A stretch of DNA of 64,000 nucleotides from Occallatibacter riparius (GTDB lineage: Bacteria > Acidobacteriota > Terriglobia > Terriglobales > Acidobacteriaceae), in contig NZ_CP093313.1 in assembly GCF_025264625.1 (NCBI RefSeq), forward strand, positions 4,340,001-4,404,000, read 5' to 3'. How positions within the stretch are numbered: the first letter of the stretch is position 1; each line of letters opens with the position of its first letter. Below the pieces are notes generated by a model. The model was not told the origin of the DNA and made no database searches. It was given only the letters and a program-made list of their open reading frames with translations. Positions 1 to 64,000 of this stretch are shown here, piece after piece. Position numbers and translations under genes: made by a program.

Positions 1-322
1 GCAGTTTCACGTCGGTGGCGATTTCGATGATGGTTCGCGGGTGGTGTCCACGCCCTTCTTCATTTGCGGTGGTGCGAAGGATGAACGCTGGTCTGCCGAA
101 TATCGAGCAGGGAACAATGTTCACGGTGACGGTCCCGCCATACTCCGCGGCTTCGAGACGCAGGCTGCCCGCGGGAACAAACCAGGGTTCGTCGAGTTGC
201 AGGTTCAGGGTGCCAGGGAACAGCAGCATTCCCGTCTTGCGCAGGTAGTGATCGCGGAGTCTCTCGATCCAGACCGAGAAATTCCCCATTCCTGATACGA
301 CTTTTCCGCGCAGCTTAGGCAT
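1..322 (-). CDS. CTP-dependent (DUF120-type) riboflavin kinase, C-terminus outside window
   Basis: The reverse strand reads open from the ATG at 322 to the window edge, about 107 codons. The protein begins MPKLRGKVVSGMG, has FPGTLNLQLD near residue 36, and ends at the edge in HHPRTIIEIATDVKL. This is the layout of archaeal RibK (DUF120): xGxVVSGxG at the N-terminus, a GTLNLxL loop, and an IIEIxAxxKLR segment before the C-terminal strand. RibK phosphorylates riboflavin to FMN with CTP rather than ATP. The nucleotide loop usually written GLGEG is here GMGNF, so the family is clear but the cofactor preference is inferred. The last 20-30 residues are missing. Bacteria normally use RibF for this step, which makes the gene unusual. 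Similarity was judged from memory of the family. Confidence 0.7.
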   Translation of the reverse strand, partial: MPKLRGKVVSGMGNFSVWIERLRDHYLRKTGMLLFPGTLNLQLDEPWFVPAGSLRLEAAEYGGTVTVNIVPCSIFGRPAFILRTTANEEGRGHHPRTIIEIATDVKL

Positions 323-390
323 GCCAACCTCGTCCACCGATGATAAAGGAACGCTCGGCGAGGGCCGTAGACTGCCACGGGAATGGAGCA

Positions 391-415
391 GCGGGCCGGC
401 GTCATTCCGGCCCGC
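391..415. other. Perfect 9-bp GC hairpin between two minus-strand genes
   Basis: GCGGGCCGG (391-399) pairs perfectly with CCGGCCCGC (407-415) around a 7-base loop. It lies 40 bases downstream of the secreted-protein gene that ends at 455 and upstream of the riboflavin kinase start at 322. There is no T-run on either side, so it is a weak candidate terminator or an mRNA 3' stem. Confidence 0.4.
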
Positions 416-454
416 AGTAGGGGACAAGCATCGCGCAAGCGTGGTTGGAACAGC

Positions 455-940
455 TCACCGTCCGGGTCCGCTCAGCCGCGTCGCCGCGTGCGTCACGCAG
501 CCAACGGAGATCACATTGCCGGCCAGGTCAGAATCGGTAATGGTCCCCTTTGCCGTGAAGCTCTGGCCGTCGGGGTTGAGCGTCATGCTGTTGAGTCCCT
601 CGGCGATGGAATGAGGCGTGCCATCCGTGTTGTAGCGGAAGAACCAGTATGAAGCGACGTAGGCGCGCCTCTGATCACCGTGGCTCCAGGTGCCAACGCT
701 GCTTCCGCGCAGGTAGGTGCTGGCTGTCTCGCTGAAGGATCCGTCGCGGCTGAACAACTGCAGGGCGCGAACGGTACGGATGAGATGCCCGTCGTTGCAA
801 TCCACTACGGTGACGTGCACATCCCACGTGCCCAGCATAGGATCCATTCCCATGGATTCGCGTTCCTGTGCGTGCAGGATGGTCTGCGTTGTGGCAAGAG
901 CCAGGATAAGGGTGGCAATGCGGAACATCATCTTCGTCAT
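455..940 (-). CDS. Small secreted hypothetical protein
   Basis: The 161-residue product starts MTKMMFRIATLILALA and has a standard Sec signal peptide cleaved near TILHAQ. The mature part is about 135 residues, rich in beta-strand-like segments (LGTWDVHVTVVDC, GTWSHGD, SYWFFRYN) and has two cysteines. The opening LGTWDV followed by strands resembles small lipocalin-like or DUF-type periplasmic proteins, but I do not recognise a named family. It is followed by a GC hairpin. The upstream 120 bases separate it from the sigma-factor gene on the same strand, so it may have its own promoter. Function unknown; export is the only firm statement. Confidence 0.65.
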   Translation of the reverse strand: MTKMMFRIATLILALATTQTILHAQERESMGMDPMLGTWDVHVTVVDCNDGHLIRTVRALQLFSRDGSFSETASTYLRGSSVGTWSHGDQRRAYVASYWFFRYNTDGTPHSIAEGLNSMTLNPDGQSFTAKGTITDSDLAGNVISVGCVTHAATRLSGPGR

Positions 941-1062
941 AACGACCTCCGTCTCAGGTGTGAATTTGCGGCGGCATAACCGCCTTCACCCCTTCAGGCG
1001 CAAGACCGCGAAGAAAACTGGCATGAGGTCAAAATTTATTTTTCAGCTAGTTCTGGCTGATC

Positions 1063-1629
1063 CTAGTTATGGCTGATCTGGGACTGGAGCCAGGAGCGCG
1101 CGAATTTCCAGTCGCGCATCACAGTCTCCGGCGAAACCGCGAGGACCTCGGCGGATTCGTCCACGCTCAGCCCGCCGAAGAAACGCATCTCCACTACGCG
1201 CGCCTTGCGCGCATCCAGCTGGGCCAGCGCTTTGAGCGCATCATCTAAAGCGATCAGTTCGCGGGCGCGGATCGCGCCGATGTCCGGCAGCTCATCCAGA
1301 TTGAGCCGCTCTGCGCTGCCTCCGCGTTTGGCGGCCAGGCGGCGGCGCGCGCGGTCCAGCAGAATATTGCGCATGATCTGCGCCGAGATCGCATAGAAAT
1401 GAGCGCGATGCTGCCAGTCGACGTTCGTGATGTCAACCAGCTCGATGAAGGCTTCGTGGACGAGGGCGGTGGCCTGTAGGGTGTTGCCGGCGCGCTCGTT
1501 GCGCATGTAGCTGCCGGCTATGCGGCGCAGCGTGCGATAGACGTGCGGAGTGAGCTTCTCCAGGGCCTCGCGATCGCCTCCGGCCCAGGCGCGTAGCAGC
1601 GCGGTCGTTTCCGAAATGCTTTCAGTCAT
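1063..1629 (-). CDS. ECF-like RNA polymerase sigma factor (kinase-associated type)
   Basis: From the ATG at 1629 (MTESISETTALL) the product is 188 residues. Region 2 is seen in LVHEAFIELVD and HRAHFYAISAQIMRNILLDRARRR; region 4 in VVEMRFFGGLSVDESAEVLAVSPETVMRDWKFARSWL, a typical sigma-70 region 4 helix-turn-helix. This is the Sigma70_ECF subtype (PF07638) common in Acidobacteria and Planctomycetes, where it sits beside Ser/Thr kinases. A longer reading from 1737 would run into the start of the divergent kinase, and its first 36 residues do not look like sigma factor. No anti-sigma factor is adjacent; control by the neighbouring kinase is inferred from the family. Confidence 0.9.
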   Translation of the reverse strand: MTESISETTALLRAWAGGDREALEKLTPHVYRTLRRIAGSYMRNERAGNTLQATALVHEAFIELVDITNVDWQHRAHFYAISAQIMRNILLDRARRRLAAKRGGSAERLNLDELPDIGAIRARELIALDDALKALAQLDARKARVVEMRFFGGLSVDESAEVLAVSPETVMRDWKFARSWLQSQISHN

Positions 1630-1754
1630 CTTGTTTGATTCGCGCCGATTATACCCCGGAGGCACAGGCCCGAACCCTTGCGAAATTGCAAAGAGGCGAT
1701 TGCAGCCCGTACGTGCCGATCTTATGATGGTTGGCACTCCCCGCGGATATCCCC

Positions 1755-4382
1755 ATGCGACCCGAAGATCTGCGTCAGATCGAAGAGCTGTACCACTCGG
1801 CGCGCGAGCGCGGCACTGCTGTGCTCGATGACGTTGCGCCCAGCCTGCGGCGCGAAGTGGAGAAGCTGCTGGCCCAGGACTCTGAGGACGCGGAAGACGC
1901 CGGAAAGCTTCTCGATCAAAGTGCGGCGGAACTGTTGATCCAGATGCCCGTCCCCGAAGTGGAGCCCGGCTCCCTCCTGGGGCCCTACAAGATTGAAGCC
2001 CCGCTGGGAGAAGGCGGAATGGGGCAGGTCTTTCGCGCCCGCGATACGCGGCTCGGCCGCACGGTTGCGATAAAAATCCTCAAGGAGTGGAGCGGCCGTT
2101 TCGAGAAGGAGTCGCGAGCCATAGCGGCTCTCAATCACCCCAACATCTGCACGCTGCATGACGTTGGCGCCAATTACCTGGTGATGGAGCTGATCCAGGG
2201 CGAGACCCTGACCGAGCGTCTCAAGCGCGGCTCGCTGCCCCCAGAGCAGGTTGTGCAGATCGGCAAGCAGATTGCCGAAGCCGTTGCCGCAGCGCACAGC
2301 CAGGGCATCATTCATCGTGACCTGAAACCCGGCAACGTCATGCTGACCAAAGTCGGCGTAAAGGTGCTCGACTTTGGTCTCGCAAAAACAGCCGCCGATC
2401 CCGCGGTGAGCGTTGAGGGAGTGCTCCTGGGTACCCCGGCCTACATGGCTCCAGAGCTGTTCGAAGGCGCGGCCGCCGATGCGCGAACCGACATCTACGC
2501 GCTCGGTCTCATGCTGCGCGAGATGCTGACCGGCAAATACCCCGAGCGGATGGACAAAGTTCCGCCCGTGCTGGCCCGCCTGGTGAACCGGTGCATTGAG
2601 CGCGACCCCGAGGAGCGATGGCAATCAGTCGCCGATCTGAAGTGGGAGCTCGAATGGGCCGCACTGCCTTCCGCGCCAAGCCAAAAGAGTTCATGGCGAA
2701 ATCCACTCGCCGGCGTCGCTTTTGCCGCGATAGCGCTGGCCGCGTTAGCTTACTTCATGCTGCGCAGACCGTCGCCCCCGCCGCAGCCGGCGCGCCTCAG
2801 CATTGTGCTTCCCGATCGAGCGCGCGCGGTGTCCATGGCTCTCTCGCCGGATGGCCGCTCGCTGGCCCTCGTTCTGGTGAGAGACGGCCGCCAGCAGATC
2901 TGGGTCCGATCTCTGGATGCGCTGGAGATGACGCCGCTGGAGGGCACCGATGGAGCACTTCATCCATTCTGGTCGCCCGACGGGCGGTCGATCGCCTTCT
3001 TTGCCGATGCCAGGCTGAAGAAGATCGATCGCGCCGGCGGCCCCGTGCAGACGCTGTGCGTTGCGCTGGCCGCGCTGGGAGGCACGTGGGGTGCAAAGGG
3101 TGACATCCTCGTGGCCGGCCAGGACCTCATCAAACGAGTGTCACCCGTCAGCGGAGAGGTATCGCTTCTGCCCGAGTCTGCAGGCGTGAGGAGCGGCGCT
3201 TATCCCTCTTTCCTCCCGGATGGTGAGCACTACCTGGCCACGCGCGGTGATGGAGTGTGGCTGGGCGCAACGCACACAGCAGACGCGCGGAAACTCGTGC
3301 CGGACGTTACGAGCGCGCAGTTCATGGCTCCGCCGCCTGGAAGCAGGATAGGCGCTGTGCTCTTCGAGCGCGGAAACGCGCTCATGGCGCTGCCGTTCGA
3401 TGTAAAACGGCTGGAGTCGGCGGGCGATGCCGTATCCGTTGCGCAGGAGCTTGCCGGCGGACCCGACCGGTACCGCCTTGCTGCGGGGTCCACCGCCGGT
3501 GTGCTTGCGTATGTTTCCGGCCAGCCAACAGGCTGGCAATACGTGTGGCGCGATCGCGAAGGCAAGAATCTCGGCTCGTATCCAAACGCGGGTGCAGTTG
3601 CGATGATCTCGCCCGACGGAAAGAAGCTTCTCGGCGAGCACTTTGACGGCGGTGTGTGGGTTACAGAATTCGCTGCAGGAACCGGCACCAGGTTGACGTT
3701 TGGTGGTGGGGCCAATCCGGTGTGGTCGCCCGATGGAAAATACATCGCCTACGGCAAAGTCGACGACGGCATCTACCGTAAGCTCGCGAGCGGCGAAGGT
3801 GATGAAGAACTGCTGACCAAGGTGAAGAATCTGGCTGCACCCAAGAGCTGGTCGCCGGATGGGAAATACCTGGTCTATGCGCAGATTGATTTCGGCGTCG
3901 GCTCTGACCTGATGGCGATCGCGGTCAACGGAGATCGCAAGCCATTTCCCGTGGTGCAAACCGCGGCCGCCGAAGATCAGGGACAGTTCTCTCCTGACGG
4001 CCGTTGGCTCGCCTACACTTCCAACGAATCGGGGCAGGGCGAGGTGTATGTGATTCCGTTCCCCCAGTCGGGAGGGGCGAAGTGGCTGGTGTCTCGGGGA
4101 GGTGGAGTGCTGCCGCGATGGCGCCGCGACGGCAAGAAGCTTTTCTACATCTCGGCTGACTCGCGCATGATGGAGGTCGATGTGACCACGCGGCCGGTGT
4201 TTCGCTCGGGGACCCCGCGACCGCTGTTCCAGACCAACATTGTCGACACCGGAATACGCAGTGGCCCCATGAGCTGGGACGTCGCGCCAGACGGAAACCG
4301 TTTCCTGATCATCACCCCCAACGTGGTAGCGACGCCCGCCGTAACTGTCGCCTTGAACTGGAAGGTGGAAGGCGCGAAGTGA
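1755..4382 (+). CDS. Transmembrane Ser/Thr protein kinase with TolB/WD40-type propeller
   Basis: The ATG at 1755 gives MRPEDLRQIEELYHSA, the usual opening of this acidobacterial kinase class, so it is preferred to the in-frame TTG at 1731. The 875-residue protein has a short N-terminal helix, a complete kinase domain (GEGGMGQVF near 85, AIK lysine near 107, HRDLKPGN near 187, DFG near 206, TPAYMAPE near 227), one transmembrane helix near 316-336, and an exported C-terminal propeller with repeated SPDG and WSPDGK motifs (PD40 repeats). It probably phosphorylates cytoplasmic targets in response to a ligand or protein bound by the propeller. It is divergent from the ECF-like sigma factor with a 125-base shared promoter region, which suggests a sensor-sigma pair. 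Confidence 0.92.
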   Translation: MRPEDLRQIEELYHSARERGTAVLDDVAPSLRREVEKLLAQDSEDAEDAGKLLDQSAAELLIQMPVPEVEPGSLLGPYKIEAPLGEGGMGQVFRARDTRLGRTVAIKILKEWSGRFEKESRAIAALNHPNICTLHDVGANYLVMELIQGETLTERLKRGSLPPEQVVQIGKQIAEAVAAAHSQGIIHRDLKPGNVMLTKVGVKVLDFGLAKTAADPAVSVEGVLLGTPAYMAPELFEGAAADARTDIYALGLMLREMLTGKYPERMDKVPPVLARLVNRCIERDPEERWQSVADLKWELEWAALPSAPSQKSSWRNPLAGVAFAAIALAALAYFMLRRPSPPPQPARLSIVLPDRARAVSMALSPDGRSLALVLVRDGRQQIWVRSLDALEMTPLEGTDGALHPFWSPDGRSIAFFADARLKKIDRAGGPVQTLCVALAALGGTWGAKGDILVAGQDLIKRVSPVSGEVSLLPESAGVRSGAYPSFLPDGEHYLATRGDGVWLGATHTADARKLVPDVTSAQFMAPPPGSRIGAVLFERGNALMALPFDVKRLESAGDAVSVAQELAGGPDRYRLAAGSTAGVLAYVSGQPTGWQYVWRDREGKNLGSYPNAGAVAMISPDGKKLLGEHFDGGVWVTEFAAGTGTRLTFGGGANPVWSPDGKYIAYGKVDDGIYRKLASGEGDEELLTKVKNLAAPKSWSPDGKYLVYAQIDFGVGSDLMAIAVNGDRKPFPVVQTAAAEDQGQFSPDGRWLAYTSNESGQGEVYVIPFPQSGGAKWLVSRGGGVLPRWRRDGKKLFYISADSRMMEVDVTTRPVFRSGTPRPLFQTNIVDTGIRSGPMSWDVAPDGNRFLIITPNVVATPAVTVALNWKVEGAK

Positions 4383-4438
4383 GCGCAGGAGAACGCCTGC
4401 CCGAGATACCTAAGCTCGATCGTGCAGACCGAAGCTCT

Positions 4439-7400
4439 TCATGTCGCATCTGTTCTCGCAATCGGTCCATCGGCGGGCAGAAAGATGGAAAACACCGTGC
4501 CGTGGTGGCGAGGGTGCGTGGAAGAGCGAGCGTGTATGCTGCCACGATGCTTGTCTATGATCTGTTTGCTCACCCACAATCCCAATCCGGTTCCGGTGGC
4601 CGGCTTGGTGCTGAAGAAAGGCTCGAAAAGGCGTTTGCGAACCTCGCGATTCATTCCGTGCCCGGAATCTGCAATCGTGATCCGAACCCCTGCTTGTCCG
4701 GTGCGAGCATGCGTACACGCCTGTTCACGGATGATGATTTCTCCACTTTGCCCGACTGCATCCAGCGCATTCCGAAGCAGATTTGAGAGCACCTGCCGGA
4801 GCTCCCCGGGATAGCCGCGGATGATTGCATCGCCACGACTTTGACGCTTGATCCGCAGGTCTGGATGAGACAGCCGTGTCGAAAAGAGAGAGAGAACGGA
4901 GCCGACGAGTTCTGCCGGCCTTACCGGCGTCGGGTTTGCGCTGTTTCGATGAAAGCTCAGGGTCTGTGTCGCGATGTGCGAAACACGGTTAAGCTCGGAC
5001 TGGGCCGCAGTCAGGAATTCGCGCGTCCTTGCCTCCATGTTCTGATCGCTCTCGATCAGATAAAGCAGATTCGTAATCGCCTCCAGCGGATTGTTGATCT
5101 CGTGTGCGATCGACGAAGCCATACGCCCGACAGCGGCAAGTTTCTCTGACTGACGCAGCGCCGTTTCTGCTTTGAGCTTCGCCGTAATATCGCGGAAAAA
5201 TACCGCGATGCCTGCTTCGGTCGGATATGCATGCACTTCGAACCACTTGTCCAGCGGCTCGGGATAGTATTCCTGAAAATCGACGCTCACATTCTCAAGC
5301 ATTACGCGATGATATTGGTGCCAGAATTCACTGCCCACAGCACCCGGAAACTCGGACCACACGGTCTTTCCAATCAGATCTCGACCGTTCGCGATAAGTT
5401 CGACAGCGTTGGGATTGAGATACGTAAAGCGCCAGTCACGATCGAGCACAAAGACCGCATCGGTGGTGCGTTCCAGAACCTCGCGGGCGCGGTTCTCACT
5501 GGCTCGGACGGCCTCTTCACTCGAAGCGCGCACCTCCGCAATCTTCAAGGCGGAACGGACGCGGGCTACCAACTCGCGGGCTGAGAACGGCTTTGTGATG
5601 TAATCGTCTGCGCCGGCTTCGCGGCCCTCCAGTTCCAGTTCCGCGCCGGCGCGTGCCGAGAGCATAATCACCGGCATCCTTGTGATCTCTGGCGTCGAAC
5701 GTATGCTGTTCAACAGGGCATACCCGTCCATCACGGGCATCATTACGTCGGTCAGAACCAGGTCGGGCCGGCCCCGCTGCATCTTCCCCAACGCCTCTGC
5801 ACCATTCCCGGCCGTCTCCACGTGGAAAGACGGCTCGAGCAGGCGCGTGAGGTAAAACCGCATGTCCGCGTTGTCGTCCACCACGAGTAGGCGGTGACGT
5901 TTCTCCTGCGGGAGCGCAGCAGCATCTCCAAGCAGCGCGTCCGTCACGGGCAGCGCAACGGCAGCGTCGGACGATCCCGATTCCTCGATCCAGCGAAGGG
6001 CTTCCATCACGAATCCGTCGAGGCGCGTGGAAACAAGCGCCTTGGGGGGCGCGCTCTTGATCTTCTCAGAATCCAGGTGTTGCGCTCCCTTGCGCAGCCG
6101 GACGATGAAGTGCGACCCCTCTCCCTCGGCGCTGGTCACCTCAATGACGCCGCCGTGAATCTTCACGAGTTCGTGGACGAGCGCGAGCCCGATGCCGGTT
6201 CCCTCGTAACTTCGCCCCGGTGTGTTCTCGATGCGGTGAAAGCGTTGGAACACCTTCGACAATTCCGATGCAGGAATGCCCACGCCCGTGTCCGTGACGC
6301 GCAGTTCGACGCTCTCGGCGTTCTCCGCCAACTCCACCGTCACAGAGCCGGAGAGCGTGAACTTGAAAGCGTTTGAGATTAGATTGAGGACCGTCTTCTC
6401 CCACATCTCCCGGTCCACATAGATGGGCTCGGAAAGCGGGGGTGCCTTGATGACCAGTGCGAGTCCTGCTTTGTCGAATGTGGACTGAAATCCGCTCGCC
6501 AGCTCTTTCGTCATGAGCGCCAGATCGAGCGGCTCGAATGTCGCCGCCACCCGTCCCGCTTCAATCCGCGAAAAGTCCAGGAGGTTGTTGACGAGCCGCT
6601 GCAAACGAATCACATTCCGCTGTGCGAGATCGATGCGCTCAAGGTCCGCTGCCGACATCGAAGCAGACGATGCCAGGTCCTCCAGCGGACTCGCAATCAA
6701 TGTCAGCGGCGTTCTGAACTCGTGGCTGATGTTGCTGAAGAAAACCGTTTTGGCTCGATCCAGCTCCGCGAGCGACTCCGCTCTGCGGCGCGCGTCTTCC
6801 AAGGCGCGGGCATTGGCTAGCCGCCCGGAAATCACCTGCGCGCAGCGCGCGAGGAATTGCTCCATCGCGTCGTCGAACTGCTTGCGCGCATTCACGCCGA
6901 TCACGATGAATCCGACTGGATTCACGGATCCGCTGCTGAAAGGAATGACGACAGCCTCGTTCGGGGTCTCTGGCCATGGGCCCGCCGGGACCTGTGCGAA
7001 CCTGCTCTTCAGGTCAGGCACGTGCTGAACCGCTGTGGCCTCCAGCGCGCTGCGTACGGGCCACGGCGCATCTTCGGCAAGCGATAAAGTCTCCGGGCAA
7101 ATCGGACCTCCCGCAGCAGCCCCCGTCACCGCCTGCAGTGTCGCCACCCCAACGCGTTCGTCCACAAGGTAAATCGCCGCGAACGGAATATCGAGTTGGT
7201 TTTCCGCCAGTACCCCCCCGGCGGCCCGGCATACCTCCTCCGCCGTGCGCGCCTGGGGATCGCTCGAGCCCAGGTCGCGAACGGTCTTCAGGCGTCGTTG
7301 TTCGAAGACCTGCCCCGTGACCTCCGAACAGGTGACGAAGACGCCGCCGACTTCCCCCAGATCGTCGCTGGGAATCGGGCTGTAGGAGAAGTCGTAGTAG

Positions 7401-7807
7401 CACTCTTCCATGTAGCCGTCGCGGTTCAGGAATAGAGCCTGGCCCAGCAACGTGGTCTCTTGCCCTGTCTGTAACACCCTCCGGAACATGGGCCCAATAA
7501 ACTCCCATAGTTCAGGAAAAGTATCTGGGGTTCCGATGCCCAGAGCAGCGGGGTGCTTGAGCTTGCCCAGTATCGGCCGGTATGCGTCGTTGTAAAACTG
7601 GATGAACCCCGGCCCCCATGCAATGTACATGGGGTAGCCGCTGCCCAGCAGCAGGCGCACGGCAACCCGCAAGGAACGCGGCCACTGATCTGGATCGCCA
7701 AGCTCGGTGTTGCGCCAGTCCAGCTCGCGCATCAACCGAGCCATCTCTCCAGGGCCCGAGAACAGACTGATCCCAGGTTTCTCTAACAATTCCGCTTGCT
7801 GTTCCAT
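4439..7807 (-). CDS. Hybrid histidine kinase PAS-GAF-HK-REC-PAS-HK
   Basis: The start at 7807 (MEQQAELLEKPG) gives 1122 residues; a GTG at 7843 would add 12. Domains in order: PAS-like segment (45-165), GAF (190-330), first HisKA with phospho-acceptor in SHEFRTPL (His near 362) and ATPase core (NLISNAFKF, DTGVGIP, GTGIGLAL), receiver (LLVVDDN, phosphorylated Asp near 687 in LTDVMMPVMDG, Lys in TKPF), PAS (near 780-880), and second HisKA (IAHEINNPL, His near 902) with ATPase core (NLLRNALDA, DSGHGM, GTGLGLW). There is no transmembrane helix, so it is cytoplasmic. Two complete kinase cores around a receiver is unusual. No separate response regulator is next to it. It converges on the Ser/Thr kinase gene with 56 bases between stops. 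Confidence 0.92.
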   Translation of the reverse strand: MEQQAELLEKPGISLFSGPGEMARLMRELDWRNTELGDPDQWPRSLRVAVRLLLGSGYPMYIAWGPGFIQFYNDAYRPILGKLKHPAALGIGTPDTFPELWEFIGPMFRRVLQTGQETTLLGQALFLNRDGYMEECYYDFSYSPIPSDDLGEVGGVFVTCSEVTGQVFEQRRLKTVRDLGSSDPQARTAEEVCRAAGGVLAENQLDIPFAAIYLVDERVGVATLQAVTGAAAGGPICPETLSLAEDAPWPVRSALEATAVQHVPDLKSRFAQVPAGPWPETPNEAVVIPFSSGSVNPVGFIVIGVNARKQFDDAMEQFLARCAQVISGRLANARALEDARRRAESLAELDRAKTVFFSNISHEFRTPLTLIASPLEDLASSASMSAADLERIDLAQRNVIRLQRLVNNLLDFSRIEAGRVAATFEPLDLALMTKELASGFQSTFDKAGLALVIKAPPLSEPIYVDREMWEKTVLNLISNAFKFTLSGSVTVELAENAESVELRVTDTGVGIPASELSKVFQRFHRIENTPGRSYEGTGIGLALVHELVKIHGGVIEVTSAEGEGSHFIVRLRKGAQHLDSEKIKSAPPKALVSTRLDGFVMEALRWIEESGSSDAAVALPVTDALLGDAAALPQEKRHRLLVVDDNADMRFYLTRLLEPSFHVETAGNGAEALGKMQRGRPDLVLTDVMMPVMDGYALLNSIRSTPEITRMPVIMLSARAGAELELEGREAGADDYITKPFSARELVARVRSALKIAEVRASSEEAVRASENRAREVLERTTDAVFVLDRDWRFTYLNPNAVELIANGRDLIGKTVWSEFPGAVGSEFWHQYHRVMLENVSVDFQEYYPEPLDKWFEVHAYPTEAGIAVFFRDITAKLKAETALRQSEKLAAVGRMASSIAHEINNPLEAITNLLYLIESDQNMEARTREFLTAAQSELNRVSHIATQTLSFHRNSANPTPVRPAELVGSVLSLFSTRLSHPDLRIKRQSRGDAIIRGYPGELRQVLSNLLRNALDAVGQSGEIIIREQACTHARTGQAGVRITIADSGHGMNREVRKRLFEPFFSTKPATGTGLGLWVSKQIIDKHRGSIHARSSTHPRHHGTVFSIFLPADGPIARTDAT

Positions 7808-8173
7808 GGGAGGCTCTGCCTGGTTTCTGGACACCGGATGCACTTTCGGGAAGGAGGAGTCTGCAACAGCGAAGAAGCATGCTCCGCCTGTGGGGGTGGC
7901 ACTCTAAGATTGGAAGCCAACTTTAGGTCATGAGGTTGCATCGGGACAAGCGCGGAATTCGCCTCTCGGTCCCATGCAGCGGTTCAGTTGCGTTGTAGCC
8001 AACTCTGTTTTCAATTACGCACCGATGTGACATGACAGCCCCCGTCAAATGACGCCCGCGGCCAGTTGACGGCTGAAGGCTGATGGCTGACTGCCGCCTT
8101 TACTCGCCTCAACCTTGCACGCTCCAAACGCCGCCAAGTAGACTTCTCCCGTTAACGAGAGGTCATTCCCCTG
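7808..8173. promoter_or_regulatory. Divergent intergenic region, histidine kinase / quinoprotein
   Basis: This 366-base stretch must hold promoters for both flanking genes. It contains an inverted GGGAC (7943-7947) / GTCCC (7969-7973), and three nearly tandem GGCTGA units at 8071-8092. No gene, tRNA or clear sigma-70 promoter could be assigned. Confidence 0.4.
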
Positions 8174-9733
8174 ATGAGATTCTTCCCGCTGGTGCTTGCC
8201 GCCGCCACCGCCGCCTCTGTCTTCTTAGGATCGCAAGCCACTGCTGCTCAGGAACTTGACCCAGCCCAACTCCTGCATCCATCCAAGGACACGTGGCCCC
8301 TCTATCACGGTGACTACACCGGGCAGCGCCACAGCAAGCTCACCCAGATCACCCCCTCCAACGTGAACAATCTCACGTTGGCCTGGGCCTTCCAGACCAA
8401 CCAGGAGGCCTGGATCAAGTCCTCCCCCCTCCTGGTCGACGGCATCCTCTACTTCACCGTCCCCGACAACATCTGGGCCGTCGACGCCCGCTCTGGCCAC
8501 ATGATCTGGCATTACAAACATCCCAAAGGAGAAGGCGAACACATTGGCCATCGCGGTGTCGCCATGTACAAGGGCTGGCTCTACTTCACCACCCCCGACG
8601 CCCACCTGCTTTCCCTCAACGCCAAAGACGGCAGCCTCCGTTGGGACAAGGAGATCGCCGACGTCCACAAAGGCTACTGGTCCACCATGGCCCCCCTCGT
8701 CGTGAAAGATCATGTCATCGCCGGCATCGGCGGCGACCTCGATAACATCCCCGGCCTTCTCCGCTCCTACGACCCCGATACGGGCGATCTCCAGTGGGAA
8801 TGGCTGGCCACTCCACCCGCCGAAGAATCTAAAGTCGGCACCGGCGGCGCAACGTGGATGACTGGTACCTACGATCCCGCGCTGAATCTCCTCTACTGGG
8901 GCACCGGTAACCCCACGCCGGTACTCAACGGCACCGTGCGCCCGGGCGATAATCCTTGGACTTGTGCCGTCGTAGCGCTCAACCCCGATACCGGCAAGCT
9001 GGTGTGGGGATTCTCCGTTTCCCCCCACGACACCCACGACTGGGACGCAGTGGAGACACCCGTTCTGGTCGACGCCAACTTCCACGGCCAGCCGCGCAAG
9101 ATGCTGATGCAGAGCTCGCGCAACGGTTACTTCTTCGTACTTGACCGCACTAACGGCAAGAGCCTGCTGACCGAGCCGTACGGTCCCGTCAACTGGGCAC
9201 TCGGCGTCGATAAGGATGGCAAGCCCATCCCCAACCCCGACAAGGACCCCAAGCGCGATGGACGCCTGATCGCACCCGACGAGGGCGGCCTCACCAACTA
9301 CCGTTCTCCCAGCTTCGACCCCAAGACCGGCCTGTTCATCGTCGATACGCACTTCAGCTACAGCATCTACTTCGCCAAGCCCGAAGATGGCGCCTACGGC
9401 TGGGCCGGCGCCGACTACGACGTGTGGGGACACAGCTACATCCAGGCCATCGATTACCAGTCGGGCAAGATTCGCTGGCGACACGACGTGGGTGATCACT
9501 CCGGCGCAGGCGTGCTCACCACCGATACCGGCCTCACGTTCACCGGCGATTCCGAGGGGAACATGCTGGCCCTCTCCACCGCCGACGGAAAGACCCTATG
9601 GCACGCGCAGACAGGCGCCGCCATGCAGACATCTCCCATGACCTACGAACTGGACGGAAAACAGTACGTAGTCAGCGGCAGCGGAGGCGTGCTGTTCGCC
9701 TGGACTCTGCCTGATACGCACGACACCAAGTAA
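8174..9733 (+). CDS. Secreted quinoprotein-like beta-propeller (alcohol dehydrogenase-type)
   Basis: The 519-residue product has a signal peptide (MRFFPLVLAAATAASVFLGSQ) and then an eight-bladed propeller typical of PQQ alcohol dehydrogenases: NLTLAWAFQTN, WAVDARSGHMIWHY, LYWGTGNP, HDTHDWDAVETP and a late LALSTADGKTLW blade. It is shorter than methanol or ethanol dehydrogenases (about 600) and lacks a fused cytochrome c. Acidobacteria carry a quinoprotein subgroup named as possibly lacking PQQ, and this protein resembles that subgroup; I cannot confirm PQQ or calcium ligands. It is probably periplasmic. The sodium symporter gene follows 162 bases later on the same strand. Confidence 0.85.
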   Translation: MRFFPLVLAAATAASVFLGSQATAAQELDPAQLLHPSKDTWPLYHGDYTGQRHSKLTQITPSNVNNLTLAWAFQTNQEAWIKSSPLLVDGILYFTVPDNIWAVDARSGHMIWHYKHPKGEGEHIGHRGVAMYKGWLYFTTPDAHLLSLNAKDGSLRWDKEIADVHKGYWSTMAPLVVKDHVIAGIGGDLDNIPGLLRSYDPDTGDLQWEWLATPPAEESKVGTGGATWMTGTYDPALNLLYWGTGNPTPVLNGTVRPGDNPWTCAVVALNPDTGKLVWGFSVSPHDTHDWDAVETPVLVDANFHGQPRKMLMQSSRNGYFFVLDRTNGKSLLTEPYGPVNWALGVDKDGKPIPNPDKDPKRDGRLIAPDEGGLTNYRSPSFDPKTGLFIVDTHFSYSIYFAKPEDGAYGWAGADYDVWGHSYIQAIDYQSGKIRWRHDVGDHSGAGVLTTDTGLTFTGDSEGNMLALSTADGKTLWHAQTGAAMQTSPMTYELDGKQYVVSGSGGVLFAWTLPDTHDTK

Positions 9734-9895
9734 AGCGATGCAGCAGGAACAGCGGCTTTCAAGCTCTGACAACGTTTACATTTTCCACTGGACGCATCCG
9801 CGCTTCAGTCAATACAGTGGTACGCGGTACCTTCCACCATTTTTGCGCCTTCACCCGCGCACCCTCCGCCCAAAGGAGCACGCTTCACACTCGCT

Positions 9896-11728
9896 ATGAC
9901 TGACGCCCACCTGCATTCCGTTGATTGGCTCATCATGATCCTCTACTTCGTCTTCGTGCTGGGCATTGGCTTTGCCCTCAAGCGCTACATGAAGACGAGC
10001 AAGGATTTCTTCCAGGCCGGCCGCGCGCTCCCCGCGTGGATTTGCGGCCTGGCCTTCATCTCCGCCAATCTCGGCGCGCAGGAGGTCATCGGCATGGGCG
10101 CCTCGGGCGCCAAGTATGGCCTCGAAACCGCGCACTTCTACGGCATCGGCGCCATCCCGGCCATGATCTTCGTCGGCATCTTCATGATGCCGTTCTATTA
10201 CGGCTCCAAGGCTCGCAGCGTGCCGGAGTTTCTCCGCTTGCGATTCGATGAGAAGACCCGCGCCCTCAACGCCTGCTCCTTCGCCGTGATGACCGTGTTC
10301 TCTTCCGGCATCTCCATGTACGCGATGGCGCGCCTCATCCAGGCGCTGCACGTCTTCGACTCCCTCTTCAACTCGCTTGGCCTGCCGCCCGGAGGCATCT
10401 TCACGTTCGCCATCATCCTCTCGGCCATCATCGTGCTCTGCTACATCTTCCTCGGCGGACTCACCAGCGCCATCTATAACGAGGTCCTGCAGTTCTTCCT
10501 CATCATCGCCGGCTTTCTGCCGCTGGTGCTGATTGGCCTCAAAAACATCGGCGGATGGTCGGGGCTCAAAGCGGCGCTGCCCGTCGAGTACATGCATCAG
10601 TGGCGAGGCGTTCTTCACCCCTCCACCAATCCCATGGGCATCGACATCATCGGCATCGGCATGGGCCTGGGCTTTGTGCTTGGTGCGGGCTACTGGTGCA
10701 CCGACTTCCTCGTCATCCAGACCGCCATGGCCTCGCACAACATGGACTCAGCCCGTCGCGTGCCGCTCATCGCCGCCGTGCCCAAGATGCTGTTTCCGTT
10801 CCTCGTGATCCTTCCGGGACTGATCGCGATCGCGATTCCCACGCCGCACTCAACCACCACCGTCACCCGCGCCGCGGACGGCACCATCACCCACGAAATC
10901 CAGGTAGTCTCGCCGCAGGTGGAGCAAGGGAAGGGAATTGTCCCCGCCAAGATCAATCCTGTCACTGGGCAACCCATGCTCGACGCCAGCGGGAAGCCGC
11001 TGCTCGACTACGATATGGCGACGCCCAACATGCTGCTGCACTATTTTCCCACGGGCATCCTCGGCCTGGGACTTACCGCGCTGCTTGCAAGCTTCATGTC
11101 AGGCATGGCCGGTAACGTCACCGCGTTCAACACCGTATTCACCTACGACCTCTACCAGTCCTACATCCACAAAGGCGCGAGCGACCGGCATTACCTCAAG
11201 GTCGGCCGATGGGCCACCGTCGGCGGCATCCTCTTGTCGATTGCTACTGCGTACGCCGCCATCAGCTTCAACAACATCATGGACACGCTGCAGCTCGTAT
11301 TCAGCTTTGTGAACGCACCGCTGTTCGCCACGTTCCTCCTCGGCATGTTCTCTAAGCGCACCACGGGCCACGGCGCTTTCACCGGTCTCATCTTCGGAAC
11401 CGGTGCAGCCGTGATTCATCATGGCCTGACTCTGCCGATCGAGGCGCATGTGGGCATTCACGGCGGATGGCTGCACGTCATCCACACGTATCCCAGCGAC
11501 ATGGCGATGAATTTCTACGGAGCCATCTGGGCCTTCAGTGCCAACTTCATCGTTACGGTGATCGTGAGCCGCTTCTCCCCGCCCAAGCCCGAATCCGAAC
11601 TCGTGGGCCTGGTGCACTCGCTCACGCCCAAGCCGGAAACGAGCCACCTGGTCTGGTGGAAGCGCCCCGAAGCCCTGGCCGTGGCGATTCTCCTCGGCGC
11701 CATCGCCCTCAACATCTTCTTCGCGTAA
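9896..11728 (+). CDS. Sodium:solute symporter (SSS/SLC5 family)
   Basis: The 610-residue protein has about 13 hydrophobic helices. It opens with HSVDWLIMILYFVFVLGIGF and the SSS signature region GRALPAWICGLAFISANLG, followed by AQEVIGMGASGAKYGL. The conserved core LLASFMSGMAGNVTAFNTVFTYDLY lies near residue 400. A 75-residue hydrophilic loop between helices (around residues 320-380) is longer than in many members. The family imports sugars, amino acids or organic acids with sodium. The substrate is not evident. An AAGGAG lies 17 bases upstream of the start, slightly far. It may be co-expressed with the quinoprotein, which could oxidise or sense the transported compound; that link is inference. 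Confidence 0.9.
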   Translation: MTDAHLHSVDWLIMILYFVFVLGIGFALKRYMKTSKDFFQAGRALPAWICGLAFISANLGAQEVIGMGASGAKYGLETAHFYGIGAIPAMIFVGIFMMPFYYGSKARSVPEFLRLRFDEKTRALNACSFAVMTVFSSGISMYAMARLIQALHVFDSLFNSLGLPPGGIFTFAIILSAIIVLCYIFLGGLTSAIYNEVLQFFLIIAGFLPLVLIGLKNIGGWSGLKAALPVEYMHQWRGVLHPSTNPMGIDIIGIGMGLGFVLGAGYWCTDFLVIQTAMASHNMDSARRVPLIAAVPKMLFPFLVILPGLIAIAIPTPHSTTTVTRAADGTITHEIQVVSPQVEQGKGIVPAKINPVTGQPMLDASGKPLLDYDMATPNMLLHYFPTGILGLGLTALLASFMSGMAGNVTAFNTVFTYDLYQSYIHKGASDRHYLKVGRWATVGGILLSIATAYAAISFNNIMDTLQLVFSFVNAPLFATFLLGMFSKRTTGHGAFTGLIFGTGAAVIHHGLTLPIEAHVGIHGGWLHVIHTYPSDMAMNFYGAIWAFSANFIVTVIVSRFSPPKPESELVGLVHSLTPKPETSHLVWWKRPEALAVAILLGAIALNIFFA

Positions 11729-11750
11729 GAGCATCGTCGCCGCAAATCCG

Positions 11751-11819
11751 GGGTGCCCCATCCTAAGCGCGTACTTTGCGCTTGGGGTGGGAGACCACAG
11801 ATTTCCCACAGACTCTGTC
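11751..11819 (+). repeat. Hairpin repeat, copy 1 (REP-like)
   Basis: CCCATCCTAAGCGC (11757-11770) pairs with GCGCTTGGGGTGGG (11778-11791) around a GTACTTT loop. The stem is followed by GAGACCAC, a variable stretch and GACTCTGTC. It lies 22 bases downstream of the symporter stop. A second copy is at 16695-16762, in the same orientation, with compensatory changes in the stem. Confidence 0.75.
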
Positions 11820-11866
11820 ATCCTGAGTGAAGTAGCGTGAGCGGACGCGGTCGAAGGATCTGCGGT
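11819..11866. repeat. TCATCCTGAG-type dispersed repeat, single copy
   Basis: The stretch starts CATCCTGAGTGAAGTAGCGT and ends GGTCGAAGGATCTGCGG. Sequences of the form TCATCCTGAGCGAAG...GTCGAAGGATCTGC are, from memory, scattered between genes in Acidobacteria and several other phyla. Only one copy is in this window. It directly abuts hairpin repeat copy 1 and ends 15 bases before the next gene. Confidence 0.5.
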
Positions 11867-11880
11867 TGTATCCTCCTGTC

Positions 11881-12174
11881 GTGCCCATACTCCCATTCAA
11901 GATCGCGCTATACGTTCTGACCATCGGCGCCGCATTCTTCTGCGCATTTTGGGAGCGGAGACGCAGGCTCAGATTGACCGACGAGCCCCTGGAACTCCAA
12001 CACCAAGACGTGAGCGATTATGGCGCGCTATACGTCATAAAGGAGGAGATCAGGCGGGAGCGCATTCTGAAGAGCCTGCCTCGAGAAACCCTCGCCAAGT
12101 TGAGATTAGTCGGATGTCTCAAATTCCTGTTCCTCGCTGTTCTGGCTATCGAGGTGGTTCTCCTTCAGAGATAG
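11881..12174 (+). CDS. Small two-helix membrane protein, hypothetical
   Basis: From the GTG at 11881 the product is 97 residues (MPILPFKIALYVLTIGAAFF...); a TTG at 11866 would add five and would start inside the repeat. There is a transmembrane helix at each end (residues 5-23 and about 76-93) and a charged middle with HQDVSDYGALYVIKEEIRRER. No ribosome binding site is clear. I do not recognise the family. The gene ends 28 bases before the convergent amidohydrolase. Confidence 0.5.
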   Translation: MPILPFKIALYVLTIGAAFFCAFWERRRRLRLTDEPLELQHQDVSDYGALYVIKEEIRRERILKSLPRETLAKLRLVGCLKFLFLAVLAIEVVLLQR

Positions 12175-12202
12175 GAGAATTGGCATGTGTCGCAAGCGGC
12201 AA

Positions 12203-13294
12203 CTATCGCGGCTTCACAATTCCCGGAAACCATTTCACCGCGTTTTCGTGGTAGATCTTCCGCAGAACAGTGTCCGGGAGGCTCAGCCCCTTCACCTGCT
12301 TTCCCTTGTACTCGATCGTGTCGCTGGTCGCGAAGTAGCGCCAATCATTCGCATACACTGATTCGATCCAGCCGAGCGACGATTCCGCTCCCCCTGCATA
12401 ATCCACGTCGGTTCCATAGATCAGCCTGTCCTGATACTTCGTGATGAATGCGATCATCCTCTCCCGCGGCTGCATCTCGAAGTAAGGCACGCGTGCCGCA
12501 ATATCCACGGCGAAGTTCGGGTATCGATCCAGGCGCCTGCCGAGTTCATCCAGGTCCGACTCCATGCTGCCGAGGTGCGCGCCCACCACGCGCAGGTTTG
12601 GATTCTGTTCAAGCACATGATCCCGCGCGCGCAGAATCTCCTCTTTCGAAGGCACGCCCTTCTTTCCGTACATATACGCACTCGGGTGGTCCCGGTAGTA
12701 CTCGTAGTCCGGCGACGCCGGATTCGGCGGCTGCCATCCCGAATCCGGATCGGCAAGATGCGCCACAAGCGTCTTGTTACGCGCAGCAATATCCTGAAAA
12801 ATCGGCGCGAACACCGGATTGTCGGCCATCAGGTAATGCCCGTTCGCGTCTTTGATCTCCATGCCCACGTTCTTCCAGAGCTTCACCGCAATCGCGCCGT
12901 TGTCGAAGTCCTCATCCAATCCGCGGATGACGTTCTTCGCGTAGCCTGGCTGATTGAACGAATACGGATCGAAGCTCGTGCAAAGCGCGGCATATCCATG
13001 GCTGGCCCTCACGACGTCCATGGCCTCGCTCCGTTGCCTGCTCAGATCCTTGTGCGTGGGCGACATATCGTCGACAACCAGGATGTCCAGAATGTGCAAA
13101 TTGAGCCGTTCAAGGAGCGCAACAAAGCCATCCGCCGCAAACACGTGCGCATGCGTATCGATGGGTTCAACCGCGCGAAAGCTCTGCAGCTCGTCCGTCG
13201 AAAAGGGACCGCTGGCGATCTTGTCGTGTTCAGATTGTTGCGCGCCTGAACCTGCTGCAAAACTCAACGCGATGAGTAGTCCCATGACTTTCAT
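12203..13294 (-). CDS. Exported amidohydrolase (Amidohydro_2 family)
   Basis: The 363-residue product has a signal-like N-terminus (MKVMGLLIALSFAAGSGAQQ) and then a TIM-barrel amidohydrolase: metal-binding DTHAHVF near 45, KLWKNVGMEI with the lysine in strand 4, VAHLADP, VGAHLGSMES and the distal aspartate in YGTDVDYAG. This matches PF04909, which includes decarboxylases and lactone hydrolases acting on small carbocyclic or sugar-lactone substrates. Substrate unknown. Export is less usual for this family. It is transcribed towards the small membrane protein gene, and its own promoter lies in the 65 bases after the permease gene that ends at 13360. Confidence 0.85.
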   Translation of the reverse strand: MKVMGLLIALSFAAGSGAQQSEHDKIASGPFSTDELQSFRAVEPIDTHAHVFAADGFVALLERLNLHILDILVVDDMSPTHKDLSRQRSEAMDVVRASHGYAALCTSFDPYSFNQPGYAKNVIRGLDEDFDNGAIAVKLWKNVGMEIKDANGHYLMADNPVFAPIFQDIAARNKTLVAHLADPDSGWQPPNPASPDYEYYRDHPSAYMYGKKGVPSKEEILRARDHVLEQNPNLRVVGAHLGSMESDLDELGRRLDRYPNFAVDIAARVPYFEMQPRERMIAFITKYQDRLIYGTDVDYAGGAESSLGWIESVYANDWRYFATSDTIEYKGKQVKGLSLPDTVLRKIYHENAVKWFPGIVKPR

Positions 13295-13359
13295 GGGGTC
13301 CCACTATAGCGCACTCTGCCTCGTCGCACCTGCCTGCACTCAACCGCGCCGCAGTCAGC

Positions 13360-16107
13360 CTACTCCGTCCTCAGCGCCTGCATGGGCTCGATCCGCGTCG
13401 CCCGATGCGCCGGCAGCCATGCCGCGGCAAGCGTCATCACAGCCACAACAGCGATCGAAATCGCCATAGCCATTGGATCCAGCGGGCTCAGCTCATACAG
13501 CAGACTCTTGAGAATGCGCGTAGAGCCTACCGCCACCGAGGCTCCCACCGTGAGTCCCAGGGCCAGCAGCAGAAGGCTCTCGCGCAGAATCATCCACAGC
13601 AGAGCGCCTGAGCGCGCCCCCAGCGCCACGCGGATCCCCAGCTCGCTCGTGCGCCGCGCCACGGAATACGACAGCAGCCCATAGATCCCGATGCATGCCA
13701 GAAACACCGCGACGATTCCGAAGAAGCTCGATAGCCGCGCAATCAGAGATTGCGTCGCGATCGATCCATCCACCTGCTCTTCAAGGCTGGTCACGCTGTT
13801 GAGCAGAATGTTCGGATTGATTTGCGCAACTGCCGCACGGGTCCGCGAGATAATCTCGCTGCGATTCGCACCGGGAGCATAACGCACCACAAAATTGCCG
13901 TAGAACCCGACCTGCTGGGTGCATGGAAAGTACGCGCCCATCAGTGTCCCTTCGTTCAGAGCGGTGTACTTAGCGTCCTTCACGATGCCGATCACTTCAA
14001 TCTCGCCGGGATGATCCGGAGCCTCCCCAATAGCGAAGCGCTTCCCAATCGCCCAACCGTCTGGGAAGAACCGCCGCGCCATGGTTTCATTGATCACCGC
14101 GACCTTTGGTGAAGTCTGTGTGTCGTTCGCCGTGAATGTGCGCCCGGCAACCAGCGGAATGCCCATCGCAGAGAAGAATCCGTTGCCGACGTTGTTGAAG
14201 AACACATCCTCACCGTTATGAGGTGTTCGCGTAACACCCTGGAACAGCACCTGGTCGCTCCACCCGCCCTGGTTGAACGTGAAGAACGCAAAGCTGTCTG
14301 CCTGCACGCCGGGAATCGTCTGCACGCGCGATTCGATCTGCTCCTGCAACCGCACCGAGCGAATCTCATCGGGCGTTTTGTGCGGCAGATTCGCCGTGCT
14401 CGAATCGAGCGAGAACACCAGCGCATTGTGCTTGTCGAACCCAGTATCGATGCTGGCCAGATTGATGAGACTCCGCACGAACAGCCCCGCAACAACCAGC
14501 AGCAACACAGACAGCGCCACCTGGCCAACAATGAGCGACCGCGCCAGCGCGCCGCGCGTCGACACCGACGAACTCCCGCGCCCATCCTTGAGCGCCGGCG
14601 TAAACTCCAGCCCCGTTGCGCGAAACGCCGGCAGCATCCCAAATAGCAGTGCCGTAATCACCGTGACGCCGAGCGTATACGCAAGCACTGCAAGGTCGGG
14701 GTGAACATCCAGCGGAATCGGCTCCGGCCCTGGCGTGGCCATATGCAGCAGCAGCGCGCTCGCCTTCCATGCCAGCGCCATGCCCGCCGCCGCTCCCAGC
14801 AAGGCCAGCAGCAGCGACTCCGTCAGCAGTTGCACCACAATGCGCCGGCGCGTCGCTCCCACCGCCATGCGCACCGCAACTTCGCGCGTGCGATTCACTC
14901 CGCGCGCCAGAAGCATGTTGGCGATGTTGGCGCATGCGATCAGAAGCACGAGCGCGACAATCGCCATCAGGATCATGAGCGGCGATGAGAACTTTCCGCG
15001 CAGCCGCGACACTCCATGTGCGCCCGGCGTAAGCTCCACGCTCGCGTGCGCAAGATCATCCAGGTGCTGTGCGGAAGGCTGCGCGCCCATGTAGCTGCGC
15101 ACAATCTGCTTGAACAGCACGTTGGTCTCTGAACTCGCCTGTGCCGCCGTCACCCCAGGCTTGAGGCGCCCGATCAGATAAAGCGATTGAAAGAACTTGT
15201 TATCCAGTCCATTCCATCCCGGCGAAATTTCCTTCTCCATCGATAGCGGAATCCACAGATCCGCGGGCTGCCCAACGGATATGCCGGTGAACCCCGGCCG
15301 CGCAACGCCCACCAGAGTGTAATCGTGCGATTGAATCCGGATGACCTTACCCAGCGCCGCCGTATCCCCATTGAAGTGCCTCTGGAACCACGTGTAGCTG
15401 GCTACGGCGACCGGCGCCGCTCCTGCCGTAGCGTCATCGGACTCCCCGATCGTTCGTCCGAGGAACGCCGGTACACCCAGCACATTGAAGAAGCTGCCTG
15501 AGACCAGATCGACCTGCGTCGTCTGATAAGCCCCACCCGCAATGGACGCCTTCGTATGAAATTGAGAGCTGCTGATCGCCGCAACGCCCGAGAACGAAAC
15601 GTCCTTCGCGCGGAAGTCGCGATAGAACGAATACGAGAACAGCCGCCAACTGCCGTCGGGAATGGATCCTGTGCTGCCAGAAGCCCTGCCGTCTCCAAAC
15701 AGCAGCAACTCCTTCGGGTTCTGCACCGGCAGCGGGCGCAGCAGAATCACGTTCAGCAGCGTAAAGATCGCTGTGTTAGCGCCAATGCCCAGCATCAGCG
15801 AGAGAATCGCAATCGTCGTGAAGCCCGGACTCTTAATCAATTGCCGCAGAGCGAAGCGAATGTCCTGAAAGAAATTGTCGGGAACCGACTCCCAGCGCGA
15901 CGACCAGACCTGGTGCTTAACCGCGCCCGCGCTGCCGACTTCAACACGCGCCGCCCTCTGAGCCGCTTCCCGCGACATGCCGTGGCGCTGCTTGTCCGCA
16001 GCCGACGCCTCAACAAACGCGGCCAGTTCCTCATCGAGTTCCCGGTCCACACGGCGCTTGCCAAACAGCGATCGAAGACCACGGAATAAGTTCGTCAGCA
16101 GGTTCAT
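13360..16107 (-). CDS. ADOP-type ABC permease (MacB/FtsX duplicated orphan permease)
   Basis: The ATG at 16107 (MNLLTNLFRGLRSLFGKRR) has GGAG ten bases upstream and gives 915 residues. An N-terminal soluble helix region (RELDEELAAFVEASAADKQRHG) is followed by two repeats of MacB periplasmic domain plus FtsX permease (first helix IAILSLMLGIGANTAIF; later VALVLLIACANIANMLLARG, IVAVFLACIGIYGLLSYSVARR, and the closing AHRATRIEPMQALRTE). That is the acidobacterial duplicated orphan permease class. The ATPase is not encoded nearby. MacB-like pumps move peptides, lipoproteins or drugs across the envelope without forming a channel. A PadR gene lies 107 bases upstream on the same strand, the standard arrangement for this class. 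Confidence 0.92.
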   Translation of the reverse strand: MNLLTNLFRGLRSLFGKRRVDRELDEELAAFVEASAADKQRHGMSREAAQRAARVEVGSAGAVKHQVWSSRWESVPDNFFQDIRFALRQLIKSPGFTTIAILSLMLGIGANTAIFTLLNVILLRPLPVQNPKELLLFGDGRASGSTGSIPDGSWRLFSYSFYRDFRAKDVSFSGVAAISSSQFHTKASIAGGAYQTTQVDLVSGSFFNVLGVPAFLGRTIGESDDATAGAAPVAVASYTWFQRHFNGDTAALGKVIRIQSHDYTLVGVARPGFTGISVGQPADLWIPLSMEKEISPGWNGLDNKFFQSLYLIGRLKPGVTAAQASSETNVLFKQIVRSYMGAQPSAQHLDDLAHASVELTPGAHGVSRLRGKFSSPLMILMAIVALVLLIACANIANMLLARGVNRTREVAVRMAVGATRRRIVVQLLTESLLLALLGAAAGMALAWKASALLLHMATPGPEPIPLDVHPDLAVLAYTLGVTVITALLFGMLPAFRATGLEFTPALKDGRGSSSVSTRGALARSLIVGQVALSVLLLVVAGLFVRSLINLASIDTGFDKHNALVFSLDSSTANLPHKTPDEIRSVRLQEQIESRVQTIPGVQADSFAFFTFNQGGWSDQVLFQGVTRTPHNGEDVFFNNVGNGFFSAMGIPLVAGRTFTANDTQTSPKVAVINETMARRFFPDGWAIGKRFAIGEAPDHPGEIEVIGIVKDAKYTALNEGTLMGAYFPCTQQVGFYGNFVVRYAPGANRSEIISRTRAAVAQINPNILLNSVTSLEEQVDGSIATQSLIARLSSFFGIVAVFLACIGIYGLLSYSVARRTSELGIRVALGARSGALLWMILRESLLLLALGLTVGASVAVGSTRILKSLLYELSPLDPMAMAISIAVVAVMTLAAAWLPAHRATRIEPMQALRTE

Positions 16108-16214
16108 TCCCGTTCTCCATGCGGCACTGAGCGTTGTGAAATGCGCAACCGTTGCGCCCATTGCGATCACAGCCTGCGGAATCGTCGCGGCTCGAGCGGC
16201 CGCTGCGGACTCCC

Positions 16215-16607
16215 TCAGGCTTCGAGGATGCGGCGAATCGCGGCCGCCTGGCGGTCCCACTGTTCAGTCTCGCTGGCCAGCGCCTTGCGCCCCTTTGCGG
16301 TCAGCATGTAGTACTTCGCGCGCCGGTTGTTCTCCGTCGCGCGCCACTCTGATCGGACATGCCCGGCGCGCTCCATGCGGCTCAGAGCGGGCAGAAGGGA
16401 ACCGGGGTTGATGCGGAATATTCCCGAAGAGACTTGCTCAATGCGCACGGAAACGCCATACCCATGCATGGGCTCGAGCGCCAGCGTTTTCAGGATGAGC
16501 ATCTCCAGAGTGCCCTGGACCAGGCCTCCGGACTTCGACTCACTGGATTTGGATTCGCTGGACTTGGCAGCGCCGGAACCGGCGCCTGACTTCGCGGATT
16601 CAGACAA
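16215..16607 (-). CDS. PadR-family transcriptional regulator
   Basis: The TTG at 16607 (MSESAKSGAG) has GAGGAG nine bases upstream and gives 130 residues; an ATG at 16616-16614 near the same site is out of frame. After a serine/lysine-rich leader the winged helix begins GTLEMLILKTLALEPMHGYGVSVRIEQ, followed by LLPALSRMERAGHVRSEW and the YMLTAKGRKAL wing, all standard for PadR. PadR proteins repress neighbouring efflux genes and release on phenolics or drugs. It is upstream of the ADOP permease on the same strand and probably controls the pair. Candidate operators lie at 16626-16671. The repeat of SSESKS in the leader is low complexity. Confidence 0.92.
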   Translation of the reverse strand: MSESAKSGAGSGAAKSSESKSSESKSGGLVQGTLEMLILKTLALEPMHGYGVSVRIEQVSSGIFRINPGSLLPALSRMERAGHVRSEWRATENNRRAKYYMLTAKGRKALASETEQWDRQAAAIRRILEA

Positions 16608-16625
16608 GCAGACATTCTCCTCTCG

Positions 16626-16671
16626 ACAATCAAGAGGAAACAATCAGCTCCACTAGATTGTCAAGAGGAAA
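16626..16671 (-). promoter_or_regulatory. Candidate PadR promoter and operators
   Basis: On the plus strand ACAATC (16640-16645) and GATTGT (16656-16661) form an inverted repeat with a 10-base spacer; a further ACAATC is at 16626-16631. TCAAGAGGAAA occurs twice, at 16630-16640 and 16661-16671, exactly 31 bases apart. On the minus strand the second copy provides TTGACA (16664-16659), a candidate -35 box upstream of the PadR start. Autoregulation is inferred from layout. Confidence 0.5.
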
Positions 16672-16694
16672 GTTTTTGGAAGGCACAATTTCAT

Positions 16695-16762
16695 GTGCCC
16701 CATCCTAAACGCGCTTTTTGCGTTTAGGGTGGGAGAGCACGAATTCACCTCAGACTCTGTCT
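16695..16762 (+). repeat. Hairpin repeat, copy 2 (REP-like)
   Basis: CCCATCCTAAACGC (16699-16712) pairs with GCGTTTAGGGTGGG (16720-16733) around GCTTTTT. The tail is GAGAGCAC ... GACTCTGTC, as in copy 1 at 11751. Two stem positions differ between copies and change in both arms, so pairing is kept. It lies 15 bases downstream of the DUF4136 gene. Confidence 0.75.
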
Positions 16763-16776
16763 TCGCAGTCCCTCGA

Positions 16777-17334
16777 TCACTTCTTCGGCGGGAAATCCTT
16801 CAGCAACTTCTGAATCGCCTTATCGGCTTGATCGAAGGCTTTGGACTTCTTGTCCGGATCGAGCTTCTGTTCCACCCATCCCATCCACACCGACTTGTTC
16901 GTCGCGCGATCCACAAAATTCAGCTCGACCATGCCCTCAGGCATCGGCTTGCTGCCAACTCCCGGCGGTGCCGTGTTTCCGGGCCAGTCCCCTGGATCGA
17001 GAATGGGAGCCTTGCAGTTTGCGCAGTCTGAAGCCGTCGGCGCGTTCTCCAGGCCGAAATCCGTGCCGCCCGTGAGCATCAGCACTAGATCGCCGTCCGT
17101 CTCCGCATGCGTCATGCCTTTGGCCGCCAGCTCTTGCTCGATCGCGCCCACAATATGTACGTAGAGCAGCGGATGAGCCGGGTCTTTCGCGGGTTTTTGC
17201 ACGCTGAAGCTCTTGTACTTTGAAAAATCGGCGGTCTTGTCAAACCCCACCTTGGTCTTCTGCGCAAAGCCCGCAGCAAGACCAAGCGCCACAGTCAAAA
17301 CCACTACCGCAATCCCACGACCCCGAACGAACAC
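16777..17334 (-). CDS. DUF4136-domain exported protein
   Basis: The GTG start at 17334 follows an AGGGGAG and gives 185 residues. A signal peptide (VVVLTVALGLAAGFAQ) is followed by KVGFDKTADFSKYKSFSV, the diagnostic strand of DUF4136, then IEQELAAKGMTH and ELNFVDRATNKSVWMGWVEQ. A CANC pair sits in the middle insertion. DUF4136 proteins are periplasmic or lipoprotein-like with unknown role; no lipobox is seen here. The C-terminus is lysine/proline rich. The gene is upstream of the hairpin repeat and the PadR promoter on the same strand, but the repeat and spacing argue against one transcript. Confidence 0.85.
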   Translation of the reverse strand: MFVRGRGIAVVVLTVALGLAAGFAQKTKVGFDKTADFSKYKSFSVQKPAKDPAHPLLYVHIVGAIEQELAAKGMTHAETDGDLVLMLTGGTDFGLENAPTASDCANCKAPILDPGDWPGNTAPPGVGSKPMPEGMVELNFVDRATNKSVWMGWVEQKLDPDKKSKAFDQADKAIQKLLKDFPPKK

Positions 17335-17422
17335 AGGCTCTCCCCTGCGCGGATCATCACGCGCGCAGCTCTCATCCTACGCATCCGCGCATTGGTCGCA
17401 ACTGCCACTCTGAACAGGGCAT

Positions 17423-17893
17423 CTACCCGGGATTGGCCCCGTCCTCGCCGCGCATCAGCTTTCGGATCGGTTCGTTATCCGCAAATACCTGCCACTCGGC
17501 AACCAGTCCGTCCTCGATCCGCGCTCGCACCGCTGCCGGCGTCTGCCACTTGTTCATCAATTTCGAGGTCCCGTCGGGAAGCACCATGGGCATGCCCGTC
17601 GCGCGCACGCTTTCGAATCCATGGGAATACGTGCCCCCCGCAATGCCCAGCATCACCACCGCCGATTCGTTTACATACGTCTCTTCAACCTGAAGTTGAT
17701 AATCGGGAACCATCTGGAAGTAGAGCTTCCAGCCCTCGCGCATGCTCTCGCGCCCGCGCGCCACGTTCCCCAGCGAGTCGGTGAACAGATGATCGGGAGT
17801 CATCAGGTTCGCCACCGCATTCACATCCTGCCGATTGATCGCGTCCACAAACCGCTGCGCCACCCCAACCGTGTCCTGCACGTCTCCGCTCAT
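17423..17893 (-). CDS. SnoaL-like / NTF2-fold protein
   Basis: The 156-residue cytoplasmic protein begins with a helix VAQRFVDAINRQDVNAVANLMTPDH, then LGNVARGRESMREGWKLYFQMVPDYQLQVEETYV, and late strands KWQTPAAVRARIEDGLVAEWQVFADNEPIRKLM. This is the SnoaL-like cone fold used by ester cyclases and many small-molecule enzymes. The family does not set a substrate. No partner enzyme is adjacent. It precedes the DUF4136 gene on the same strand with an 88-base gap. Confidence 0.8.
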   Translation of the reverse strand: MSGDVQDTVGVAQRFVDAINRQDVNAVANLMTPDHLFTDSLGNVARGRESMREGWKLYFQMVPDYQLQVEETYVNESAVVMLGIAGGTYSHGFESVRATGMPMVLPDGTSKLMNKWQTPAAVRARIEDGLVAEWQVFADNEPIRKLMRGEDGANPG

Positions 17894-17968
17894 CCGGCGA
17901 TTCTATCCGCGTTCCCTGCCGTCCGTAACCCGGGACCATCCCCAGCCACGGTAGCCAGGTCCGCATAC

Positions 17969-18013
17969 AACTGTGAGCTGCGAATTACGAACTGTGAACT
18001 GCGACCTGTGAAC
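17969..18013. repeat. Degenerate AACTGTGAACTG short repeats
   Basis: Four near-copies of (A)ACTGTGA(A/G)CTGCGA run head to tail just downstream of the zinc-ribbon gene. Comparable runs of related units are at 8071-8092, 18460-18493 and 25742-25765. Confidence 0.5.
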
Positions 18014-18017
18014 TCTT

Positions 18018-18338
18018 CTAGAGCACTTTATCCTTCGCCGCTCCCAGCCCCACCAGCGGCCCTGCCAGCGGCGCGAGAATCGCAAGGATGATCACCGGAA
18101 TTCCGATGAAGATGCCCCACCCAGTCAGGCACAGCATGATGCCGAATACCAGCGCGATCGGCGCTGCAATCAGCCCGAACAGGGCCCCGCTGAAGGCGCC
18201 TGTCACTGGAGCGGGCTCATGCTCGTGCCCCGCCGTAGCAATCTCCGCCGTCGGCCCCTCAATCTTCGCACCGCACTGGGGGCAGAATACCCATTCCGCA
18301 TCCATATGCTCGCCGCACTTCAAGCACCCGCCGTTCAT
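18018..18338 (-). CDS. Zinc-ribbon membrane protein, hypothetical
   Basis: The ATG at 18338 follows GGGAGG with good spacing and gives 106 residues. The N-terminus carries a rubredoxin-like zinc ribbon: CLKCGEHM and, 14 residues on, CPQCGAKIEG. After an acidic linker there are two or three hydrophobic helices (FGLIAAPIALVFGIMLCL, GIFIGIPVIILAILAPLAG). Small zinc-ribbon plus transmembrane proteins are common and mostly uncharacterised. It is not in an operon with its neighbours. Confidence 0.75.
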   Translation of the reverse strand: MNGGCLKCGEHMDAEWVFCPQCGAKIEGPTAEIATAGHEHEPAPVTGAFSGALFGLIAAPIALVFGIMLCLTGWGIFIGIPVIILAILAPLAGPLVGLGAAKDKVL

Positions 18339-18824
18339 ACACACCTCCCGAACGGCCCACAATGCTACGCCCGTCGCACGCCTCAGGATGTGAGCCCCAA
18401 CACACTCGCACGCTCACCGCATACTGGCACTTCTCTGCCGTCGAGCGTCGCCGTACGGAGCTGATAACCGAAAACCGGCAACTGAAATCAGCTCTACGCG
18501 CGTGATCGCCATCACAGACCTGCATCCATGAACGCGTTACCGTACTTCCTGACGGCGGTGGTGTCTTTCTGCTTCATTTCTTGAACACGTTTGGTCGTAT
18601 GTTTACTAGAAAATTAGCTACCCCTCCCCCTGTTTTGGCTTCTCCCTATGTTCGCTTTTTGAGGGGTGCTTAAGGGGCAAACCATTCAAAATAAGCTGTT
18701 TAAGTTGATACAATAAACCATATTGAGAATCCTGAGAATTTGGCGCCAATAGGGCCCAAGGCTAACGAGTTAGTAAACCGTAGGTTCACAAAGCCTGCTC
18801 TCCATTCCTGTATCGTGGAATCGC
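18339..18824. other. 486-base intergenic region with a low-GC block
   Basis: No gene is seen. From about 18541 to 18780 the GC content falls well below the surrounding sequence. It contains a C-rich tract, ACCCCTC (18621-18627), with its inverse GAGGGGT (18662-18668), and then AAGCTGTTTAAGTTGATAC and AATAAACCATATTGAG. The last part may be the promoter of the barrel gene at 18825. A degenerate CTGATAACCGAAAACC-type repeat is at 18460-18493. Confidence 0.45.
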
Positions 18825-19652
18825 GTGCCGATCCGCAGATTCCGCCTCCTCATCCTGCTTGTTGTGTGTGCTCCTTGGCACGCCGCAACGCTGCACGCCC
18901 AAATGCCCTTCTACACCGACGACCCCGCCGTCACGGAGCGCCGCGTGGTCCACTTCGAGTTCTTCAACGAATTTGACGCGCTCCAGTCCTCGCAATACCC
19001 CAACCTCAACCAGAACACCGCCAACTTCAAGCTGAACTACGGCTTTGCCCACAATCTCGAAGGCGACATCGACCTTCCGTATCTCTCCATCTACCGCTCT
19101 AAGCAGCACGAGACGTCAGCGGGCGTCGGCGACCTCGATCTCGGCCTTAAATGGGGCATCCGCAAGCTCGATACCAAGTCGTACATCCCGGCACTCGGCG
19201 CCAGCCTCTACATCGAATTCCCAACCGGCAACGTCCAGCAGGAACTCGGCTCCGGCCTCCACGACTACTGGCTGAACTCCATCGCCCAGGAGCCCTTCGG
19301 CGACAAGACCCGCCTGACCGCCAACTTCGGCTACCTCTTCGCCGGCAACACCAGCACCGGCGTCATAGGAGTTTCGACAACGCGCGGCCACGTCTACACC
19401 GGCGGCCTGTCGCTGCTCCACGACTTCACGAAAGACCTCACCCTCGGCGCCGAAGCCTACGGCGGACTCGGAGACACCAAGGGCCTCGAAAAAGATCAGC
19501 TCCAGTTCCTCGGCGGCGGTTCTTACCAGCTCCGCGATGGCTTCAGCATGACCTTTGCCGTCCTGGGTGGCAAGTACGAGGCCAGCCCGCACATCGGCGG
19601 GCAGTTCGGTTTCGCCGTCGACTTCCCCAACGTTTTGAAGTCCCACGACTGA
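18825..19652 (+). CDS. Outer-membrane beta-barrel protein (phenol-pathway transporter-like)
   Basis: The GTG start gives 275 residues. A signal peptide (RLLILLVVCAPWHAATLHAQ) precedes FYTDDPAVTERRVVHFEFFNEF, then alternating strands (NFKLNYGFAHNLEGDIDLPYLSIY, GVGDLDLGLKWGIRK, LTANFGYLFAGN, GQFGFAVDF). The pattern matches the MetA-pathway phenol degradation-like barrel family (PF13557), which in these genomes is often a generic outer-membrane protein. The final residues are VLKSHD rather than ending in Phe, which is atypical for BAM substrates. Substrate unknown. It is followed 92 bases later by the sugar dehydrogenase on the same strand. Confidence 0.75.
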   Translation: MPIRRFRLLILLVVCAPWHAATLHAQMPFYTDDPAVTERRVVHFEFFNEFDALQSSQYPNLNQNTANFKLNYGFAHNLEGDIDLPYLSIYRSKQHETSAGVGDLDLGLKWGIRKLDTKSYIPALGASLYIEFPTGNVQQELGSGLHDYWLNSIAQEPFGDKTRLTANFGYLFAGNTSTGVIGVSTTRGHVYTGGLSLLHDFTKDLTLGAEAYGGLGDTKGLEKDQLQFLGGGSYQLRDGFSMTFAVLGGKYEASPHIGGQFGFAVDFPNVLKSHD

Positions 19653-19743
19653 GCACGATAGTCTAAGCAAAGAATGCGGTTGCCGGCTCGGGCGCTGGGA
19701 TTCTCGTCTAGCTGTCGGATCGCTCCCCAATAACGAGGTCACG

Positions 19744-21318
19744 ATGAAGCATCTGACGATTGCAGCGCTGTCCTTGGCCCTCGCTTCGAGCAGCGCCTAC
19801 GCGCAGGTGAACGCGGGCGAACAGAAGGACGACCCGAACCTGCCGTTCACCATCACCCAGGTCACCACGTTGAGTCTGCCGTGGCGCATCGCCTTCCTCC
19901 CCGACGGCCGCATGCTCATCACCGAAAAGACCGGCGGCCTGCAACTCGTCACCCAGCAGGGTGAAAAGACTCCGGTTACCAATGTCCCCGCGGTGCTCTG
20001 GGAGGGGCAGGGCGGAATGCTCGGCGTCTTCACCTCGCCGCATTATGCGCAGGACCACAGCGTCTATCTGACCTACTCCGAGCCCGGCGACGGCGGTTCC
20101 AGCCTCGCGCTTGCGCGGGCCCAGTTGAAGATCGGCGACAACACTGCCAGTCTCGAAAACCTCAAGGTGATCTGGCGCGACGGCGAGCGTGGCGAAGGCG
20201 GTCAGTTCGGCGCGGCCATCGCCTTCTCGCCGGACAGCAAATATCTCTACCTCTCAAGTGGCGACCGCCAGCGCATGACGCCGGCCCAGGATCCCAACCA
20301 GCCGCTCGGCAAAATCCTGCGTCTTACGCTCGACGGCAAGCCCGCTCCCGGCAATCCCATGGCGGGCAAAACCGGCGCAGCCACCGTGCCAATCATCAAC
20401 CCGCCCGACGACACGGAGAAAGCTAAGCCCGCTCCGGTCGTTCGCACCTACACCTTTCCCGGCCCCAACCTTACGCCCTCGGAGACATGGGCATCCGGCT
20501 TCCGCACTCCCTATGGCCTGGCGTTCGCGCCGGATGGACGGCTGTGGGAAGTGGAGCACGGCCCTCGCGGCGGCGACGAGCTCAACCTCATCGAACGCGG
20601 CAAGAATTACGGCTGGCCGCTGGTCTCGTACGGACACAACTACAACGGCGTCCCGATCCCGAGTCCCGATACGCGCGCTGACCTCGCCAAGCCCGTCATC
20701 TACTGGGATCCTGTCATCGCTCCGGGCAACCTGATGTTCTACAAGGGCGCAATGTTCCCGCAGTGGGACGGCTCAGCCTTTGTTAGCGGCCTTTCAACCG
20801 AGGCACTTGTCCGGATCACCTTCGACGGCAAAGGCGGAGCGCAGGCCGTCGATCGTTGGAAAGTGGGCCACCGCGTTCGCGACGTCGAGGTCGCACCCGA
20901 CGGCGCGTTATGGATGGTCGAGGACGCCAAGCCCGGCGGTCTCTTCCGCCTCACTCCGGTGGGAATGGCTGTCGCGGCTCCGAAAGCGCCGGCCGCGCAG
21001 CCGGGAACGCCCGCTCAGCCGCCGAGTGAATCTGCGGCGGCCGGTACCTCGGATGCCGATCACGCAAAGAGCATCATAGACAACAATAACTGTCTGCTGT
21101 GTCATCGCATAGGACGCACCGGTGGCGATATGGGCCCGTCGTTAAACGGAGTTGGCACGCGGCGCACGGCGGACCAGATCACGTCGACGATCATGAGCCC
21201 GCCTGCCAAAACCAGCGCCGGCACCACTAACCCGATGCCTCCCTATAAGGACAAGATCAGCGAAGAAGACCTGAAGAAACTGGTGGAGTATCTCAGGACT
21301 TTGCCGGCTACACCTTAA
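19744..21318 (+). CDS. Periplasmic PQQ sugar dehydrogenase fused to cytochrome c
   Basis: The 524-residue product has a signal peptide (ALSLALASSSAYAQ). Residues 35-400 are a soluble aldose dehydrogenase-type propeller: LPWRIAFLPDGRMLITEKTG, LWEGQGGMLGV, LYLSSGDR, EHGPRGGDELNLI and NYGWPLVSYGHNYNG, which match the GSDH family with its conserved histidine (EHGPRGGDE). After an alanine/proline linker a class I cytochrome c follows: CLLCH haem motif near 449 and a distal methionine in NPMPPYKD near 497. The enzyme should oxidise sugars in the periplasm and pass electrons straight to its own haem. It converges on the hydrolase gene with only 3 bases between stops. Confidence 0.9.
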   Translation: MKHLTIAALSLALASSSAYAQVNAGEQKDDPNLPFTITQVTTLSLPWRIAFLPDGRMLITEKTGGLQLVTQQGEKTPVTNVPAVLWEGQGGMLGVFTSPHYAQDHSVYLTYSEPGDGGSSLALARAQLKIGDNTASLENLKVIWRDGERGEGGQFGAAIAFSPDSKYLYLSSGDRQRMTPAQDPNQPLGKILRLTLDGKPAPGNPMAGKTGAATVPIINPPDDTEKAKPAPVVRTYTFPGPNLTPSETWASGFRTPYGLAFAPDGRLWEVEHGPRGGDELNLIERGKNYGWPLVSYGHNYNGVPIPSPDTRADLAKPVIYWDPVIAPGNLMFYKGAMFPQWDGSAFVSGLSTEALVRITFDGKGGAQAVDRWKVGHRVRDVEVAPDGALWMVEDAKPGGLFRLTPVGMAVAAPKAPAAQPGTPAQPPSESAAAGTSDADHAKSIIDNNNCLLCHRIGRTGGDMGPSLNGVGTRRTADQITSTIMSPPAKTSAGTTNPMPPYKDKISEEDLKKLVEYLRTLPATP

Positions 21319-21321
21319 GCT

Positions 21322-22635
21322 CTACTTCCGCGGATCGACCAGCGCGGAGTACACAGCAGAGTGCGTTCTGTAGGCCAGCGGGTGGTTGTCGCCGCCGCCC
21401 ATCCGCTGGATCATTCCGACGAACACAACGTCATTGGTCGGGTCCACCCAGAACCAGGTTCCGGCGGCGCCGTCCCAGAAATAGGTTCCGGCGCCGTCCG
21501 GCAGGTTAGCCTCTGCGGGGTCGAACACTACCGCGCCGTCATAGCCGTAGCCGAATCCCGGCCGCATCACGTGCATTCCGATGCCGAACTGACCGGTCAT
21601 CAGCTCTTTGGGCAGATGGTTCGACATCATCAGCTTCACCGAAGCGGGTGACAGCACCCGCACTCCGTTCAGCTCGCCGCCGTTCGCGAGCATCTGCGCA
21701 AATCGGTAGTAGTCCTCTGCGGTCGACACGAGCCCCCCGCCACCTGAGGCGAGCTTTGGCTCTTCGGAATAATCCGTCGGCGGCCCTGCTGCTTCCTGCG
21801 TAGGAACCAGCTTCCCCTTGTCGTCGCGATAGTTCGATGCAAAGCGCGAGCGCTTGTCAGCCGGAACATAGAAGCCGGCGTCTTTCATCCCGAGTGGCGC
21901 AAAAATGTGGTCGTGCATGAACTGCGGCAGACTCTGGCCTGAATACTTCTCAATGACATATCCCTGCACATCCATCGACATGGAATACTGCCAGCCCTTG
22001 CCGGGTTGATACGCCAGGGGAAGCTTCGCCAGCCTGTCGATCATCTCTTGCAGGTTCGCGGCCGCCAACGGCTTGGCTTCCTTGTACAAATCATCCATCT
22101 TGCTGTTGCCGAACCCATAGAGAAAGCCAGCAGAGTGCGACATCAGCTCCCGCATCGTGGGCGCGTGCTCGGGGTCCACCAGGATCGGCTTGCCGTCGCC
22201 ATCAACTCCGTTGAACACCTTCAGATTGGCGAACTCGGGAACGTACTTCGATATCGGATCGGCGGGCAGCCACTTGCCCTGCTCGAACAGGATCATCATT
22301 GACACGCCCGTGATCGGCTTGGTCATCGAGTAGTCGCGGAAAATGGTGTCCTTCGTCATCGGCGCGTTGATAGCCAGGTCCTTCACGCCGTACGTGCGGT
22401 ACTCGACGATCTTGCCGTGCCGCGCGAGGATCGTGACGGCTCCGGCCAGGTGCTTCTCGTCGACTTCGGCCTGGATGATCTTGTGCAGGTTCTCGAGGCG
22501 CTCTGTTGAGAAGCCGACTGTCTCTGGCTTCACTGTCTGCATTGAGACAGCATCGCGTCCGCTGCCCTGCGCTGGCGCGTGCGACGCCAGCCCAGACAGC
22601 AGCAACGCGACAAACCCGATCTTGCGCATCATCAT
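21322..22635 (-). CDS. Secreted serine hydrolase, beta-lactamase/class C fold
   Basis: The 437-residue product starts MMMRKIGFVALLLSGLASHAPAQ (signal peptide) after GGAG. The SxxK motif is SMTK (nucleophile serine near 100), the YxN-type second motif lies in WQYSMSMDVQGYVIEKYSG, and the third motif region is in YFWDGAAGTWFWVDP. This is PF00144, which includes esterases, D-aminopeptidases and penicillin-binding-like hydrolases rather than true resistance enzymes. The substrate is not evident. It has its own promoter region shared with the divergent gene at 22742. Confidence 0.88.
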   Translation of the reverse strand: MMMRKIGFVALLLSGLASHAPAQGSGRDAVSMQTVKPETVGFSTERLENLHKIIQAEVDEKHLAGAVTILARHGKIVEYRTYGVKDLAINAPMTKDTIFRDYSMTKPITGVSMMILFEQGKWLPADPISKYVPEFANLKVFNGVDGDGKPILVDPEHAPTMRELMSHSAGFLYGFGNSKMDDLYKEAKPLAAANLQEMIDRLAKLPLAYQPGKGWQYSMSMDVQGYVIEKYSGQSLPQFMHDHIFAPLGMKDAGFYVPADKRSRFASNYRDDKGKLVPTQEAAGPPTDYSEEPKLASGGGGLVSTAEDYYRFAQMLANGGELNGVRVLSPASVKLMMSNHLPKELMTGQFGIGMHVMRPGFGYGYDGAVVFDPAEANLPDGAGTYFWDGAAGTWFWVDPTNDVVFVGMIQRMGGGDNHPLAYRTHSAVYSALVDPRK

Positions 22636-22741
22636 GGAAATCTCCGTATCTCCGGCCGCATCACTGGCAGGCCCTGGAACCGGGACCGTTATATCAGACC
22701 GGACCGGTGAACCCGTTTACAGATGGTGATCTCAAGATAGA

Positions 22742-23215
22742 ATGGCGAGCATGTACACGCTCGCCAAGCAGTTCGCCTTTGTGTTCGTCGCAATTCTGAC
22801 AGCGAGTTTCGGCACAGCCGCCTTCGCGCAATCGGCGGAGGAGCAGGCGGTGCTGGCCCCAATTCAGGCGATGTTCGATGGCATGGCTAAGCGGGATGCT
22901 GCCGCGATCAAGGCGCCCACGTTGCCGGGTGGCACCATGGTGCTGATGCGCGACGGCAAGCCCGCGCAGATGACGTTCGAAGCTTTCGCAGATCGCGTTG
23001 GAAAACCCGGCCCCACGCAGATTGAAGAACGCATTCACGATCCCCTGGTGAAGATCGATAACGATCTTGCTGTAGTGTGGGCGCCGTTCGACTTTCTGGT
23101 GGACGGCAAGGTCGATCACTGCGGAACGGATCTGTTCAATGTGGTTCGCGTCGAAGGGAAATGGATGATTGCGAGCGTGGCCGATACCGGCAGGAAGAAT
23201 TGCTCCGCAAAATGA
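22742..23215 (+). CDS. Exported NTF2-like (DUF4440-type) protein
   Basis: The 157-residue protein starts MASMYTLAKQFAFVFVAILTASFGTAAFAQ, a signal peptide. The mature part opens EEQAVLAPIQAMFDGMAKRDAAAIKA and ends DLFNVVRVEGKWMIASVADTGRKNC, a typical NTF2-like fold with a strand WAPFDFLVDGKVDHCGTD. Two cysteines may form a disulphide. No catalytic residues can be named. The next gene overlaps its stop by ATGA, so the two are translationally coupled. Confidence 0.8.
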   Translation: MASMYTLAKQFAFVFVAILTASFGTAAFAQSAEEQAVLAPIQAMFDGMAKRDAAAIKAPTLPGGTMVLMRDGKPAQMTFEAFADRVGKPGPTQIEERIHDPLVKIDNDLAVVWAPFDFLVDGKVDHCGTDLFNVVRVEGKWMIASVADTGRKNCSAK

Positions 23216-23633
23216 AAGCAGGGCAGCGCGCGATGACCTCCGACCTCTTCCGACTGAATGGCGCTGTTGTGCGAGATGCCGCTGTTGAAGCGTGGTTAAG
23301 CGAGCACGACGGCGAGCTGGGAGCGATCGCGCGCCACTGGTTCAGGTGATCCGGACGTGTGGCGACGAGGTGCGCGAGCTTCTGCACGATGGCTGCCCGA
23401 CGGCCTGCCTGGGTGATGTTGCCTTTGCCTACGTCAACGTGTTCGCGGCGCACGTCAACGTCGGCTTCTTTCAGGGAGCGGCCTTCCTCGATCCGGCGCG
23501 GCTGCTTGAGGGGAACGGCAAGCGGATGCGGCATGTGAAGCTGAGGCCGGAGACGCGGCTCAATGCGGAGGCGCTGAGCGAGCTGATTGCCGCGGCGTAC
23601 GCAGATATCAAGTCGCGGATTGAGAACGGGTAG
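23212..23633 (+). pseudogene. DUF1801-family gene with a frameshift
   Basis: The ATG at 23212 overlaps the previous stop. The first frame reads VEAWLSEHDGELGAIARHWFR and stops at 23349. The next frame continues without a start: QVIRTCGDEVRELLHDGCPTACLGDVAFAYVNVF, then VGFFQGAAFLDPARLLEGNGKRMRHVKLRP to a stop at 23633. Together they form one full-length DUF1801 protein. Adding one base after TGGTTC at about 23343 restores WFQVIR. It is either a recent single-base loss, a programmed slip or a sequence error; the intact second half favours a very recent event or an error. The 3' end overlaps the convergent TetR gene by 26 bases. Confidence 0.8.
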
Positions 23634-24273
23634 AGCGCCGGGGCTTTCGCATGAGCAACTGAAAGTGTTCGCGCAGCGCTTTTACGGTGCGGTCGAAAGG
23701 ATCTACCGAGCCATAGGAACGGGATAGCATGACTCCGCCTTCCATCACGGCGAGGACGTAGGTTGCGAGGGCGTCGATGTCAGTGCCTTTCGGCAGCTTT
23801 GCCTCTTCAAGGCAAGCCCGAACGGCGCCGATCCAGCCGCGGAAATTCTCTGCAATGAGTTTGTGAGCAGGCCGGTTCTCGGGGTCGATCTCGAGCGCCA
23901 GGCGTCCCAGCGGACAGCCGTATTGCGCATCCGTCATCAGAATGCGCCCGCGATAGCCCTCGAGAATGGCGAAGATGCGCTCGATGGGCCTTGATGTGGC
24001 CGCGTATGCCGGCTCGACGATCATGGGGTGGAGCGCGACGAGGTAGCTTTCGAGCACTTCTCGTAACAGGGCTTCCTTGCTGTCGAAGAAATGGTAGAAG
24101 CTGCCGGAGTTCACCTTGGAATGGGCCAGCAGGTCGGCCATTGAGGTGCCGGCAAAGCCGCGTTCCCAGAACAGGTAGCGGGCGGACTCGACCAGCCGCT
24201 GGCGCGTGGCGGGGCCTGCTCCCTGCAGGAGGGTGGGCTTCCTTACCGTCGAGGTTGGGACTACGTTGGCCAT
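23608..24273 (-). CDS. TetR/AcrR-family repressor
   Basis: The 221-residue protein has an N-terminal TetR HTH: TRQRLVESARYLFWERGFAGTSMADLLAHSKVNSGSFYHFFDSKEALLREVLESYL. The C-terminal ligand domain contains ILEGYRGRILMTDAQYGCPLGRLALEIDPEN, similar to the TetR_C_33/LmrA-like group with a CPxGxLALE motif. It is divergent from the SRPBCC-DUF1761 operon, with two palindromes between (24332-24347 and 24355-24370), and so is likely a repressor of that operon and of itself. The ligand is unknown. Confidence 0.92.
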   Translation of the reverse strand: MANVVPTSTVRKPTLLQGAGPATRQRLVESARYLFWERGFAGTSMADLLAHSKVNSGSFYHFFDSKEALLREVLESYLVALHPMIVEPAYAATSRPIERIFAILEGYRGRILMTDAQYGCPLGRLALEIDPENRPAHKLIAENFRGWIGAVRACLEEAKLPKGTDIDALATYVLAVMEGGVMLSRSYGSVDPFDRTVKALREHFQLLMRKPRRSTRSQSAT

Positions 24274-24331
24274 GAGAGAAGACCTCAGAGATTGTTAGGG
24301 AACCGCTTGACAAGTCAGCTTACGGTAGTTT

Positions 24332-24370
24332 ACTTGATTAATCAACCAACGACTACTTGAACGATCAACC
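24332..24370. promoter_or_regulatory. Tandem TetR-type operators
   Basis: ACTTGATTAATCAACC (24332-24347) contains the perfect palindrome TTGATTAATCAA. ACTTGAACGATCAACC (24355-24370) repeats the same half sites TTGA...TCAA with a different centre. The two are 23 bases apart. A TTGACA at 24307-24312 may be the -35 box of the SRPBCC promoter. The sites lie between the divergent TetR gene and the SRPBCC gene start. Confidence 0.7.
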
Positions 24371-24386
24371 AAGCGAGGTCTTCCTG

Positions 24387-24947
24387 ATGAAAACTGCTGT
24401 ACTCGCTCTTCTCCTTGCGGCCGGCATCCCAGCGCATGCGACCTGCGCTGGGCAGCCGGACGATAAGGCGAAAGTGTTGCAAATCGAGCTTTCCATCCCT
24501 GCGCCCGTGCACGAGGTGTGGCAGGCATTCACCACCGAACAGGGATTGACCACCTGGCTCGCGCCCAGTGTATCCGTGGATTTGAAACCCGGTGGCGACT
24601 GGCTGGTGAAGTTTCCAGGAAGCACTGGAGGAGGGACGATCGTTAGTTTCGTCCCAGAGAAGGAGATTGTGATCAATGCGCTTGCGCCCGACCGATTCCC
24701 GAATGTGAGGGTCGCGCGAACCCGCGCAGTTTTTACGTTCACGCCGGCAGGAGGCAGCACGCTCGTCCGTCTGACGCAAACCGGCTGGCAGAGCGGAGCT
24801 GAATGGGACGCTGCCTACGAATACCTAGCCGGGGGTAACGCCCAATTGCTCGCGATGCTACACCACCGTTTTGTGGCAGGACCAACTGACTGGCAAAAAG
24901 CAATGGCGATCGCGCCGAAGCCCGTCTCCAAAGGAGAGAAGCAATGA
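24387..24947 (+). CDS. Exported SRPBCC (AHSA1-like) domain protein
   Basis: The ATG at 24387 gives MKTAVLALLLAAGIPAHATCA, a signal peptide, and 186 residues; an upstream start would put ten residues ahead of it. The body is an AHSA1-type START fold: LSIPAPVHEVWQAFTTEQGLTTWLAP, VSVDLKPGGDWLVKFPG, and VRLTQTGWQSGAEWDAAYEYL. Most members are cytoplasmic, so export is odd. The family binds small hydrophobic molecules. The next gene overlaps its stop by ATGA. It is the first gene of a TetR-controlled operon. Confidence 0.88.
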   Translation: MKTAVLALLLAAGIPAHATCAGQPDDKAKVLQIELSIPAPVHEVWQAFTTEQGLTTWLAPSVSVDLKPGGDWLVKFPGSTGGGTIVSFVPEKEIVINALAPDRFPNVRVARTRAVFTFTPAGGSTLVRLTQTGWQSGAEWDAAYEYLAGGNAQLLAMLHHRFVAGPTDWQKAMAIAPKPVSKGEKQ

Positions 24948-25336
24948 ACGCACACCTGAACTATTGGGCAGTGCTGGCCGCCGCGGTCTCTGCCTTCGTG
25001 ATTGGCGGCATCTGGTACAGGGTCTTTTCCGCTGCCTGGATGAAGGCCAACGGGTTTCAATCGGAGCCATCTGGTAATCCAGCGAAGGTTTTCGGGATCA
25101 GCTTTCTCTTCAGCCTGATGATGTCGTTCAATCTGGCCAAGTTCCTAGACGCGCCCGGAACGACTGCTACGTGGGGAGCCACGGCGGGCTTCCTTGCCGG
25201 CTTCGGGTGGTGCTTCATGGGGATCGGCATCATCTCTCTGTTCGAGCGCAAGCCGTGGAGCTACGTATTGATCAACGGAGGTTACCTGACGGTGGCGCTG
25301 ACTGTTATGGGGTTGATTCTCGGCGCGTGGCGTTGA
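24944..25336 (+). CDS. DUF1761 membrane protein
   Basis: The 130-residue protein has four hydrophobic helices and the DUF1761 hallmarks NYWAVLAAAVSAFVIGGIWY at the N-terminus, WMKANGF, and the paired segments ISFLFSLMMSFNLAKFL and GFLAGFGWCFMGIGIISLFERKP. DUF1761 proteins are small inner-membrane proteins of unknown function. It overlaps the SRPBCC gene (ATGA), so the exported binding protein and the membrane protein are made together. Confidence 0.9.
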   Translation: MNAHLNYWAVLAAAVSAFVIGGIWYRVFSAAWMKANGFQSEPSGNPAKVFGISFLFSLMMSFNLAKFLDAPGTTATWGATAGFLAGFGWCFMGIGIISLFERKPWSYVLINGGYLTVALTVMGLILGAWR

Positions 25337-25416
25337 AGAGCCGATAAAGCAGGAGGCGACGGGTTCGCAGGCCGAGCACCTTACAATGATTTGAGAAGTT
25401 CAGGAGAGGTTCCCTC

Positions 25417-25599
25417 ATGCCGCTTTCCGGTGAAGCAATCCGCTTGATGAACTATATCGACGACGTGTCCGTTACCCTGCGCCGCATGCTGGCGTTCATC
25501 CCCACGCTGTCCCCGGAAGAGCGGGCCCGCGTACTCGAGCACCTTCGCCAGTCGAAGCCCAGCGCCGAAGACATCGCCAAGGCCCTCGAAGCGGAATAA
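25417..25599 (+). CDS. Small hypothetical protein (60 aa)
   Basis: The start follows AGGAG with good spacing, which supports a real gene. The product begins MPLSGEAIRLMNYIDDVSVTL and has a helix-turn pattern ending PTLSPEERARVLEHLRQSK and EDIAKALEAE. It is cytoplasmic and probably all helical. The family is not recognised. It lies 80 bases after the DUF1761 gene and may be a separate unit. Confidence 0.65.
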   Translation: MPLSGEAIRLMNYIDDVSVTLRRMLAFIPTLSPEERARVLEHLRQSKPSAEDIAKALEAE

Positions 25600-25775
25600 A
25601 GTCAGCTATTCGCCGTCAGCTCGTCGAGTCCAGTGATCCATCTCGGGGCGAGTTTGGAATGACCGAGCTGAAGGCTTTCTTGAACGCATTTCCAACCAAC
25701 GCGCCCTCAGTCATCAGCACTCAGCGTAAGCCGGGAAAGAAGCTGGGGGCTGGTGGCTGAAAGCTGCGGCCGTTC

Positions 25776-26315
25776 TTGATCACCCTCGCCATTATCGGAG
25801 CCGGACCGTTGGGCCGCTGGCTTGCACTGGCGGCTGCCCGGGCCGGCTTCCGCGTCTTTTTGGAAGACGTGATGCCCTCGAATCTGCACCACGCGCAGGA
25901 GTATCTCCGCCAGGAGCTTTCCGTCGAAGCGCTCGCCGGCGATCCGGCGCAGGTGCACTTTGTTTCCACTGTGGAAGATGCCGTACGCGAGGCCGACCTG
26001 GCGATTGACTGCGTCCCCGACGAGCTCGAATCGAAGCTCGAGATTCTGTGGCTGCTGGATCGCATGGCGCCGCCGAAGACCGTGCTGGCAACCCCGACGA
26101 CCAATCTCTCAATTGAGGACCTGGCTTCGTGCACCTATCGCCCTGAGAAGTGCATTGCGATCGCCGCCTCCCCGCGCAGCCTTTCCGACGAACGGCCCGG
26201 CTCGGCGATCCGTCTGATCTCGACCAAGCGGACAGGGCCCGAAGCGCTGGCCCTGGTTAGGAACTTCTGGGAGCGGCTGGGGTTCCCTACGCAATTGAAC
26301 AGCCCCGCCAACTAG
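25776..26315 (+). CDS. Stand-alone NAD-binding domain of 3-hydroxyacyl-CoA dehydrogenase type
   Basis: The TTG start gives 179 residues (MITLAIIGAGPLGRWLALAAARAGFRVFLED). The Rossmann motif GxGPLG, the alternating strands and VREADLAIDCVPDELESKLEILWLLDRMAPPKTVLATPTTNLSIEDL match the N-terminal domain of 3-hydroxyacyl-CoA dehydrogenase (PF02737). The HCDH C-terminal domain, about 100 residues, is missing and the reading frame ends with a normal stop; the conserved His-Glu catalytic region is only partly recognisable. It may bind NAD without the full reaction. It converges on the beta-helix gene with 23 bases between them. Confidence 0.8.
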   Translation: MITLAIIGAGPLGRWLALAAARAGFRVFLEDVMPSNLHHAQEYLRQELSVEALAGDPAQVHFVSTVEDAVREADLAIDCVPDELESKLEILWLLDRMAPPKTVLATPTTNLSIEDLASCTYRPEKCIAIAASPRSLSDERPGSAIRLISTKRTGPEALALVRNFWERLGFPTQLNSPAN

Positions 26316-26338
26316 CCCCCGATAGGGCGAATGCCGCG

Positions 26339-29300
26339 TCAGCGCACCTGCGCCGCGAATAATGCGTGATGCGCAAGGATGAAGAGCGTCCGGTGATCGG
26401 CGCCTCCGAAGACGAGTTGCAGAGGCCGCTCAGGCACATCGATCTGCGCGATCTGTTTGCCATCAGGCGCGTAGACGAAGATCTGACCGTTGGCGACATA
26501 GACGTTCCCGTGCGGATCGACGGCGACGCTCTCTCCCCCGCGTTGCGCGAACGGCTTCAAGTCCGAAAGCGTCCCGTCGGGCTTCACCGTAGCGCTGTAG
26601 GTGATGCCCTCCGATTCGCTGCTGACATAGACGCGCTGTCCCGGTTCGGCGACGAGGAAGCCGTAGGTGTCGAGGTTGTCGCTGAAGCGCCATCCGGAGG
26701 TATCGTTGGCCGTGCCTTGCTGGAAGACTCTGCGCGCGGGCAGAAACACGCTGCCATCTCTAGAGACGTATTCGCGCGCAATTGGCGTGGTCGCGTCTGC
26801 GGCGAACATCTCGGCGAGCGTGGTGAAGCGCATCGTATCCAAGTTCAACTGATCTTTGAACTCGCCGTTGTTCCACCAATTCACCGGCAGAATGACCGCA
26901 GCGTTTGCGTGAGGCTTGGCAGCCTGTGGAGTCAAGACGGTGAGCTCCTCTGCTGAGCTTCCGGGCTTGAGCGTGTACACCGTGCTCCCAGGTCCGGCGG
27001 ATGAGAGAACCAGGAGATTCCCTGACTTGTCGAATGCCAGATTGACAGGGTCGATCGGGTTATCGCGTTCAATGGTGAGGCCTTCTTTTTCTGACCAACC
27101 ATAGATGCGCTGGTTGTGATGGTCGACGAAGTAGAGCTTGCCAGTGGAGTCGACCGCTGCTCCCAAGATGGAGTAGAAGCCGTCCTCCAGCTTCTTTAGA
27201 GGGGTGCCCCGCGCGAGCACGACGGATGCCTCAGTGTCTGCGGGCCGCTTCGGATCACCAACGATGTCCAGGACCGCGAACTCCCGTTCGCGCACTTCGA
27301 CATGATGGGTCACGTCTTCAATCGCGTTCTCGTAGGGAAACTTGCTAAGGCGCAGGAAGGTGCCGCAGCCGTTCTGATCGCAAATGCCATAGCCGCTTTC
27401 TGCGTTTACGTGAACATTGCGGAAATGAATATCTGACGATTGATAGATGCGAACGGCCGCGGGAAAGGGCGCGCGCGAACGCGTAACGCGATATCCGTGA
27501 TAATTGGCGATGGTGAGATTGTGGCAGTAGGCGATCTCGAGCGAAAGCGCCTCTGGGCTTTCGCCCGCTTCTTCTTCGGTTTGCGGAGCGTTGATGTCCC
27601 AGTTCTCCACGTGATCGAACTTGATCTCGTTGCGCACGTGATGCTCGTTCGAGAGTTCATACACGTGGCCAGGCGTCTTCGTGTTCGACACCACAAAGCC
27701 GGCTTGTGCGAAAGTGTTGGGCGTCCAGATGTTGGCGAAGGTGCCGCCACCTCCATCGGCTACCCACAGGCTTGGATACTGTCCGTCCCAGCGCTTGTGC
27801 AGGTCAGGATCAGCTGTGTGATTGTTGTTATAAGGATTGCTGCCGCTGCCGTGCCCACCGAGAAAGCGGACATCGTCCATCAGCGAATTTTCTCCGGCCT
27901 TCCACAGTACGGCTACCGCACGCGGATTAATTCCGCCGGCGAAGACACCTATTCCGCTGACGATGTTCTCTCCGCCGGAAGGCACGAGAAGCACGGCCTT
28001 GGGGGCACCAACGCCCTGGAAGCCCGGTGTCTCATCCATGAGATCGATTTGCGTGAGCGTGGGATGGAGTCCTATCAGCACGCTATCCGGTTTCAGAGTG
28101 ATCGTGTCGCGGACGATGTAGTGCCCACCGGGAAAATAGAGGACCCGATGTCCGTTGATGGCCTGCTGCAGGGCCGAAGTGTCATCGGATGTTCCATCGC
28201 CCTTCACTCCAAGCGTGTGTACATTCACCCACTCGCTGCTTGGCGGCAGGGGCCTGATCGCGGGCGGAGCGGCCGCGGGAAGCGAAGCGAGCGGCGCAGC
28301 ATCGTACTGCATTCTGATGGAGCCCATTTGCCCCTCGCCGGGCACGATCAAACCGTAGTTGAAGCTCTGCACTTGGTAGGCAGGACCTTTGCCAGCGATT
28401 GTCTTGCCGCTCTCGCGCAGCTTTGCGAATGTCGGTGCATTGCTCAGAGTGGCGTTCTCGAATCCGATCTCGGTGAGCGGACTGTTCTCAAGGCTGATGG
28501 TGACGACCGGCCCGCTGATGTTCTCGAAGCGCGAATCCTTTACCCAGAGCTGGTCTGGATATCCTTCATCGATATCGATTGCTTTTGGCACGTTTCGGAA
28601 CGAATCGCGGATCAAGGTCAATCCGACTTCGTGCTCGCGAATGGCGGCTTCGCGCTGGCCATCGAATGTCGAATCAATGAGCGTGAACTGCCAGGCGGGC
28701 GAAGTGTTCTCAGTTAGGATGCCGTTACGGCCTGCATAAAAGTGCAGGTCTTCAGCCTCGTTGCCTGCCTGATAGACAGCGGCGAGGCCTGAGCCAATGT
28801 GGAAATCCATGTGAGCGAGAAACGAGTGCTGGGCCACATGAAAGCGGACCGCCACTGCTGCCGGATTCCCCTCTCCGATTTCGAAATCGATGTTGCTCAT
28901 GGCCGAATAGAATGTGTTCGGATTTGCGTCCGCTACGTCGTTGTTCGGAGGAACCGTGCCGGGAGGGGGAAAGGCAATGCGCTCTCCAGCTCGCGGGCGC
29001 TCGTGAGGCGTAAGGCCGGCGAACATCACCATCACGCCCATGCCTTTCTGAAAGCCGGGAGTGTTCGGAGGCAGCACAAACACAGGGCGCGTGGCGCCAT
29101 ACCCGATGAGCCGCACGCCCGGCCATAGATAGACCGTGTGCGTGATGGTGTAGCGGGCGGCGGGGACAAACACAATGCCTTCGCGACCAGTGCCTGAGGC
29201 CTTATCAATGGCTGATTGCAGCGTGGCGGAGCTGTCGGCTGATCCGGGAGGCGCAACGAGATAGATGGCTTTGGGATCCTCAAGGCGGGTGGTGATGAGA

Positions 29301-29362
29301 GACGAGGCGAATGCAGACGAGCAAAAGCAAAGGATGGCGACGGCCAGCACAGCTTTGTTCAT
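26339..29362 (-). CDS. Secreted double beta-helix (GH55/pectate-lyase-like) protein with C-terminal propeller
   Basis: From MNKAVLAVAILCF at 29362 the protein is 1007 residues with a signal peptide ending near FAS. Two right-handed beta-helix domains of the Pectate_lyase_3 type follow: residues about 25-370 (SATLQSAIDKASGTG, FVPAARYTI) and about 378-680 (LGVKGDGTSDDTSALQQAI, YFPGGHYIV). The twin-helix layout is that of GH55 beta-1,3-glucanases. The last 300 residues form a propeller-like domain (GKLYFVDHHNQRIYGWS, LAFDKSGNLLVLS, VAVDPHGNVYVANGQI). GH55 glutamate residues cannot be placed with confidence. It is the last gene of the TonB-linked operon, 72 bases after the DUF1593 gene, and likely acts on the polymer. 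Confidence 0.82.
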   Translation of the reverse strand: MNKAVLAVAILCFCSSAFASSLITTRLEDPKAIYLVAPPGSADSSATLQSAIDKASGTGREGIVFVPAARYTITHTVYLWPGVRLIGYGATRPVFVLPPNTPGFQKGMGVMVMFAGLTPHERPRAGERIAFPPPGTVPPNNDVADANPNTFYSAMSNIDFEIGEGNPAAVAVRFHVAQHSFLAHMDFHIGSGLAAVYQAGNEAEDLHFYAGRNGILTENTSPAWQFTLIDSTFDGQREAAIREHEVGLTLIRDSFRNVPKAIDIDEGYPDQLWVKDSRFENISGPVVTISLENSPLTEIGFENATLSNAPTFAKLRESGKTIAGKGPAYQVQSFNYGLIVPGEGQMGSIRMQYDAAPLASLPAAAPPAIRPLPPSSEWVNVHTLGVKGDGTSDDTSALQQAINGHRVLYFPGGHYIVRDTITLKPDSVLIGLHPTLTQIDLMDETPGFQGVGAPKAVLLVPSGGENIVSGIGVFAGGINPRAVAVLWKAGENSLMDDVRFLGGHGSGSNPYNNNHTADPDLHKRWDGQYPSLWVADGGGGTFANIWTPNTFAQAGFVVSNTKTPGHVYELSNEHHVRNEIKFDHVENWDINAPQTEEEAGESPEALSLEIAYCHNLTIANYHGYRVTRSRAPFPAAVRIYQSSDIHFRNVHVNAESGYGICDQNGCGTFLRLSKFPYENAIEDVTHHVEVREREFAVLDIVGDPKRPADTEASVVLARGTPLKKLEDGFYSILGAAVDSTGKLYFVDHHNQRIYGWSEKEGLTIERDNPIDPVNLAFDKSGNLLVLSSAGPGSTVYTLKPGSSAEELTVLTPQAAKPHANAAVILPVNWWNNGEFKDQLNLDTMRFTTLAEMFAADATTPIAREYVSRDGSVFLPARRVFQQGTANDTSGWRFSDNLDTYGFLVAEPGQRVYVSSESEGITYSATVKPDGTLSDLKPFAQRGGESVAVDPHGNVYVANGQIFVYAPDGKQIAQIDVPERPLQLVFGGADHRTLFILAHHALFAAQVR

Positions 29363-29434
29363 GTGGCTCCCGGAGACGGTGGTTTCGGGCTGGACTGCGA
29401 AGTCCAGCATAACGGACGGCCGCTCGGGTTCACC

Positions 29435-30952
29435 TTAGAAGGGCTGGTTTCGCGTCGGCTTTACCGTTACGATGATGCGTCGGTACTGCGTCAGGCGCGG
29501 CGATCCGTCGTCGGTCACGGCCAGAATGATGTGGGCCACGCCGTCGCCGCGGCACGGGATCATCCCCTTCAGCCATGCAGCCCGACAGGGCGAATTTGCA
29601 GTCAGCTTTACCGTCGTGTTGCCATTGCCGGCTATCGACACGTCCGCGCCGTTCACTCCCGAAAGGCCGGCTTCCGGATAGAGGAACCAGTTGTAGGTGA
29701 GCTTGTTGTTGTCGGGGTCGCTGGTTCCAGTTGCGTCCAGCGTCACCGTCTCGCCAGCTTTCATTTCCATCTCGATCGGTTCGGTGCCTTCCTTTCCATT
29801 CACCACGACGACGGGCTCGTGATTCGCGTGGGCGAAATCTTTGATTGTCCAATCCATGCGCGCAGCAAAGTCATTCTGGTATGCCTCACGCCATCGCCAG
29901 ATGGTCGCCTGGTCGGAGGTGTGAACCTTGCCGTCTATGCCGGGGACTTCGTCCTGCGAGCTCCTGCGGAAGAACTCATCGCCGCCTTGCGTCCAAATGG
30001 CGTGCGTTTCGCCATAGGGCTGCAGGCAGACGTAGCGTCCGCCCCAACCTCCCCAGTCGGGCCGGCGATATGCGTTCAGCCCGTTGTCGATGAGTCCCAG
30101 ATAACTCGGTGTGTCGCCCTCCATGATGAACACGAATTTGGGATACACCATTCCCAATGGACCCTTGGCGCGAATTTTCTTGTCTAGCCATTCATTTGTG
30201 ACCAGGCTGGTGTCAGCCCCTTCGCCGTTGCGGTAGTAGATGTCGCCACTGATGCCGGTCCAGGTCGCGGCGTAATACGAATCGCTGTTGGCGCGGCTCG
30301 GATTCACCACATAGAAGAGCGATGGAAACTCCTTCCGGATCCACGGCCCCGCGTCATCCTGGTCAGAGATTGAGGAGACTCGCAGTCCCGCGATGATTCG
30401 ATTCAGTTCTTCAGAACTCACCTCCGCGCGCAGGTCCATCAACGCCTGCGCGAGGGTATTGGCGCCGCCCCAGAGGCAAATCCACAGCGGACGCGAGTCT
30501 TGTCGCTTCATAGCCTCCATGAGGGCCCTAGATCCTGCGGAGGCGTTGCCGGCGCCGGTGCCATCCATTCCATACGCCGGCTGACCCGTGTAAACACGCT
30601 CATCGAGTTGGCTGGCTTCAGGCCATCCCTTCGCATGAAGCAGGAGGTTCGGACGCACCCGACCAAAGGCCGCGATCAACTGGTGCATCGTTTCCGGATG
30701 CGTCGCGGCCTTCTGCCATGTGCTGGTCGCGGCGATGAGCGCCTCGAGATCGATCTCGTCGGAGTACAGTAGCAGGCGAACCAACGACATCTGGTCGTCG
30801 GGCTCATTGCCGATGTCGGTAATAATGATCGCCCTAGGCTTGCCGTGGAAGGTGTCCACCGGCTGCGGCGCACCGAACTGGGCGAATCCACTAGCTACAA
30901 GCGCGCCCATTGCCAGTGATAATGTCAGCAGCGTTCTGCCTGGCCTGCACAT
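29435..30952 (-). CDS. Exported DUF1593 nucleoside-hydrolase-like protein
   Basis: The ATG at 30952 follows GGAGGAG and gives 505 residues with a signal peptide (TLLTLSLAMGALVASGFAQ). The N-terminal part has RAIIITDIGNEPDDQMSLVRLLLYSDEIDLEALIAATSTW, which is the calcium-binding DxGNxxDD signature of inosine-uridine nucleoside hydrolases in its DUF1593 form. The C-terminal 100 residues are a beta-sandwich (GETVTLDATGTSDPDNNKLTYNW), like the Sde0182-type cellulose-associated proteins. It probably cleaves an N- or O-glycosidic bond in a periplasmic or extracellular glycan. It is the fifth gene in the operon, 51 bases after the esterase gene. Confidence 0.88.
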   Translation of the reverse strand: MCRPGRTLLTLSLAMGALVASGFAQFGAPQPVDTFHGKPRAIIITDIGNEPDDQMSLVRLLLYSDEIDLEALIAATSTWQKAATHPETMHQLIAAFGRVRPNLLLHAKGWPEASQLDERVYTGQPAYGMDGTGAGNASAGSRALMEAMKRQDSRPLWICLWGGANTLAQALMDLRAEVSSEELNRIIAGLRVSSISDQDDAGPWIRKEFPSLFYVVNPSRANSDSYYAATWTGISGDIYYRNGEGADTSLVTNEWLDKKIRAKGPLGMVYPKFVFIMEGDTPSYLGLIDNGLNAYRRPDWGGWGGRYVCLQPYGETHAIWTQGGDEFFRRSSQDEVPGIDGKVHTSDQATIWRWREAYQNDFAARMDWTIKDFAHANHEPVVVVNGKEGTEPIEMEMKAGETVTLDATGTSDPDNNKLTYNWFLYPEAGLSGVNGADVSIAGNGNTTVKLTANSPCRAAWLKGMIPCRGDGVAHIILAVTDDGSPRLTQYRRIIVTVKPTRNQPF

Positions 30953-31003
30953 ATCTCCTCCCATCGTTTGAAGACGTTGCCATCGCTCATCCGGGCACGG
31001 CCC

Positions 31004-32770
31004 TCAATAGCGCCAGCTGGTAACGTCAGCGTCCTTTGGTGCGGTCTGCTCGATGCGCTGCATGATCTTCGGCACGTACATGGTCTCGTAGTGCAGGCGG
31101 CTGTACGCGTTTGGGAGGGATGGATCGCCGTTCCAGCAGTGCTCCGCGCGAGGGCCATAGGCTACCTCCGCATGGGCGGGTGGATTCGCGGCCTCGAGGA
31201 AGTCCTGGAGGAGATACACAGCGTTGTTCAGCATGTAGCTATCGTCGTAACCCACATACACATGCAGCTTGCCGTCGAGTTTCGGCTGCAGCTGCGACCA
31301 TTCGCGCTGCAGTTTGGCGGTGAGATCATAGTGTTCGTGCCAGTATTGCGCGATGGTGTGATCGATGGCGCCTGTTTGTTTGTCGAAGATCGGGGCGGGG
31401 TAGCCATCAGCACCCACCGGTGAAAAGACGGCTTGCCAGATATCGTACTGCTCACCAGAGCGGCCGTGATCGCCGAGCGCGGCTTCGTACTGATTGACGC
31501 CCCGCTGCGTGATCAATGTGTGGCCAAGGTAGTCGCGCATAGAGGGCTGCTCTATCTGCTTGTTTGCGCCGGGAATGAAATATGCGTTCGCATCCTTATA
31601 GATGTCGATGTTGGTGTAGGCGTGGAAGTCGACCGGATCTGGGCAGGCAATGAACGCGCCGTTGTAGTGATCGGGATAGAAAACCTGCGCGGCCATGGCC
31701 TCCCAGCCACCGGTTGAGCCCCCGTAGAGGAAACGAGCCCAGCCCTGGCCGATGGCGCGAAATTTCTTTTCAACCGCGGGGATCAACTCGGTCTCGATGG
31801 CCTCGCCGTAGGGACCGAGGTTGGCCGAATCGACCGCATAGCTGTCGTCATAGAACGGATTGGCGGTCTGGATTCTTACAACGAGAAATCGCGGGAAATC
31901 CTTAGAGATCCAGGTCTGGTAGAGCTTGTACGCCTCCTGCTGCTGGATGCGGTTGTAACCCGCGAGGTGGAAGCGCTCAGAGTAATCGGGCTTGAGGTTC
32001 GGGTCAGGGGGAGTAGTACGGAACTCCTCGAACCCATCGTCGAAGTGGTCTTCAAACAACATCAGCGGGAAGCGCGCGTCGGGATGCTGATCGAAGCCCG
32101 CAGGCACGAGCACTGTAGCGGCGAGATAGACAGGCCTTCCCCAGAACTTTGTGAGCAGCGGCGACTGAATGCGAATGCGGCGGACAAACTCGGAATCCGT
32201 GATGGGCGCGATGGGAGGGATTGCTTCAGTGAGAGCAATGTCGACATCGTGTTCCGGCTTGCCGTTCGTGCCGATTGTGATCTCGAAAGGCTTGCTGTAA
32301 AGATTGCCGGGGGCGATGTTCCAGTGCTGACCTTCGCCGCGATCGGGGGCGAGCTTGATCACGCGGCCATCGCCCATGTGGAACGTCTCATACAGGTTCA
32401 GCACGGCTTGCACGGTGTATTTGCCCGGCGGAACATCGCCAAGTCGCTGGCGCGGATACGCCGCTGCGGTGTCGTCGACCGTGACGGTGCTGCCGGGCTT
32501 GGCGCCGTCGAGCGTGATGCCAAAGATGTTTTGCGTGTTTGCGCCGAGGCTGATCTGCATGCGCGGTTGGGCATTGGGGTCATTCGAGAGCAGCAGGAGC
32601 AAGCGGCCATCGATAGGCCCGGGTTGAGCTGCGCGCTCTCCTCCACTCGCAAGTGGCCGCGCATCCTGCGGAATGTGAACGCGGAAACTCTGGGCGTGCA
32701 GGTTCAGAGCAGCGTTTAAGCACAATGCGAACAACAGGGCGACGGTACGTTTCGCATGCAGCGTAAGCAT
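31004..32770 (-). CDS. Putative secreted esterase (alpha/beta hydrolase)
   Basis: The ATG at 32770 gives 588 residues with a signal peptide (LFALCLNAALNLHAQ). The N-terminal 190 residues are a beta-rich region (GRLLLLLSNDP, GKYTVQAVLNLYETF). The esterase domain then holds the nucleophile elbow FLYGGSTGGWEAMAAQVFYP (GGSTGG, serine near 365), and a late AEHCWNGDPSLP that supplies the histidine. This matches the family of putative esterases with an extra N-terminal domain seen in acidobacterial and Bacteroidetes glycan loci. It may remove acyl groups from a polysaccharide. The preceding gene ends 56 bases upstream. Confidence 0.82.
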   Translation of the reverse strand: MLTLHAKRTVALLFALCLNAALNLHAQSFRVHIPQDARPLASGGERAAQPGPIDGRLLLLLSNDPNAQPRMQISLGANTQNIFGITLDGAKPGSTVTVDDTAAAYPRQRLGDVPPGKYTVQAVLNLYETFHMGDGRVIKLAPDRGEGQHWNIAPGNLYSKPFEITIGTNGKPEHDVDIALTEAIPPIAPITDSEFVRRIRIQSPLLTKFWGRPVYLAATVLVPAGFDQHPDARFPLMLFEDHFDDGFEEFRTTPPDPNLKPDYSERFHLAGYNRIQQQEAYKLYQTWISKDFPRFLVVRIQTANPFYDDSYAVDSANLGPYGEAIETELIPAVEKKFRAIGQGWARFLYGGSTGGWEAMAAQVFYPDHYNGAFIACPDPVDFHAYTNIDIYKDANAYFIPGANKQIEQPSMRDYLGHTLITQRGVNQYEAALGDHGRSGEQYDIWQAVFSPVGADGYPAPIFDKQTGAIDHTIAQYWHEHYDLTAKLQREWSQLQPKLDGKLHVYVGYDDSYMLNNAVYLLQDFLEAANPPAHAEVAYGPRAEHCWNGDPSLPNAYSRLHYETMYVPKIMQRIEQTAPKDADVTSWRY

Positions 32771-32826
32771 GCGAATGAGTGTATACGGGACGGCCACGCA
32801 TCGGCATGGCCGTCACTCCGGGGCAA

Positions 32827-33804
32827 TCAGTGCTTTCCTGAGCTCAATTCTTTGGCCAGGAGTTCGTATTGGTCAGAGGCGATGTAGTCTACATGGGCGG
32901 CTTGCGCGGCCCGCCAGCGGCTGCGTGCGGCCTCAAGCGAACCGAAATTGTAACTGCGGAACCACCCGTTGCAGCTCAGTTCTTTTTCGGTAGCTCCATC
33001 CAGCGTGTAGAAGCGAATCCAGAGGCCATTCGCGTGGGCGCGCTCGACAAGCGCGCGCAGACGCGCCATCTTCTCCGGCGTCCACTCCCCGGCATTGGGC
33101 TGGCCCGCGGCTTCCACTACACGCCACGGATTGTTCCACCAGCGCCGGTAGTTGTTGGCCTTTTCAGGATCGAGCACCTCGGGCGCCGCCTGCGGATTCT
33201 TGCCCTCGGTGTGGATGGCTCCAAAGGCGAGGACGCGCTCGTTGGGCTGTAATTCGTCGTAGAAGACTTTCTGCTGCGCATCAGGTTCTCCGGTAAGAAC
33301 AAGGATCGGCTTCACGTCGAGAGGCTGGACAGTCCCGAGCGAATCGCCTTTCGGAGCTGAGGTGATCCAGTCCTGGTATTTACGCAACAGAGCGAGCACG
33401 CCGGCAAGGTGTTCCGGCTTGTTGTCTTTGAAGTCGAGATTGAGTGTGATCAGCGGCCAGTCGCCGTGATTGCCGCGCTTGAGTGCATCTTCAACAACAG
33501 GGCGAACGCGCGCGAAGAAGTACTGCTCCATGGTGGGCTCGTGGCCGGTGACGGGCTCGCCATGCGCGACAACTGACCAGCTTTTGCCCGTAACCCGGTT
33601 GGTATACCAGGCGAGGTCCTGCTCGATGGCGACAGGCGTGCCGGCGGAAAGCGCGCGATCGATGCGATCACTCCACCACTCCCAGTAGGGGTAGCAGTTA
33701 TGCGCATCCATAAGAGTGCGCGAACCGGGAGCAGGTATCTTTTGAGCCACGGCAACCGAGAAAGCGGAAAGAAGCAGCAGGCAGAGAAGCTGATGAATTC
33801 GCAT
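32827..33804 (-). CDS. Secreted PI-PLC-fold phosphodiesterase
   Basis: The ATG at 33804 (MRIHQLLCLLLLSAFSVAVAQ, signal peptide) gives 325 residues; an ATG at 33822 overlaps the previous stop by ATGA. The core resembles the PLC-like phosphodiesterase superfamily: SRTLMDAHNCYPYWEWW (first catalytic histidine), GTPVAIEQDLAW (metal-binding Glu and Asp) and WPLITLNLDFKDN. The end reads GLWIRFYTLDGAT and AQAAHVDYIASDQYE, typical barrel strands. It probably hydrolyses a phosphodiester, perhaps glycerol- or inositol-phosphate linked; the true substrate is unknown. It is coupled to the PHP hydrolase gene upstream. Confidence 0.8.
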   Translation of the reverse strand: MRIHQLLCLLLLSAFSVAVAQKIPAPGSRTLMDAHNCYPYWEWWSDRIDRALSAGTPVAIEQDLAWYTNRVTGKSWSVVAHGEPVTGHEPTMEQYFFARVRPVVEDALKRGNHGDWPLITLNLDFKDNKPEHLAGVLALLRKYQDWITSAPKGDSLGTVQPLDVKPILVLTGEPDAQQKVFYDELQPNERVLAFGAIHTEGKNPQAAPEVLDPEKANNYRRWWNNPWRVVEAAGQPNAGEWTPEKMARLRALVERAHANGLWIRFYTLDGATEKELSCNGWFRSYNFGSLEAARSRWRAAQAAHVDYIASDQYELLAKELSSGKH

Positions 33805-33818
33805 CGACGGGAATGTCC

Positions 33819-35303
33819 TCATTGAACGGCTGGAGAAATATAGATGGGGTTGGAGATCAGCACAAGACTGTTGTTTGAATCGCGCACCTCGGCGCGAAGC
33901 CAATGGCGTGCGCCGTCAGACTTCCACGAGAAGGGCAGTGTCTCGGTGCCCAACTCGGTTTTCAGCGGTGCAAGCATTGGCGTCTCGCGCCCATCAAGAA
34001 AGAGTTGAACAGATGAGCGTTGGCAGTTGGCGACGTGCACATCGAAGTTGATGACGGCCCCGGCCGGCGCGTGGATTTCATCGCCCATTTTTGCAGGAGC
34101 TGAGCCGGGATCGGCAGAGGCGAGTTGGGCGTCAAGATCGATGATGCGATCGCGCGAGCCGGTGAGATCGACGAAGACACGGCCTTTACGAATCCCGTCA
34201 AGGATGGCAGAAACGGAAAGCTCGTCAGCTTCGACGACAGTCATCGGCAAGCCGATAACTGTTGCGTCGGGTGCCGCAGAAGGGCCATCGTGGTTGTCGC
34301 TGCCCGAGATTGCGATGAGCCGTGCGCCTTGAGAGATATAGCGGTTCCACATGTCGGCGCTCGAGAGCAGAGTCCGGCCGCCATTGATGACTTCAACACT
34401 GGTGAGCAGGCTCAGGTCGACCGGCGTTTGCGGCTCCCACGCGCACCCCATGCAGATCTCGCCTCCGGGTGCATCGGCGTGATTGACGGAGGCGATCGCG
34501 CCGTGGGCGCGCGCATCGCGTAGCACCGCGTTGACATCGTGGCCGGGCTGCACGCGGTAGTCGATGTATTGGGTGGTTCCGAAAATGTTGAAATGGCCCC
34601 AGAAGGTGGTCATTTCGCGGCCCGGGATGAGCAGCAGCTTGTCGAAGTACGGCTGCAGTTCACGCATGGCTTCATACTGCGATGAGGCGTTGTGGTCGGT
34701 GATGGCGATGAAGTCGAGGCCGCGCTGGGCGGCGGATTGCGCCGTAAAGAAAACAGGGCAGGGCACACGGTGGCCCGACTGCGAAGGGCAACTGCCATCG
34801 CTATGCGCGGTGTGCATGTGCAGATCGCCGCGATACCAGCGTTTGCCGGTGACGAGTGCAGCGGTGGTAAAGCCTGAATCTTCGATAGCAGAGTTAAAGC
34901 GGATCTCAGCGCGGTAGGAAGCGGAGACGTTAGGACGGATGTTCGGCACGGACAGAAGCAGCTTCCACTCGCCGGCTGGAATGGGCCCAGGCAGATACGA
35001 TGGGGTCGCGTCACTCTCGGCGATGGTGAAGTGAGACTTGTTGCCTCCGCTGTTGCCGCGGAAGCGCTGCGGATCGGCGATGCCGAGGTCAAGTGTGGTC
35101 TTCTGGTCGCGGCCAGTGTAGGAGAAGTCGACCGAGATACGATGAACGCCCGCAGGAACCTTGAAGGGAACTTCAATATAGGTATGGTTCTGCGCGCCGG
35201 TCACGGTACCCTGCAGCACGAGGTCGGGATGATTCTGCTGAGCGGAGAGAACACTTGCGAACAACAGAGCAGGTAATAGAAGCATGAAGCGCAAAACATG
35301 CAT
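33819..35303 (-). CDS. Secreted PHP-domain metallohydrolase (CehA/McbA family)
   Basis: The 494-residue product has a signal peptide (FMLLLPALLFASVLSAQ). After a 150-residue beta-rich domain the PHP active site begins: GDLHMHTAHSDG (two metal-binding histidines), FIAITDHN, IPGREMTTFWGHFNIFG, VNHADAP and SGSDNHDG. All expected metal ligands are present. CehA/McbA members hydrolyse carbamates, phosphates or amides. The C-terminal 110 residues form another beta domain. It is the second gene of the operon, separated from the TonB receptor by an 87-base gap with a strong hairpin. Confidence 0.9.
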   Translation of the reverse strand: MHVLRFMLLLPALLFASVLSAQQNHPDLVLQGTVTGAQNHTYIEVPFKVPAGVHRISVDFSYTGRDQKTTLDLGIADPQRFRGNSGGNKSHFTIAESDATPSYLPGPIPAGEWKLLLSVPNIRPNVSASYRAEIRFNSAIEDSGFTTAALVTGKRWYRGDLHMHTAHSDGSCPSQSGHRVPCPVFFTAQSAAQRGLDFIAITDHNASSQYEAMRELQPYFDKLLLIPGREMTTFWGHFNIFGTTQYIDYRVQPGHDVNAVLRDARAHGAIASVNHADAPGGEICMGCAWEPQTPVDLSLLTSVEVINGGRTLLSSADMWNRYISQGARLIAISGSDNHDGPSAAPDATVIGLPMTVVEADELSVSAILDGIRKGRVFVDLTGSRDRIIDLDAQLASADPGSAPAKMGDEIHAPAGAVINFDVHVANCQRSSVQLFLDGRETPMLAPLKTELGTETLPFSWKSDGARHWLRAEVRDSNNSLVLISNPIYISPAVQ

Positions 35304-35334
35304 GCGGAATTGTCCCGTACAGCGAGATGAAAAG

Positions 35335-35373
35335 CGATCGGGTCCGGGAAAGGCCTTCGCCCGGACCCGATCG
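35335..35373 (-). terminator. Intercistronic hairpin downstream of TonB receptor gene
   Basis: CGATCGGGTCCGGG (35335-35348) pairs perfectly with CCCGGACCCGATCG (35360-35373), a 14-bp stem. On the minus strand the stem is followed by CTTTTC. It lies 17 bases after the receptor stop and upstream of the PHP gene. It can act as a partial terminator or mRNA end that lets the receptor be made in excess of the enzymes. Confidence 0.7.
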
Positions 35374-35390
35374 GTTATGGCAATTCTAAG

Positions 35391-38300
35391 TTAGAAGTTG
35401 ACGCGAATGGCGAACTGCATGACGCGCGGGTCAGCCGAGAGCGATGTGATTGAGGCAACGCTTCCGCTGCTCGCATTGCCACTCGGCTGGCCGAACACCG
35501 GGTGGTTGGCGAGGTTGAACACTTCCCAGCGAATCTGCGAATTCACTCGCTCCGTGAACGGAATCGTCTTGTAAAGGGCGAAGTCGAAGAGCTGAGTCTG
35601 TGGACCAACAAGCGTGTTGCGGCCCACGTTGCCGATCGTGTAAGCGCCGGGATCGGCATAGGGGGTTGTGAGCCCCGGAGCAGCAGCACCGCATGCGCTG
35701 TTCTTCGCGTCGAAGAACCAGCAGGTCTGCTTATGGACGTAGTGCACGGGCGCCACCTGGTTGGGAGGAGCCGTCGCAAAGCCATACGCATCGAGCAGAC
35801 TATTTTCGCTGGACCACGCGGCCTGGAACGGATGTCCGCTGTAGAACGTGTAGACTCCAGAGGTCGTCCAATTGCCGAGAACCCACGCAGCGGGTCCGCT
35901 CGTCAACATGGCTTTTCCTCTGCCGAACGGAAGCTCGTAGACATAACTCGCGGAGATGCGATGCCGCACATCGAAGTCGGCATTGCCGTACCACATGCCG
36001 TAGTTGCGTCCGTTCGGGGCGTCCCCGGAGTTGGATTCCAGTTCCTCCGGAGCGTTATCGAGGGCATGCGCATAGGTGTATGCCGCTCGCACGCTGAGGC
36101 CGTTGTGCATGTCGCGCGTCAGGGCGGCTTGCAGGCCGTGATAGTTGCTGAACCCGACAGGGTCGAGGTACTCGACCTGGCCGAAGTTCGGATACGGCAC
36201 CACGCCACCCGGTGATTGAGGCGTTGTGACGACCTGGTTGCCCTGGATCTCAACCTGGTTGTAGTTGCGCAGCACATCGAGGCTGTCGGAATGCGTGCCG
36301 ACGTAATCAACCTCTGCGAGCCAGTTCGGCGTGATCTGGCGCTGTACGCCGAAGCTCCACTGCTGGACGCGCGGGACGCCGATGTTGGGATTGATAGCTC
36401 GAATGTGGAAAGACTGGAGTTGGTTGAAGTCGATAGTGGAGGGATCGAGGAAATTCGATGGGAAACCGACCGAAGGCTTGATGACAGGTGCGACGTTGCT
36501 GGCGATCGTTTTGTTGACGAGGAACGGAGGATTCAGCGCCAACTGGTTTTCGCTGCCTACCCGCTCGAGCGCCGTATAGTAGATCCCGTAGCCGCCCCGA
36601 ACAACAGTCTTGTCGTTCAAGCTGTAAGAGACGCCGACGCGGGGACCGAAATTCGTCTTGTTGGTGTTTACCAGCGCGCGTTCGCTGAGTGAGCCGCCAC
36701 TCTTGGCGAAGACCAGCGAGCCCGAACCCTCGGGATTGAAGTTTGCCGTTCTGTCTTTGGCCTCAACCGCGGGAGCGGCGAAGTCGTAGCGAAGACCGAG
36801 GTTAAGCGTGAGACGCGGCGTCACCTTCCAGTCATCTTCTGCGAAACCTGACGCCATCCAGAGACGCTGGTCAACGAAGAATACGTTCGTAAGCTGCGTG
36901 GATGCGGCCGCGCCGAGCAGGCCGTCGGCATACGACAAACCGCCCGTGAAAATACCGGTGAAGCCCAGGTCCCCACGCGTGCCGGGCTCGTCCTGGAAGA
37001 TGTTACGCATGGGCAGGAAAAGCACTCCGCCGAACTTCATGGTGTGCTGGCCGCGTGTCCAAGCGAATGTGTCGTCGTACTGATAGAGCATGGGTATCTG
37101 CCGCTTGGGTAGGAAGTCCGGAGAGCCCAGGAAGGTCTTGTTCGTGAACTGGGTAAGAGGGACGCCCCCGCCCGAAGCGCTGTTGATCGGGATTCCGGGA
37201 ACGAAGTTGCCGGCGTACTGCGTGAGGCTGTGCGGCTGCTGTTCGGCGTAGGAGAAGTCGCGCACCCAACCGAAACGGAAGTCGTTCACCATGCGCGGAT
37301 TGAGGACGCGCGTCCAACCGAGCACGACGCTGGCGCCCTTGAGCTGCTGGTTGCCCCAGGCAGAGGTGGAGGTTCCGTCCGCGAGTCCGCCGAAGTAGCC
37401 CGGAATCTGACGCGTGCGGTTGAAGTAATTGAAGCGGGCGAAGACGTTGTCCTTTGGAGTGGCTGTCCAGTCCACGCGCGCGTCGTAGCTGTCGTTGAAG
37501 TCGGTGAGCGCACCCGTGCGCGAGTAATTGTTGAGCTCTGGGTAGGTTGCGCCGCCGTTCTTGAAATTCGGCTGAGGGAACAGCGCCATCAATGCGGCGA
37601 CAGACGTGTCGATGCGATCATTCGGAATCTGATTGTTATTGAACGCAGTGCAGCCGCTCTTGACGTTGTACGGAATCACGCAGGTCGTCGGATCGTACAC
37701 GGTCGGATACGGAGCGACGCCGGCGGCCGCTGCGGCCTCAGGGCTGAAGTCGCCAATGCGCTCATTTGCCAGCGGCACGGTGGAGATACGCGAAACACCC
37801 TGCTTCACGCGGGTGCCTTCATAGTTGAAAAAGAAGAAAGCATGATTGCGGACGATGGGCCCCCCGAGGCTGGCGCCGAACTGGTTCTGGTTGTCCTGGG
37901 CCTTCTTCGCGAGCGTCTGCTTGGAGAAGTAGTCGAACGCGTCGAAGTACTGGTTACGCACATACTCGTACGCGGTCCCGTGGAATGCGTTGGTGCCGCC
38001 CTTGGTATTCACCGAGACCACGGCGCCGGGCGCGCGGCCATACTCGGCTGAATAGGGATTGGTGATGACGTTGAACTCCGAGATCACGTCGACGGAGGGA
38101 TGGGCAGCCTCGGTGCTGAGCTCCTGCACGTTTTCTGAGAAGGTATTGTTGTCGATGCCGTCGAGGATGAAGTTGTTCTGCAGCGAGTGAACGCCATTCA
38201 CATTAAACGTGCCGACGCGGCCTGACGACGTGGCGCCGCTCTGATTTGTGTAGCGATTAATCTGCACGCCGGGGACGGTGCGCAGCAGGTCGTCCCAGTT

Positions 38301-38804
38301 GCGCAGGAACAGAGGCGTGTCGGAGATGGTCTCGTTGCTGACGATTGTACTGATGGAGGCGTCGTCGCGCGAGAGGTCGCTGGTGTTGGCTGTAACCTCT
38401 ACGCTCTGCTGGGCTGTTCCCAGTGCCAGGTGAACGTCAGAACGGCTGCGGAAGCCGACGTTGATGGTCTCGGATATCTTCTGCGTGGCGAACCCGGGCG
38501 CAGCTACGGTCAGTGTGTAGTCGCCAATGGGCAGGTCGGCGAAGAAGTAGTTGCCATCGTTATCGGTTGTAATGCTCCGTTCATATGCGGTGGCTGGATT
38601 TGTAAGAGTCAATGACGCGTTGCTCACAACGGCTCCGGAGGGGTCAGTGACGTGACCGCTCAGGGTTCCGGTGTTCACCTGGCCGTGGGCAAAAGCGGAT
38701 ACGAGAACGACGCAAGCGATGAGGGCGAGCAGTCGGACGCGCAATGTTCCAACGGTGCGCTTCGTGATCTCGTACGCATGATTGCGCAGAGTCGTGGGGT
38801 TCAT
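35391..38804 (-). CDS. TonB-dependent receptor with carboxypeptidase-like N-domain (Oar type)
   Basis: The 1137-residue protein has a signal peptide (LLALIACVVLVSAFAHGQ), a carboxypeptidase regulatory-like domain (TLSGHVTDPSGAVVSNASLTL to about residue 125), a plug (FNVNGVHSLQNNFILDGIDNNTFSE) and a long barrel ending VMQFAIRVNF, which fits an outer-membrane C-terminus. The arrangement is the acidobacterial Oar class; no SusD partner is present. It imports large ligands, probably glycan fragments, using TonB energy. It is the first gene of a six-gene operon and is divergent from the winged-helix membrane regulator at 39124. Confidence 0.93.
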   Translation of the reverse strand: MNPTTLRNHAYEITKRTVGTLRVRLLALIACVVLVSAFAHGQVNTGTLSGHVTDPSGAVVSNASLTLTNPATAYERSITTDNDGNYFFADLPIGDYTLTVAAPGFATQKISETINVGFRSRSDVHLALGTAQQSVEVTANTSDLSRDDASISTIVSNETISDTPLFLRNWDDLLRTVPGVQINRYTNQSGATSSGRVGTFNVNGVHSLQNNFILDGIDNNTFSENVQELSTEAAHPSVDVISEFNVITNPYSAEYGRAPGAVVSVNTKGGTNAFHGTAYEYVRNQYFDAFDYFSKQTLAKKAQDNQNQFGASLGGPIVRNHAFFFFNYEGTRVKQGVSRISTVPLANERIGDFSPEAAAAAGVAPYPTVYDPTTCVIPYNVKSGCTAFNNNQIPNDRIDTSVAALMALFPQPNFKNGGATYPELNNYSRTGALTDFNDSYDARVDWTATPKDNVFARFNYFNRTRQIPGYFGGLADGTSTSAWGNQQLKGASVVLGWTRVLNPRMVNDFRFGWVRDFSYAEQQPHSLTQYAGNFVPGIPINSASGGGVPLTQFTNKTFLGSPDFLPKRQIPMLYQYDDTFAWTRGQHTMKFGGVLFLPMRNIFQDEPGTRGDLGFTGIFTGGLSYADGLLGAAASTQLTNVFFVDQRLWMASGFAEDDWKVTPRLTLNLGLRYDFAAPAVEAKDRTANFNPEGSGSLVFAKSGGSLSERALVNTNKTNFGPRVGVSYSLNDKTVVRGGYGIYYTALERVGSENQLALNPPFLVNKTIASNVAPVIKPSVGFPSNFLDPSTIDFNQLQSFHIRAINPNIGVPRVQQWSFGVQRQITPNWLAEVDYVGTHSDSLDVLRNYNQVEIQGNQVVTTPQSPGGVVPYPNFGQVEYLDPVGFSNYHGLQAALTRDMHNGLSVRAAYTYAHALDNAPEELESNSGDAPNGRNYGMWYGNADFDVRHRISASYVYELPFGRGKAMLTSGPAAWVLGNWTTSGVYTFYSGHPFQAAWSSENSLLDAYGFATAPPNQVAPVHYVHKQTCWFFDAKNSACGAAAPGLTTPYADPGAYTIGNVGRNTLVGPQTQLFDFALYKTIPFTERVNSQIRWEVFNLANHPVFGQPSGNASSGSVASITSLSADPRVMQFAIRVNF

Positions 38805-39123
38805 CTGGCACTCCTTGGTGGAAGTTTGGTTTTTGTGGAATTGCCGGGGACGGGTCCAGCCTCAGGTTAAGAAGGAGTGGAAACAAGGGGAACGGGTAGG
38901 GCGCGAGAATCCCGTGTATACACGTGTAAGTCACTCGCGCAGCTCATTGAAATCAGGCGGCTTTGTACAACGTGAATTTCCTGCAAACGAGCGCGCGCCC
39001 ACACGGGTTCAACGGGGTGGAATTCATCTGTTGTTTACATGAGGGCTCTATCGTTTAGAAGCAGGAGCAGCAGAGAGCCCCCTTCTTCTGTTGTCCTGCT
39101 AAAGACCAAAGACATTTCCCCAT
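38805..39123. promoter_or_regulatory. Divergent promoter region with palindrome, TonB operon / regulator
   Basis: The 319-base gap separates the TonB operon from its candidate regulator. It contains the perfect 12-bp palindrome CGTGTATACACG at 38913-38924, immediately followed by TGTAAGTCAC. It lies about 110 bases before the receptor start. No gene is seen in it. Confidence 0.6.
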
Positions 39124-40443
39124 ATGCTCTCAGCGAAATCTGAAACGGTCTTTGCGGACTCTGCGGAATGGATGCAGGACGACCCCCGCTGGCGCGTGGC
39201 GCAGCAGGTGGCGGGTGGCCCGCACTTCGCGCGCTCGCCCTTGCTATCGCGCTTCCTGTTGTATGTCGTGTCGGAAACGCTGGAAGGCCGCCATGCTGCG
39301 ATCACCGAGCACAAGATCGGCGTGGCAGTCTTCGGCAGGCCTGTCTCCTACCGCACGGACGACGACAATATCGTGCGTAACTATGCGCGGCAACTGCGCA
39401 AGCGTCTTGCTGAACACTTTGCCCGCGAAGGCAAGGATTCGCCTATCCGGATCGAGATCCCGGTGGGTGGATATGTGCCGTCCTTCCCCGAAGTGGATAT
39501 TGCGCCACAAATAGAACAACCCGATGTGGCACATGAAGTGATTCCAGCGAGCGGCATCGCACTTGGCCCGTTGCACCGTCGCCCTTCGATTTCGCGCAAA
39601 CTCGCGTGGCCATTGGCAGCGCTGATAATCATCCTCGCGGGATTCGTTGTCTGGTTTACTGGTGGCGGCCACACCGACCCGCGCTCTACCACCATTGATC
39701 ATGCGCATGCGCTGTGGCGGGCCGAGATGCCCTCAAACGGCATTACTTATGTCGTTCCCACCGATGCCGGCTTCAATTTGATGGAGGATATGGCGCATCG
39801 CTCGCTCTCGCTGGCCGATTACATCAAGGGCCAGTACGCCGATATGCCGCCGCAGTCCATCGACGCGCATACGAGACAGGATCTCGGTACGCAGCCCTAC
39901 ACGGATTTCGTGAGCCTGCAGGTCGTGTCGATGCTGGCGCGCCGGCCCGAGTACGATCCGAAGCGGGTTCTGCTGCGCTTCCCGCGCGATCTGCGAGTGG
40001 ACGATCTGAAGAAATCCAGCGCAGTGATCATCGGGTCGGCCGACTCCAATCCCTGGGCCTCGCTCGTAGATGCCAACGCGAACTTCCGCATCGTTCCGCA
40101 GCCGGAAATGAGCGGTGCCGCCATCATGAATATGCATCCTGAAGGTGGCGAGCAGAAGACCTATCGAAGTCACTGGGGCGAACCGGCACACGAGACCTTC
40201 GCGCTCATCCTTCTGCAACCGAACCTCAGCGGATCTGGGTACCTGCTGCTGATTGAGGGGCTTGACATCGCGGGAACGCAGGCCGCAGCCGAACTGCTCT
40301 TTTCGCAGCCCGGTATCGCCCCAATTGTGGAGCGCGCTCTGCGCAAGGACGGATCGCTACGGCCCTTTGAGGTGCTGGTGCGCGCCACCAGCATCCAGTC
40401 CAACGCAGCTGGAACCGAGATTGTTGCTTCGCGCATTCATTGA
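39124..40443 (+). CDS. Membrane-anchored winged-helix regulator (acidobacterial ToxR-like)
   Basis: The 439-residue protein has a cytoplasmic N-domain (FARSPLLSRFLLYVVSETLEGR, ITEHKIGVAVFGRPVSYRTDDDNIVRNYARQLRKRLAEHF, IRIEIPVGGYVPSF), a single transmembrane helix near 160-180 (LAWPLAALIIILAGFVVWFTG) and a 250-residue periplasmic domain. The N-domain is a family common in Acidobacteria, often annotated only as helix-turn-helix or adenylate cyclase-like, usually beside TonB receptors. It resembles a one-component membrane regulator that senses ligand outside and binds DNA inside. It is divergent from the TonB receptor operon, so it probably controls it. Confidence 0.82.
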   Translation: MLSAKSETVFADSAEWMQDDPRWRVAQQVAGGPHFARSPLLSRFLLYVVSETLEGRHAAITEHKIGVAVFGRPVSYRTDDDNIVRNYARQLRKRLAEHFAREGKDSPIRIEIPVGGYVPSFPEVDIAPQIEQPDVAHEVIPASGIALGPLHRRPSISRKLAWPLAALIIILAGFVVWFTGGGHTDPRSTTIDHAHALWRAEMPSNGITYVVPTDAGFNLMEDMAHRSLSLADYIKGQYADMPPQSIDAHTRQDLGTQPYTDFVSLQVVSMLARRPEYDPKRVLLRFPRDLRVDDLKKSSAVIIGSADSNPWASLVDANANFRIVPQPEMSGAAIMNMHPEGGEQKTYRSHWGEPAHETFALILLQPNLSGSGYLLLIEGLDIAGTQAAAELLFSQPGIAPIVERALRKDGSLRPFEVLVRATSIQSNAAGTEIVASRIH

Positions 40444-40506
40444 GGGGATTCCAAAGAGTTACGAGTTGGCTGAGCAAACAAAAGGCGAACGGGCTAGAAT
40501 GGCGGG

Positions 40507-43500
40507 ATGCACTTCCCCGCTGAGCTCTCCTGGGCTCACCCCATTGTCCAGGAATGGTTCGTCACACGTTTTGAAACGCCCACGGAGCCGCAGGTTTACG
40601 GATGGCCGAGCATACTGGCCGGCAAGCCGACCCTGATCTCGGCTCCCACTGGGTCGGGCAAGACGCTGGCGGCGTTTCTGGTGTGCATCGACCGTTTGTT
40701 CCGCCACGCGCTGGACGGATCCCTGGGCGCGGCAACGCAGGTGGTTTACGTTTCGCCGCTGAAGGCGCTCTCGAATGATATTCAGAAAAACCTGCAAGAG
40801 CCTCTGCGCGAGATTCAGTCCCTTGCCTTGGAGCGCGGATATCTTTCACAGGAGATACGCACCGCTGTGCGCACTGGGGATACCCTGGCGCGGGAACGCG
40901 CGGCGATGCTGCGCAATCCGCCGCATATTCTGGTTACTACGCCGGAGTCGCTCTACATTCTGCTGACTTCTCGCCGCAGCCGTGAACACCTGCAGCGCGT
41001 GGAAACAGTCATCGTGGATGAGATTCATGCGGTAGCCGACGACAAGCGCGGCGCGCATCTCGCGCTTTCGCTGGAGCGGTTGGATGCGCTGGTCTGCGGA
41101 CGCAATCGTCTTGCTCCAGGCATGTTCTTGACCGGGCAGGCCGCGCCGCCCCAGCGTATCGGGCTTTCGGCGACGCAGAATCCGATCGAGCTGGTCGCGG
41201 AGTTTCTGACTGGTAGTGGGCACGAGAGGGCAGAGATTGTGCAGGTGGGCCGCAAACGCCAAATGGACGTGGAGATCGAGGTGCCGACCGATGAGTTGTC
41301 GTCCGTAACCTCGTACAAGATGTGGGAGGAGATCTTCGACAAGATCGCGGCGCACACTGAGACGCATCGATCAACGCTGGTCTTTGTGAATACGCGCAAG
41401 CTGGTGGAGCGCGTCGCGTTCGCTCTGGCGGAGAGGCTCGGCAACGAGCACGTTGCAGCGCATCATGGATCCCTGTCGCGCGCACTGCGCCTGGATGCCG
41501 AGCAGAGACTGAAGAACGGCGAGATCAAGGTGCTGGTGGCTACGGCCTCGCTTGAGTTGGGCATCGACATCGGCAACGTGGACCTGGTGTGCCAGATCGC
41601 GACTACGCGATCGATCTCGGTAGCCATGCAACGCGTGGGCCGGGCAGGGCACTGGCGCGGAGCGATTCCCAAGGGAAGGCTGTTTGCTACGACCCGCGAC
41701 GACCTGCTGGAACAGGCTGCGCTGGTGCGCCGCATGCGTTCGGGCGAGTTGGACAAGCTGGAGATTCCGCCGCAGCCCATCGATATTCTCATGCAGCAAA
41801 TTGTGGCGGCGTGCGGAGCCGAGCCGTGGGATAAAGCGTCGCTGTTCGAAGTGGTGCGCCGGGCTCATCCATATCGCAAGCTGAGCTGGGAGCAATACGA
41901 CGAAGTTGTTTCCATCTTGTCGTGCGGCATCGAGTCGAGCCGCGGTCGATACGGCGCCTACCTTCTGCATGACGGGATTCATGGACAGTTGCATCCGCGG
42001 CGCGGTGCTCGCATGACGGCCTTGACGAATGGTGGAGCGATACCGGAGACCGCACTGTTCAATGTGATCCTTGAGCCGGAAGGAGTGCAGATCGCCACGC
42101 TGGACGAGCACTTCGCCGTGGATTCGAGCCCTGGAGACGTGATCCTGCTGGGCAACACAAGTTGGCGCGTGCAGAGAATCGATCCCGCGGGTCAGGTGCA
42201 TGTTGAGGATGCACACGGCGCGCCGCCGAGCGTGCCGTTCTGGACGGGCGAAGCTCCGCAGCGGACCGATGTGCTGTCAGATGGTGTGAGCGAACTGCGC
42301 ACGCAGATTTCTGACATGACTCCGAGTGTCTCGCCGGACTATGTGTCGCTCGCGCATGCAGAAGTGGCTTCGACTGTTGAGTGGCTGCGCGAAGAATGCG
42401 GACTGTGCCAGTCGGGAGCACTTCAACTGGTTGGCTATATCGTGTCGGGACGCGCGGTGTTGGGGGCTGTTCCTACCAAGCAGGCGATCATCGCAGAGCG
42501 CTTTTTCGATGACGGCGGCGGGATGCAGTTGATTTTGCATGCGCCGTTTGGTGGACGGATCAACAAGGCGTGGGGCTTGGCTCTGCGCAAGCGGTTCTGC
42601 CGTGGGTTCAACTTCGAACTGCAGGCCGCGGCTACGGACAACGGGATCAACATCTCGCTTGCCGAGCAGCATAGCTTCCCTCTTTCTGATGTATTTCAGT
42701 TCCTGACGGAGATCACGGCGCAGGAACTTCTTGAGCAGGCGTCGTTGGCTGCGCCGGTGTTCAAAACGCGCTGGCGGTGGGCCGCGAACCGGAGCCTGCA
42801 ACTGCTTCGCAATTCCAAGGGCAAGCGGATACCGCCACAGGTCCAACGGACGAGGTCAGAGGATCTGCTGGCGAGTGTCTTCCCGCAAGCAGCTGCTTGC
42901 TTCGAAAACATTGAAGGCGATATTCAAATTCCGGATCATCCGCTGGTTCGCGAGGTCATGCAGGATGTCCTGCAGGAGGCGATGGATCTTCAAGGCCTGC
43001 TGGGGGTGCTGCGCGGCATCAACGATGGAAGTATTCAATGCCTGGCGGTGGACACACCGGTTCCGTCGCAGTTTGCGCATGAGTTGCTGAATGCGAATCC
43101 GTATGCATTTCTAGACGAGGCAGGATTAGAAGAACGCCGCGCCCGGGCAGTCGCCCTGAATAAGGGCATTCCGGCCAGCGTGCTGGAACAGCCAGGCAAG
43201 CTTGATGCCGCGGCGATCGCGACGGTGCGTGATGAGTGCTGGCCCGATATTCGCGATCATCACGAGCTGCACGATCTGCTGATGAGCCTGGTTGCATTGC
43301 CGGTGCAGATGGTGGAGACGGAGAAGGCAGTCCACTGGCCCGCATTGTTTGGCAGGCTCCTCTCGGATGGGCGCGCCGACATCATGCGTTGCGGCGACAA
43401 TGCATGCTGGGTTGCTGCGGAGCGCATGCCGCAGGTCCGCGTTCTGTGGGGTTATGAGCCGGGCAGTCACTCTGAACGAGAAGAGGCGCTGCGCAAATGC

Positions 43501-44904
43501 GTGCAGGGTTGGATTCAGATATTGGGGCCGGTCACCGCAAATCAGTTTGCGTGTATGTTGTCGCTCGATGCCAAAGAGGTGTTTGCGGCTTTCATTGCTC
43601 TCGAAGTGCAGGGATTGCTGATGCGGGGCAGCTTTGAACGGCCCGTCACGACCGATGATCTCGAGACGGAGTGGTGCGAACGGCGCATCCTGCAGCGTAT
43701 TCACAAGCTCACGATCGGCGCACGGCGCAAGCAGGTTGAGCCAGTTTCACCCGAAGCTTACTTTGCATGGTTGCTGGGCTGGCAGCACATCGCGCCGCAG
43801 ACGCAGCTTACCGGTGAAGAGGGGCTGCTGGACGCGCTCGCCAGGCTGGAAGGGTTTGAAGCACCGGCGGTGGAATGGGAGAAGAGCATTCTACCGGCGC
43901 GTGTAGCGAACTACGATCCACGCTGGCTCGACCGGCTGTGTCTTTCGGGCGCGGTCGGCTGGGGCCGGGTCTCGCCGCACCCGGCATTTCGTGCTGAAGA
44001 CGGGAGCGGGCCGCGTAGAGTGATTCCGACGAACAGTGCGCCCATCACGTTTTATGTGCGCGACTCGGCCGCATGGCTGGACCTGGCTCTTCGCGAGCAT
44101 GGAGTGGATCAAGCGAAGTTGGCGAACGTGCTGAGTCCGGCGGCGTTGCGTACGTGGGAACTGCTGCAACAGAGAGGCGCATGTTTCAGTGAAGACATTC
44201 AGCGGCTTCTGAATCTGAGTGCGGAAGATGCGCGGCAGGCGCTGTGGGAGCTGGCGGCGGCAGGGCTGGCGGCAGCGGATGGGTTTGACCAGTTGCGATC
44301 GATGATTGATCCCGATCGGCGCGCGGCCGTAAGGTCCGCCTATCGCAAGGTGCGGAGCGCAGCCGGGCGGTGGTCTCTATTTGGAACTGAAGCGCCCCTA
44401 GCCGCGAATGCGATGGAGAAGGCGCGCTATGACGATGCGGCGGTTGAGTCTGCCGCGCGCATGTTGCTGACGCGGTATGGCGTCGTGTTCCGCGATGTGC
44501 TTGCGCTCGAGTCGAACATTCCGCGCTGGGGAGTATTGCTGCGAATGATGCGTCGGCTGGAGGATCGTGGCGAGGTTCGCGGTGGCCGTTTTGTGAGCGG
44601 CTTTGGAGGCGAGCAGTTCGCGTTGCCTGAAGTGCTTGAGAGCTTGCGATCGGCAAGAAATGAACGCAGTCCGTTCATGGTTGCGATTGCAGGCTGCGAT
44701 CCGATGAATATGATTGGCGTGCTTCTTCCTGGAGAGCGCGTGGCGGCAGTGCCGGGGAAGAGCTTCACCTACTCGACCGAGGAGACGCCGCCGCGAGATG
44801 CGGCCGCACTACAGATCGTGCATCGCCGAAGGGTGCGCATCGCCGCGCCGCTGAGCATGGAGCGCGTGCAGCGGCTGCCGGAGCGGCAGGTCAGCTTGTT
44901 CTGA
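40507..44904 (+). CDS. lhr: Lhr-type ATP-dependent DNA helicase, full length
   Basis: The 1465-residue protein has Walker A SAPTGSGKTLAAFLV near residue 40, the DEIH box in VETVIVDEIHAVADDKRGAHL, and motif VI in SVAMQRVGRAGHWRG. A winged-helix and Lhr-specific core (VLEQPGKLDAAAI ... VAALPVQ-like region) and a long C-terminal extension follow, comparable to the 1.5-kb long Lhr of E. coli rather than the 900-residue Lhr-Core. It acts on nucleic-acid repair as a 3'-5' helicase. It starts 63 bases after the regulator gene on the same strand. No nuclease partner is adjacent. Confidence 0.93.
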   Translation: MHFPAELSWAHPIVQEWFVTRFETPTEPQVYGWPSILAGKPTLISAPTGSGKTLAAFLVCIDRLFRHALDGSLGAATQVVYVSPLKALSNDIQKNLQEPLREIQSLALERGYLSQEIRTAVRTGDTLARERAAMLRNPPHILVTTPESLYILLTSRRSREHLQRVETVIVDEIHAVADDKRGAHLALSLERLDALVCGRNRLAPGMFLTGQAAPPQRIGLSATQNPIELVAEFLTGSGHERAEIVQVGRKRQMDVEIEVPTDELSSVTSYKMWEEIFDKIAAHTETHRSTLVFVNTRKLVERVAFALAERLGNEHVAAHHGSLSRALRLDAEQRLKNGEIKVLVATASLELGIDIGNVDLVCQIATTRSISVAMQRVGRAGHWRGAIPKGRLFATTRDDLLEQAALVRRMRSGELDKLEIPPQPIDILMQQIVAACGAEPWDKASLFEVVRRAHPYRKLSWEQYDEVVSILSCGIESSRGRYGAYLLHDGIHGQLHPRRGARMTALTNGGAIPETALFNVILEPEGVQIATLDEHFAVDSSPGDVILLGNTSWRVQRIDPAGQVHVEDAHGAPPSVPFWTGEAPQRTDVLSDGVSELRTQISDMTPSVSPDYVSLAHAEVASTVEWLREECGLCQSGALQLVGYIVSGRAVLGAVPTKQAIIAERFFDDGGGMQLILHAPFGGRINKAWGLALRKRFCRGFNFELQAAATDNGINISLAEQHSFPLSDVFQFLTEITAQELLEQASLAAPVFKTRWRWAANRSLQLLRNSKGKRIPPQVQRTRSEDLLASVFPQAAACFENIEGDIQIPDHPLVREVMQDVLQEAMDLQGLLGVLRGINDGSIQCLAVDTPVPSQFAHELLNANPYAFLDEAGLEERRARAVALNKGIPASVLEQPGKLDAAAIATVRDECWPDIRDHHELHDLLMSLVALPVQMVETEKAVHWPALFGRLLSDGRADIMRCGDNACWVAAERMPQVRVLWGYEPGSHSEREEALRKCVQGWIQILGPVTANQFACMLSLDAKEVFAAFIALEVQGLLMRGSFERPVTTDDLETEWCERRILQRIHKLTIGARRKQVEPVSPEAYFAWLLGWQHIAPQTQLTGEEGLLDALARLEGFEAPAVEWEKSILPARVANYDPRWLDRLCLSGAVGWGRVSPHPAFRAEDGSGPRRVIPTNSAPITFYVRDSAAWLDLALREHGVDQAKLANVLSPAALRTWELLQQRGACFSEDIQRLLNLSAEDARQALWELAAAGLAAADGFDQLRSMIDPDRRAAVRSAYRKVRSAAGRWSLFGTEAPLAANAMEKARYDDAAVESAARMLLTRYGVVFRDVLALESNIPRWGVLLRMMRRLEDRGEVRGGRFVSGFGGEQFALPEVLESLRSARNERSPFMVAIAGCDPMNMIGVLLPGERVAAVPGKSFTYSTEETPPRDAAALQIVHRRRVRIAAPLSMERVQRLPERQVSLF

Positions 44905-44991
44905 ATCCAGACGCTGGTATGAGCTGAGCGTGATCCAGTTCCGCTGCGTGTTGCGGTTCGTGTGGCACAATGGCTTTTCCGGAGGATCAAG

Positions 44992-47130
44992 GTGGCAAAA
45001 GAATCGAGAGGGCGCGTGGGTGCGGTGTGCGGATGGATCACCTCGGTGACACTGGCGGCAGCCTCGGCTGCTGCCTTCGCGCAGGGATTCACCATTGAGC
45101 AGGCGCTGAGCGCGCCATTCTGCACTGAGCTGCGAGCGGCTCCCACAGGCGGGCAAGTCTCGTGGGTGGCGGATATCGGGGGCCGTCGCAATCTCTGGGT
45201 AGCAGCGCTGGGAACCGCTGGATCAGCGAAGCAGGTGACGCACTACACCGAAGATGATGGGCAGGAGATTAGCAGCGTCGACTGGACTCATGATGGCTCT
45301 TCGCTGGTGTACGTGCGCGGCGGCGATACGGAAGGATTGAATCCCGCGGTGCCGAATCCGGCCGATTTCCAACATGGCGCGAAAGAAGAGATTTGGGTCG
45401 TTGACGCGAACGGCGGTGAGCCGCGCCTCCTGGCAGAAGGCCACGAACCCACGGTTTCGCCGGATGGCAAGACGGTTGCGTATGTGTCGAAGGGGCAGAT
45501 ATGGACCGTGCGGCTGGATGATGCGAAGGCGAAGCCCGAGCAGCTGATGGAGATTCGCGGATCGCAGCATGGCTTGCGCTGGTCGCCGGATGGCACGCGG
45601 CTGGCCTTTGTGAGCGGACGCGGCGATCACGGCTTCGTGGTTGCGTATTCGCTGGCCGACAAGGCCTGGACCTACATGGATCCGTCGACTGATGGAGATG
45701 AGGCGCCAGTCTGGTCTCCCGACTCCAAGCAGATTGCGTTTCTGCGCGTGCCGGGGCAGAAGGAGGATCTTCTGTTCATGGCGCATCGTGAGGCATTGCC
45801 GTGGTCGATCCGAGTTGCGGATGCTGCAACAGGAAAGTCGCGCGAGATTTGGAAGGCCGCGGAGGGCGTGGGCAGTGTCTATCGCGAGACGCCCTCGGCG
45901 GATCAGTTGCACTGGACGGCAGGCGGCGAGCTTATCTTCCCATGGGAGCGCGATGGGTGGCTTCACTTCTATGCGTTGCCGTTAACGGGAGGAACGGCGC
46001 GGTTGCTCACTCCAGGCGGTTTCGAAGTGGAGCATATCTCGCTCAGCGATGATCGCAAGACGCTGGTGTTCGATTCGAACCAGGACGACATCGATCGGCG
46101 ACATGTGTGGCGTATCGGCGTGGCATCGCAGGCGGGCCCACCGGAGCCGCTGACGCGCGGCGAAGGAATCGAAACACAACCGGTCGTGACGAGCGATGGC
46201 GCAGTGGTGGTGCTGCGTTCGGATGCGCATACGCCCATGCGCGCCGCGGCAGTTCATGGACGCGATGTTGCGGATCTTGCTCCGCAGGCGGTGCCGAAGG
46301 ACTTCCCTGGCGCGCGCTTCGTCACTCCGAAGCAGGTGATCTTTTCAGCGGCCGATGGCATGCAGATTCATGGACAGATCTTTCTTCCTCCAGATCTGAA
46401 GCCTGGCGAAAAGCGTCCGGCCGCGGTGTTCTTTCATGGTGGTAGCCAGCGGCAGATGCTGCTCGGCTTTCACTACATGGACTACTACTCGAATGCCTAT
46501 GCGATGAACCAGTACCTGGCGAGCAAGGGTTATGTGGTGCTCGCGGCGAACTACCGCAGCGGGATCGGGTATGGCATGAAGTTTCGCGAGGCGCTGAATT
46601 ACGGCGCGGATGGAGCGAGCGAGTTCAACGACGTGATGGGTGCTGGTGTGTATCTGCGTACGCTGCCGGAAGTGGATGGCGCGAAGATCGCAAGCTGGGG
46701 CGGGAGCTACGGTGGTTATCTGACCGCGCTGGCTCTGGCGCGTGCATCGGACTTGTATTCGGCCGGCGTCGACTTTCATGGCGTGCATGACTGGAACCTG
46801 GAGATGCCCACCTTCGTGCCGTCCTATGATCCACGCGAGCGCGAGCAGATCGCACGCAGAGCATTCGAGTCATCGCCGATGGCGGATGTGAAGACGTGGC
46901 GCTCGCCGGTGCTGTTAATTCACGGCGACGACGACCGCAATGTGCCCTTCGCAGAGACGGTGCAGCTTGTGGAGGCACTCCGCAAGCACAAGATAGAGTT
47001 CGAGGAGCTGATCTTTCCAGATGAGATTCACGGGTTCCTGCTGCAGCGAAGCTGGATCAGGGCATACACGGCGGCCGCGGACTTTCTCCATCGCAAGCTG
47101 AAGACGCCCGGCACAGTCGCGGCACACTGA
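44992..47130 (+). CDS. Exported S9-family (prolyl oligopeptidase/DPP-like) peptidase
   Basis: The GTG at 44992 follows GGAGG with a six-base spacer and gives 712 residues with a signal peptide (WITSVTLAAASAAAFAQ). An N-terminal propeller (WVADIGGRRNLWVAAL, VSPDGKTVAYVSKGQIW, WSPDGTRLAFVSG) precedes an alpha/beta hydrolase domain with the catalytic serine in SWGGSYGGYLTALAL, aspartate in IHGDDDRNVPF and histidine in DEIHGFL. The triad is complete. The family removes dipeptides or cuts short oligopeptides; periplasmic action is inferred from the signal peptide. It is 87 bases after lhr. Confidence 0.92.
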   Translation: MAKESRGRVGAVCGWITSVTLAAASAAAFAQGFTIEQALSAPFCTELRAAPTGGQVSWVADIGGRRNLWVAALGTAGSAKQVTHYTEDDGQEISSVDWTHDGSSLVYVRGGDTEGLNPAVPNPADFQHGAKEEIWVVDANGGEPRLLAEGHEPTVSPDGKTVAYVSKGQIWTVRLDDAKAKPEQLMEIRGSQHGLRWSPDGTRLAFVSGRGDHGFVVAYSLADKAWTYMDPSTDGDEAPVWSPDSKQIAFLRVPGQKEDLLFMAHREALPWSIRVADAATGKSREIWKAAEGVGSVYRETPSADQLHWTAGGELIFPWERDGWLHFYALPLTGGTARLLTPGGFEVEHISLSDDRKTLVFDSNQDDIDRRHVWRIGVASQAGPPEPLTRGEGIETQPVVTSDGAVVVLRSDAHTPMRAAAVHGRDVADLAPQAVPKDFPGARFVTPKQVIFSAADGMQIHGQIFLPPDLKPGEKRPAAVFFHGGSQRQMLLGFHYMDYYSNAYAMNQYLASKGYVVLAANYRSGIGYGMKFREALNYGADGASEFNDVMGAGVYLRTLPEVDGAKIASWGGSYGGYLTALALARASDLYSAGVDFHGVHDWNLEMPTFVPSYDPREREQIARRAFESSPMADVKTWRSPVLLIHGDDDRNVPFAETVQLVEALRKHKIEFEELIFPDEIHGFLLQRSWIRAYTAAADFLHRKLKTPGTVAAH

Positions 47131-47237
47131 CTCTCGCGAGTTCGTTTGCCGCGATGCGGACCACAGAAATCGTGTCCAAAGGACAAAGTTCGGATGCTTC
47201 TGGATCCCCCGCTTGGCGCGCCTCATACTAGGCGCTC

Positions 47238-49133
47238 CTACTGACCGATGATAAGAACCCCTCCGGCGTAGTTCGGAAGGATAATCTCGCCACCGTCAAT
47301 CACAGGCGGCATGAACTTGTTGAAGAAGCGGTATTTCGCATCGACCTGCGCTCCAGACCAGCCCCAATCGTCTGAATCCCACAGCTTCTTAAGCATGCGG
47401 TCGGCGCCCACGTGCACGGGATCGTAGATGACGATATGCCCTTGGACTACATTCGCGTTCGCGTCTCCACGCGGGACAGCGCATACCAGAAGGTAGCTGT
47501 TGGGGTCTCGACCGTTGCTGGAACCTGCGCAGAACCCTCCTGGCATCCCCCCAGGATTGTTTCCGCGCACATCTGCAGATGCGTAGTCCGGCCCTTCGGC
47601 GAGGTAGGCGGGTTTCTGCGTGGCGCTTAGCTTCCATTTATGCAACTGCTGATTCTCGCCCCAAACGAAGATTGTCCAAGCGTTCAGAAGTGGATCAAAC
47701 ATGACAACGGGCGGAGCGTGAATGTGCGCAGTGTCTCCAAACGGCAGGAAGTTGAGGTTCTTCGGATCCGGGGGGCATGGATCTATGCCCCGGCCCGGGT
47801 CCATCGTGGCCCAGACAGGTGAACCGCCCACCAGCTTTGCGCAGTTTGCGTGTGCGTTCGAGAGGTCGGCGGGCGTGGTCTTTCCCATATTGTCCGCATG
47901 CAGACAATACAACAGGCCGTCTTTGCCGCCCCCGCACACGATGTTGAGATCTTTGACGTAAGCCAACCCACCGGATCCCAGATCCTGGTCACTGCGGGCA
48001 GCCGCTGACAACTGGGGCCATACCAAAAGCACCGGCTTACCTGCCTCGGTGAGCCGCGCCTCTACCCGGGAGTTGGCCAGCGGCATCGACATTCCGCCTC
48101 CAACCGGCTTGACCTCTTCCGATGCCATCGACATCCCGGCTAGTTTCTCCGCGGGTGCGGCATTAGCGGCGCCTGCACGAGCCTGATCAGTCCAAGGACT
48201 CCAATGATCGACCACTTTCAGCGAAGCCGCAGTGGCACCGGCGGGGGGAGTATATCGAATTTTGATGAAGCTTTCTCCCCACTGCGACACTCCGTTGAAT
48301 CCCCCGTTACCGGTCATGGCGTAGCAATCCTGATCGTCATCGCAAGCCAGTCCGCTCCCGGCCATCCATATGCCGGCGCCTTTCCCCTGCGTCGTTGCCA
48401 TCATCGCCGTAACTTTGTTCGTGGACACGTCGAACGCAAAGCAATAGCCGGAGGACCCATTGGCAGTTTCCTGCACTGATCCCGTGCACTGCAAAACTGT
48501 TTTGACGCCGTTGGGTTTGACCAGCACAGCGGAGCTGCGAGCCTTTCGCATCTTGGCATTGAAATCAAGGCCATCGATAAGCACGGGAGGGACCACCTGT
48601 GAACCGTCTGCAACGTTCAGGACGAACATGAAGTAGCGCGCCGTTTTCGGATCTCCGCTGTTGTCAGGTGACACCCAGCAGACCTGGTAGTACCGCGCAG
48701 TGTCGGGGTCGATCACACCGGTGCTCAGGCAGCCCCATTTGTCATTAATGTTGTGAAAGTCAATCGCTCCGCTTCCCTGGACGGGCGTTCCAAGCGCAAC
48801 TTGCCAAATTCCTGAACCATCATGCGCATCTACACCGCGCACCACATTGGCCATGCTGGGCAGCACCATGACATCACGCTTGCCGAGTGCCGTTTGCAGA
48901 CCGGGCAGGATCAGCGGCTGCGCTTCCATTCCGCGCGCATCCCCCACCAGTGGAACAACCGTCACAAAGGAAACACCCTTCTGCTTTACGTTCGCCTGGG
49001 TCAAAACCGTTTCCTTGTCGTTCCAGCCCGATCGCGCGTTATCCAAGGATCTCGTCAGCCACGGCTGCATACTTTGCGCTGACGAAACCTTGAAAAGTGA
49101 TACGAGCAGGAGCGAAAGCAGAATCTTCTTCAC
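47238..49133 (-). CDS. Secreted quinoprotein-like propeller protein, uncharacterised
   Basis: The GTG at 49133 follows AAAGGAATT and gives 631 residues with a signal peptide (KKILLSLLLVSLFKVSSAQ). The mature protein has propeller-like strands (RDVMVLPSMANVVRGVDAHDGSGIWQ, CGGGKDGLLYCLHADNMG, NAWTIFVWGENQQLHKWKL) and many paired cysteines (CDDDQDCYAM, CAKLV, CPPD), suggesting disulphides. It resembles PQQ-type repeat proteins without recognisable PQQ ligands. It ends LPNYAGGVLIIGQ. The adjacent upstream gene, 53 bases away, is the GH13 protein; the two are likely co-transcribed. Confidence 0.75.
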   Translation of the reverse strand: MKKILLSLLLVSLFKVSSAQSMQPWLTRSLDNARSGWNDKETVLTQANVKQKGVSFVTVVPLVGDARGMEAQPLILPGLQTALGKRDVMVLPSMANVVRGVDAHDGSGIWQVALGTPVQGSGAIDFHNINDKWGCLSTGVIDPDTARYYQVCWVSPDNSGDPKTARYFMFVLNVADGSQVVPPVLIDGLDFNAKMRKARSSAVLVKPNGVKTVLQCTGSVQETANGSSGYCFAFDVSTNKVTAMMATTQGKGAGIWMAGSGLACDDDQDCYAMTGNGGFNGVSQWGESFIKIRYTPPAGATAASLKVVDHWSPWTDQARAGAANAAPAEKLAGMSMASEEVKPVGGGMSMPLANSRVEARLTEAGKPVLLVWPQLSAAARSDQDLGSGGLAYVKDLNIVCGGGKDGLLYCLHADNMGKTTPADLSNAHANCAKLVGGSPVWATMDPGRGIDPCPPDPKNLNFLPFGDTAHIHAPPVVMFDPLLNAWTIFVWGENQQLHKWKLSATQKPAYLAEGPDYASADVRGNNPGGMPGGFCAGSSNGRDPNSYLLVCAVPRGDANANVVQGHIVIYDPVHVGADRMLKKLWDSDDWGWSGAQVDAKYRFFNKFMPPVIDGGEIILPNYAGGVLIIGQ

Positions 49134-49185
49134 TGGATAATTCCTTTGCTGGGGTGGCGAAGAAATAGAGGCCTTTGACAGGCAC

Positions 49186-50520
49186 TCAGTGCTTGAGTTG
49201 GACGGTGATAGAACTGAAATTCTTGAATTTGCCCGAGCCTTGGCGACCGCGCGGTCTGATTGGGATCTGGTACTCAACTCCGGCTGGCGCGTACGCTACA
49301 TAATTCTGCGCGGAGTTATATGCATTGGGAGCGAATGTGAAAAGCGCCCACCCATCCTGATTCGTCCATACGTCCGGTCCGTGCCCTGAGTAGTCGTGAA
49401 GGTGCCGACGCGCGCCGAAGGGGGTGTGGACCCACTCGCTGCGATGGTTGATTGGGTCCGAACTGTACCCGCAGAAAAGTCCGCCGCTCCAGGTATTGCC
49501 TCCATTGCCGTCGCGGCTCCAGCACAGAAGCGAATCGTCAACATATTCCCAAGCCAGCCGGCCGATAGCGAACGTAGTCGCAAGCCACATCATGTTTCGG
49601 ATCTCGGGCGCTAGTCCGTACACTTCGTAGTCCTTGGCAAAGATGAGGGCGCCCTTGCAGGGCATCGTCAACGCATCCAGGTAGAACCACAACTTGTTAT
49701 TCACAACACCGAAAGCCCCGTCGGTATCGTTCGACTCAACGTAGATGTAGGCGTGGTCAGGGTCCCTGAAGCAAAAGCCGTTCCCTACCAGGGATGACAG
49801 GGGAGCGCCCTGAGATACCGCACGGTATGCGAAATGCCGCGTGAAGTCCAATACGGGCATTCCAGTCCGTCCCACAAAAGATGCGAGTGTCGCTGGGTCG
49901 CCATCATAGACTTCAGCGTAGTTCAATCCAGGGCGCGCAGCTGCCCATGCGGAGATGATGGATGGCGCAAGCCCCTTGGCTTCGTCCAGTCGGAATCCGT
50001 CGATCCCAAGCACCTGCTGCTGCCAGTGGCCCGCCTGGATCTTGCCATTCAGCATGTAGCCGTTGGAATGCTGATATGAGGCGATAATTCCATCGTCGGG
50101 ACCGTCGTTGCCCGCGAACGGAATGTCGCGTGGCTTGGGGGGCGAGAAACAATCTGTGGTCTTGGGGAAAAGAGAGTGGTCGATCTTGCCGTCTGCTCCG
50201 CGCTCGTACAGCGGCGCTGGACCGCCATACTGCCGATTCACCCAATCCTGGACGACGAGGATGCCATGCGCATGCAAAGCGTCAATCGCAGCCTTCAAAT
50301 CGTCGGCAGTTCCCGTCGGGTGCAGAGGCTCCCACTGGCCGACGTCAAGGTCTGTTCGTGGGTCATAACCGAGACTGAATGGATTCTTTGTGTTGAGGAA
50401 TGGCGGGAACTTTACTGCATTGCAGCCGAATTTAGCCAGTTCCGGCGCCATCGCTTTGATACGTTGGCTAAGTCCCGGCTTCATTGTGCTGTAAGTGGTG
50501 TCGTAGATGATCAAAGTCAC
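49186..50520 (-). CDS. Cytoplasmic GH13-like alpha-amylase homologue, atypical
   Basis: The GTG start gives 444 residues with no signal peptide, so it is cytoplasmic. A (beta/alpha)8 GH13 core is seen: region II GIDGFRLDEAK with the nucleophile at Asp179, region III NYAEVYDGD with the acid/base at Glu203, region IV YIYVESNDTDG with Asp265. The region I histidine (usually DVVxNH) is DWVNRQ, and the region IV histidine (usually NHD) is SND. Both conserved histidines are therefore lost, while all three acidic residues remain. The ending has a beta-sandwich (WALFTFAPNAYNSAQNYVAYAPAGVEY). It is followed by the secreted propeller gene. Confidence 0.82.
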   Translation of the reverse strand: MTLIIYDTTYSTMKPGLSQRIKAMAPELAKFGCNAVKFPPFLNTKNPFSLGYDPRTDLDVGQWEPLHPTGTADDLKAAIDALHAHGILVVQDWVNRQYGGPAPLYERGADGKIDHSLFPKTTDCFSPPKPRDIPFAGNDGPDDGIIASYQHSNGYMLNGKIQAGHWQQQVLGIDGFRLDEAKGLAPSIISAWAAARPGLNYAEVYDGDPATLASFVGRTGMPVLDFTRHFAYRAVSQGAPLSSLVGNGFCFRDPDHAYIYVESNDTDGAFGVVNNKLWFYLDALTMPCKGALIFAKDYEVYGLAPEIRNMMWLATTFAIGRLAWEYVDDSLLCWSRDGNGGNTWSGGLFCGYSSDPINHRSEWVHTPFGARRHLHDYSGHGPDVWTNQDGWALFTFAPNAYNSAQNYVAYAPAGVEYQIPIRPRGRQGSGKFKNFSSITVQLKH

Positions 50521-50762
50521 CTCAAACGAGCCGGACGGTCAGAAGAGTGTAAGAAATCTCGTATCTGGCATGAATAGATGCCGGGTGGCAAGGGAATCGA
50601 TTTGGTCACTTCACGTGAAGAACAGAGTCTTGGAAATCCGCGGTGCGAGCGGTGCAGGTCCTATTTCGAAGGTGTAATCAATACAAGCGGAGACGCGTGC
50701 CGGGGAGAATCAGGCGAGATCCTATGGGGATTCTTATGCCAGGACCGCTAATCGCGATGAGC
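50521..50762. promoter_or_regulatory. Intergenic region upstream of the GH13 gene
   Basis: This 242-base stretch between the GH13 start and the end of a decayed gene on the same strand contains CACTTCACGTGAAG (imperfect palindrome) near 50608-50621. No gene is seen. It should carry the GH13 promoter. Confidence 0.35.
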
Positions 50763-51138
50763 TTAACAGATGACCTCCGACAGTTCAACGATTTTCTCGT
50801 TGGCTTCCATCGTCCATGGCGGGTCTGGAACGGCGGCCCAAGTTGCCAGGTTCCACGATACTGCCGGTAACGTAAATGTAGTCGCCCCGATTCGTCGGAT
50901 ACGCAATCGCATTCGCCGCCGTCTGGGACTGGTTCGTGAGCGTGGTGCTCCTGGCTGGAAAGACCGTGCAGATCATATTCATTGATGTTCGGTCGAACGG
51001 CAATGTGGTTTGGGAGAACGGATCGAACCACTCATATACGGTGCCGTCGAGCGGGACGGGATCGTGCTTGTGAACTGGCGATACTAGATCTGATTCCTTG
51101 ATGCGGCCGGGCGTGATGGAACCGGCCGCTTTGCTTTC
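50763..51138 (-). pseudogene. Remnant of a hypothetical gene, frameshifted and without start
   Basis: The minus strand reads open in one frame from just after the CPBP stop: SITPGRIKESDLVSPVHKHD, VPLDGTVYEWFDPFSQTTL and NAIAYPTNRGDYIYVTG. From about 50868 the protein-like reading switches frame to WNLATWAAVPDPPWTMEANE and KIVELSEVIC, ending at TAA 50763. No ATG, GTG or TTG precedes the first segment. Both parts look like coding sequence, so a broken gene is likely. The family is not recognised. Confidence 0.4.
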
Positions 51139-51140
51139 CC

Positions 51141-52052
51141 TTAACGCGCGTCTGCAAGAGTGGCCGCCGGCGTGAGCGCCGGATTTTCAGTGTCAACTTT
51201 TAGCTCTGTATGCCTCAGGTCGCGCACGCAGTACCAAGCCATTACCGCAAGCGGAAGCAGTAGCGCACAGCCAAACTCACCGATGAAATATGCGGTGTAG
51301 GCCCGTCGAGCCGTAATGGCGTCGAAGAACATCTGAATGGCGGCGTTGTGCGTGGCGTGCGCAATGGCTGTCGGCCATATGCTGCCTGACTTCAGCCGCA
51401 GCCAGCCCATCACTATAGCGGACAAGATCACCATCGCGGTGAAGCACGCCACCTGGTATGTCTTCGGGGTTCCTTCGCCTCCATAGCCGCCCCACACGAT
51501 AGCGGGTAGATGCCACAGAGCCCACACGATTCCGCTTGCGACTACGGCTGCTTGCGGTCCCAACCATCTGGAGAGTTCGGGCACCAGGAACCCGCGCCAG
51601 CCAATCTCTTCACCAAGCGAGGCGATCATCGAGGGAAGTACAGAGAGGATGCAGATGAACCCCAGGGCAGCCGCGATCACCAACCATTCAGGTTGTCCCG
51701 GCATGCCCAGCGTTAGCCGCGCGCGCGGCATGAACGTGTCTTTGGGCAATCCGCCGAGGCCGGTCAGCCAAACTGATCCGTAGGCAAAGGTGGCATACGA
51801 GATGGGGATAAGCCACCCTACCCCCAGCCACTTCAGCTTTGTGGTCCAGCCGATTGCCTTCAATGACCGTGCGGTGATTGCACTGGCTAGCAACGCGGCC
51901 ACTCCGGGGCACCACATGTACGCCAGGCTCCCCGCGTGCCCAAACACGCCTCGCTTGTCCAGGGTTGATACGGCGATGGTGAGTGCTGTGACTGTGATGA
52001 GGAAGATTGCCACTCGGTTCTTTGGTGTTCGGATACCAGGTTTCTGTCCCAT
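51141..52052 (-). CDS. CPBP-family intramembrane metalloprotease
   Basis: The ATG at 52052 follows GGAGG and gives 303 residues; a start at 52088 would add 12. There are about eight transmembrane helices. The CPBP signature is complete: SLGEEIGWRGFLVPEL (EExxxR motif), IVWALWHLPAIVWGGY (second histidine) and a late AIAHATHNAAIQMFF (third motif). The family (Rce1-like) cleaves CAAX-like or bacteriocin-related peptides in membranes; its role here is unknown. It is divergent from the glycosyltransferase gene at 52194. Confidence 0.92.
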   Translation of the reverse strand: MGQKPGIRTPKNRVAIFLITVTALTIAVSTLDKRGVFGHAGSLAYMWCPGVAALLASAITARSLKAIGWTTKLKWLGVGWLIPISYATFAYGSVWLTGLGGLPKDTFMPRARLTLGMPGQPEWLVIAAALGFICILSVLPSMIASLGEEIGWRGFLVPELSRWLGPQAAVVASGIVWALWHLPAIVWGGYGGEGTPKTYQVACFTAMVILSAIVMGWLRLKSGSIWPTAIAHATHNAAIQMFFDAITARRAYTAYFIGEFGCALLLPLAVMAWYCVRDLRHTELKVDTENPALTPAATLADAR

Positions 52053-52193
52053 GCCCGACCTCCATCCGGCAAAGAGTATGGGTCGCAATACGGGAGCGAG
52101 ATACGCCTGGTTCCATCGATTTCATTGAACCTGCGCAAAACATCGAATGACATATGACACAGACGGCGAAGCCGAGCCGTCCTTATCCTTCGA

Positions 52194-53330
52194 GTGAGTC
52201 CTCACAAAGAGCGGCATTTCAGATTGCGCATTCTTTATGTTCTCAACACGTTGGCAATCGGCGGCGCAGAGCGCCTTGTGCTCTCGCTGGGCGAGCGCAT
52301 GGCCGCGCGTGGACATGAGGTGCGCGTTGTGGCGCTTGGGCCGGAGCGGCCGGACGAACTCCCTACACACCTTGAAGTGACACGGCTTGGTATGGACAAG
52401 CATCCGGCGCGCGCGTTTTCCGGTGTCACAAAGGGCGCGCGAATTCTGCGCCAGTTTCGCCCCCATATCCTGCACAGCCATAATTTCCATGGCAACATGC
52501 TGGCGCGTGCGCTGGTACTCACATGCCGGTCCGCGAAAGTGGTTGCGACTCTGCACAACGAATATGAGGGCGGGAGGGTGCGCATGCTCGCGCTGAAACT
52601 CACCGACTTTCTCACCGAGTGCAGCGTTGCGGTGAGCCAGGCGGTTGCAGAGCGCGCCCAGGAACTCCGCATTGTGCCGCCGGAGAAATGCCGTGTCATT
52701 TTGAACGGAGTAGACATAGCTTCACTCACTCCGGATGAGCAGCGGCGGGCGAGTTCCAGATCGGCCATGGGGGCGCACCGAGACTTCATCTGGCTCAGCG
52801 CGGGGCGGCTGGTTCCGGCGAAAGACTACGGGAACCTCCTGCTGGCCTTTTCGCAGGTGTATGCAGCCGCGCCGGAAACACAGCTTTGGATTGCCGGGGA
52901 TGGCGACGCCGAGTACGCGGAGGCGTTGCAGATTAAAGCCGCAAACTTGGGCTTGACGCCCGCGGTGAATTGGCTTGGCGGCCGCCGGGACATTGCCGCA
53001 TTGCTGGATGCCGCCGATGCTTTCGTGCTGGGCTCCGCATGGGAGGGTATGCCACTGGCCATTGCCGAGGCGATGGCGATGGAGAAGCCGGTAGCAGCCA
53101 CCGGTGTGGGAGGCGTCGGTGAACTGGTCGAGCGCTGCGGGCTCACCGTTCCGCCGCGAGATCCGCATGCGCTGGCTCGAGCGATGCTCAGTATCATGAA
53201 CACGCCAGCCAAGGCGCGTAGATTCCTCGGACAATCGGCGCGGCAGCGCATCGTGGACCATTTCAACATCGAGCGCAAAGCGGATGAGTGGGAAGCGCTT
53301 TACAGGGCTGTCTGCGGTGGGATTTCGTAG
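52194..53330 (+). CDS. GT4-family glycosyltransferase
   Basis: The GTG start gives 378 residues. The N-terminal Rossmann domain opens RILYVLNTLAIGGAERLVLSLGERMAARGHEVRVVALG. The C-terminal domain has VILNGVD, IWLSAGRLVPAKDYGNLLLAF, TQLWIAGDGD and the EX7E pair in GSAWEGMPLAIAEAMAMEKPVAATGVGGVGELV. This is a retaining GT-B glycosyltransferase of the GT4 type, cytoplasmic or peripheral, likely transferring a sugar to a lipid or oligosaccharide. It is a single gene ended by the hairpin at 53346. Confidence 0.93.
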   Translation: MSPHKERHFRLRILYVLNTLAIGGAERLVLSLGERMAARGHEVRVVALGPERPDELPTHLEVTRLGMDKHPARAFSGVTKGARILRQFRPHILHSHNFHGNMLARALVLTCRSAKVVATLHNEYEGGRVRMLALKLTDFLTECSVAVSQAVAERAQELRIVPPEKCRVILNGVDIASLTPDEQRRASSRSAMGAHRDFIWLSAGRLVPAKDYGNLLLAFSQVYAAAPETQLWIAGDGDAEYAEALQIKAANLGLTPAVNWLGGRRDIAALLDAADAFVLGSAWEGMPLAIAEAMAMEKPVAATGVGGVGELVERCGLTVPPRDPHALARAMLSIMNTPAKARRFLGQSARQRIVDHFNIERKADEWEALYRAVCGGIS

Positions 53331-53345
53331 TAGTTGAGCAAAGAT

Positions 53346-53373
53346 AAAGGCCGGAGCAAGTGCTCCGGCCTTT
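53346..53373. terminator. Bidirectional intrinsic terminator
   Basis: AAAGGCCGGAGCA (53346-53358) pairs perfectly over 13 bp with TGCTCCGGCCTTT (53361-53373) around a two-base AG loop, so A and T runs flank the stem on each strand. It is 16 bases after the glycosyltransferase stop and 17 bases before the TonB receptor stop, ending both convergent units. Confidence 0.88.
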
Positions 53374-53389
53374 GCTGTTTTGCGGATGA

Positions 53390-56476
<3,087 letters not shown>

Positions 56477-56525
56477 GTTTGCCTCTTCGATCTACTGCTT
56501 CTTTTCGTTCGTCACACTGGACGGA

Positions 56526-57776
56526 TTACTGCGGGCCCGCTGCGGCTTCGGCGCCACCGCCACCTCCGACGCTCCAGTTGGAGAGGAGGTTCCTCGCCTC
56601 CGGTGCTGTCAAAAGCGGTTCGACTCCAGCCAGGACTGTGATGGCGTTGACGTCAGATGAGCCGTTCGTGCTTACGACCATCACGGCTTCGCCTTTTTGC
56701 AGATCAGTGATCTTGATCGCCGGAGCCATGCTGAGCATGTGCTGCGGATCGCCCGCCCCCGCTGCACCCTGGCCACCAGGTCCGCCACCCCAGCGTGCAC
56801 CTTGTCCGCCCGGGCCTGTTGTTGGAGGTGCGCCGCCAGCTTGTCCGCCTGCGGGAGGCGTGCTGTTGGGCGCTCCCGGCGCCGCGCCGCGCGATCCGCC
56901 TGCAGCCATACCCGCGCCACCGCCCTGCCAGGCTCCGGCTCCTGCGCCGCCCGTACCCTTCAGGTGAGCAGCCAGCGCCTGCGCCGCGCGGTCGGGAATG
57001 CGCCTCATCTGCGCGTCGGCAGGAATGTGAATCGTGACCGTCTTCTTTGTGGCAAGGTCCTTCACCACGAGCGACGACGCGTTGGGATCGAGGGACGAGA
57101 TGGTGCCGGCGATGTTACGGAAGGTGCCGGAGACGACCGCGTCCGCGGCAATTTCAGTGCCGTCGGCATTCTTGCTGCCGCGGGCGCGTAGTTGGTCGCC
57201 GGTCTGAATCGCGCTGAGCGGCGCAGGCTTGGCATCAGCAAAACGAATCGAGTCGGGCGGGTAGCGCAGCAGTTGGGTGGAACCGGTCGTCTTAACGGTT
57301 ACGGTCTTGGCGGTTGGTCCAGCGCCTGATGTGACGGTGATGGATCCGCTGCTGAGATCGACCGATTTGACGAGGCCGGCCACACCGCGCTGCCAGGCGT
57401 CATTGTCCTTCTGATGAACCTGCGCCACGTCCGCCTGTTTCATGGCGACGAGCAGGGAAGCTGTGGGCGAGGATGCGCCCGCATCGAGCTTGATGAGAAC
57501 GCGATCACCCACTGCTACATCGGTGAGCTGGATCGCGGGCGCGGCGTTCAGGTCCTTTTCGCCCGGCGCCAAGCGCTTCAGCGTGGCTGTGTCAGGCACT
57601 GCCACCTGCTGTTGCTCACCCGAGTCTGTCTTCACCGTCAAAGTGGTGCCGTTGATCGCAGTGACGGTGCCGACCAGCCGCGAAGCCTGTGCGTGCAAAC
57701 CTGCTGGCACGCTTATGAATACTGTCAGCGCCGCCATGAGCGCCAAAACCTTCGTGAACGCAATTCGAATCTTCAT
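56526..57776 (-). CDS. Secreted DUF5666-type repeat protein with glycine-rich linker
   Basis: The 416-residue product has a signal peptide (VLALMAALTVFISVPAGLHAQ). Three strands-rich modules of DUF5666 type follow: LVGTVTAINGTTLTVKTDSGE, VKSVDLSSGSITVTSGAGPT and AGTISSLDPNASSLVVKDLATKK, each a small OB-like or beta domain. Between about 270 and 345 there is a long Gly/Ala/Pro-rich stretch with few other residues. A fourth beta segment (IKITDLQKGEAVMVVST) and a Gly/Ala tail close it. Function unknown. It precedes the TonB receptor by 49 bases and shares its Gly-rich character. Confidence 0.85.
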   Translation of the reverse strand: MKIRIAFTKVLALMAALTVFISVPAGLHAQASRLVGTVTAINGTTLTVKTDSGEQQQVAVPDTATLKRLAPGEKDLNAAPAIQLTDVAVGDRVLIKLDAGASSPTASLLVAMKQADVAQVHQKDNDAWQRGVAGLVKSVDLSSGSITVTSGAGPTAKTVTVKTTGSTQLLRYPPDSIRFADAKPAPLSAIQTGDQLRARGSKNADGTEIAADAVVSGTFRNIAGTISSLDPNASSLVVKDLATKKTVTIHIPADAQMRRIPDRAAQALAAHLKGTGGAGAGAWQGGGAGMAAGGSRGAAPGAPNSTPPAGGQAGGAPPTTGPGGQGARWGGGPGGQGAAGAGDPQHMLSMAPAIKITDLQKGEAVMVVSTNGSSDVNAITVLAGVEPLLTAPEARNLLSNWSVGGGGGAEAAAGPQ

Positions 57777-58037
57777 CGTGTGCGTGTAGACCTCGCCGGG
57801 TCAATGTCCCGGTCCTTGGCTGAATCGAGCTTCATTGGGGTAGACGAGACACGGGTCCAAAAGGTTGAACCCTGCGCGAATTGTCTTTGGAGTCAACAGT
57901 TTCGACCGTAGCTGCGCCGCCTGGAGAGAACCTTAACGACGAGTGCGAGAAGCGGAGCACGTGGGCTGAAGAGCTAGCTACCCCGCCACTTTCAGAGCGA
58001 TTTCCTGATACCAAATCTGTCCGAGGATTAAGCCCGA

Positions 58038-59210
58038 TCAGGCATAAGTCACCTGGCCCAGCACCACTGCACGTTTTGCGCCGGTTGCAGCCGGGACATT
58101 GCCGGGCAGACGATGCCAGGTCATCCATGCGAGCAGGGCGAATGCCGCAGCCTCTTTCGCTTCGGCGGGCATTCCGAACCCTTCGCTGGTTGCCAACTCA
58201 CAGCCAAGCGATTCCAGGCGTGAAGAAAGCATCGCCATCAGCGTCGCATTGCGTGCGCCACCGCCGGAGACGATGTAATCGATCGGTCCGCCTTGCATTT
58301 TGGCGCGTATGAATCGTGCATAGCTGCGCGAAATCGATTCCGCCGTCAAAGCCGTTGCTGTCGCCAGAGCATCCTCCGGCCGCTTGCTCAACCTGCGGCA
58401 CGCCTTCAGAAAGCGATCAGCAAATTCACGCCCGAACTGCTCGCGACCGGCCGTGCGCGGTGGCTTTAAGGCGAAGTATGGATCGCGCAACTCTGCTTCG
58501 ACGACATCGGCCAGCACCATTCCGCGCGCGGCGATCGCGCCGTTGCGGTCGAAGTTCCTGTCGAAGAGTTTCACAGCAAGGGCATCGATGATCATGTTGC
58601 CGGGCCCGGTGTCGAACGCCACCGCATCAGCCGCGCCTGCGCCGGCGGGAATCGCCGTAAGATTAGCAATGCCGCCGATGTTCTGGAGCACCCGTCCCCG
58701 CTTCGCATTGGCGAACATCACGTAATCGAGCAGAGGCACGAGCGGCGCGCCCTGTCCCCCGGCAACCATATCGGCCGGCCGGAAGTTCGATGCCACCGGC
58801 ACCCCAAGTTGCTGCGCGATCACAGCGGCCTCGCCCGCCTGCCACGTGCACGCGAACCTCTGTCCTGCGTACATAGCCGTAGTCGCACGGTGATAAAGCG
58901 TCTGTCCGTGACAGCCGATGAGGTCCACGCTTGCCTTGTGCTTCTCAACGGTCTTCCTCACGGCGTGTGCGTATTCGAGCCCCAGGCGCCAATTCAACTG
59001 AGCGAGTTCCGCGGTTGAGGTTCGAGCCGCGTTCATGGCCTCCAGCACAGCCTTGCGCAGCACGGGCGGGTAGGGAAATCCCTCATGTGCAACCAGCGCG
59101 AGCTTTGGCCTGGCGCCCCTGCTGGGCTCAATGCGGATAATAGCGACATCAACGCCATCGGCGGACGTTCCGCTCATCACGCCCGCCACGGTCATCGCGG
59201 CCGGCTTCAT
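58038..59210 (-). CDS. anmK: Anhydro-N-acetylmuramic acid kinase
   Basis: The 390-residue protein has the AnmK signatures: AGVMSGTSADGVDVAI at the N-terminus, GCHGQTLYH, FDTGPGNMIIDALAVKLF and VSGGGARNATLMAML near the C-terminus. AnmK phosphorylates 1,6-anhydro-MurNAc to MurNAc-6-P during peptidoglycan recycling, in the cytoplasm. Its start overlaps the nagZ stop by ATGA, so the two are translated together, and together they make and phosphorylate the recycled sugar. It is the last gene of mutS-nagZ-anmK. Confidence 0.95.
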   Translation of the reverse strand: MKPAAMTVAGVMSGTSADGVDVAIIRIEPSRGARPKLALVAHEGFPYPPVLRKAVLEAMNAARTSTAELAQLNWRLGLEYAHAVRKTVEKHKASVDLIGCHGQTLYHRATTAMYAGQRFACTWQAGEAAVIAQQLGVPVASNFRPADMVAGGQGAPLVPLLDYVMFANAKRGRVLQNIGGIANLTAIPAGAGAADAVAFDTGPGNMIIDALAVKLFDRNFDRNGAIAARGMVLADVVEAELRDPYFALKPPRTAGREQFGREFADRFLKACRRLSKRPEDALATATALTAESISRSYARFIRAKMQGGPIDYIVSGGGARNATLMAMLSSRLESLGCELATSEGFGMPAEAKEAAAFALLAWMTWHRLPGNVPAATGAKRAVVLGQVTYA

Positions 59211-60349
59211 ACGTGTTCCGCCGGAGAGGTCAGCCGCGGCGTAACCGAGTCGCTCTCGCTCAGCTTCGTCACCTTTTCGCGGAAGAGATTCACGCGCTCG
59301 CGCAGCGCATCGAACTGCTTCGCCGTGAGGCCCTTCGGGACACCTTTGAACAGCTTCGCGCGCTTGCGCTCTACTTCGGTTGCGCGCTGCAACAGCAGTT
59401 TGTGGAATGCTGTCGATTTCTCGGCTTCAGCGATCAGCGCTTCGAAGGTGCGCAGGATCAATTCGACACTGTGACAGATTTCGAGAAGATCCGAACCCAC
59501 GCGCACCGCCGCGACGGCAGCTTCCTCAATGGGCATGAACTTCAAAATGCCGCCCATCTCCAGGTCGTCGGTGAGGATCAGGCCTCGATAGCCGATTTGC
59601 TTACGCAGCACTGTCTCTATCCAGAACCGAGTCGCGCTGGCTGGAACATTCGCGCTTTTGGTCTTCGGATACGCAGCATGATTGGTCATGATCATCGGCA
59701 TCAGTTTGTGGAGTTCGCGATAGGGAACGAGATCTTGACTCCAGATTTCCTTGAAGGTGCGGCCGATCTCTGGCGTGACGAAGTGCGTGTCTCCAGCGGC
59801 GCTGCCGAGTCCAGGAAAGTGCTTCCCGCACCCTGCCACGCCCTCGGATGCGAGACCAGCGAGAAACTCCCGCGTGAACGCGACAACATCAGCCGGTCCC
59901 GCGGCGGGAGCGCGGGTGCCCATCACTTCCGTCGAGACGGGCAATGCGAGATCAACGACTGGCGCAAGCGTCGTGTTAAAGCCGAATGCCTTGACTGCGC
60001 GGGCAATCAACTCGCCATGTTCGCGCGCCAGCGAGCGGCGCTTCTTGCCGAGCTTTGCGTCGGCTCGTGCCACTGCCTGCGCGGAGGGCATCGGCGCAAG
60101 AGCATCGCGAAAGCGGTTCACAGTGCCGCCTTCCACATCCACAAAGCGAGCGCTGTGCAAGGCGCTGAGCCCCGTCGCTTCATCGATGAGCGCTCGCGTC
60201 TGTTCAGGGTCAGAAATGTTGCGCCTGAACAACACCACGCCTGCCGGTCGCACCAGGCGCAGCCACGCGCGCTCCAGACCCGTGAGTTCCGTTCCGCCAA
60301 GTCCCACAACCAGCAGGCTTCCCGCCGCTCTGCGCAGATTCTTTTCCAT
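59207..60349 (-). CDS. nagZ: NagZ-type beta-N-acetylglucosaminidase (GH3)
   Basis: The 380-residue protein keeps the GH3 NagZ frame: DVEGGTVNRF near 71, GKHFPGLGSAAGDTHF near 175-190 with the general-base Asp-His pair, and LTDDLEMGGI near 261. Compared with the usual motifs, DxEGGR is DVEGGT and GHG is GLG. It cuts GlcNAc from anhydro-muropeptides to yield the AnmK substrate. It has no signal peptide, as expected. It starts 4 bases after the mutS stop and overlaps anmK by ATGA. Confidence 0.9.
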   Translation of the reverse strand: MEKNLRRAAGSLLVVGLGGTELTGLERAWLRLVRPAGVVLFRRNISDPEQTRALIDEATGLSALHSARFVDVEGGTVNRFRDALAPMPSAQAVARADAKLGKKRRSLAREHGELIARAVKAFGFNTTLAPVVDLALPVSTEVMGTRAPAAGPADVVAFTREFLAGLASEGVAGCGKHFPGLGSAAGDTHFVTPEIGRTFKEIWSQDLVPYRELHKLMPMIMTNHAAYPKTKSANVPASATRFWIETVLRKQIGYRGLILTDDLEMGGILKFMPIEEAAVAAVRVGSDLLEICHSVELILRTFEALIAEAEKSTAFHKLLLQRATEVERKRAKLFKGVPKGLTAKQFDALRERVNLFREKVTKLSESDSVTPRLTSPAEHV

Positions 60350-60353
60350 ATCC

Positions 60354-63092
<2,739 letters not shown>

Positions 63093-63247
63093 GTTGTTTC
63101 CAGATTATCGCGAGGCTTGCGGGCGGGGCGGTTGAATCCAGTGCCGCCTGTGGACAACCTGTCCCGAACTTTTTCGCCGTGCGCGCGATACAATTGCCGC
63201 GATTCAACCACATCTTGTTTCTGGCTTCGCATCCGGAGAAACCATCT

Positions 63248-63745
63248 ATGAGATTCCGCCTCGGCCGGTACGTGATCATCCTCACGCTCATCGTCTTAAC
63301 TGCCGGCTCCTGGGCCAAAGGGCCCAAGCCAGTCACCGGGAAGCAGTTCGATTCGGCCGCCCAGGCCGCGCTGGCAGCGATGAAGAGGCGCGCCGCTGAG
63401 CTCAACATCCAGGGCGTCGCCGTGGTCTCGTTCGCACCGGGCGACACCATCCAGGCATGGTCCTCAGAGATGGCCGTTGTAGGCCACATGACCGACCATA
63501 CCAATGGAGACAAGGGCAACAACCTGCTGGCCATCGCGTATGCGAAGGCATCGGAGATGGCTAATACCCTGAAGGATAGCGGCACCTCGGGCCACACTCC
63601 CATGACCGGCGAATTCGGATGGCAGGGTGGCGTGATGGAACAGACCGCCAGAGGTTACATCATTGTCGCGTTCAGCGGCGGCAAGTCTGAAGATGATGTC
63701 CAGGTCTCGAAGGCCGGCCTGGCCGTCTTGAAGGCTCGTCTTTGA
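63248..63745 (+). CDS. Exported GlcG/HbpS-like protein
   Basis: The ATG at 63248 follows GGAGA and gives 165 residues; the longer reading from 63179 lacks a ribosome site. A signal peptide (YVIILTLIVLTAGSWA) precedes AAQAALAAMKRRAAELNIQGVAVVSFAPGDTIQAW and NLLAIAYAKASEMANTL, the pattern of PF03928 (GlcG/HbpS, haem or cofactor-binding). It ends VSKAGLAVLKARL. It is divergent from mutS. The exact ligand is unknown. Confidence 0.75.
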   Translation: MRFRLGRYVIILTLIVLTAGSWAKGPKPVTGKQFDSAAQAALAAMKRRAAELNIQGVAVVSFAPGDTIQAWSSEMAVVGHMTDHTNGDKGNNLLAIAYAKASEMANTLKDSGTSGHTPMTGEFGWQGGVMEQTARGYIIVAFSGGKSEDDVQVSKAGLAVLKARL

Positions 63746-63864
63746 GGTGGCTGAACAGGCGTCCAAAGTGCTTGACTCATCCGTTTTCAGTACGCGATAT
63801 TGTCGGAAAACTAGACTCTAGGTGACTCCCAATCCACGTATCGAAAGGATTTGAACAACTACAT

Positions 63865-64000
63865 ATGTTCTCGGCTAAAGCTCGGATTCGCATACCTCGC
63901 CCCATCAGTAGGCTCGCGGTGACAGCTGCGGCAGGTTGTCTGGTTCTCACGGCTCCGCGCCTGATCAGCCAGGGAGCGCAAGGTCAGAAACTACAGCAGG
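63865..64000 (+). CDS. Start of an exported protein, truncated by the window edge
   Basis: From the ATG at 63865 the frame stays open to the end. The first residues (MFSAKARIRIPRPISRLAV) are basic and followed by TAAAGCLVLTAPRLISQGAQ, a signal peptide or membrane anchor. Only about 45 residues are visible, so no family can be named. Confidence 0.5.
   Translation, partial: MFSAKARIRIPRPISRLAVTAAAGCLVLTAPRLISQGAQGQKLQQ

Follow-up and report, generated by a model that had tools for sequence, protein, structure and literature searches.

A distinct bacterial branch of the DUF120/RibK family, with an altered glycine loop, occurs beside RibF in Occallatibacter riparius and other bacteria

To our knowledge, phosphorylation of riboflavin by a CTP-dependent kinase is generally regarded as characteristic of archaea. 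The closest described system is MJ0056, the CTP-dependent RibK of Methanocaldococcus jannaschii (PDB 2vbv and others), in which we take T43 and N45 to be Mg ligands, T99 and E107 to contact FMN, and the glycine loop and residues 112-115 to bind CDP. RbkR of Thermoplasma acidophilum (PDB 3cta, 5trd) has the same RibK domain together with an N-terminal DNA-binding (helix-turn-helix) domain. RibF, presumed to carry out the same chemistry, is encoded by a separate gene and belongs to other Pfam families. The original prediction placed a DUF120 gene in a bacterium and noted that bacteria nearly always use RibF. DUF120 genes are uncommon in bacteria; in a control set of 14 genomes PF01982 was found in four, all of them archaea. 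A literature search yielded, among the matches listed (titles or abstract beginnings), none on a bacterial DUF120 protein. The fold and family of the protein described here are known; it belongs to a distinct bacterial branch scattered over several phyla.

The window, a stretch of 64,000 nucleotides (C1:4340001-4404000), comes from the O. riparius genome (G000; 6,794,547 bases in one contig). Its first 322 positions hold, on the minus strand, the 5' part of the DUF120/RibK-like gene (107 of 130 codons), with the ATG at 322-320 and a GAGG, ending five bases ahead of it, that by eye is a plausible ribosome site. The remaining 71 bases, including the TGA stop, fall to the left of the window, and extending the contig leftward, as had been proposed, completes an intact gene of 130 codons (G000:C1:4339930-4340322) whose product contains IIEIATDVK, in keeping with the anticipated IIEIxA, and the motif IIEIATDVKLRD. 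Compared with four relatives (NG86), the gene has dN of 0.088-0.170 and dS of 0.85-2.14, the latter partly near saturation; the resulting ratios of about 0.07 to 0.2 are far below 1 and indicate purifying selection. The reading frame at the left edge of the window is thus a real gene, under selection.

The only Pfam domain of the 130-amino-acid protein is PF01982 (DUF120, CTP-dep_RFKase), matched at residues 8-123 with E 3.2e-13 and 50.1 bits against a cut-off of 25, over profile positions 1-121 of 121. Sequence searches found two solved relatives, MJ0056 (E 4.2e-7) and the T. acidophilum riboflavin kinase (E 2.8e-4), and homology with the former extends over the full length, with 28% identity over 122 residues. 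An AlphaFold (AF2) model built from a 30-sequence alignment, own sequence included, has a mean pLDDT of 90.5 and the cradle-loop barrel fold of RibK, and it superposes on MJ0056 with CDP and FMN (2vbv) with Z 18.4 and an rmsd of 1.9 Å over 122 residues. RibK and RbkR structures score Z 10.0-18.4 (15.4 for 5trd), and everything below them 6.1 or less, including 3op1 (entitled macrolide-efflux protein), flavin reductases and the remotely similar RibF barrels of Thermotoga maritima FAD synthetase (Z 5.8) and a Corynebacterium ammoniagenes module (Z 5.0). In this comparison no other barrel family matched better than RibK/RbkR, and the predicted family assignment stands. Unlike RbkR, the protein has no DNA-binding domain, all 130 residues being RibK domain.

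Conservation was counted over 51 aligned rows: 31 bacterial, 13 viral (some of them near-identical), five from HAD-like fusion proteins and two archaeal. The residues P-G-T-L-N (36-40; window 203..217, minus strand) include T38 and N40, which align with T43 and N45 of MJ0056 and are kept in 31/31 bacterial, 13/13 viral, 5/5 HAD-fusion and 2/2 archaeal rows. The segment IIEIATDVK (residues 98-106; window 5..31, minus strand) holds E100, counterpart of Glu107 and presumably the flavin-contact Glu of the EI motif; like G11 it is found in all 51 rows (31/31 bacterial for E100). R108 occurs in 50 of the 51 (30/31 bacterial), and the Leu-Arg of MJ0056 is also kept. By contrast, the GEGR loop of MJ0056 is replaced: VVSGMGNFS (residues 8-16; window 275..301, minus strand) corresponds in the alignments to VVSGLGEGR, and at the positions of E17, G18 and R19 the bacterial branch has N, D or S, then F, Y or C, then S, W or A. 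The G-x-G-E-G-R loop of archaeal RibK thus reads G-x-G followed by N/D/S and F/Y/C. An altered presumed CTP loop (SGMGNFS) had been pointed out for this gene, and the alteration is in fact a trait of the whole bacterial branch. A two-residue deletion in the loop, suggested by a pairwise alignment, was dropped, the multiple alignment being gap-free there.

The bacterial branch also has residues of its own. About eight positions (Y26, K29, E60, Y61, G62, R83, T84, G92) are invariant in 31/31 bacterial rows and mostly differ in archaeal, HAD-fusion and viral forms, K29 and E60 each recurring in one archaeal row; an additional Nostoc copy (L100) has E where the others have G62. Among these, Y61-G-G and R83-T84, like C72, set the protein apart from MJ0056. 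W18 (30/31 bacterial, 13/13 viral) and C72 (31/31 and 13/13) are confined to the bacterial and viral forms.

The suggestion that the gene serves a lineage-specific FMN supply was not supported by the proposed search of the same genome for ribF. PF01687 (98.7 bits) and PF06574 (151.5 bits) both match one 330-codon RibF frame at C1:796746-797636, so that the protein, in contrast to canonical archaeal RibK, would not be the sole riboflavin kinase of its genome, and replacement of RibF is rejected. Among 28 tested genomes with a bacterial-branch DUF120 gene, PF06574 exceeds its cut-off in 26; the exceptions are a Nostoc MAG (G206) in which a match was absent and a 59% complete MAG (G160) with a match below the cut-off. 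It is likewise over the cut-off in 8/8 further Acidobacteriota with some DUF120 form, in one of them (G396) by a short contig-end match. With RibF in the same genome and in 26 of 28 tested carriers, it is improbable that the cell depends on the DUF120 gene for its FMN.

We give about an even chance to the reading that the protein is an accessory, single-domain nucleotide kinase that requires Mg and acts on a flavin-type acceptor, an activity that we infer from its family and predicted fold; retention of the presumed Mg ligands and of the Glu speaks for a catalytic role. Riboflavin or a close flavin or ribityl compound would be bound in the cradle-loop barrel, Mg would be held by the TLN motif, and phosphate would be moved from a nucleotide gripped by the conserved Leu-Arg together with the glycine loop in its altered form, GxGNF. 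Housekeeping FMN and FAD would come from RibF, which would leave the enzyme dispensable, to be gained and lost. Several observations count against a flavin kinase: the absence of GEGR; the loss, in the bacterial branch, of a Pro found in the other forms where this branch has T84; and the non-Thr residue at the position of MJ0056 Thr99, where the facing residue depends on an unsure alignment. Also counted against it are a scan of 12 loci (146,945 bases) in which no FMN riboswitch reached the gathering score, and the absence of any flavin gene recurring beside the bacterial copies in the neighbourhoods examined.

The viral relatives widen the question beyond flavin supply. Small DUF120 proteins that group with the bacterial branch are encoded on 13 IMG/VR viral contigs (L087-L099), on all of which (about six distinct sequences) the gene directly follows a methyltransferase gene; in the eight contigs read, glycosyltransferase-like and RecA-like genes were recognized nearby by eye. 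In a 40-row tree six distinct proteins from viral contigs group at 98/87 with the bacterial branch, itself supported at 96/86, whereas the HAD fusions, MJ0056 and RbkR fall elsewhere; the rooting is tentative because long branches meet among the outgroups (a program warning) and only two archaeal sequences are included. A search of 72,556 plasmid records at E 1e-5 gave no match to the Nostoc protein, neither it nor one viral-contig protein matched any of 50,697 cultured-phage records (E 0.01), and PHROGs gave no family for three viral-contig and two bacterial DUF120 proteins.

The rebuilt loop, the branch invariants, the near-constant RibF and the viral setting suggest that the protein may not share the phosphate donor or the acceptor of archaeal RibK. 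The main alternative, which we hold less probable, is a RibK-fold kinase shifted to another acceptor, such as a sugar, polyol, nucleoside or specialised metabolite, viral relatives included. The eight invariants favour this, as do the shared W18 and C72 of the viral proteins, the RibF that is nearly always already there, and the place of the viral gene behind a methyltransferase with glycosyltransferase-like genes near, which is odd for FMN supply. Against it stand the conserved counterparts of Leu-Arg, T43, N45 and E107, and the Glu that both archaeal rows share at E57. In addition, no substrate-pathway gene recurs by the bacterial copies, and none of their examined neighbours is related to the methyltransferase of the viral contigs. 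A wider version, about as probable, makes the bacterial GxGNF branch and the viral branch together a new group of RibK-fold enzymes in which both the acceptor and the donor loop are new; its members would be exchanged between bacterial phyla and put to viral use beside a dedicated methyltransferase. With a scattered, strongly conserved bacterial branch beside RibF, the name "CTP-dependent riboflavin kinase", when assigned automatically, may be incomplete or mistaken, and the small protein offers itself for testing how a nucleotide-binding barrel changed its donor or substrate.

Two Bacillales DUF120-like proteins (L105, L106) read GRLQ or GSIQ in place of GTLN and have thus lost the presumed Mg ligands. 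Their loss of the T and N of TLN implies that the fold may outlive catalysis and, with the altered loop, would suit a non-catalytic flavin- or nucleotide-binding protein (a sensor, carrier or enzyme partner); for the window protein we think this improbable, since T38, N40 and E100 are invariant, R108 nearly so, and selection is strong.

Transfer from archaea, also raised in the original prediction, is not supported in the simple sense: in a 34-row tree the 31 bacterial rows, the window gene among them, split from MJ0056 and two HAD-fusion rows with support 100/96, and the gene, which sits in a separate bacterial clade, does not look like a recent acquisition from archaea. An archaeal riboflavin kinase acquired by the lineage for FMN supply, which would fit PF01982 membership and the lack of a second PF01982 match in the genome, is very improbable in view of RibF, the grouping with bacterial sequences (with only two archaeal sequences in the trees) and scores far below the NCBIfam RibK equivalog cut-offs (46.8 against 168 bits for NF040694, 49.2 against 279 for NF010762).

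The window gene, that of Occallatibacter and those of three other Acidobacteriota form a group of five rows (97/90) in the 34-row tree, of which 16 of 31 inner branches are open. In the best tree Acidobacteriota require four changes and Bacillota two, of which the strongly supported (starred) branches force one each and do not rule out a single origin in either phylum; two are forced for Cyanobacteria when Melainabacteria are included, and Pleurocapsa joins a Phycisphaerae MAG at 99/97. Spread of the gene between bacterial phyla is likely, and strongly supported branches demand it in the case of Pleurocapsa and the Phycisphaerae MAG only. Among nine genomes of the same family (36 pairs), mean identity is 66.8% for the DUF120/RibK-like protein and 55.2% for RibF, whereas between these and nine genomes of other phyla (81 pairs) it is 59.2% and 34.1%; such a flat gradient is also expected from a slowly evolving protein, and the tree by itself is no proof of transfer. 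SZAS-3 and Occallatibacter have RibF proteins 87% identical and DUF120/RibK-like proteins 62% identical. This case and the patchiness of the gene suggest exchange among bacteria with displacement and loss.

Even within related groups the gene is patchily distributed. PF01982 was found in nine of 200 sampled genomes of the window genome's family, itself included, all nine of bacterial-branch type, and in 10 of 396 genomes of Acidobacteriota, where three (G000, G128, G419) are of this type and the remainder are five HAD-like fusions, the contig-end fragment in G396, and G531, whose sequence was not read. The family of one Nostoc genome gave 10 of 192 (G205 and G768 being the two sequences read), and the order of Lederbergia three of 299, one of bacterial-branch type and two divergent without GTLN. 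A scan of named contigs, biased to close relatives because it was based on two short peptide patterns, returned 36 loci from Acidobacteriota, Nostoc, Pleurocapsa, Melainabacteria/Obscuribacterales, Bacillaceae, Paenibacillus, Mucilaginibacter and two Phycisphaerae. Four of the 36 (L047, L050, L054, L056) are frameshifted or truncated, with assembly errors possible, and in L050 an apparent deletion has fused the copy to the last part of its neighbour, which by eye is a methyltransferase gene; such broken copies are as expected for a dispensable gene.

Other Acidobacteriota (L057, L058, L060, L061, L062) carry a more canonical DUF120 behind a HAD-like domain, assigned by eye, in frames of 325-402 codons. 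These proteins share Pfam family, phylum and the presence of RibF with the window protein, but differ in their higher family scores (95.7-103.7 bits), in loops such as SGKGEAA and in the fused domain, and the 40-row tree places them with MJ0056 and RbkR, outside the bacterial and viral branch. A bifunctional FMN hydrolase/riboflavin kinase is known from plants, and by analogy the fusions could be a phosphatase/kinase pair for flavin.

Just left of the window a VOC/glyoxalase-fold gene (L012:9535-9933, minus strand) overlaps the DUF120 stop by four bases and has an in-frame TAA. At the same place it is intact in Occallatibacter savannae (L022) and a 19-residue remnant in L024; it was seen in these three of 40 loci and not found in the other 37, so no function is built on it. 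Candidate operon partners recognized by eye (methyltransferase, SDR, DinB-like, GNAT, gamma-glutamylcyclotransferase-like) did not cluster across phyla, nor did a neighbour of any kind recur across phyla in the bacterial loci examined; one cluster of 17 loci is apparently the antisense reading of the DUF120 gene itself. Further into the window, an ECF sigma factor gene (PF07638; 1063-1737, minus strand) is divergent from a gene (1731-4382, plus strand) for a Ser/Thr protein kinase that carries PD40 repeats in its C-terminal part.
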